DNA of 26,475 nt, taken from the IMG/VR virus record IMGVR_UViG_3300006162_000387, positions 1 to 26,475 of that record. One strand, written 5' to 3'. The notes below the pieces were generated by a model. That model was not told the origin of the DNA, ran no database searches, and saw only the letters and a list, made by a program, of their open reading frames with translations. Shown in pieces: positions 1-26,475 of the stretch (position 1 is the stretch's first letter; each line of letters opens with the position of its first letter). A program made the translations under genes and the position numbers. The DNA comes from a virus.

Positions 1-38
1 CCTTCAATCAAACCAGTACAAATTTATATCTGCGACCT

Positions 39-635
39 ATGAACGAATACGAAAAATATATTCGTGAATGCATTGATGGCAAAATTCCTGTTCAATATGA
101 ATATGCCACTGCTCTATACGAAAACGCAAAGAAGCAAGAGATAAACGAAGTTGGTCGTCTAACACCAATGTGGCGAAACTTTCTTGATATTCAACGACAT
201 CTAATGATGCTCAGCGAAGAGTCAAGGTATTCGCGATTTTGTCGTCCGATGGACAGTGAAGCTATTATCGCGTATGTTCATAAACTTGAACAAGACGTCA
301 AAGAAGGACAAGCGTATATATTTGGAGCATTTTCAAACGATGGAATGCTCGTTGGATTTTGTGAGGTTCGTCTATTGCATCGTTTTGATAGGAACGGAGA
401 AATTGCAATCTCTGTTCTTGACAAATTTCAAACGAGAGGAACAGGACAAAGACTATTCAATGAGATGGTTCATTTTTGTGAAGCGATTGGTATTAAAAAG
501 TTGTGCACACTGTGTAAGTGGAGAAATATGTCAATGCGGAAACTTGCGCAGAAGGCCGGAATGACGATCACCGTCGAAGATGGTGATGCATATGCAACAA
601 AGATTGTCCAACAAGAAGTTGACAAACAGTCGTAA
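39..635 (+). CDS. GNAT-family N-acetyltransferase
   Basis: This 198-aa protein has a GNAT fold in its C-terminal two thirds (about residues 90-180). The acetyl-CoA pyrophosphate-binding motif is visible as Q-T-R-G-T-G at 131-136, after the usual strand (GEIAISVLD). It is followed by a helix and a late K-L-A-Q-K-A-G-M segment typical of the family. Family knowledge says it transfers an acetyl group from acetyl-CoA to an amine. The substrate cannot be told. The N-terminal 80 residues are helical and match nothing I recognise. There is no clear Shine-Dalgarno before the ATG, and the gene lies at the window edge, so an upstream start cannot be excluded. The end of the gene contains the promoter for the next operon. 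Confidence 0.85.
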   Translation: MNEYEKYIRECIDGKIPVQYEYATALYENAKKQEINEVGRLTPMWRNFLDIQRHLMMLSEESRYSRFCRPMDSEAIIAYVHKLEQDVKEGQAYIFGAFSNDGMLVGFCEVRLLHRFDRNGEIAISVLDKFQTRGTGQRLFNEMVHFCEAIGIKKLCTLCKWRNMSMRKLAQKAGMTITVEDGDAYATKIVQQEVDKQS

Positions 636-647
636 ACAGAATATACT
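619..647 (+). promoter_or_regulatory. Sigma70-type promoter, near consensus
   Basis: The -35 is TTGACA (619-624), the spacer is exactly 17 bases, and the -10 is TATACT (642-647). It overlaps the last codons of the acetyltransferase gene and sits just before the small genes at 671 and 870. It is one of the best host-type promoters in the window. Confidence 0.75.
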
Positions 648-670
648 TGATACTCGTTTGGAGAATGTAA

Positions 671-868
671 ATGGCAAAGAGAATCAAACCAAAATTTGAG
701 ATTGATTGGGATACAGCCGATCTTATCGCTCTTGATAGTTTGAAGGCTCACTTGAAATTGCTTAATGCAAGTTTGAAGGAACGTCCAATTCGTCATCCTG
801 CTGATCACGCTAATAACGTTGAAACAAAACAAGCATTGCAAAAAGTAATTGCGTATTACGGAGGCTAA
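671..868 (+). CDS. Small phage protein of unknown function (65 aa)
   Basis: The 65-aa protein starts at an ATG preceded by TTGGAG at suitable spacing and lies directly downstream of a strong promoter. It is rich in Lys/Arg at the N terminus (MAKRIKPKFEIDWD) and otherwise helical, with no domain I recognise. The stop codon is one base before the next ATG, so the two genes are probably translationally coupled. Its final codons carry the ribosome-binding site (GGAGG) for that gene. Confidence 0.7.
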   Translation: MAKRIKPKFEIDWDTADLIALDSLKAHLKLLNASLKERPIRHPADHANNVETKQALQKVIAYYGG

Positions 869-869
869 T

Positions 870-1205
870 ATGAATGTATATTCATACACAGAAGAGACGT
901 TGCAGGAATTTGCTAATCAGGTAGTCGCTGTACTTGCCGATGGGATGGTAGCAGATGGCGTCGTTGAAAGTGCGGATGAAATAGTTGGTCGTTATTTGAT
1001 GGTGATCAACAAGAAGGGTCGACTCTCACAGTGGTTCGATCGCGTGTTCAAGAACGAAGACGATAGCAAAAATAGCCTTCGCATTCAAATCGTCTTTATG
1101 GACGATCCAAAGGGACGCAAGCAACAAGAACCAAAGCCACAGCTGTTGAATGAAGGTAAAGTTTTGAGTTTGGTCAAGCACGACGATAATCCGGGTAATG
1201 CATAA
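870..1205 (+). CDS. Unknown protein, 111 aa
   Basis: The reading frame is open from 849, but the ATG at 870 is preceded by GGAGG at ideal spacing and follows the previous stop by one base, so I chose it. The protein has an N-terminal helical part (YSYTEETLQEFANQVVAVLADG), a middle resembling a short alpha/beta segment (IVGRYLMVINKKGRL) and a charged C terminus (DDPKGRKQQEPKPQ). I do not recognise a family. Its stop codon lies inside a CATAAATA octamer just before tRNA-Ala. Confidence 0.7.
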   Translation: MNVYSYTEETLQEFANQVVAVLADGMVADGVVESADEIVGRYLMVINKKGRLSQWFDRVFKNEDDSKNSLRIQIVFMDDPKGRKQQEPKPQLLNEGKVLSLVKHDDNPGNA

Positions 1206-1208
1206 ATA
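1201..1208 (+). promoter_or_regulatory. T4 late-promoter-like octamer (CATAAATA)
   Basis: The octamer differs from the T4 late promoter TATAAATA at the first base and lies 10 bases before the tRNA-Ala 5' end. It also overlaps the stop codon of the previous gene. The same octamer precedes several other genes in this window. Confidence 0.4.
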
Positions 1209-1217
1209 GAATTTCAT

Positions 1218-1293
1218 GGGGGTGTAGCTCAGTTGGGAGAGCGCCAGCTTTGCAAGCTGGATGTCGCAGGTTCGATCCCTGTCACCTCCACCA
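1218..1293 (+). tRNA. tRNA-Ala (anticodon TGC), CCA encoded
   Basis: A full cloverleaf folds. The 7-bp acceptor stem pairs GGGGGTG (1218-1224) with CACCTCC (1283-1289), and it includes the G3-U70 wobble that is the alanine identity element. The D arm is GCTC/GAGC. The anticodon stem is CCAGC/GCTGG with loop TTTGCAA (anticodon TGC). The T arm has loop TTCGATC. Discriminator A1290 is followed by an encoded CCA. It reads GCA codons, which this phage uses heavily. Confidence 0.97.
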
Positions 1294-1407
1294 AGAACAA
1301 TGTCTCGTTCCATACAATGAACGAGTGGTGGGGCGGTATGATCGAAAGATCGACCCTTGTTGTTTTCTGTCCAACAATAAAAAACAGTCAGAATATAGGA
1401 GATAAAT
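1294..1407 (+). other. Non-coding spacer with three hairpins
   Basis: Between tRNA-Ala and the parvulin gene I see no coding frame of interest. Three short inverted repeats are present: CTCGTT/AACGAG (1304-1325), GATC-GAAA-GATC with a GNRA-type loop (about 1340-1351), and TTGTTG/CAACAA (1357-1377) followed by TAAAAAACAG. They may be tRNA processing or attenuation structures. No RNA family is recognised. Confidence 0.35.
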
Positions 1408-1677
1408 ATGCAAGTTCGTGCGAGTCATATTTTAGTATCAACGCTAAATGAAGCAGTTGCTCTACAGCGGCAGATTAATTCTGGCCTACCGTTCGAAATG
1501 ATTGCAAAGGGTCATAGTAAGTGTCCGAGCAGTCAGAGAGGCGGAGACCTTGGAACCTTCTCTGAAGGAATGATGGTCAAGCCGTTTGAAGATGCAGTAT
1601 TTGCAGCTCCAATTGGTGAAGTAGTTGGTCCTGTACAAACACAATTTGGTTTTCATTTGATCAAGCGTACAGCGTAA
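1408..1677 (+). CDS. ppiC: Parvulin-type peptidyl-prolyl isomerase (PpiC-like)
   Basis: The 89-aa protein is a single stand-alone parvulin domain, about the size of E. coli PpiC (93 aa). Family signatures run through its whole length: ASHILV at 5-10, HSKCPS near 36-41, RGGDLGTF at 44-51, a F-E-x-A-V-F segment near 60-65, and TQFGFHLIK at 78-86. H7, C39 and H83 match the conserved His/Cys/His of the active site. It should catalyse cis-trans isomerisation of prolyl bonds and help protein folding. There is no signal peptide, so it acts in the cytoplasm. A clear AGGAGA precedes the ATG. It lies between two tRNA genes. A phage-borne parvulin might help fold capsid or tail proteins, but that is inference. 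Confidence 0.93.
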   Translation: MQVRASHILVSTLNEAVALQRQINSGLPFEMIAKGHSKCPSSQRGGDLGTFSEGMMVKPFEDAVFAAPIGEVVGPVQTQFGFHLIKRTA

Positions 1678-1762
1678 AGAACGCGTAGCAATGGAGGTGT
1701 CCGCTTAGGCATCTTCCTGACGAGGCGAAGTAGAGCCTGGCAGGCCGGAGAGCACGGTCAAT
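1678..1762 (+). other. Structured 85-base spacer before tRNA-Pro, unknown RNA
   Basis: The stretch can fold into nested hairpins. AGGC (1707-1710) pairs with GCCT (1735-1738) around an inner CTTC/GAAG stem (1713-1730). A second hairpin is GGCCG (1743-1747) with CGGTC (1755-1759). There is no coding frame. It could be a 5' leader of the tRNA transcript, a decayed tRNA or an unknown structured RNA. I cannot assign a family. Confidence 0.35.
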
Positions 1763-1839
1763 CGGAGATTAGCACAGCCTGGTAGTGCGCTTGCTTTGGG
1801 AGCAAGAAGTCGAGAGTTCGAATCCCTCATCTCCGACCA
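1763..1839 (+). tRNA. tRNA-Pro (anticodon TGG), CCA encoded
   Basis: The cloverleaf folds with acceptor CGGAGAT/ATCTCCG (1763-1769 with 1829-1835), D arm GCAC/GTGC and anticodon stem CTTGC/GCAAG. The loop is TTTGGGA, giving anticodon TGG. The T loop is TTCGAAT, and its stem has one A-C mismatch. Discriminator A1836 is followed by encoded CCA. The C1-G72 pair with A73 is characteristic of bacterial tRNA-Pro. It reads CCA, a favoured proline codon here. Confidence 0.95.
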
Positions 1840-1847
1840 ATTCAATG

Positions 1848-1876
1848 TTGTCTGTCATTGACAGATGTCGTATACT
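1848..1876 (+). promoter_or_regulatory. Sigma70-type promoter
   Basis: The -35 TTGTCT (1848-1853), a 17-base spacer and -10 TATACT (1871-1876) lie 25 bases before the start of the 201-aa gene. A 15-base palindrome overlaps the -35 and spacer, suggesting that a repressor or activator binds here. Confidence 0.6.
1851..1865. repeat. Palindrome inside promoter, candidate operator
   Basis: TCTGTCATTGACAGA is a perfect 7-bp inverted repeat around one central base. It lies across the -35 and spacer of the promoter. There is no T tract after it, so it is not an intrinsic terminator. Confidence 0.5.
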
Positions 1877-1901
1877 TATAAAACTATAGAGGAGAAATGT
1901 A

Positions 1902-2507
1902 ATGAACATTACACTACGTCAAGCACACAAGCTAGTTGAGAAGCTTACACGTCTACAAAATTCAATCACATTGAACCGCACTGGCGGTATCAACATCTGG
2001 ACCGTTGCTGCCAGCACGATGAACAACAAGGCTGCTGATCCAACAAAGGTTCAGGTTGCTATCGATTCACAGGCTGCAACATTTACCGTCGAATGCAATC
2101 GCAAGTTGCATGCAGTTCAATTTCGCGCAGCAATTCGCGAACGTATCCAGACCAAGAACCAGTCGTCTGGTATCAACAATGCAATCAGTCAGCGTAAGCT
2201 TGCTCTTGACGTTTTGAGCGTTTATAAGTCAGTTGATCAAAACGATCGTGACCTCGAGTTAAGCACAGCTGCAGCATTGTCAGGGAAGATCACTCAATTA
2301 TTGAATGCTGAGCCAGGTCGTCAGATGTTTGGTGGTGAAGTTGTTTCTTTCGTCGTCCCATTTAACAACAACGTTAAGAAGGAAATTGTTGATCTTGAGC
2401 GTCAAATCGAGCAAATCGATGATCAACTAACGACGTTGAATGCATCAACGACAATCAACCTACTACCAGTTGAAGTTGAGTTCTTGAAGAGTGAAAATCT
2501 AATCTAA
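1902..2507 (+). CDS. Unknown phage protein, 201 aa
   Basis: The ATG follows AGAGGAGAAA, a strong ribosome-binding site. The protein is rich in Asn, Gln, Thr and Ala. Residues about 1-25 and 150-185 look helical, the second as a probable coiled coil (KKEIVDLERQIEQIDDQLTTL). The centre mixes beta strands with polar loops. There is no Cys cluster, signal peptide or nucleotide-binding motif. I do not recognise a family. The composition would suit a virion or scaffold-like protein, but that is only an impression. The stop overlaps the start of the next gene (TAATG), implying coupling to the I78-like inhibitor. Confidence 0.75.
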   Translation: MNITLRQAHKLVEKLTRLQNSITLNRTGGINIWTVAASTMNNKAADPTKVQVAIDSQAATFTVECNRKLHAVQFRAAIRERIQTKNQSSGINNAISQRKLALDVLSVYKSVDQNDRDLELSTAAALSGKITQLLNAEPGRQMFGGEVVSFVVPFNNNVKKEIVDLERQIEQIDDQLTTLNASTTINLLPVEVEFLKSENLI

Positions 2508-2707
2508 TGGATACGTTCCAACGACTGATGGATTTCATTGGAGAGAACATTAACACTCCAGGTATGATTGAACAGATTCGTTCAGTTGCACCCGGCACAG
2601 TTCGTGTCTATCCGAAAGGATCAGATATTACGACGGATCATATTTCTACTCGTGTCAACGTTGTCTATGACACGGATGGAACGATTATTAATGTAAACGT
2701 TGGCTAA
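2507..2707 (+). CDS. I78-family peptidase inhibitor-like protein (66 aa)
   Basis: The C-terminal half follows the I78 peptidase-inhibitor pattern: V-R-V-Y-P-K-G at 32-38, then D-I-T-T-D-H-I-S-T-R-V-N-V at 40-52, then D-x-D-G-T-I-x-x-V at 55-63 with a terminal Gly. This matches the family core (VRVI-P-G, T-D-R-L-N, D-x-G-x-I-x-R-V). Known members are small inhibitors of serine proteases. Most bacterial ones carry a lipoprotein or secretion signal. This one has none, so it would act inside the infected cell unless released at lysis. The start overlaps the stop of the 201-aa gene. The assignment is by pattern only. Confidence 0.6.
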   Translation: MDTFQRLMDFIGENINTPGMIEQIRSVAPGTVRVYPKGSDITTDHISTRVNVVYDTDGTIINVNVG

Positions 2708-2815
2708 AGTAAGGGAGTGTGTTGAGAGGCGGATGCCAGCCGTCCATGAGTGACGTGCTGGTTTCAAAGGCGTGAGCCGAGAAGTTACGAAATACTTGCT
2801 CGAGTATTCGAGCGT
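2708..2815 (+). other. Non-coding stretch with consecutive hairpins, unknown RNA
   Basis: Four structures follow one another. First is GGC-GGAT-GCC (2728-2737). Second is a 9-bp hairpin with one bulged T: CCAGC-CGTC (2736-2744) with GACG-t-GCTGG (2752-2761). Third is GGC-GTGA-GCC (2769-2778). Fourth is a pair of mutually exclusive hairpins, AATACT/AGTATT (2791-2808) or GCTCGA/TCGAGC (2798-2813). No RNA family is recognised. The remaining bases to 2993 hold a promoter and no convincing gene. Confidence 0.4.
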
Positions 2816-2899
2816 ACAATGGAAGGTCGTGTTGTTATCATCCTTTCGCGAAAACTTAAACGAATTTGTGCGATTGTTCAAAGCGAATTTGGAATGATG

Positions 2900-2929
2900 T
2901 TGAGACCATTACTTGTTTTATTGTATGAT
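2900..2929 (+). promoter_or_regulatory. Sigma70-type promoter for the kinase-folE2 operon
   Basis: TTGAGA (2900-2905), an 18-base spacer and TATGAT (2924-2929), with a TG just before the -10. Arms ATTACT (2908-2913) and AGTAAT (2932-2937) form an inverted repeat around the -10. It leads into the ATG at 2994. Confidence 0.5.
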
Positions 2930-2993
2930 TGAGTAATTGTACCATTCGTTATATCTTGTCTTCTCTTCCCTCCGTTTTATAGAAAGAATAATA

Positions 2994-3578
2994 ATGCTAA
3001 TTGCAATAGCAGGCAGTCAAGGATCTGGTAAAACAACTCTATTAAATGAACTTGCCCGAAAGGGATTCAAAGTGATCGAACGAAAAACGTCTCGATCAAT
3101 TCTCAAAGACTGGGGATACGAATTGGCTGATGTCTATAGCAATCAGCCTCTCACAGTCAAATTTCAAGACGAAATTATCAAGCGAAAGATTGAAGACGAG
3201 TGTGAAGCCGCTCAATCTGACGACATCTGGTTTACAGAGCGTACATACACTGATCTGTTCACATATGCTACCGTTGTCCTTGGATGGAATAACGAATACA
3301 GCAACTATCTAAACAACTATTATGAGCAATGCAAAGTTGCTCAAGCCACGTATAGTCATGTGTTCTATCTTGAGGGTGGAAAGTTTCAAATTGAACACGA
3401 TGGTGTAAGAGGTTCAAACCAATTCTACGGACGGATGGTTGATTTAATGATGCACGATTCCATCTATCGGATGACATCACCCGATAAATTGAGTATAATC
3501 GAAACATCAATCCTTCCGCTAAGAGTTGAAATAATTGAAGAAGAAATCGAATATATCAAAGGGAACCACAATGACTAA
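2994..3578 (+). CDS. P-loop ATPase/nucleotide kinase-like protein (AAA_28 type)
   Basis: The frame is open from 2937, but the P-loop begins five residues after the ATG at 2994, which is the natural start (194 aa). Walker A is G-S-Q-G-S-G-K-T-T at residues 7-15. A later W-F-T-E-R-T-Y-T-D segment resembles the DxT/ERT region of small nucleotide kinases. The layout resembles the NadR-like AAA_28 proteins, which bind ATP and often phosphorylate a nucleoside or nicotinamide riboside. The substrate is unknown. Its last 8 bases overlap folE2, so the two are probably translated together and may serve one nucleotide or pterin pathway. The ribosome-binding site (AGAAAG) is weak. Confidence 0.75.
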   Translation: MLIAIAGSQGSGKTTLLNELARKGFKVIERKTSRSILKDWGYELADVYSNQPLTVKFQDEIIKRKIEDECEAAQSDDIWFTERTYTDLFTYATVVLGWNNEYSNYLNNYYEQCKVAQATYSHVFYLEGGKFQIEHDGVRGSNQFYGRMVDLMMHDSIYRMTSPDKLSIIETSILPLRVEIIEEEIEYIKGNHND

Positions 3579-4632
3579 GATTCGCCACAACAACTATGAT
3601 CGTCATATGCCGCATCTTGATTTCGAGTATGATCAAGAATATTATCCAGACGACAAAGACTTACCAGATCCACAAATCGATCCAGCAATCTTTGGATCGA
3701 AAGTTCGCTTGAACAAGGTCGGCGTGACAGGCGTTGATCTTCCAGTCAACTTTATCCGTCGTGATGGAACAGCAGAAAAATTACATGCAAAAGTTTCCTT
3801 GTATGGATCACTCGATAACATCAATGCAAAGGGATTGAATCTATCACGTTTTCCAATTGTTATGCACGAGCAAATTGCAAACCATATGTCTATTGAAGGT
3901 TTGAAGAATGTCCTCGATGCACTCCAAGCAAAGCAAGGATCAAACAGCATTTATTGTAAGATGCGATTCAAGTATCCTTGGACACAGCCAGCACTGCGCA
4001 CACGTAAAGAATTAAATCCAGCCCATTACAAGGCTGGTACGGATATTACAAAAGATCCAGACTATTTTAAGACAGCAGAGGGTGTTCATCTAAGTAAGGA
4101 AAAGATGGAAGGGTTCATTTTCTATGACTGTGTTCTTGAAGGACAGAAGCATTCACATACGTTTTCACATGCGCCAGGATTTACACCATCAGAATACAAG
4201 TTCTATCTGACAGTCGAATACATTTATTCTTCAACGTGTCCTTGCTCATTCGAACTTGCACAAGATGCAATGACAAAGCGCGGTAAGGCAGCGAATGGTC
4301 ATAGCCAACGAAGTATTGGTCGTATTACTGTTCAATTCGATCCAAATAATCCAGTGTACATTGAAGACGTCGTTGAGATGGCTCGTAAGCAAGTTCCAAC
4401 AGAAGTTGTTGTTATTTGCAAGCGTCGCGATGAACAAGCGTTTGCTGAATTGAATGGTAGCAATTTGTTGTTTACAGAAGATGCAGCAAGATTATTGTAC
4501 GAAGGTCTTGATAATATGTACAATGCAGGAAGAATTAAAGACTTTAGTATTGTTACAGAACACTTGGAATCATTACATCCTTGGAGTGCAACCGCAGTTG
4601 TGAGCAAGGGCGTTGACGGAGGATTACGATAA
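3571..4632 (+). CDS. folE2: GTP cyclohydrolase type IB (FolE2)
   Basis: The start at 3571 has an AAAGGGA upstream and overlaps the previous stop (353 aa). Family motifs are clear: L-N-K-V-G-V-T-G-V-D-L-P-V near 47-59, M/L-S-R-F at 91-94, S-T-C-P-C-S at 221-226, and G-H-S-Q-R-S at 243-248. The Cys of C-P-C and the His of G-H-S-Q-R-S correspond to the catalytic metal ligands of type IB enzymes. These convert GTP to 7,8-dihydroneopterin triphosphate, the first step to folate and to preQ0/queuosine-type 7-deazaguanines. The protein is longer than the roughly 260-300 aa usual for the family because of an N-terminal extension and an insert near 135-200. In a phage it could feed DNA base modification or folate-dependent dNTP synthesis. 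No other preQ0 genes are in this window. Confidence 0.9.
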   Translation: MTKIRHNNYDRHMPHLDFEYDQEYYPDDKDLPDPQIDPAIFGSKVRLNKVGVTGVDLPVNFIRRDGTAEKLHAKVSLYGSLDNINAKGLNLSRFPIVMHEQIANHMSIEGLKNVLDALQAKQGSNSIYCKMRFKYPWTQPALRTRKELNPAHYKAGTDITKDPDYFKTAEGVHLSKEKMEGFIFYDCVLEGQKHSHTFSHAPGFTPSEYKFYLTVEYIYSSTCPCSFELAQDAMTKRGKAANGHSQRSIGRITVQFDPNNPVYIEDVVEMARKQVPTEVVVICKRRDEQAFAELNGSNLLFTEDAARLLYEGLDNMYNAGRIKDFSIVTEHLESLHPWSATAVVSKGVDGGLR

Positions 4633-5057
4633 TGAAAACACTATTTGCACTAGTTCTTTCACTTTCTGCTACGGTTGCTATGGCTGCAACACCAGCTGAG
4701 GTATTCAATAGCAATCACATGATTGGTAAGTTTGGTGCTACCTGTCATGGTGATGTTCGAGATTTCCACACTGAGGGAGATAATGTTGTAGTTGACCTCC
4801 CCGTAGCTGGTACTGTCAATCACTACGTTTTTATGTCTGCAACTCAGCTAGATCCTAAACTTGTGCATGCAATTGGTACGGTCACATATAGTGCCTCTGG
4901 TCGTACCGTAACAGTCGTAATCGTATACAAGCTCGATGGCGATGGAAGATTCAGAGCTGCGGAAACCATTGTAGATGGTGAACAATATGTTCGTGACGGA
5001 CTCAAGTGTGACGGCAATCCAACGCCATGGCTACAACCCTGCTTCTCTGCTAATTAA
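4632..5057 (+). CDS. Secreted protein with Sec signal, first of a tandem pair
   Basis: This 141-aa protein has a classic signal peptide: M-K-T, then a hydrophobic core (LFALVLSLSATVAM) and A-M-A as cleavage site near residue 19. The mature part contains F-G-A-T-C-H near residues 34-39 and ends in Q-P-C-F-S-A-N, so one disulfide is possible besides C124. It shares the N terminus, the F-G-x-T-C-H motif and the end (D-G-x-P-T-x-x-x-Q-P-C-F) with the next gene, so the two are paralogs. I recognise no family. GGAGG precedes the start, which overlaps the folE2 stop. It is probably periplasmic. Confidence 0.8.
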   Translation: MKTLFALVLSLSATVAMAATPAEVFNSNHMIGKFGATCHGDVRDFHTEGDNVVVDLPVAGTVNHYVFMSATQLDPKLVHAIGTVTYSASGRTVTVVIVYKLDGDGRFRAAETIVDGEQYVRDGLKCDGNPTPWLQPCFSAN

Positions 5058-5068
5058 TAGGAGACACA

Positions 5069-5497
5069 ATGAAAACACTATTCGCTGGACTATTACTACT
5101 CGCAGCAACTGCTGCTAATGCTACTGTTGCTGACGTCGTCAAGGACTTTGGAGCACTCGGCAGTTTTGGAACAACATGCCACAAGGGCGGATCTTTCTTT
5201 GACAGTACTGTGTTGAACGACGGCAGTGTTCAAGTTCACATTCGTGCATCAGATGGTCAAGAATTGTATTTTGATATTGTCGAAGCACACAGGCAGGGAG
5301 ATGATTATTTGTACACCACTGCTGAAAATGTTAGACAGTCAAAATATCTTCTCGTCTTGAAAAAGGAAGCTGATGGAACATTTCATTCTGATTCCGTTGG
5401 TTCATTGAGCGGATCGCGCTTCTTTGTCAAGGATGGAATCAGACTGTCGGATGGAGAGCCAACGGCACGATATCAACCTTGCTTTCATACTAACTAA
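5069..5497 (+). CDS. Secreted protein with Sec signal, second of a tandem pair
   Basis: This 142-aa protein has a signal peptide (MKTLFAGLLLLAATAANA, cleavage after A-N-A). It shares with its upstream neighbour F-G-T-T-C-H near residues 33-38, then F-V-K-D-G-I-R, D-G-E-P-T and the final Q-P-C-F-H-T-N. The body has diverged strongly. Only two Cys remain in the mature form, a likely disulfide pair. A good GGAG lies 9 bases before the ATG. The tandem pair looks like an old duplication. Possible roles such as superinfection exclusion or envelope modification are inference; no domain is recognised. Confidence 0.8.
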   Translation: MKTLFAGLLLLAATAANATVADVVKDFGALGSFGTTCHKGGSFFDSTVLNDGSVQVHIRASDGQELYFDIVEAHRQGDDYLYTTAENVRQSKYLLVLKKEADGTFHSDSVGSLSGSRFFVKDGIRLSDGEPTARYQPCFHTN

Positions 5498-5500
5498 GTT

Positions 5501-5719
5501 ATGCAGATTACAAAGCACACAATCGTACCACGTCTTGGTAAAAATGGAAAGCCGCAAAAAAACAAACTAAAGGCAACGTGGACTGTTCAAGCAATGCAGG
5601 ACTTAGATATTACACACGGCGTTGATCTTGAATCAGAGATTGCAAAGATTCTTGCAGATGAAATCGACAAAGAAATTTTAGCAGAGATTTTAAATGAGCA
5701 ACATTCGAAGCCTGTTTGA
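5501..5719 (+). CDS. 72-aa protein resembling an internal piece of T4 gp23 capsid protein
   Basis: Residues about 20-62 (K-L-K-A-T-W-T-V-Q-A-M-Q-D-L then H-G-V-D-L-E-S-E-I and L-A-D-E-I-D-K-E-I-L) follow a pattern I recall from T4 gp23-type major capsid proteins. There, L-K-A-x-Y-S-I-E-L-A-Q-D-L is followed by H-G-x-D-A-x-A-E-L and A-T-E-I-x-x-E-I-N-R-E. Here the segment stands alone with a short basic N terminus. It could be a decoy or assembly-control peptide, a relic, or a chance likeness. There is no clear Shine-Dalgarno before the ATG. The 3' end overlaps the next gene by 26 bases. Confidence 0.6.
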   Translation: MQITKHTIVPRLGKNGKPQKNKLKATWTVQAMQDLDITHGVDLESEIAKILADEIDKEILAEILNEQHSKPV

Positions 5720-6017
5720 AAAACAACTTCAACGCGCGAAAGTCGTTGACGAAGAATTAATGAATCAAATGATCGAGAACCGCAAGGCTGCTGGTTGGAC
5801 GGAAGACAGACTTGCTGAATTTAAAGCAAGTGTTCCGCTTGGTTCCAAACAATTATTTTATATTTGTGACAGCGAAGCAAAGATGGAAATTCTCTCCTTT
5901 TTTGACTTTCAACTCGATAAAATCGAGCGACAACATATCATATCTCCAAAGAATGGCTCGGGAGGCGGTGATCTACCTCGGCTAATGAAACTCCCCGAAG
6001 GTGTCCTAAAAGTATAA
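5694..6017 (+). CDS. Unknown protein, 107 aa
   Basis: The protein is mostly helical and charged in its first 50 residues (QLQRAKVVDEELMNQMIENRKAAGW). A more hydrophobic part follows (KQLFYICDSEAKMEILSFFDFQLDKIE), then a Gly-rich end (NGSGGGDLPRLMKLPEG). I recognise no domain. It begins inside the gp23-like gene, and its stop falls within a TATAAATA octamer, so it closes an operon just before a predicted late promoter. Confidence 0.7.
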   Translation: MSNIRSLFEKQLQRAKVVDEELMNQMIENRKAAGWTEDRLAEFKASVPLGSKQLFYICDSEAKMEILSFFDFQLDKIERQHIISPKNGSGGGDLPRLMKLPEGVLKV

Positions 6018-6020
6018 ATA
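6013..6020 (+). promoter_or_regulatory. T4 late-promoter-like octamer (TATAAATA)
   Basis: This is an exact match to the T4 late promoter octamer, overlapping the previous stop codon. It ends 26 bases before the metallophosphoesterase start and its AAGGAG ribosome-binding site. Confidence 0.6.
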
Positions 6021-6046
6021 TAGGCTGAACCTCCCAAGGAGACAGC

Positions 6047-6829
6047 ATGAAATATCGAACGATCTGGATATCCGATGTCCACCTCGGAACACGTGGCTGC
6101 CAGTCCGACAAATTACTTTCCTTCCTCCGTGAAAATGATGCCGATACAATTATCTTGATTGGCGACATCATTGATTTCTGGTCATTAAAGCGTCAATCAT
6201 ATTGGCCAACAGAGCACAATACGGTAATACAAAAACTCCTAAAAAAGGCTCGAACAGGAACTAAAGTCGTTTATATTCCTGGAAATCACGATGAAGTCCT
6301 TCGTAACTATGTTGGCTTCAATTTAAACTTTGGCAATGTAGAACTCCACGAAGAATATGTCCATACGCTATTTGATGGACGTGAGATCCTTTGCATTCAC
6401 GGAGATGAATTTGATATTGTTACACGATATCATAAGTGGTTAGCTGTGATTGGTGATATAGGTTATACATTAATGTTGTGGTTAAACCGAAATTATAATA
6501 AAATGAAGGGCGCATTTGGTATTCGTGGCCATTGGTCTTTGGCTTCGTATTTGAAACACGCTGTCAAGGAAGCTGTTAGCTTTATTTCGAGCTTTGAAGA
6601 AAATGTTGCAAAGGAAGTCAAGAATAGAGGATATGATGCAGTTATCTGCGGTCATATTCATCATGCAGAAATAAAAATAATAGACGGAATACAATATCTT
6701 AACGATGGCGACTGGGTTGAGTCGTGCACGTCGATTGTTGAACATACAGATGGCAAATTAGAGATCATAAGGTGGTTAGAACATGAGCAAGCTTCTACTA
6801 ATAACGGACGCGTGGGAACCACAAGTTAA
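6047..6829 (+). CDS. Calcineurin-like metallophosphoesterase, UDP-2,3-diacylglucosamine hydrolase-like
   Basis: The 260-aa protein carries the full metallophosphoesterase motif set: S-D-V-H-L-G (D10, H12), I-G-D-I-I-D-F-W (D40), P-G-N-H-D (N80-D82), I-H-G-D (H118) and C-G-H-I-H-H (H203, H205). The G-D-I-I-D-F-W form is typical of the LpxH-like/COG2908 group, which cleaves UDP-2,3-diacylglucosamine or related lipid pyrophosphates at the inner membrane. It overlaps the glycosyltransferase gene by 47 bases. I recall a similar pairing of these two gene types in bacterial genomes, so the pair was probably captured as a unit. AAGGAG precedes the start, and a TATAAATA octamer lies upstream. The exact substrate is not proven. 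Confidence 0.85.
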   Translation: MKYRTIWISDVHLGTRGCQSDKLLSFLRENDADTIILIGDIIDFWSLKRQSYWPTEHNTVIQKLLKKARTGTKVVYIPGNHDEVLRNYVGFNLNFGNVELHEEYVHTLFDGREILCIHGDEFDIVTRYHKWLAVIGDIGYTLMLWLNRNYNKMKGAFGIRGHWSLASYLKHAVKEAVSFISSFEENVAKEVKNRGYDAVICGHIHHAEIKIIDGIQYLNDGDWVESCTSIVEHTDGKLEIIRWLEHEQASTNNGRVGTTS

Positions 6830-7787
6830 TGGTGTCGTTCGTACACTACAAACAACTATCAAGTGTCTCAAAGATGTTGGTATTGAGACTGAGGTAGTTC
6901 ATCCATATAAGTTTCCTCACATCGCGCTCGCCGAGTTTGCTATTGTCAAGGATATTGAGTGGGCAGAACAAGCAATTGAGTGTTCAATGAAAGCCTGCGA
7001 CTATATTCACATTGCTGTAGAAGGACCTCTTGGGATCATCGCAAAAAGAGTCGCAAAGCGATTGAACTATCAATATACGACAGCATATCACACAATGTTT
7101 CCTGAGTATCTCAAAGCGCGTTATCATATACCACTTTTTATTACGTACAAATTCTTCAAGTGGTTTCATGAAGGATCGGCGTGCGTGATGGTTCCGAACG
7201 AACCACTATGTCAGATGTTGAACCAGCGTGGAATCTATAATACTAAATTATGGTCGCGGGGCGTTGACACTGACTTATTTAAACCATATCCAAAACCACA
7301 ACATGAAAGTTATTACGCTCTATATGTTGGTCGCGTTTCAAAAGAAAAGAATATCGAAGCATTCTTGAACGCAGACATCTCGTTCAGGAAAGTTGTTGTT
7401 GGTGATGGACCAGATCGTGCTCGATTAGAAAAGAAATATCCTCGTGTATATTTTGCAGGTACACAAACTGGTGAAACTCTTGCAAAGTATTATTCTGGTG
7501 CTGCAGTGTTTGCATTTCCGTCGAAAACAGACACGTTTGGACTTGTTAATGTTGAAGCACTTGCGTGTGGAACACCAGTTGCTGGATATCCTGAACCGAA
7601 TATGAGAGGAATCATCCCACGAGTAAGTTCCATCTATCCTTTCGTTGGTTATCTATCAGAAAATCTTGAGGTTGCAATTGAAAGCGCTTCGTGGGCTGAA
7701 GCAGATGCCTGTCGTCAGTACGTGTTAGATAACTTTACGTGGGAAGTTTGCACAGAACAATTTCGGAATAACCTTGTCCTAAAATGA
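6783..7787 (+). CDS. GT4-family glycosyltransferase
   Basis: This 334-aa enzyme has the GT-B layout. The N-terminal domain opens with T-D-A-W-E-P-Q-V-N-G-V-V-R-T (8-21), the acceptor-side glycine loop of GT4 mannosyltransferase-like enzymes. The C-terminal domain has S-R-G-V-D-T-D-L-F, then Y-V-G-R-V-S-K-E-K-N, V-V-G-D-G-P, and the E-x7-E-type segment K-T-D-T-F-G-L-V-N-V-E-A-L-A-C-G near 248-263 that binds the sugar nucleotide. It should transfer a hexose from a nucleotide sugar to a lipid or glycan. Within the cassette it probably alters host envelope glycolipid or LPS. It is slightly shorter than the usual 350-400 aa. Modification of phage DNA is a less likely alternative. Confidence 0.88.
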   Translation: MSKLLLITDAWEPQVNGVVRTLQTTIKCLKDVGIETEVVHPYKFPHIALAEFAIVKDIEWAEQAIECSMKACDYIHIAVEGPLGIIAKRVAKRLNYQYTTAYHTMFPEYLKARYHIPLFITYKFFKWFHEGSACVMVPNEPLCQMLNQRGIYNTKLWSRGVDTDLFKPYPKPQHESYYALYVGRVSKEKNIEAFLNADISFRKVVVGDGPDRARLEKKYPRVYFAGTQTGETLAKYYSGAAVFAFPSKTDTFGLVNVEALACGTPVAGYPEPNMRGIIPRVSSIYPFVGYLSENLEVAIESASWAEADACRQYVLDNFTWEVCTEQFRNNLVLK

Positions 7788-8176
7788 AAACAACATTCAA
7801 GATAGACGACTACTACGATATTGTTGTAAAGGCTCCAGAGTGTAAGGGTGGGTATTGTTTGACTCGTCTAACTAATAAAGGACGGACATTAGTCAAGGAA
7901 TTACGGCTCGATGATGAATCGTGGTGGCAACTTCAATCGTTTCACGTTGGAAAATCATATCGAGGCCTTGGATATGGTGCTGCTCTAATGAAAGATGTTA
8001 TTACTCGTTCAATAGGAATGAGAGCAAATATCATCCTACAAGCACAGCCTTATAACTCGAAGCTAATGTCGATGGAAAGACTTGTTCAATTTTACAAAGA
8101 ACAAGGATTTCAGCTTATAGATCAACCAGCTAACTCACAATGGATGTATTGTCGTTGGACTGATGTTCTGTCATAA
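7784..8176 (+). CDS. GNAT-family N-acetyltransferase
   Basis: The 130-aa protein has the GNAT acetyl-CoA motif Y-R-G-L-G-Y-G-A-A-L-M at 59-69, preceded by the strand L-Q-S-F-H-V. A late Y-K-E-Q-G-F segment near 104-109 marks the end of the fold. Its ATG overlaps the glycosyltransferase stop (ATGA), so it is translated from the same message and may acetylate the product of that cassette or an amine in it. That role is inferred from position only. It has little in common with the GNAT at the window start beyond the family motif. The stop codon lies inside a CATAAATA octamer. Confidence 0.85.
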   Translation: MKTTFKIDDYYDIVVKAPECKGGYCLTRLTNKGRTLVKELRLDDESWWQLQSFHVGKSYRGLGYGAALMKDVITRSIGMRANIILQAQPYNSKLMSMERLVQFYKEQGFQLIDQPANSQWMYCRWTDVLS

Positions 8177-8179
8177 ATA
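8172..8179 (+). promoter_or_regulatory. T4 late-promoter-like octamer (CATAAATA)
   Basis: The octamer overlaps the stop of the acetyltransferase gene and ends 20 bases before the next ATG, which has its own GGAG. It is one mismatch from TATAAATA. Confidence 0.5.
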
Positions 8180-8199
8180 CTTGACAACATGGAGCCACA

Positions 8200-8643
8200 A
8201 TGAACATTTTACGAGAACTCGCTGACTTTGATCGCATGGATGCGAACAAAAACAAGCCACAAGGCAACGAAACACAGATTCCTGATCAAGAAATGGATCA
8301 GCAGAATGACGTTGGCGATGTTGGTCAGGATCAAGAGCAAAACGACGATCAAGAGCAGATGGCCGTTGCAAGCCAGAATCAAGATCCAGATCGTCAAGGT
8401 TTAATTCGTACAGTCAAGGGTGCTCGTCTAATATTCAAGCGCGAATCAGAAGAAGGTGGTTTTGACGAGTTGTGGATCTACAATGTTGGTTCATTAAAAG
8501 ACGGAATGAAAATTCGCCACGCTATTCTTGCTGGCACTGATATCCCTCCAAACGCTACAAGTTCACCCGACGGCACCCAAGAGTATGATCTCTGGACAGC
8601 TGGTAATGCTGAGTTGCTTCATATCTCCGGTCTACCAAACTAA
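8200..8643 (+). CDS. Unknown phage protein with acidic Gln-rich linker, 147 aa
   Basis: Three parts are visible. A short helix comes first (MNILRELADFDRM). A disordered stretch rich in Gln, Asp, Asn and Glu follows (about residues 14-65). The C-terminal domain (about 66-147) is compact and mixed alpha/beta (GLIRTVKGARLIFKR, ELWIYNVGSL, YDLWTAGNAELLHISGLPN). Proteins with this kind of C-terminal domain seem familiar from T4-like marine phages, but I cannot name a function. The late-type octamer upstream suggests late expression, hence a virion or assembly role. The stop is just upstream of the tmRNA promoter. Confidence 0.75.
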   Translation: MNILRELADFDRMDANKNKPQGNETQIPDQEMDQQNDVGDVGQDQEQNDDQEQMAVASQNQDPDRQGLIRTVKGARLIFKRESEEGGFDELWIYNVGSLKDGMKIRHAILAGTDIPPNATSSPDGTQEYDLWTAGNAELLHISGLPN

Positions 8644-8648
8644 GCCTG

Positions 8649-8677
8649 TTGACCTTTTGTTCAAGGTCGTGTATAAA
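8649..8677 (+). promoter_or_regulatory. Promoter of the tmRNA gene
   Basis: TTGACC (8649-8654), a 17-base spacer and TATAAA (8672-8677). The -10 is part of a TATAAATA octamer (8672-8679), so both host-type and late-type transcription are possible. A 6-bp inverted repeat, GACCTT/AAGGTC (8651-8668), lies across the -35 and spacer. It could be an operator or a weak terminator hairpin for the upstream gene. Confidence 0.7.
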
Positions 8678-8690
8678 TATACTTAACAGC

Positions 8691-8749
8691 GTAAACTTTC
8701 TTAATGAAAGACGAACAAGACTGGGGTTCGACTCCCCACGGGTCCACCA
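8691..8749 (+). ncRNA. ssrA: tmRNA acceptor piece (3' half, ends in CCA)
   Basis: It ends with T stem 8722-8726/8734-8738, T loop TTCGACT (8727-8733), acceptor strand 8739-8745, discriminator A and CCA (8747-8749). Upstream, AACTTTC (8694-8700) can pair with GAAA and GTT (8848-8856) of the coding piece, a candidate for the long helix that joins the two RNAs. The 5' end is approximate. Confidence 0.85.
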
Positions 8750-8821
8750 GAAAGTGCTGACGTATGATCTACGTAGATATGATGAGCGCGCATCGTGCAT
8801 ATCGTTTCAGCATTTCCTAAT
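8750..8821 (+). other. Intervening segment of pre-tmRNA, removed on maturation
   Basis: GAAA-g-TGCTGA (8750-8760) pairs with TCAGCATTTC (8807-8816), leaving one bulged G. This brings the CCA end and the coding-piece 5' end close together. Inside lie the palindrome ATCTACGTAGAT and a GATG/CATC hairpin. By analogy with alphaproteobacterial ssrA, RNase P would cut before G8822 and tRNA 3' enzymes after A8749. Confidence 0.75.
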
Positions 8822-8990
8822 GGGCCCGCCATGGTATCGATTGGCGTGAAATAGTTCTGAAGGCGCTCGAGAGTTGACCGACGTAATCGGCATAAAACGT
8901 TAAATGCAAACGATAGCGCATTTGCAATGGCTGCTTAAAACACAGACCATGCACGAGGTGTGAAGAGCCTTGTCAAAGAAATCGACGGAA
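8822..8990 (+). ncRNA. ssrA: tmRNA coding piece (5' half with tag reading frame)
   Basis: It begins with acceptor strand GGGCCCG and the D-like loop. Next comes a helix strand AAGGC (8860-8864) that pairs with GCCTT (8967-8971) to close the coding loop. A pseudoknot-like hairpin, CCGA/TCGG (8879-8891), precedes the tag. The tag and a further CACA/TGTG pairing follow. The 3' end is set only approximately, before the terminator stem. Confidence 0.85.
8906..8938 (+). other. tmRNA tag reading frame, ANDSAFAMAA
   Basis: The resume codon is GCA at 8906. The frame reads ten residues, Ala-Asn-Asp-Ser-Ala-Phe-Ala-Met-Ala-Ala, then TAA. With the alanine carried by the tmRNA itself, the added tail is 11 residues. 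The A-N-D start and A-A end match the usual proteolysis tag, and the last two alanines are the ClpX-recognised feature. Confidence 0.88.
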
Positions 8991-9017
8991 GAGGGCGTCT
9001 TCGGACGCTCTCTTTTT
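8991..9017 (+). terminator. Intrinsic terminator of the tmRNA gene
   Basis: A 9-bp stem, GAGGGCGTC (8991-8999) with GACGCTCTC (9004-9012) and one G-T pair, is closed by a TTCG tetraloop and followed by TTTTT. This is a textbook rho-independent terminator. Confidence 0.95.
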
Positions 9018-9052
9018 ACCCTGATTTTCTGCGGGGTTAGGTGTGCCTCTCC

Positions 9053-9060
9053 TATAAATA
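9053..9060 (+). promoter_or_regulatory. T4 late-promoter-like octamer (TATAAATA)
   Basis: This is an exact T4 late octamer located after the tmRNA terminator and 24 bases before the ClpP-like gene. The protease therefore has its own start of transcription. Confidence 0.65.
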
Positions 9061-9084
9061 GTTTCGAACAACTAAGGAGCACAC

Positions 9085-9837
9085 ATGGAATACATCTATA
9101 AAACAAACTTAGATCAGATGACAATTCGTCCACCAAAGTCAAAAGTCGATGGCGATGACGACGATGATGATTTCAACAAGATGTTTCCAATACTACCAAA
9201 AAATAAACCATACAACATCTGGGAACATACGTATTCTGCTCAACAGATTCACATTTATTTCAATCAAGAAATTAAAGGACCTGAACAGTACTCTGAGATC
9301 ATCCACCGCATTAACGTAGCAGCTCCTGCAGATGTTATTTTCATTCACTTGAACACTCCTGGTGGACGTCTCGATACAGGCGTTCAACTAATCAACGCGA
9401 TGCAATCATCGCAAGCAAAGATTGTTACGATTCTTGAAGCAACTGCTTACTCACTTGGAACGTTGATCTTTTTGTCTGGCGATGAGATGATTGTACATGA
9501 CAACTGTATGATGATGATCCACAACTTCCGCGGTGGTGTTGTTGGTAAAGGACACGAACAATTAGCAGAGTTGCATTCAACAGTAAAATGGTTTACATCG
9601 ATTGCAAAGAAAGTTTATACGCCTTTCCTATCAAAGGATGAACTTGATCGTGTCATTAAAGGTGAAGATATTTGGATGACATCTGCTGACATTCGTAAAC
9701 GTCTTGATCGGATTAAGCGCGATAACACGAACAATGCTAAGGTCCTACCAAAGCCAGAAACAGAATTTGTTGATGGTGAAGAGCAAGTTCCAGCCCCTAA
9801 ACCAAGAAAACGAGCTAAAAAGTCTCCATCCCTATAA
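9085..9837 (+). CDS. ClpP-like serine protease
   Basis: The 250-aa protein has a ClpP/crotonase-type core at about residues 53-215. N-T-P-G-G at 90-94 corresponds to the oxyanion-forming N-S-P-G-G of ClpP. A-T-A-Y-S-L-G-T gives the nucleophile S123, and M-M-M-I-H-N gives the catalytic H146. The C-terminal 40 residues are basic (PKPRKRAKKSPSL), and an Asp run (D24-D29) lies near the N terminus. Both are absent from bacterial ClpP (about 200 aa). In phages such proteases can be prohead proteases or ClpP-like degradation subunits. It follows the tmRNA gene but has a terminator and a late-type octamer in between. AAGGAG marks the start. The third catalytic residue (Asp) was not placed with certainty. 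Confidence 0.88.
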   Translation: MEYIYKTNLDQMTIRPPKSKVDGDDDDDDFNKMFPILPKNKPYNIWEHTYSAQQIHIYFNQEIKGPEQYSEIIHRINVAAPADVIFIHLNTPGGRLDTGVQLINAMQSSQAKIVTILEATAYSLGTLIFLSGDEMIVHDNCMMMIHNFRGGVVGKGHEQLAELHSTVKWFTSIAKKVYTPFLSKDELDRVIKGEDIWMTSADIRKRLDRIKRDNTNNAKVLPKPETEFVDGEEQVPAPKPRKRAKKSPSL

Positions 9838-9844
9838 AGTTGTT

Positions 9845-9863
9845 GTATGCTGACAAAGCATAC
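9845..9863 (+). promoter_or_regulatory. Hairpin before the primase gene
   Basis: GTATGC (9845-9850) and GCATAC (9858-9863) form a 6-bp inverted repeat, followed within two bases by the pyrimidine run TTCTTTTT. It may be a weak terminator for the protease transcript or a control hairpin for the primase message. TATGCT inside it could also serve as a -10, though no good -35 is present. Confidence 0.4.
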
Positions 9864-9881
9864 TCTTCTTTTTAGGATAAA

Positions 9882-10892
9882 ATGGAACAAGTTCTGCTCA
9901 AAGATGTTATTGAACAACGTGTAAGGCTATCCAGGCGACCAAACGCATCTGGTTGGCAGTCGTGTGTTCATGCAACTTGTGATCATGGTCGCAAAGGATC
10001 AAGAGCAGCGTTTCGTTTTGAAGATGCGTCAGTTTGGTTTCACTGCTTCAACTGTGGAAAGAAAGCTGCATTCATTCCGTCAACATATCAAACAATGTCA
10101 AAAGAAATGATCGAAGTCCTCAACGACTTTGGCATTGCAGAAGTAGATTGGAAACCGGTTGTCCTCAGTGCCCTTGTCAACCACCGTGAAGGTGGTACAT
10201 ATGTTCGAATTGAAAAACCAATTGAACCAGATGTAGTTCCTCTTCCTTCATTCTTTTATAAGCTAACAGACGATAAAGATGACGACTGGGCTCAAGAAGC
10301 AATTCAGTACTTGAAAGATCGTCATATCGAGTGGCAACGTCATCAGTATTTTCTTGCTCGTGCTGACGAAACGGATTCATATGCAAAAAAGTGGATTGGC
10401 AGAATCATTGTTCCAATCTACAAAGATAATAAGTTGATCTACTACTTTGGTAGAGATATGAGTGGAACACGACAGAAGAAATATCTTAGCGTTGCTCAAC
10501 CACGTGATAAAGTTCTGTATGGATACGATCAACTTGATATCAACGACGACATTCCATTGTTCATTTGTGAAGGATTCTTCGACGCTCACCTGTTGAATGG
10601 TGTTGCTGTGTTTGGTGATGAAATTCTAACGCCCCAAATCCAGTGGTTAAATCGTTGTAGACGACAGAAAATTATTGTTCCAGACCGAAATAAGAACGGA
10701 TTTCGTCTTGCAAAACAAGGAGTTAGTTTGGATTGGCTTGTTTCAACGCCCGACTTTAGCCGAGATTGTACTGACGTTAGCGATGCAGTAGAAAGATATG
10801 GCATACTATATACTATGAAATCCATACGAGATAACACATCCAGCGGCGCAGAAGCCCTTGCTAAAGTCAAAATATACTGCGGAGAAAAGTAA
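9882..10892 (+). CDS. DNA primase, DnaG type (T4 gp61-like)
   Basis: The 336-aa protein is close in size to T4 gp61 (342 aa). An N-terminal zinc-ribbon is seen in C28, C33 and the pair C55/C58 (F-H-C-F-N-C-G). The TOPRIM fold follows, with L-F-I-C-E-G-F-F-D-A-H (E230) as its first acidic motif and V-P-D-R-N-K-N-G (D268) as the second. The second motif is usually D-x-D; here the second Asp is Asn270. It makes RNA primers at the fork with the DnaB-type helicase encoded at 23981. The stop is directly followed by the SprT-like gene. Confidence 0.9.
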   Translation: MEQVLLKDVIEQRVRLSRRPNASGWQSCVHATCDHGRKGSRAAFRFEDASVWFHCFNCGKKAAFIPSTYQTMSKEMIEVLNDFGIAEVDWKPVVLSALVNHREGGTYVRIEKPIEPDVVPLPSFFYKLTDDKDDDWAQEAIQYLKDRHIEWQRHQYFLARADETDSYAKKWIGRIIVPIYKDNKLIYYFGRDMSGTRQKKYLSVAQPRDKVLYGYDQLDINDDIPLFICEGFFDAHLLNGVAVFGDEILTPQIQWLNRCRRQKIIVPDRNKNGFRLAKQGVSLDWLVSTPDFSRDCTDVSDAVERYGILYTMKSIRDNTSSGAEALAKVKIYCGEK

Positions 10893-11351
10893 ATGCAGGT
10901 GCAACAAGCTCGAAATCGTGTTAAGCAACACGTAGCAAAACGAGGGCGAGAAAAAGATATTGTAATTACAGATCGACTGGTTAGATATTGGTGGCGAATT
11001 CTTAACGATGCGGTATTTTATGGATACCTTGAAGAGCCAGCAAAAGTTCACATTCCAAAGAAGTTTCTTCGAGATGCAGCAGATTCTTATGCATACTTGT
11101 GGGGGAGTCAATGTGATCCAAATCGATGTCATATTTGTGAAGAGTACAATATTGCTTTCCATCCAACAATGCCGACACGTCGGTTGTTTATTATCGTTCT
11201 CGTTCACGAAATGGTTCACGCTTGGCAGCAAAAGTTTGATAGAGCAACAAATGATAAAACGTGTCATGGAAAATCATTCCTGATATGGCAAGGTAGAATT
11301 TCAAGAACGATTGGACTACCATTAGATGCAGTAGTTAGTTCAAAAGCATAA
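10893..11351 (+). CDS. SprT-like zinc metalloprotease
   Basis: The 152-aa protein has the zincin motif V-H-E-M-V-H-A-W (H105, E106, H109) and a third ligand in C-H-G-K-S-F (H125), the arrangement of SprT/Spartan domains. A cluster of Cys (C74, C79, C82) with H80 lies before the active site and may bind a second metal, which is unusual for bacterial SprT. Spartan proteins digest DNA-crosslinked proteins; bacterial SprT is poorly understood. GGAGAAAAG precedes the ATG, which abuts the primase stop. Position beside primase and topoisomerase fits a role in clearing protein from phage DNA, which is inference. Confidence 0.88.
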   Translation: MQVQQARNRVKQHVAKRGREKDIVITDRLVRYWWRILNDAVFYGYLEEPAKVHIPKKFLRDAADSYAYLWGSQCDPNRCHICEEYNIAFHPTMPTRRLFIIVLVHEMVHAWQQKFDRATNDKTCHGKSFLIWQGRISRTIGLPLDAVVSSKA

Positions 11352-11360
11352 GAGAATACA

Positions 11361-11594
11361 ATGAACAAAAAAGAGAAGCAAGAATTAGACGATCTCGATG
11401 AATTTTTGGAGCTCGTTGGAACAAGGAAGAAAAAAGAAACAACGTTGGAAGAGTTGTTGAAAGGTGTGAATGAAGCGCTAGCAAGAGTGCCATCGAGGAT
11501 GCCATTGAAGCGCCGTTGGACGAAGGACAAGTTAAAGAAAACATTGAATCGACAGAAGAATTTATACGATACATATAAAAAGGAGACGCCATAA
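11361..11594 (+). CDS. Small charged protein, 77 aa
   Basis: The protein is highly charged and helical: acidic at the start (MNKKEKQELDDLDEFLELVG) and basic toward the end (PLKRRWTKDKLKKTLNRQKNLYDTYKK). No domain is recognised. The basic C terminus could bind nucleic acid. A modest AAGAGA precedes the ATG, and the stop overlaps the start of the next gene (TAATG). Confidence 0.65.
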   Translation: MNKKEKQELDDLDEFLELVGTRKKKETTLEELLKGVNEALARVPSRMPLKRRWTKDKLKKTLNRQKNLYDTYKKETP

Positions 11595-11836
11595 TGGATA
11601 TATCCAAAGATCCACCAGAAAGAGAATTAAAAGCTGACAAGTGGACAGAGATGTCTTTGTCTGATCTATATAAGCAACGCGACCTTCTTGTTGAGAAGAT
11701 TGGTACTGTATCAAAACTATTGAGCCTCGATGGCTCTCCTCAAATACATCGAATATATGAAATGATGCAATACAACCTGATGCGCTTAAATGCCATAATT
11801 GAGAAAAAGGCTGGGTTGTCAAACTCAATCATTTGA
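11594..11836 (+). CDS. Small unknown protein, 80 aa
   Basis: AAAGGAG lies 8 bases before the ATG, and the start overlaps the previous stop. The protein is predicted helical throughout, with a heptad-like centre (LYKQRDLLVEKIGTVSKLL) followed by MMQYNLMRLNAIIEKK, so a small coiled-coil dimer is likely. No family is recognised. Its 3' end contains the promoter for the topoisomerase operon. Confidence 0.65.
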   Translation: MDISKDPPERELKADKWTEMSLSDLYKQRDLLVEKIGTVSKLLSLDGSPQIHRIYEMMQYNLMRLNAIIEKKAGLSNSII

Positions 11837-11844
11837 TGTATGCT
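11816..11844 (+). promoter_or_regulatory. Sigma70-type promoter for the topoisomerase operon
   Basis: TTGTCA (11816-11821), a 17-base spacer and TATGCT (11839-11844), 29 bases before the topoisomerase start. The spacer holds a short inverted repeat TCAAA/TTTGA. Confidence 0.6.
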
Positions 11845-11873
11845 GTTATCCTAATTCAATAAAAGGACAGCAA

Positions 11874-13763
11874 ATGCCCCGTAAAACATCTTACACAGGT
11901 AAGGACATTAAGGTTCTTACCGACTTCGAACACGTTCGTAAACGGACGAACGTCTATTTGGGAAATACGACTGTTGTCGAAGCCTACGTCCCTATTTTCG
12001 GAGACGATGGGTTTGCGATCAAGACGATGTCATTCATTCCTGCCGTATACAAAGCGATCGGCGAAATTATTGATAACAGCGTCGATGAGCTGACACAGAT
12101 CGATCAGTCTGCAAAGAAGATTGTTATCGAAGGTAGCGCTGCAACAGGAATGTACAGTGTGAAAGATAACGGGCGTGGTGTTCCTATCGACGTTCACGAA
12201 AGTGGAAAATACACACCAGAAGTTGTGTTCGGTTCTCTACGTTCAGGTCGAAACTTCGACGAGCGCGAGACTGGTGTCATTGGCATGAATGGCGTTGGCA
12301 GCTCTTGCGTCGTTGCTTGTAGCACAACGTTCCATACAACTATCTATCGTGATGGGAAGCGTTATATCCAGAAGTTTGAGAACGGTGGCTTGAAGATTTC
12401 AAAGCCATCTATTACAACTGCAGAAGCTCACCACCCTGGAACAGAAGTATCATTTCAGCTCGATCCAGAAGTGTTCTTAAAGCCTACAATTCCTGATCAA
12501 TTGCTACAAAATCGAGGAGTTGAGCTTGCATTCAATAATCCAGGATTTACGATCGAATGCAACGGAGCAAAATACAAATTCAAGAATGGTCTTGAGGATC
12601 TACTCAAGCAATATGGATGCAATTTCTATAAGTTCGAAATTGATCACTCAAACATTCAAGGAACGTTTTTTATCGTTCAAGACTTGTATGAGGGTTTGGA
12701 CGAAAGTATTTTCACATGGGTAAATAGCTCTTTGTTGTTTGATGGTGGTTTAATTAATACGCAATTCTTCAATGCATTCAACGACGCTACAATCGAATGG
12801 TTAAAAAAGGATGCAAAGAAGAACGGTTGCGAAGTTACGAAAAATGACGTCAAGCGTGATATGCTAATCTTTGGTACGTTGAAGATCAAGGAACCAACTT
12901 ACGATAGTCAAGCAAAGACTCGTTTGACTGGTCCTAATTTTCGCAATGAACTGCAAGCAATGGTTGCAGAGCAATACAAGAAATTTGCATCAAAGAATCA
13001 GACTTGGCTTGATGCTGTTCTTGAGCGCGCGAACGATCGACATCACTCTCAAGCTGATAAAGAAGCAACAAAGGAACACAAGAAAAATCTTGGACGTCGT
13101 ATTCCAAAGTTGCAAGATGCAACAAGCACTGTTCGTAGTAATTGTCAGTTGCTGATCACAGAAGGCGATTCAGCAAAGGCAAAGATTAGCGAAGCTCGTG
13201 ATCCAGTTACGACTGCAGCTCTCCCATTGATGGGAAAGGTGAACAACGTATACGGCATCACTGTTGCACAGCTGTTGAAGATGGAAAAGATTACAAATCT
13301 TCTTGCAGCGATTGGTTTGACACCTGGTGAAAAGGCAATGCGTAGTCAATTGCGATACGGAAAGATTGTTGTTGCAACTGACGCTGACTTTGACGGAGAT
13401 GATATCTTTACATTGTTGGTTAATTTGTTCTTCCAGTTTTGGCCAGAATTGTTTGACAAGAACTATGAACCAATCGTTCATCGTCTTGTTGCTCCAAATA
13501 TTTGTTTGGTCAAAGGAAAGCAGCGTATTCACTTTGCTCGACGTGATGACTATGAGAAGGTGAAGGACAAGTACAAGGGCTACGAAGTCCGTTATTATAA
13601 AGGACTTGGTAGTATGGTTCGTGAAGACTGGGAAATGATCCTGTCTGGAAAGACAGACACAATGATTCCTGTTATCGATGTCGACGGCAAAATGAAAGAA
13701 ACTTTGAAGTTGCTGTTCGACGATCAACTTGCAGACAAGAGAAAAGAATGGCTCTCGACATGA
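11874..13763 (+). CDS. Type II DNA topoisomerase, ATPase/TOPRIM subunit (T4 gp39/60-like)
   Basis: The ATG at 11874 has AAAAGGAC upstream; the open frame to 11799 lacks conserved sequence. The 629-aa protein is a complete B subunit. The GHKL ATPase has E-I-I-D-N-S-V-D-E at 64-72, K-D-N-G-R-G at 97-102 and G-M-N-G-V-G-S-S at 137-144. The transducer domain follows. The TOPRIM domain has E-G-D-S-A (E430) and D-A-D-F-D-G (D503, D505, D507), which hold the catalytic magnesium. T4 itself splits this protein into gp39 and gp60; here it is one chain. With the A subunit at 15114 it passes DNA through a double-strand break during replication. It overlaps the next gene. Confidence 0.95.
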   Translation: MPRKTSYTGKDIKVLTDFEHVRKRTNVYLGNTTVVEAYVPIFGDDGFAIKTMSFIPAVYKAIGEIIDNSVDELTQIDQSAKKIVIEGSAATGMYSVKDNGRGVPIDVHESGKYTPEVVFGSLRSGRNFDERETGVIGMNGVGSSCVVACSTTFHTTIYRDGKRYIQKFENGGLKISKPSITTAEAHHPGTEVSFQLDPEVFLKPTIPDQLLQNRGVELAFNNPGFTIECNGAKYKFKNGLEDLLKQYGCNFYKFEIDHSNIQGTFFIVQDLYEGLDESIFTWVNSSLLFDGGLINTQFFNAFNDATIEWLKKDAKKNGCEVTKNDVKRDMLIFGTLKIKEPTYDSQAKTRLTGPNFRNELQAMVAEQYKKFASKNQTWLDAVLERANDRHHSQADKEATKEHKKNLGRRIPKLQDATSTVRSNCQLLITEGDSAKAKISEARDPVTTAALPLMGKVNNVYGITVAQLLKMEKITNLLAAIGLTPGEKAMRSQLRYGKIVVATDADFDGDDIFTLLVNLFFQFWPELFDKNYEPIVHRLVAPNICLVKGKQRIHFARRDDYEKVKDKYKGYEVRYYKGLGSMVREDWEMILSGKTDTMIPVIDVDGKMKETLKLLFDDQLADKRKEWLST

Positions 13764-14497
13764 ACGTGACGCATCAGGAATTGTTTAACGATTTGTATAT
13801 CTCAAACATATACAAACCAGAAGTCTACACCAACGACGAAGGTGAGATCGTCCGTCGTCGTCAGGTAAAGGATATCAAGCACTGGGAGAAGTTAAACGAA
13901 CAACTTCCACGTCTTCGTGGGCATAAAGAACACAAGGAATTTGATCCTCTTGCAGACAATGTCTATGCATGGAGTGATCTTCACTTCGATCACAAAAATA
14001 TCATTCAGTATTCCAATCGTCCATTTGGAAGTAAGGAACACATGAATGAAATGTTGTTGTTCAACTATAAGGAAATTATCAAGCCAGATGACATCGTTAT
14101 CTTCGGTGGTGATATTGCTTTTACTCGAAACGAAGAGTTGTTGTACAACATCAATGCTCTCCCTGGTTATAAGATAATGATCATTGGCAATCACGACATT
14201 GACAAGAACGGTAAGATGGGTCGTATCGTTGAGTGCTTTGATGAGATACACTTGACGAAGTTGTTCTTCTTTGTTGAGAAGAAGTGGCAACTTGCATTCA
14301 CACACTATCCAATGCGTCCAGAAGTTCCTCTGCGAATGATCAACATTCATGGGCACATTCACACGCACTTGACCGGTCATCCACAGAGTGTCAATATGTG
14401 TGTTGAGCATACTGACTATCGACCAAAGAAAGTAAAGGATCTCGTCGCTCCTGCGTTCGAGATGTTGAAGGCTGTTCACGATGACATTGTATTCTAA
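13748..14497 (+). CDS. Metallophosphatase of the calcineurin-like family
   Basis: The first ATG is at 13748; one at 13760 (overlapping the topoisomerase stop as ATGA) is also possible. The 249-aa protein shows W-S-D-L-H-F-D-H (D77, H79, H82), G-G-D-I-A (D122), G-N-H-D (148-150), H-Y-P-M (H186) and H-G-H-I-H-T-H (H201, H203, H205). This is the phosphoesterase group common in phages whose substrate is not settled. The N-terminal 70 residues are an added charged region. It is translated from the topoisomerase message, which suggests a nucleic-acid or nucleotide substrate. It differs clearly from the LpxH-like enzyme at 6047. Confidence 0.88.
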   Translation: MALDMNVTHQELFNDLYISNIYKPEVYTNDEGEIVRRRQVKDIKHWEKLNEQLPRLRGHKEHKEFDPLADNVYAWSDLHFDHKNIIQYSNRPFGSKEHMNEMLLFNYKEIIKPDDIVIFGGDIAFTRNEELLYNINALPGYKIMIIGNHDIDKNGKMGRIVECFDEIHLTKLFFFVEKKWQLAFTHYPMRPEVPLRMINIHGHIHTHLTGHPQSVNMCVEHTDYRPKKVKDLVAPAFEMLKAVHDDIVF

Positions 14498-14534
14498 AAA
14501 GGAATTTATTCTCCCAACAGATAAAAGAGAAACA

Positions 14535-14774
14535 ATGCCAAAGGTATACTGGCATTGGCAGCATTTATCAGCACTTACGCATCATGGAACGAAGCCAATG
14601 AGTCCAGAACTGCAAGAACACTATGAGTGGGCAACAGCAAGAGCAGCAGAAGCGTTCAACAACAAAGACGGAATGTATGCTCCCGTTCCACCAACATTTA
14701 ACGGTCTTCGAGACGCAGAATATGCTCCCGTCCCATTATCTATTAGTGGACTTTCTTCCGAAGATGTGGTATAA
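14535..14774 (+). CDS. Small unknown protein with internal repeat, 79 aa
   Basis: The frame is open from 14481, but AAAAGAGA lies just before the ATG at 14535, so that start is preferred. The end contains two copies of a Y-A-P-V-P-x-x-x-x-G-L unit (at about 45-56 and 64-75), which stand out as a short linear motif repeat. The first 35 residues are helical with several Trp and His (VYWHWQHLSALTHHG). The function is unknown. The stop overlaps the next start (TAATG). Confidence 0.6.
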   Translation: MPKVYWHWQHLSALTHHGTKPMSPELQEHYEWATARAAEAFNNKDGMYAPVPPTFNGLRDAEYAPVPLSISGLSSEDVV

Positions 14775-14944
14775 TGGACAAGCTCGAAAAGCTCAAAAAA
14801 CACTACGAAACGTTATTTCACGTAGCCGACAAACAAGACGATGCAGTTCTCAACGGTGCAGGTATTGACTTCGAACAACGACAAATGTATTCTGAACGGC
14901 AACGTTGGGTTTGGATATTATCTGAACGAATAAAGAATTCATGA
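14774..14944 (+). CDS. Tiny protein, 56 aa
   Basis: ATG at 14774 overlaps the previous stop, and its TGA overlaps the next ATG, so it is part of a tightly coupled row. The protein is helical and charged (MDKLEKLKKHYETLFHVADKQDD, then RQRWVWILSERIK). Its N terminus resembles that of the next gene (K-L-x-K-H-Y/F-x-x-x-x-x-x-x-D), so the two may be diverged duplicates. No function can be assigned. Confidence 0.6.
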   Translation: MDKLEKLKKHYETLFHVADKQDDAVLNGAGIDFEQRQMYSERQRWVWILSERIKNS

Positions 14945-15117
14945 ACACCAAAGATAAGATCCGCAAACATTTTGATATGATGAATCGTTTGTATGATAGG
15001 CACGAAGATTTATATGGACAACCAACAGGCGGAACGTGGGGGACATCGTGGTCCAATGAACATGCGCACCACTACGGTTGGATCAATCAGTTGAATAAAC
15101 AACAGGAGCAACAATGA
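14941..15117 (+). CDS. Tiny protein, 58 aa
   Basis: ATG at 14941 overlaps the previous stop, and the TGA overlaps the topoisomerase A start. The N terminus (MNTKDKIRKHFDMMNRLYDRHEDLY) looks like the upstream tiny protein. The second half is unusual: G-G-T-W-G-T-S-W-S-N-E-H-A-H-H-Y-G-W, rich in Trp, His and Gly. The Gln-rich tail encodes the CAGGAG ribosome-binding site for the next gene. No function is recognised. Confidence 0.6.
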   Translation: MNTKDKIRKHFDMMNRLYDRHEDLYGQPTGGTWGTSWSNEHAHHYGWINQLNKQQEQQ

Positions 15118-16451
15118 CCGAAGGATCAAAATACATTGAAGCGCAACGACGTGCATATTCAATTTATGTTATGCAGTCGCGAGCAATTCCAGTCATTACT
15201 GATGGCTTGAAGCATGCTGCTCGAAGACTTCTTTGGATCGGACGTGATGGTAAGAACTACAAGTCAGCAACGCTGGCTGGTCTTACAATGGACATCCATC
15301 CACACGATGCGCCAGAGTCAACGATCAATACACTCGCTGCTCACTATGGAAACAATGTTCCTCTGCTAACTGGTGATGGTGCCTTTGGAACACTGCTCGA
15401 ACCATACGCATTTGGTGCTTCACGATACACACACGCTGCTGTTTCGAAGTTTACGCAAGACGTTGTGTTTCGTGATATTGAAATAATTCCAATGCGTGAG
15501 AGTTATGATGGACACAACGTTGAGCCTGTCCACTTTCTACCACTTGTTCCAATTGCATTCTTGAATCCGAGCGAAGGTATTGCTATTGGGTTTAAGACAG
15601 ACATTCTTCCACGTAGCTTGGAAGACTTGATTATGATTCAAATTCAACACTTGAATGGAGTCAAGACAATCAAGGAACCAATGCCAGTATTCCTACCGCT
15701 CGATAATGCAGCACACAAGTTCGAAGTTGGTGAGAAGGGGACGTTCTATTATTTCGATGGTGAATACGAAGAAGTAAATGCAACGACTGTTCGAGTAACA
15801 AAGCTGCCTTTTGGTCTTGCTCACGAATCGTTTATCGATGGTCTCGAGAAGTTGTATGAAAAGGGACTCGTTACAGACTGGACAGATGGTTCGAAGGACG
15901 TGATCAGCGTCGTCGTCACATTCAAGAAGGGCGTTCTTCGTGGAATGGATCACACCGAAACATTGAAGACGTTGGGGTTATCAGTACGCCACAGTGAAAT
16001 CCTCAACGTTCTTGACTTTGACGGTAAGGCTGTTATTAGCGGAAGTGTTGTTTCTTTGGTTCGTCAGTTTACCGACTGGCGATTGAAGTGGTATGAAAAT
16101 CGTTATCAACGTTTGCATGATATCCTGAAAAAGGATCTTCAACGGTACTATGATATCCGTACGGCTATTAATAAGAAGATCAATGAAGCTTCGCGAAAAG
16201 CAGAAAGCCGTAGTGAATTGCGTGAGTTGATCGAGAGCTTTGGTATTGTCAATGTTGACTACATTGCTGACCTTCCTGTATATCGTTTTACAAAGGAAGA
16301 GTACGCGAAGAATGAAGCAAAGATCCACGAAAGTGAACTCCAGCTTCAATTGTACTTGGATTTGTTGGCTTCTGAACCAAAGCGTCGTAAGGTATACATT
16401 ACTGAACTTCAAGAAGTACTTGGAAAGTATAATAAGGGACAATATAAATGA
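15114..16451 (+). CDS. Type II DNA topoisomerase, DNA-cleaving A subunit (T4 gp52-like)
   Basis: The 445-aa protein matches the length of T4 gp52 (442 aa). The N terminus has Y-I-E-A-Q-R-R-A-Y-S-I-Y-V-M-Q-S-R-A-I-P, then D-G-L-K-H-A-A-R-R-L-L, the GyrA/ParC-type winged-helix entry. The nucleophile is Y105 in G-A-S-R-Y-T-H-A. The tower and coiled-coil region is at 300-430. It lacks the beta-pinwheel C-terminal domain of GyrA, as expected for phage enzymes, so it should relax rather than supercoil DNA. It works with the subunit encoded at 11874. CAGGAG precedes the start, and its stop overlaps the AAA+ gene. Confidence 0.95.
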   Translation: MTEGSKYIEAQRRAYSIYVMQSRAIPVITDGLKHAARRLLWIGRDGKNYKSATLAGLTMDIHPHDAPESTINTLAAHYGNNVPLLTGDGAFGTLLEPYAFGASRYTHAAVSKFTQDVVFRDIEIIPMRESYDGHNVEPVHFLPLVPIAFLNPSEGIAIGFKTDILPRSLEDLIMIQIQHLNGVKTIKEPMPVFLPLDNAAHKFEVGEKGTFYYFDGEYEEVNATTVRVTKLPFGLAHESFIDGLEKLYEKGLVTDWTDGSKDVISVVVTFKKGVLRGMDHTETLKTLGLSVRHSEILNVLDFDGKAVISGSVVSLVRQFTDWRLKWYENRYQRLHDILKKDLQRYYDIRTAINKKINEASRKAESRSELRELIESFGIVNVDYIADLPVYRFTKEEYAKNEAKIHESELQLQLYLDLLASEPKRRKVYITELQEVLGKYNKGQYK

Positions 16452-17461
16452 GCGAACTATCAGATCTCGAGGAATTCAACAAGCGCGTTGGTAGTGGGGA
16501 CGATCGTGATGCCGACTGTCAGCCAATTCGTGGACAGACCGTCCGAGGGAAAATGGAAGAAGTAGAGAATGCATTGAAGGATCTTCTTTATGCACACAGC
16601 AACTTGAAGAAGTGGGCTGTCTATGGTGGCAAGCGTTTTCGTCCTTGTGAGGATGCTGTTCCTCAACTTGAGGCTGGTGTATACTCTGTTGAAGCAAGCA
16701 ACGAACTTGGAATTTACTTTGAACGCAAGCAGATCAATATTGATGATCTTGTTATCCTTCCCGACACCGTGTCTGAAAAGATCATTGGCGATATCGAGCT
16801 GTTTTGGACGAAGGAAGAACACTACCGCGAGTTTGGTTTCTTGTGGAAGCGTGGCTTTATGTTTTGGGGACCTGCTGGTTCTGGTAAGACATCAACGATT
16901 CAATTGATTATGAAAAAGATCATCGAACGTGATGGTCTTGCTATTCTTGCAAGCAATCCTGAATTGACTGGTCGTGGCTTAACAATGTTGCGTGAAGTTG
17001 AACGCACGCGTCCTCTTGTTGTTATCCTCGAAGACATTGACGCGATTATTGAGTCGCATGGTGAGAGTGAACTTCTCGCCCTCCTCGACGGTGAGATTCA
17101 AATCGACAATGTTGTGTTCATTGCAACGACAAATTATCCAGAGCGTCTTGATCGTCGATTTATCAATCGTCCAAGTCGGTTTGACGTTGTCCAAAAGATT
17201 GGAATGCCTAATCCTGAGGCCCGTCGTGCATTTATTGCATTGAAGAATCCGAAGTTGAATAAATCCCAACTCGAACGTTGGGTTAAGGAGACGAAGGACT
17301 TTTCTGTTGCTCATATTAAGGAATTGATTATCTCTGTCCAAGTTCTTGGGATTCCTTTCGAGCAAGCTGCATTGCGTCTTCGTAAGATGTCCGACGTTCC
17401 TCGTTCTGGCGACTTTGATCGTAAGGTCGGCTTTAATATGAACGATGACGACGGCGAGTGA
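16448..17461 (+). CDS. AAA+ ATPase (BCS1/FtsH-like module)
   Basis: This 337-aa protein has one AAA+ module at about residues 130-330. It shows Walker A G-P-A-G-S-G-K-T at 141-148, Walker B V-V-I-L-E-D-I-D at 191-198, sensor A-T-T-N at 226-229 and an arginine-finger region F-I-N-R-P-S-R-F-D at 238-246. This form is closest to classical AAA proteins such as BCS1 rather than clamp loaders. The N-terminal 120 residues have no motif I know. Such ATPases remodel or unfold proteins. The ATG overlaps the stop of the topoisomerase A gene. A topoisomerase-associated or protease-partner role is inference. Confidence 0.88.
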   Translation: MSELSDLEEFNKRVGSGDDRDADCQPIRGQTVRGKMEEVENALKDLLYAHSNLKKWAVYGGKRFRPCEDAVPQLEAGVYSVEASNELGIYFERKQINIDDLVILPDTVSEKIIGDIELFWTKEEHYREFGFLWKRGFMFWGPAGSGKTSTIQLIMKKIIERDGLAILASNPELTGRGLTMLREVERTRPLVVILEDIDAIIESHGESELLALLDGEIQIDNVVFIATTNYPERLDRRFINRPSRFDVVQKIGMPNPEARRAFIALKNPKLNKSQLERWVKETKDFSVAHIKELIISVQVLGIPFEQAALRLRKMSDVPRSGDFDRKVGFNMNDDDGE

Positions 17462-17467
17462 TAAATA
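17460..17467 (+). promoter_or_regulatory. T4 late-promoter-like octamer (GATAAATA)
   Basis: It differs from TATAAATA at the first base, overlaps the AAA+ stop codon, and ends 38 bases before the small acidic gene. Confidence 0.4.
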
Positions 17468-17505
17468 GTCGCTTAACCACCTTAAAGGACTTTGGAAGTT
17501 TACAA

Positions 17506-17736
17506 ATGAATATGTACGACACGATTAGTGATCTCACGCCACAGCAAATTATGGATAAGTATGACGTAGAGATTCAGAGCGACGGAAGAGTTTACGATTT
17601 ACTAACAGGTGGTTGGTTTCAGTCTGTCGAAGAGTGGGCAAATGAATCACTCGACGAAGAGGACTTGGAGTATGACGACTCCCCAAAGTTTCAAAAGATG
17701 AACCATAAGCAGCGATTCGACGACGAACGCTACTAA
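17506..17736 (+). CDS. Small acidic protein, 76 aa
   Basis: A GTG start at 17458 is possible, but ATG at 17506 follows GGAAG at good spacing and lies after the octamer. The protein has a folded-looking first half (DTISDLTPQQIMDKYDVEIQ, VYDLLTGGWFQSVEEW) and a very acidic stretch (SLDEEDLEYDD) before a basic end (MNHKQRFDDERY). No family is recognised. Its TAA overlaps the stop of the convergent gene on the other strand by 4 bases. Confidence 0.65.
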   Translation: MNMYDTISDLTPQQIMDKYDVEIQSDGRVYDLLTGGWFQSVEEWANESLDEEDLEYDDSPKFQKMNHKQRFDDERY

Positions 17737-18137
17737 AAAGGATAGAACTTTAGTGGCGCTTCAAAGACAATGTTTTTCCCAACAAGACTGGCGAAGTTAG
17801 CCGTTACCATCAAGGCATTTGAATCAACCGGTTTCTTGCCTTTTGAGCGGTCGAGAGACCACGTGATGTGAAGTTGCTTCCCATCATATCGCTTGCTATC
17901 CCCATTGACATTGACGGCAAATGCATCAAGTCCGTCCTCGTATGCATAAGCCCACACCTTAACTTTTCCTGTTAGTCCATCATTGTCTGGATTGTATGGG
18001 ACATTGAACTCCGTTGTGATGTGGTGTCCAATCCATTCAGGGTTCTTTGGAGGAATGATCTGTGCAAGACGTTCCCGAACTGCTTCGGGAACCTCATATG
18101 CATAATACCCACGGGCTGTAACTTCCTTTAGCTTCAC
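17733..18137 (-). CDS. 2H phosphoesterase-like protein (134 aa)
   Basis: Two H-x-T motifs stand 50 residues apart: G-H-H-I-T-T (H39, T41) and L-H-I-T-W-S (H90, T92). Each sits at the end of a predicted strand, which is the signature of the 2H superfamily (2',3'-cyclic phosphodiesterases, RNA ligase-like proteins, phage anti-CBASS Acb1). After the second motif, G-K-K-P-V-D-S-N resembles 2H proteins of the tRNA-ligase phosphodiesterase type. Substrates would be cyclic phosphate RNA ends or cyclic nucleotides. It overlaps the HAD gene by 4 bases, so the two form an operon. The superfamily call is fairly safe; the substrate is not known. Confidence 0.75.
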   Translation of the reverse strand: MKLKEVTARGYYAYEVPEAVRERLAQIIPPKNPEWIGHHITTEFNVPYNPDNDGLTGKVKVWAYAYEDGLDAFAVNVNGDSKRYDGKQLHITWSLDRSKGKKPVDSNALMVTANFASLVGKNIVFEAPLKFYPF

Positions 18138-18658
18138 AGTCCAAGCTCCTTTAGTTGTGCAATCGTATCAGCTGCGTTTTTGTGAAGAATACCAATGCCA
18201 CCAGCTGCAACCCATGGATCGATCGACTTACGACGATCATCAATCAGGATCACGTTTGGTCCTGCAAACTTTGCCTTTTCAGAGCTTTTTGCAACCATAT
18301 TAACTTTGATATGATCACCAAGATGTTTACGAACCCATTCAGGCTTTTCTTTGAGAACCGTTTGCGTCTGTACGTGTCCCGTTGCTGTTAGGATTTCCGG
18401 ATCAAACTTCTTGACATAATTCCACAACTCCATTGCATCAGGCATTGGACTCATTGCCGAGAAGAATGGCTTACCGCTTCGCATATAACGATCGACGCCA
18501 GCCCAAAACTTGCTCTTCAATCCAGGTTCTGTTGATGCCTTCATTGGACAGACACCCGTTGCCTCCCTGGCGAACTTGTCAAAATCAACAAGAACGCCAT
18601 CAAGATCAACATAAACCTTATACTTCTGCACCGCTTCAAACGTTTTCATCATTTCCAC
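18134..18658 (-). CDS. HAD-superfamily phosphatase, 5'(3')-deoxyribonucleotidase-like
   Basis: The 174-aa protein has HAD motif I, V-Y-V-D-L-D-G-V-L-V-D-F (D18, D20). Motif II is I-L-T-A-T-G near 89-94, a Lys lies near 126-130 (SSEKAKFA), and motif IV is V-I-L-I-D-D-R (D140, D141). The pattern is closest to NT5C-type nucleotidases. The listed start is GTG, with AAGAGG seven bases upstream; the ATG two codons later is an alternative. A strong promoter lies upstream. Next to a 2H protein, removal of 3' or 2' phosphates during RNA-end repair is one reading, and dNMP dephosphorylation another. Confidence 0.82.
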   Translation of the reverse strand: MEMMKTFEAVQKYKVYVDLDGVLVDFDKFAREATGVCPMKASTEPGLKSKFWAGVDRYMRSGKPFFSAMSPMPDAMELWNYVKKFDPEILTATGHVQTQTVLKEKPEWVRKHLGDHIKVNMVAKSSEKAKFAGPNVILIDDRRKSIDPWVAAGGIGILHKNAADTIAQLKELGL

Positions 18659-18683
18659 AATATTGCCTCTTATGTCTGTTTAT

Positions 18684-18701
18684 AGTGATTCCATTATCAC
18701 T
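18684..18701. repeat. Inverted repeat over the -10, candidate operator
   Basis: AGTGAT (18684-18689) and ATCACT (18696-18701) flank six bases and cover the -10 of the HAD-2H promoter. A protein bound here would block transcription. Confidence 0.45.
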
Positions 18702-18721
18702 CATTTGCCCTTATTAGTCAA
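18693..18721 (-). promoter_or_regulatory. Sigma70-type promoter of the HAD-2H operon
   Basis: Read on the minus strand: TTGACT (18721-18716), a 17-base spacer and GATAAT (18698-18693). It lies between the end of the reductase gene and the HAD start. Confidence 0.7.
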
Positions 18722-18730
18722 CGCCCGTAT

Positions 18731-21373
18731 TTAGCCACACTTGCTGCCGCCACAGTCTTTACAAACCGAGCAACCTTCGCTATACACGATGTTACGTGAA
18801 CCACAATTTTCGCACTTCGCACCTTCGACCTTTTCACCGTCCTTAATAAACGATGCAAGGAATTTGCGAATCTGAAATACGAAAGAGCCAACAAACACAT
18901 CTTCGACCTTGTCGAGAGCAAAGACGACATTCTTGATCAACACGCCATGACGTAGTAACAAACTAATTAAACGTGCAACCTTTGTTGGGTTATTGTCAGC
19001 TGATATCTTCTCCAATACAGAATCGATATGTCGTTGTGGGATTCCTTTACGAGTAGCAAGTTCTGTTAGACGTTCAACAGCGTCCTGTGTCAATACATTC
19101 TTTTCATAATGATTCGTATGAACAAAGAAACCAAACGGACGTGTCTGCTCTTGATTCCAAATAACTGTTAGGTACCACTTCTTTCCTTCTGCACGAAGTG
19201 TCTTCATCGTTGCTGGAGCACTGTCGACCAACTTAACGTCTTCAAAAATAATTTCTTCGTCATCAACTGTTGCATTCTTTTCGTCCTTAGCAGCAAGAAC
19301 GGTTGTCATTGTACCAGCACGATATGTTGTAACGCCCTTGACATATTGGGATCTATATGCATCAAGATAAATGTCTTTAAATTGCTCAAATGGGTATTCA
19401 TTTGGGACATTGACCGTCTTGCTCATTGCACTATCGACCCATCGAGCGAATCCTTTCAAGTCTTCAACGTGATCTTGAACAGCCATGCTTGTTGTCGTTG
19501 CAGCCCAGTCAGCAGTTGGGTCCCACTCACCTCGACGCTTCATATGACGAACGCCATAGTCTTCGCAAAGAACTTCTTTCGTTAGACCACGATTCTTATC
19601 AATTTTATATGTCGTACCATTGAAGACGCCCTTGAGAATTTCTTCATCGCCTTCCTTTGTAAGCTTGAATAGATCCGTTTCATGCCAGGCACCCTCAAAC
19701 CACTTTGGTGTTAGTTCACGTAATTCGTCAGGGACCGTTGGAACAATTACTGTGCGAATGTACTCGTGCATAAACACTGGCTCAAGACCGCCCGATACAA
19801 CGTTAGCAAAGATTGATGTGTTGCCAGTTGGTTGGATAGAAAGAACAGAGCTATTACGGATACCATATTTGTATAATTTACTCATATATTGTTCTGACAA
19901 GCCAAGGCTCTTAATGAAAGGTCCTTGTGAATGCTTGACAGGATCACACATTGGAAACATTCCCTTTTCCATTGCAAGATCAATAGAAGCTTCATATGCT
20001 GCTCTTGCAATTGTGCTCATAACATCTTCACGAATTTGAGCGGCGCGGTTTGATCCAAACCTAACCTTCATCATATACAAAGATGAGCCCCATCCAAGAA
20101 TACCAACACCAATGCGACGTTTTTGTTCAATACTATTTTCGTATTGTGGAAGAGGAGCAGATGTCAACGTATTAACATTGTCGAGAAAACGAACCATATA
20201 CTTTGCATACTTTTCAAGCATGTCATAGTCAAAGCAACCGTCTTCAATAAACTGCGTTAGATTCAATGATCCCAGATTACAAACTCCACCTGGTGCTAAC
20301 GTTTGTTCGCCGCAAGGATTTGTTGCATAGATTGTTTCAGCATAGTTCAAGGGACCGAAATAGTTTGCACGATCAAGGAATAGAACGCCAGGTTCTGCTC
20401 GATTGTATGTGCTTTCCATGATCAAGTTCCACAACTGCATTGTCGATACAACTTGGTATTCCTTAACGGGATATCCTAACGCTTTCCACGCTTTGATATC
20501 ACCGCGCCAGTCAGACTTGTATGCGTGGTGTTTTGTGTCGGGAAATACCAATTGCCATTGATCAAGAGCATCACGCTCTGTGTGCAGTTGAGCAATTAGA
20601 TCACTATTTGGTTCAGTGATTGCCATTTCATCAACAAGCTGACGATCGATCTCAATGATACGAACAACACGATTCATAAACTCATCTGTACAATTAACAG
20701 AGACGTTGAACTTTGTCAAACGGCCGGGCTGTTGTTTTGCTGTAATGAACTCTATGATATCTGGATGCCAAACATCAAGGACGCCCATCATAGCACCCTT
20801 ACGAATCTTTCCCTTTGCCTTTTTCTCAGCAGACTTCTTACCTGATCCAGCTGTAATGATTTCAGAAACCTTGTCAAACAATTCCATATACTTGACAGCA
20901 CCAGGCGTTTCAACACCAATGCCGTGAATGAATGCACCACGAGGACGTAGATAGGAAAAATTCTCTCCCCATCCGCCTTCTGATTTCAACGTGTGGGCTT
21001 GTGAGCGAAGGTGTTCAAAAATTCCATCAATGCTATCAGCATCGTGCTCAACGCGAGGACCAACATAACAATTCATTAATGTTGTGCCGTTCCACTCTGT
21101 TCCTGCATTTGCGTAAATTCGACCACCTGCTGTTGCCTTGAAATTTGATAGCAAATGGTAAAACTTTTCTGTCCATTCTTCTTGCTTGTCGCGCGTCTTT
21201 TCTACTGACGCAACTGCCGCTGCTACACGAAATATTGTATCATCGACGGTTTGATCATTATGATCTTTGTACGTTGTTTCCCACACCTCTTTTGAGAAAG
21301 TATCTTCAAACGTTGTTGTTACCTTTTGCGCTTGGGTTAGTTCCTTCTTCATTGCTTGTAGATCCATTGCCAT
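18731..21373 (-). CDS. nrdJ: Class II (B12-dependent) ribonucleotide reductase
   Basis: This 880-aa enzyme reduces ribonucleotides to deoxyribonucleotides using adenosylcobalamin. M-N-C-Y-V-G-P (C102) and V-C-N-L-G-S (C365) supply the redox pair. N-P-C-G-E-Q (N352, C354, E356) is the radical site. The C terminus has a zinc-ribbon-like tail with C-x2-C-G, then E-G-C-x2-C-x2-C-G and S-K-C-G, a hallmark of NrdJ proteins. No NrdB-type partner is present or needed. It feeds phage DNA synthesis. AAGGAG precedes the ATG. Its first 68 bases lie inside the end of the dCMP deaminase gene, so the two are co-transcribed. Confidence 0.95.
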   Translation of the reverse strand: MAMDLQAMKKELTQAQKVTTTFEDTFSKEVWETTYKDHNDQTVDDTIFRVAAAVASVEKTRDKQEEWTEKFYHLLSNFKATAGGRIYANAGTEWNGTTLMNCYVGPRVEHDADSIDGIFEHLRSQAHTLKSEGGWGENFSYLRPRGAFIHGIGVETPGAVKYMELFDKVSEIITAGSGKKSAEKKAKGKIRKGAMMGVLDVWHPDIIEFITAKQQPGRLTKFNVSVNCTDEFMNRVVRIIEIDRQLVDEMAITEPNSDLIAQLHTERDALDQWQLVFPDTKHHAYKSDWRGDIKAWKALGYPVKEYQVVSTMQLWNLIMESTYNRAEPGVLFLDRANYFGPLNYAETIYATNPCGEQTLAPGGVCNLGSLNLTQFIEDGCFDYDMLEKYAKYMVRFLDNVNTLTSAPLPQYENSIEQKRRIGVGILGWGSSLYMMKVRFGSNRAAQIREDVMSTIARAAYEASIDLAMEKGMFPMCDPVKHSQGPFIKSLGLSEQYMSKLYKYGIRNSSVLSIQPTGNTSIFANVVSGGLEPVFMHEYIRTVIVPTVPDELRELTPKWFEGAWHETDLFKLTKEGDEEILKGVFNGTTYKIDKNRGLTKEVLCEDYGVRHMKRRGEWDPTADWAATTTSMAVQDHVEDLKGFARWVDSAMSKTVNVPNEYPFEQFKDIYLDAYRSQYVKGVTTYRAGTMTTVLAAKDEKNATVDDEEIIFEDVKLVDSAPATMKTLRAEGKKWYLTVIWNQEQTRPFGFFVHTNHYEKNVLTQDAVERLTELATRKGIPQRHIDSVLEKISADNNPTKVARLISLLLRHGVLIKNVVFALDKVEDVFVGSFVFQIRKFLASFIKDGEKVEGAKCENCGSRNIVYSEGCSVCKDCGGSKCG

Positions 21374-21839
21374 TTACTTCTCCTTCTTGTTCTTGTTGTA
21401 ATTGTACCTCTACTAATTCAACGCTGCATTCTCTTGCATATTGACGAACTTTGTCAAATGCTGGACCCCAGCGTGTTAGTTGTTCTTGTGTAGCAACTGG
21501 TGCTACGAATCTTGTAATTCCCGCTTGTACCATGTGCTGAAAGCACCTGTCACAAGACATGAAAGGGTATGTGTATAGTGTATATCCTTCTAATTGCTCT
21601 TTTGCATGTAGCACCGCATTCATTTCACAATGAACGATACGACTATATTTTTCATCTCTGTTTGCATAGAGATTATCGTTGTCGGGCATGCTTTTTGGAA
21701 ATCCGTTATAACCAATTGACGCAACGGTTTTATCTGGACGAACGATTACGGCTCCTGTTTTTGTGCTTGGATCTTTGGACCATGAAGCGATATGCTTTGC
21801 TAATTCAAGATATCGTTGGTCCCATTTGTTTGTTATCAT
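21306..21839 (-). CDS. dCMP deaminase
   Basis: The 177-aa protein contains the zinc-dependent deaminase motifs H-C-E-M-N-A-V (H70, E72) and M-S-C-D-R-C (C96, C99). The usual proline before the first Cys is replaced by Ser. The N terminus (W-S-K-D-P-S-T-K-T-G-A-V-I-V at 20-33, then S-I-G-Y-N-G-F-P) is typical of dCMP deaminases such as T4 cd. It makes dUMP for thymidylate synthesis. The last 30 residues are a Gln/Asn/Gly-rich tail that overlaps the reductase start. GGAG precedes the ATG. It could instead act on a related nucleotide, but the dCMP call is favoured. Confidence 0.92.
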   Translation of the reverse strand: MITNKWDQRYLELAKHIASWSKDPSTKTGAVIVRPDKTVASIGYNGFPKSMPDNDNLYANRDEKYSRIVHCEMNAVLHAKEQLEGYTLYTYPFMSCDRCFQHMVQAGITRFVAPVATQEQLTRWGPAFDKVRQYARECSVELVEVQLQQEQEGEVNGNGSTSNEEGTNPSAKGNNNV

Positions 21840-21887
21840 AAAATCTCCGTGGGTTCTATTTACATTAGAAGTTAAAACTCAACTAAC

Positions 21888-21917
21888 ATTATCCTTGTGT
21901 ACAAGGTGCCCAATCAA
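21888..21917 (-). promoter_or_regulatory. Sigma70-type promoter of the deaminase-reductase operon
   Basis: On the minus strand: TTGATT (21917-21912), an 18-base spacer and GATAAT (21893-21888). The spacer contains a palindrome (21893-21906), CCTTGT-GT-ACAAGG on the plus strand, so control by a bound regulator is likely. Confidence 0.6.
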
Positions 21918-21955
21918 CAGTTGCCTGTCTTTTCACGATGTTAGATGATAGTGCT

Positions 21956-21976
21956 TGTTTACGACGTTTGTAAACA
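21956..21976. repeat. 7-bp inverted repeat in the divergent intergenic region
   Basis: TGTTTAC (21956-21962) and GTAAACA (21970-21976) are perfect arms around seven bases. A further CCCA/TGGG pair lies at 21984-21997. They sit in the 184-base gap between divergent genes, upstream of the 94-aa gene. A weak forward promoter, TTGCCT-17-GATGAT (21921-21949), is possible. Confidence 0.45.
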
Positions 21977-22023
21977 TATCGGTCCCATTAATTTGGGTTT
22001 ATTAATCTTTCTGGAGTATAAAA

Positions 22024-22308
22024 ATGTCTGAAGACGTTAAGAAAGAAAGAGATATTGGTTCTATTGTTCGTCACCTTGTAGCAACTTACAACAAAGCAGC
22101 AAATCCCCTCGAGCGGGCATTCCGCTCAAAAAGCAGTGGTCCAAACTTGACGTATCGTCTCGATACGGAGTTTGCATATCGTCTTAACGAAGTAATGCAA
22201 GGCCCCCGTGCTCTGCTGCAACAAAACGTCCAGGCGTGTAATGAGCACATCGATGACGTTCTCAAGCAAGTTCGAGCTACAGAAGAAGCAAAGACTCAAA
22301 AGGCGTAA
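22024..22308 (+). CDS. Small helical protein, 94 aa
   Basis: CTGGAG precedes the ATG. The protein is almost all helix, with charged N and C termini (MSEDVKKERDIGSIVRHLV and ACNEHIDDVLKQVRATEEAKTQKA). No domain is recognised. It is the first plus-strand gene after the minus-strand block. The divergent region upstream carries several inverted repeats. Confidence 0.7.
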   Translation: MSEDVKKERDIGSIVRHLVATYNKAANPLERAFRSKSSGPNLTYRLDTEFAYRLNEVMQGPRALLQQNVQACNEHIDDVLKQVRATEEAKTQKA

Positions 22309-22326
22309 TTTCCACCATCAAACGGA

Positions 22327-22334
22327 CATAAATA
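22327..22334 (+). promoter_or_regulatory. T4 late-promoter-like octamer (CATAAATA)
   Basis: The octamer is one mismatch from TATAAATA and ends 20 bases before the ATG at 22355, which has AAGGGG as its ribosome-binding site. Confidence 0.5.
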
Positions 22335-22354
22335 CCTCAAATTAAGGGGTATCT

Positions 22355-22933
22355 ATGTTCGTTGATGAGATTATTGAGCTCAACCATTGTGTTAGTTCAA
22401 GAGAGCTAATTCTTCTAAAAGAACACTGCAGTCAATTTCTCCAAGAGGCACGTACGTGTCCTCTCTATAAGCCATTGCCGATTGACTATAATGATTTCCA
22501 AAAAGTCAAAGTTCGTCAACGCAAACAAGATGGCGTTCTCCAAACGGCACTTACACAAGCATTCGAACACGAATACAGCAAGCTCGCGTCGCGAGCTGTT
22601 TTTGCTTATGCACATCCTATTGAAGGAGAAGTTCTTCAAGAAACGTTTTACATTTTTCCAATCAATGGTTACAAGTACATCTACAGCAAGCAAGTAAAAA
22701 ATTCAGCCATTGATTACAAAAAAGCAATCGAGACTTTGGTTAATGAGTTTGATGGTTCTAAAGCGATTGATTTTATTACCGATTCAATTAAATATACATA
22801 CACACGCGAAAACTTGATGGAAGCAATACAATCTCAAAGTGAGATTATTGTATATGATGTTCCATACTTCTTTGCTGTTCGTCAACGCACAATGCCCGAG
22901 TATGGTAAGCTGCTTGAAATGATAGGAAAATAA
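22355..22933 (+). CDS. Conserved-looking T4-like phage protein, 192 aa, unknown function
   Basis: The protein mixes helices and strands. The segments K-V-R-Q-R-K, R-A-V-F-A-Y, F-Y-I-F-P-I-N-G-Y-K-Y-I-Y-S-K and V-P-Y-F-F-A-V-R are of a kind I recall from uncharacterised proteins of T4-like cyanophages, so it is probably a core-type gene of this phage group. No catalytic motif is visible. The late-type octamer upstream suggests late expression. It is followed two bases later by the probable structural gene at 22935, consistent with a virion-related task. Confidence in the gene is high, in any function low. Confidence 0.75.
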   Translation: MFVDEIIELNHCVSSRELILLKEHCSQFLQEARTCPLYKPLPIDYNDFQKVKVRQRKQDGVLQTALTQAFEHEYSKLASRAVFAYAHPIEGEVLQETFYIFPINGYKYIYSKQVKNSAIDYKKAIETLVNEFDGSKAIDFITDSIKYTYTRENLMEAIQSQSEIIVYDVPYFFAVRQRTMPEYGKLLEMIGK

Positions 22934-22934
22934 T

Positions 22935-23933
22935 ATGCCATTGATTGTAACGACTGGTCAAGTTGCTTATGCTTGTGATACGTGTCTTCGTAGCATTCGT
23001 GTTGCTCAAAATATATATGGACTCGATACATTATACAGCTGTACGATTACAGAAAAGTGCAGAGGACAGTTGCATAAGATAATGCAGAAGTCTGTTGCTA
23101 ATCAAGTCAGTGCAATTCCACCAGAAGTAACGGGATTGAACGATTGGACACAGAAGGGGCTGTTGTATAACTTTACACAACCGATCACATCAACGGTTTG
23201 GACAATCAATCATAATTTAAATACGAAGCCAATCGTTGAAGCATATACGACAGCTCTTGTTAATAAACAAACGGTCTATACACAAGTTCCTTACAAGACA
23301 TTAACGCTAATTGATTTCAATACTGTTCAATTAACATTCGACAATGCGATTAGTGGTGTTGCACAATGCATTGCATTGGCGAGCGCTAGAACAACAAACA
23401 TAGCAACCGCTGCCATTCCAACAACGTTCCAGTTATCAGGGGATGGTTCAATGTCAATAGCAACAACAGATCCATTAGCAACAACGTTTAGTATCGTCTA
23501 TAATAGCACGGTACCAGTTACAGTAACATATACAGCTGTTGGTCCTTACTCAACGAGCGGAGTAAAGTCGCCTTGGTATGTTTCACCCACAAATCCACCA
23601 CAGCCTCAACCAACAATTTTCGTTAATGGTAAAACTTTTTACGTGAAAAATTTCAACCTCGTAACACATCCATCAGCCGCAAGTGCATTTCAATCTGGTG
23701 CAATTATTAATGGATCAACATTTTATTTCCAAGGCGTCTCGAGTGAAATAAATCAAAATTTAATTCTGTTGGCTAACTCACCATATACATCGTATGATAG
23801 AATATTCAATCAGTACATTGATATTGCAACAATTAGTAACACATTACCTCAAATTTTCTACTCACAAAAGAATGCAATTGCATCAAACTCTATCATTAAG
23901 TCAACCTATCCACAGATCCTCTTTGTTGCATAA
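22935..23933 (+). CDS. Probable virion structural protein, 332 aa
   Basis: Residues about 14-43 hold four Cys (C14, C17 and two more at about 36 and 43) in a zinc-finger-like pattern. The rest is beta-rich, Thr/Ser/Asn/Gln-rich, and low in charge: typical for tail or fibre proteins. Recurrent short strands appear (TVWTINHNLNTKPIVEAYT, TIFVNGKTFYVKNF, IINGSTFYFQGV), and the last two look like a small internal repeat. No enzyme motif is seen. It shares a transcript with the preceding gene. The tail or neck assignment is from composition only. Confidence 0.6.
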   Translation: MPLIVTTGQVAYACDTCLRSIRVAQNIYGLDTLYSCTITEKCRGQLHKIMQKSVANQVSAIPPEVTGLNDWTQKGLLYNFTQPITSTVWTINHNLNTKPIVEAYTTALVNKQTVYTQVPYKTLTLIDFNTVQLTFDNAISGVAQCIALASARTTNIATAAIPTTFQLSGDGSMSIATTDPLATTFSIVYNSTVPVTVTYTAVGPYSTSGVKSPWYVSPTNPPQPQPTIFVNGKTFYVKNFNLVTHPSAASAFQSGAIINGSTFYFQGVSSEINQNLILLANSPYTSYDRIFNQYIDIATISNTLPQIFYSQKNAIASNSIIKSTYPQILFVA

Positions 23934-23954
23934 CCTATATTGTTGTGCTATAGT
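23926..23954 (+). promoter_or_regulatory. Sigma70-type extended -10 promoter of the helicase gene
   Basis: TTGCAT (23926-23931), a 17-base spacer and TATAGT (23949-23954) with TGC before the -10. Arms TTGTTGT (23940-23946) and ACAACAA (23961-23967) form a 7-bp inverted repeat around the -10, a candidate operator. Confidence 0.65.
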
Positions 23955-23980
23955 TATTGAACAACAACGAGAATAAACCA

Positions 23981-25318
23981 ATGAGCAAAGTAAATCCAAA
24001 ACAAAAGCTATTGATCGAATATTTGATTTCGTCACGAGATACGTATGCGATCTGTAAATCTATTATCAAGCCAAAGTACTTTGACGTTGAGCTCAGGAAG
24101 GTCGCTGAGTTTATGGATAAGTATTATGATGAATATCATACGACTCCAGACACAAAGCAAATTGCTGCTGAATGTAATATCGAACTTGAACATCACCAGA
24201 TTACATCCGATCAAATAAAGTATCTAACGAATGAACTTGAACGATTCTGTAGATCAAAGGCGATTGAAACAGCTGTGGTCGAAAGTGCAAGCTTGATGGA
24301 CGACGAGAATAGCAACGCTGGTAAAATTGAACAGTTAATCAAAGATGCTGTTTCGGTATCACTACAACGAGACTTGGGACTTGATTATTTTGACGATCCT
24401 CTCGTTCGATTCGAAAAGATGCTACAACAACCTCCACGAACTCCAACGTTGTTAAAATCTCTCGACAAGGGAATTGGTGGTGGACTTGCACGATCAGAAA
24501 TTATTCTCTTTGCAGCAAATACTGGTGGCGGAAAATCAATCACATTGTTGAATCTTTCTATTAGTATGTTAGTTCAAAAGTTGAATGTGTTATACATCTC
24601 TTTGGAATTGTCAGAAGATATGGTTGCACAACGATTTGATACAGCATTTACTGGAATACCAACTGTTGCATGGAAACAAAATTATCAAGAGATTACTTCG
24701 TCTATTCGTGAGTATTCAGAACATATTGGAAAGCTTGTTATCAAGAGACTTCCATCAGGAACAAATTCAAATCAGATTCGAGCATATCTAAAAGAGTTTG
24801 AATTGATGTATGGGTATAAGCCTGATTTAATCGTCGTCGATTATTTGGACTTGATGAGTCCAAACCAGAAAGTTGATATGAACGATGTCTTTACAAAAGA
24901 CAAATTATCAACTGAACAATTCCGGGACATACTATTTGATTACAATGCAATGGGGGCAACAGCATCTCAACTAAATAGAGATTCTATCAAGGCTGCCGAA
25001 CACGATCAAAGTCACATTGCTGGTGGTATTTCAAAGTTGAACACAGTTGACTGGGCTCTCTCAATCATTTGGAATCCAACAATGAAAGCAAGCGGGGAAA
25101 TGGGTATGAGCTTTCTAAAGGCAAGAAGTAGTGATGCCCAAGGTCAAGTTTTTTACCTCAAGTGGGATAATAAATACCTTCGAATTTCTAATCCAGCCAA
25201 TGAGCCGGACGATGAAGGGAATGTAATAAAAGACGCATTTAGTAAGAGCAACAAGAATGGTAAGCAATCTACTAAATACACGACTTTGCTTGACGTTATG
25301 AATACTAATAATTCATAA
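23981..25318 (+). CDS. Replicative DNA helicase, DnaB type (T4 gp41-like)
   Basis: The ATG at 23981 gives 445 aa (T4 gp41: 475 aa); a TTG at 23957 is less likely. The RecA-like motor starts near residue 155. It shows Walker A A-N-T-G-G-G-K-S at 179-186, L-Y-I-S-L-E-L-S-E with the catalytic Glu at 209, Walker B L-I-V-V-D-Y-L-D-L-M near 282-291, and A-T-A-S-Q-L-N-R as the motif that senses ATP. The N-terminal 150 residues form the helical dimerisation domain, and the C-terminal tail is disordered (SKSNKNGKQSTK). It unwinds the fork and pairs with the primase at 9882. It has its own host-type promoter, as expected for an early gene. Confidence 0.94.
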   Translation: MSKVNPKQKLLIEYLISSRDTYAICKSIIKPKYFDVELRKVAEFMDKYYDEYHTTPDTKQIAAECNIELEHHQITSDQIKYLTNELERFCRSKAIETAVVESASLMDDENSNAGKIEQLIKDAVSVSLQRDLGLDYFDDPLVRFEKMLQQPPRTPTLLKSLDKGIGGGLARSEIILFAANTGGGKSITLLNLSISMLVQKLNVLYISLELSEDMVAQRFDTAFTGIPTVAWKQNYQEITSSIREYSEHIGKLVIKRLPSGTNSNQIRAYLKEFELMYGYKPDLIVVDYLDLMSPNQKVDMNDVFTKDKLSTEQFRDILFDYNAMGATASQLNRDSIKAAEHDQSHIAGGISKLNTVDWALSIIWNPTMKASGEMGMSFLKARSSDAQGQVFYLKWDNKYLRISNPANEPDDEGNVIKDAFSKSNKNGKQSTKYTTLLDVMNTNNS

Positions 25319-25349
25319 AATTTAACTAAACCTCTAAAGGAGATCTATA

Positions 25350-25643
25350 ATGCTAGTAACACAAACAACAACAATTCAACTCGACGACCAATCATTGGTA
25401 GTCGCTGATTTGAGCCCAGCAATTCAACAGATGGTCCAAGTTCTTGACACGTGGCGTCAAGAAGAAGTCGACGCTCAGCTTGACTTGATGAAGGTCCGTG
25501 CAGCAATTACCGACATTCAAAACCAGCTTGGCGCAGCATTGAAGAAGGAGCAGGACGATGCAGCGGCAGCAGCCGCGGCAGCAGCTCCAGCAGCCAATGA
25601 TGCAACAGCAGCAGACGCAGCACCAGCAGCACCAGCCGCTTAA
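25350..25643 (+). CDS. Small coiled-coil protein with Ala-rich tail, 97 aa
   Basis: AAAGGAG precedes the ATG. Residues 1-65 resemble a small protein seen in T4-like cyanophages: a short beta entry (TIQLDDQSLVVADLSPAIQ), then a long helix (DTWRQEEVDAQLDLMKVRAAITDIQNQLGAAL). The final 30 residues are almost only Ala with some Pro, Asp and Asn, written with GCA/GCC-type codons. That low-complexity tail is unusual and is probably flexible. Function unknown. An intrinsic terminator follows. Confidence 0.75.
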   Translation: MLVTQTTTIQLDDQSLVVADLSPAIQQMVQVLDTWRQEEVDAQLDLMKVRAAITDIQNQLGAALKKEQDDAAAAAAAAAPAANDATAADAAPAAPAA

Positions 25644-25665
25644 TTTCGCAGTCCAATAAGAAACG

Positions 25666-25697
25666 ATCCCCACCTCGAAAGAGGTCGGGGATTTTTC
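25666..25697 (+). terminator. Intrinsic terminator
   Basis: ATCCCC-ACCTC (25666-25676) pairs with GAGGT-c-GGGGAT (25681-25692) with one bulged C, capped by a GAAA tetraloop and followed by TTTTC. The A-rich bases before the stem (AAGAAA) mirror the TTTCTT after it, so it may work in both directions. Confidence 0.92.
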
Positions 25698-25703
25698 TTT
25701 AGC

Positions 25704-25711
25704 CATAAATA
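25704..25711 (+). promoter_or_regulatory. T4 late-promoter-like octamer (CATAAATA)
   Basis: It lies directly after a terminator and 25 bases before the ATG at 25737, so it marks a new transcription unit. It has one mismatch to TATAAATA. Confidence 0.55.
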
Positions 25712-25736
25712 CGCCATACTGTTTGAGGATATCAAT

Positions 25737-26475
25737 ATGAGTCTACTTAAAGATGTGAACTTGCTTGAGGATGGCGGCGGGGGTGGTGGAGGCGGAGGTG
25801 GTGCTGGTGGTGGAGCAGGTGGTGCCGCCGGCGGATCCGTTGGTGCTGGTTCTATCGCAGGTTTCCGTGGTTCATTGTTTGGTAGTATGGTCAAGCGTCA
25901 AATGCCTAAAGTTGCTGGTTCAAAGAAAAAGAAGGGACCTGTTCGTCTCAAGACATGGTTCGAAGCACGCATAGAGAAAACAGCTACAAAGATAGAGAAA
26001 ACAGCTACAAAACCGATTGTTGAGTACAAGCAAGCCTACGGTATGCTTACGGAGATTGGAAAAGTTTCCCCACAGAACAACGCAAACATGGGACAAGATA
26101 AGCAGAACTTTGATAGTGCCGAAGTATTCTCAAAGTTAAAGGCTCTCGATAAGCGCAACGATATCGATCACCAATATGATTCATCAACGTTTGGCCTTGA
26201 AGATGAGAACGGCGGTATAGTCCGTGTAACAGTCAAGGGCGAACAAGCAGAAGAGTTTGAAAAAGCTCTTCAACAATTCCTATCTAATCCAGACGACTCA
26301 CACAATGACGAAGGACGTATTCCTGATATTGGTGAGATTTTGTTTGACTTGAAGGATCGTTTCGATATTCTTAATGTTGTTTGGCCAGAAGTACAAGAAG
26401 ACGAAGAAGAGCCACAAGAGGTTGCCGGACAAGAAGGACAAGGCGATAATACAGAAGCGCCTGAAGGTGAAGGTG
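25737..26475 (+). CDS. Gly-rich phage protein, partial (runs off the window)
   Basis: The frame is open from ATG 25737 (TTGAGGAT upstream) to the window end: 246 codons with no stop. After MSLLKDVNLLED comes a Gly/Ala run (about residues 13-33), then a basic stretch (SKKKKGPVRLKTWFEARIEK). Two exact I-E-K-T-A-T-K repeats follow (about 79-92), coded by 21-base direct repeats. A folded domain comes next (about 110-220, with RIPDIGEILFDLKDRFDILNVVWPEV), then an acidic Glu/Gln tail. The acidic tail recalls the linker of the protein at 8200. I recall similar proteins in T4-like phages but know no function. A late-type octamer upstream favours a virion or assembly role. Confidence 0.75.
   Translation, partial: MSLLKDVNLLEDGGGGGGGGGGAGGGAGGAAGGSVGAGSIAGFRGSLFGSMVKRQMPKVAGSKKKKGPVRLKTWFEARIEKTATKIEKTATKPIVEYKQAYGMLTEIGKVSPQNNANMGQDKQNFDSAEVFSKLKALDKRNDIDHQYDSSTFGLEDENGGIVRVTVKGEQAEEFEKALQQFLSNPDDSHNDEGRIPDIGEILFDLKDRFDILNVVWPEVQEDEEEPQEVAGQEGQGDNTEAPEGEG

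Follow-up and report, generated by a model that had tools for sequence, protein, structure and literature searches.

The window analysed here, a viral record of 26,475 bases amounting to a 26-kb fragment, contains a complete permuted (two-piece) tmRNA gene, or ssrA, at 8649-9017. The gene is real, and the constraint visible on its parts indicates that it is very probably functional. When the evidence is taken together, we consider it highly likely that this locus is a working permuted ssrA of betaproteobacterial type, which has become a stable gene of an uncultured T4-like phage clade and would serve to keep ribosomes free. Permuted tmRNAs in T4-like phages are already published, which limits the novelty of the gene as such; what is new, going by the contig sequences, is its retention across an uncultured T4-like clade sharing a topoisomerase gene. 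The neighbourhood, with the permuted tmRNA upstream of a phage clpP, is possibly new as well: no published description of this linkage was found, within the literature that was searched.

Identification and anatomy of the gene

ARAGORN places a permuted tmRNA at 8656-9029 on the + strand, and two Rfam models match the same region above their gathering scores: RF04321 (tmRNA_permuted) at 8687-8938, scoring 120.7 bits (gathering score 47; E 2e-23), and RF01850 (beta_tmRNA) at 8635-9018, scoring 109.2 bits (gathering score 84). The latter was the top clan model in a narrow scan, with four lower-scoring clan members left out. An initial annotation, made from the letters of the window, had claimed that a T4-like phage carries a complete permuted tmRNA gene and had proposed searches with Rfam tmRNA models and with ARAGORN in permuted mode as its check; with the permuted models significant and a permuted call obtained, the claim holds, and its span, 8684-9012, is off by no more than a few bases. 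ARAGORN returned zero tmRNA calls when the window was shuffled 200 times with a first-order Markov model, and none in the reversed window. A bimolecular fold of the two tRNA-like halves gave a modest gain over shuffles, with 10 of 200 shuffles equalling it; hence, the case is founded on the models and on comparison rather than on that fold. The locus and its downstream neighbour comprise the following features:

8649-8679, + strand: promoter-like element TTGACC-N17-TATAAA(TA) (direct reading; layout shared by four relatives)
8710-8749, + strand: acceptor piece, the 3' tRNA-like domain with T arm, 3' acceptor strand CGGGTCC and ACCA (ARAGORN; RF04321; pairing check)
8750-8821, + strand: intervening sequence of 72 nt, excision expected (boundaries from ARAGORN; fold)
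8822-8989 (3' end approximate), + strand: coding piece, with the 5' tRNA-like domain GGGCCCG...TGGTATCGA, resume region and tag frame (ARAGORN; RF04321; RF01850)
8906-8938, + strand: tag reading frame ANDSAFAMAA* (ARAGORN)
about 8990-9017, + strand: intrinsic terminator, with a 10-bp stem (one G-T), TTCG loop and T run (direct reading; end of the RF01850 match)
9085-9837, + strand: ClpP-family (S14-like) protease gene (PF00574, 51.7 bits; PHROG ATP-dependent protease; AlphaFold model)

In the ARAGORN layout, the acceptor piece precedes the coding piece and the intervening sequence lies between them, just as the initial annotation had read it: a CCA-ending acceptor piece first, then a hairpin spacer, then a coding piece with a tag frame. 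The acceptor stem (GGGCCCG/CGGGUCC) forms 7 of 7 pairs in the pairing check, G3-U70 included, and the T arm pairs at 5 of 5 positions below a TTCGACT loop, so that the 7-bp stem and the T loop described earlier are likewise borne out; the tail is ACCA. The spacer, together with the flanking acceptor strands, forms a strong hairpin (-37.9 kcal/mol, z -3.84), and the end of ANDSAFAMAA is a predicted ClpX-type degron. The promoter and the TTCG-loop terminator, also claimed at the outset, stand by direct reading; generic promoter and terminator scans of the window listed neither the element at 8649-8679 nor that at 8990-9017, and both therefore rest on direct reading, with the promoter drawing additionally on the conservation of its layout.

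That conservation is seen in the motif TTGA[CT]-N19-20-TAAATA, with 8 sites in the 235 kb of clade sequence where 1.75 would be expected, five of the eight being directly upstream of a tmRNA (in four relatives and the window). Four of the 11 clade tmRNAs have the exact TATAAATA upstream, where about 0.06 such cases would be expected. In the clade overall this motif is barely enriched (21 found versus 15.6 expected), and for this reason we did not adopt a reading of its occurrences at 8672 and 9053 as T4 late promoters.

Retention and constraint in an uncultured phage clade

The window codes for a primase, both topoisomerase II subunits, a DnaB-like helicase, a ribonucleotide reductase, a dCMP deaminase and a FolE2-type enzyme (a GTP cyclohydrolase, 3571-4632), a gene set that points to a T4-like phage. 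It also has genes for tRNA-Ala (1218-1293), tRNA-Pro (1763-1839) and a PpiC-type peptidyl-prolyl isomerase (1408-1677). When close cultured relatives were sought at the nucleotide level, a single short match emerged, in the tmRNA region, and the nearest cultured-phage topoisomerases are about 35% identical to those of the window. Relatives were defined as viral contigs matched by topoisomerase alignment (18 loci, on contigs of up to 350 kb); one other contig (L002/L012) comes from a near-identical phage. The clade is known from metagenome contigs only, and many of the records scanned are fragments.

With the near-identical record excluded, a permuted tmRNA above cut-off is present in 13 of 17 relative records and a ClpP-family gene in 14 of 17. 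Once near-identical records are grouped, by hand from their identities (G035-38; G033/G034; G032/G045; G040/G042), 11 lineages are left, or 12 with the window, and the permuted tmRNA is found in 11 of these 12, the exception (G001) being a 27-kb fragment. Permuted phage tmRNAs, it would appear, are not solely scattered recent captures and can be stable in a phage clade.

We compared acceptor stems across 22 permuted tmRNAs from phages, including 11 of the window's clade. All 22 retain 7/7 pairing and G3-U70 is invariant, with three pair types at pair 4, five at pair 5 and four at pair 6. Nine of the 11 clade tags, with differing codons, end in a hydrophobic residue followed by Ala-Ala; the two exceptional tags end in AMVA and VAAYA, and with such VA and YA ends a ClpXP degron would not be universal in the clade. 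Compensatory stem changes, constrained tag ends and the shared promoter layout, taken together, suggest that the gene is in use.

Among phage permuted tmRNAs more broadly, several (L042, L044 and related contigs; L199; L196) have tags without the hydrophobic-Ala-Ala end (AEAPKAFAAHA, ATAPKAMAAHA, ANDSQFKVAAYA and ANDENYNVAMVA), which could alter or avoid ClpXP recognition. Unusually long tags are seen in a permuted clade tmRNA (L201:1440-2000; about 34 residues, ending GGAYALAA) and in a one-piece phage tmRNA (L005:143-573; 30 residues).

A proposed role in ribosome rescue

Use of trans-translation during infection, which the initial annotation had suggested, is plausible on the strength of this conservation. 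For the window tmRNA, we infer expression, cleavage, charging and tagging along the following lines. A single precursor RNA would be made, from which host tRNA-processing enzymes would cut out the 72-nt spacer, by analogy with bacterial permuted genes, leaving two RNA pieces that would pair via the 7-bp acceptor stem. As is established for tmRNA, the G3-U70 pair would be recognised by the host alanyl-tRNA synthetase, and host SmpB and EF-Tu would bring the tmRNA to ribosomes that have stalled on a broken mRNA. ANDSAFAMAA would then be added as a tag, its hydrophobic-Ala-Ala end sending the product to host ClpX-type unfoldases; the adjacent phage ClpP may possibly join in the degradation. The likeliest purpose would be to keep ribosomes free while the phage degrades or outcompetes host mRNA.

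The assignment of these partner factors to the host follows from the phage gene content. SmpB was not detected in the 17 relative records scanned, and neither ClpX/ClpA-type AAA_2 domains nor SspB scored above cut-off in the 11 larger records searched, many records in both sets being fragments; sub-threshold AAA_2 and SspB matches occur in two relatives. On this basis, the phages would have to rely on the SmpB and ClpX of the host. The window does have an AAA ATPase gene resembling Cdc48/VCP-type domains (16448-17461), which, leaving the near-identical contig aside, was found in 3 of 10 relative records. With only these 3 of 10 relatives having the gene, it was ruled out of any conserved module as a dedicated unfoldase partner.

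The adjacent ClpP gene

An AlphaFold model of the 9085-9837 product, built from the clade alignment, has a mean pLDDT of 69.6, and its best 50 PDB matches in Foldseek are all ClpP; the predicted structure thus assigns the product a ClpP fold. Across 11 sequences, Ser123 and His146 do not vary; the alignment column of the usual Asp does. Of the 10 lineages that have both genes, 8 have the tmRNA upstream of clpP on the same strand, with 121-1108 nt between the end of the tmRNA tag and the start of the matched clpP stretch. Three contigs (L181, L177, L168) have an extra open reading frame in between. In a different phage contig (L161), a permuted tmRNA is followed, independently and at a distance of about 1.15 kb, by a more canonical ClpP.

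The recurrent linkage, its independent counterpart in L161 and the ClpP fold with its invariant Ser and His invite the alternative of a conserved tag-and-degrade module, in which the phage's tmRNA and its neighbouring ClpP would cooperate, with tagged host or phage fragments degraded by a complex of phage ClpP and host ClpX. We hold this view tentatively, as the less probable one, given several observations that run against it. The ClpP-primase-topoisomerase order is itself conserved in the clade, and the linkage could therefore be a matter of shared ancestry. The genes also part company: G001 has ClpP without a tmRNA in its 27 kb, L178/G042 has the tmRNA without ClpP, and in G039 and G043 the two are about 12 and 86 kb apart. 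Further, the alignment position of the third catalytic residue is variable, and Stenotrophomonas phage DLP_6 has a tmRNA and no ClpP, on which ground a universal tmRNA-ClpP linkage in phages was rejected. It is somewhat unlikely that these large T4-like phages inherit a two-locus module, with a two-piece tmRNA directly upstream of the phage's own ClpP, that redirects ribosome rescue and tagged-protein degradation via host SmpB and ClpX. Nevertheless, the recurrence of the site upstream of phage ClpP furnishes a testable hypothesis, namely that some phages supply the tag and part of the protease. In L178, the usual ClpP slot downstream of the tmRNA is occupied by an unrelated 317-aa protein with a HELTH metalloprotease-like motif (L178:5694-6647).

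Provenance of the phage ssrA

The initial annotation had described permuted ssrA genes as typical of alphaproteobacteria and a few other lineages, and had suggested capture from a host of that sort. With RF01850 as the best model in its clan, the window tmRNA is of betaproteobacterial and not alphaproteobacterial type. Capture as a recent event is not supported. To be sure, the betaproteobacterial model and the presence of tags ending in FAMAA in some Gallionellaceae are what one would expect had the ssrA been captured recently from the present bacterial host, still being essentially a host gene. Against this, the gene keeps the same position in divergent phages, and no bacterial ssrA much closer than the phage copies emerged from a single pattern scan.

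The comparison with bacterial ssrA genes that had been proposed at the outset was made with a tree of 48 tmRNA cores (about 178 columns), its bacterial members coming from one pattern scan and hence a biased sample. In this weakly resolved tree, the window falls next to clade phages and outside the bacterial sequences, with mostly low support and two clade members placed elsewhere. Low support, the short alignment and the biased bacterial sample also mean that the tree does not reach a proof of phage monophyly. The shared locus and the tree placement together disfavour a recent capture, which we regard as improbable. An ancient betaproteobacterial-type ancestry is plausible, and permuted tmRNAs may have been acquired repeatedly. 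Permuted tmRNA genes also occur on plasmid p2 of Cupriavidus pinatubonensis HN-2 (L062 and L134; NZ_CP080769.1), and the plasmid tmRNA L062 groups with the phage tmRNA L039 with a support of 99.

Relationship to other phage tmRNAs

Phage tmRNAs have been catalogued previously: a survey of 18,146 phage genomes reported tmRNAs in 402, with 133 unique structures, of which 53 were proposed as two-piece (PMC9004378), and a 2025 database holds 79 phage tmRNA sequences and is the source of the merged model RF04321 (PMC11915505). Huge phages are reported to carry both tmRNA and SmpB (PMC7162821). A close precedent is Melnitz, a T4-like myophage of Methylophilales, whose two-piece tmRNA was published in 2022 along with a proposal of trans-translation in infection (PMC9004378); that complete permuted ssrA belongs to the alphaproteobacterial type and has a predicted glutamine riboswitch, whereas the window gene is of beta type, stands beside clpP and belongs to another phage lineage. 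Stenotrophomonas phage Marzo (Menderavirus) is likewise T4-like, with a tmRNA called permuted by ARAGORN and described as beta-class (PMC8928761); it differs in that this tmRNA is within a tRNA cluster, with no ClpP gene among its annotated neighbours. The permuted tmRNAs of betaproteobacteria themselves (RF01850; RF04321) share with the window the gene order, the G3-U70 acceptor stem and a tag frame of the form AND...AA; their usual tag is ANDERFALAA, in contrast to the ANDSAFAMAA, 72-nt spacer and phage-borne setting of the window gene.

A different use of a phage tmRNA is known from a single phage, the mycobacteriophage DS6A, whose CDS-less tmRNA is reported to compete with or inhibit the host tmRNA (PMC11915505). 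An equivalent antagonistic role for the window RNA strikes us as very improbable, as it retains an intact tag frame, resume region and degron-like end, all under constraint, unlike DS6A with its missing coding part. The absence of a tmRNA from the 27 kb of G001 might hint at a non-functional passenger or a decaying copy, a notion that we dismiss in view of the compensatory acceptor-stem changes, intact tags and conserved promoter layout.

One-piece tmRNAs were called in contigs L027, L030 and L031. The tmRNAs of Streptomyces phages are one-piece and not permuted; they and those of other phages resemble the window gene in being phage-encoded and specifying a degron-ending tag. Permuted tmRNAs are also found in cultured Stenotrophomonas (the T4-like Marzo and DLP_6), Xanthomonas and Synechococcus phages. 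Several deposited phage genomes contain such genes without annotation: ARAGORN finds a permuted tmRNA in DLP_6 (L004:5832-6175; KU682439.2), unannotated in that record, and in two more cultured phages (L203:4801-5219, ON615601.1; L204:3940-4368, PQ569993.1), where it is again unannotated.
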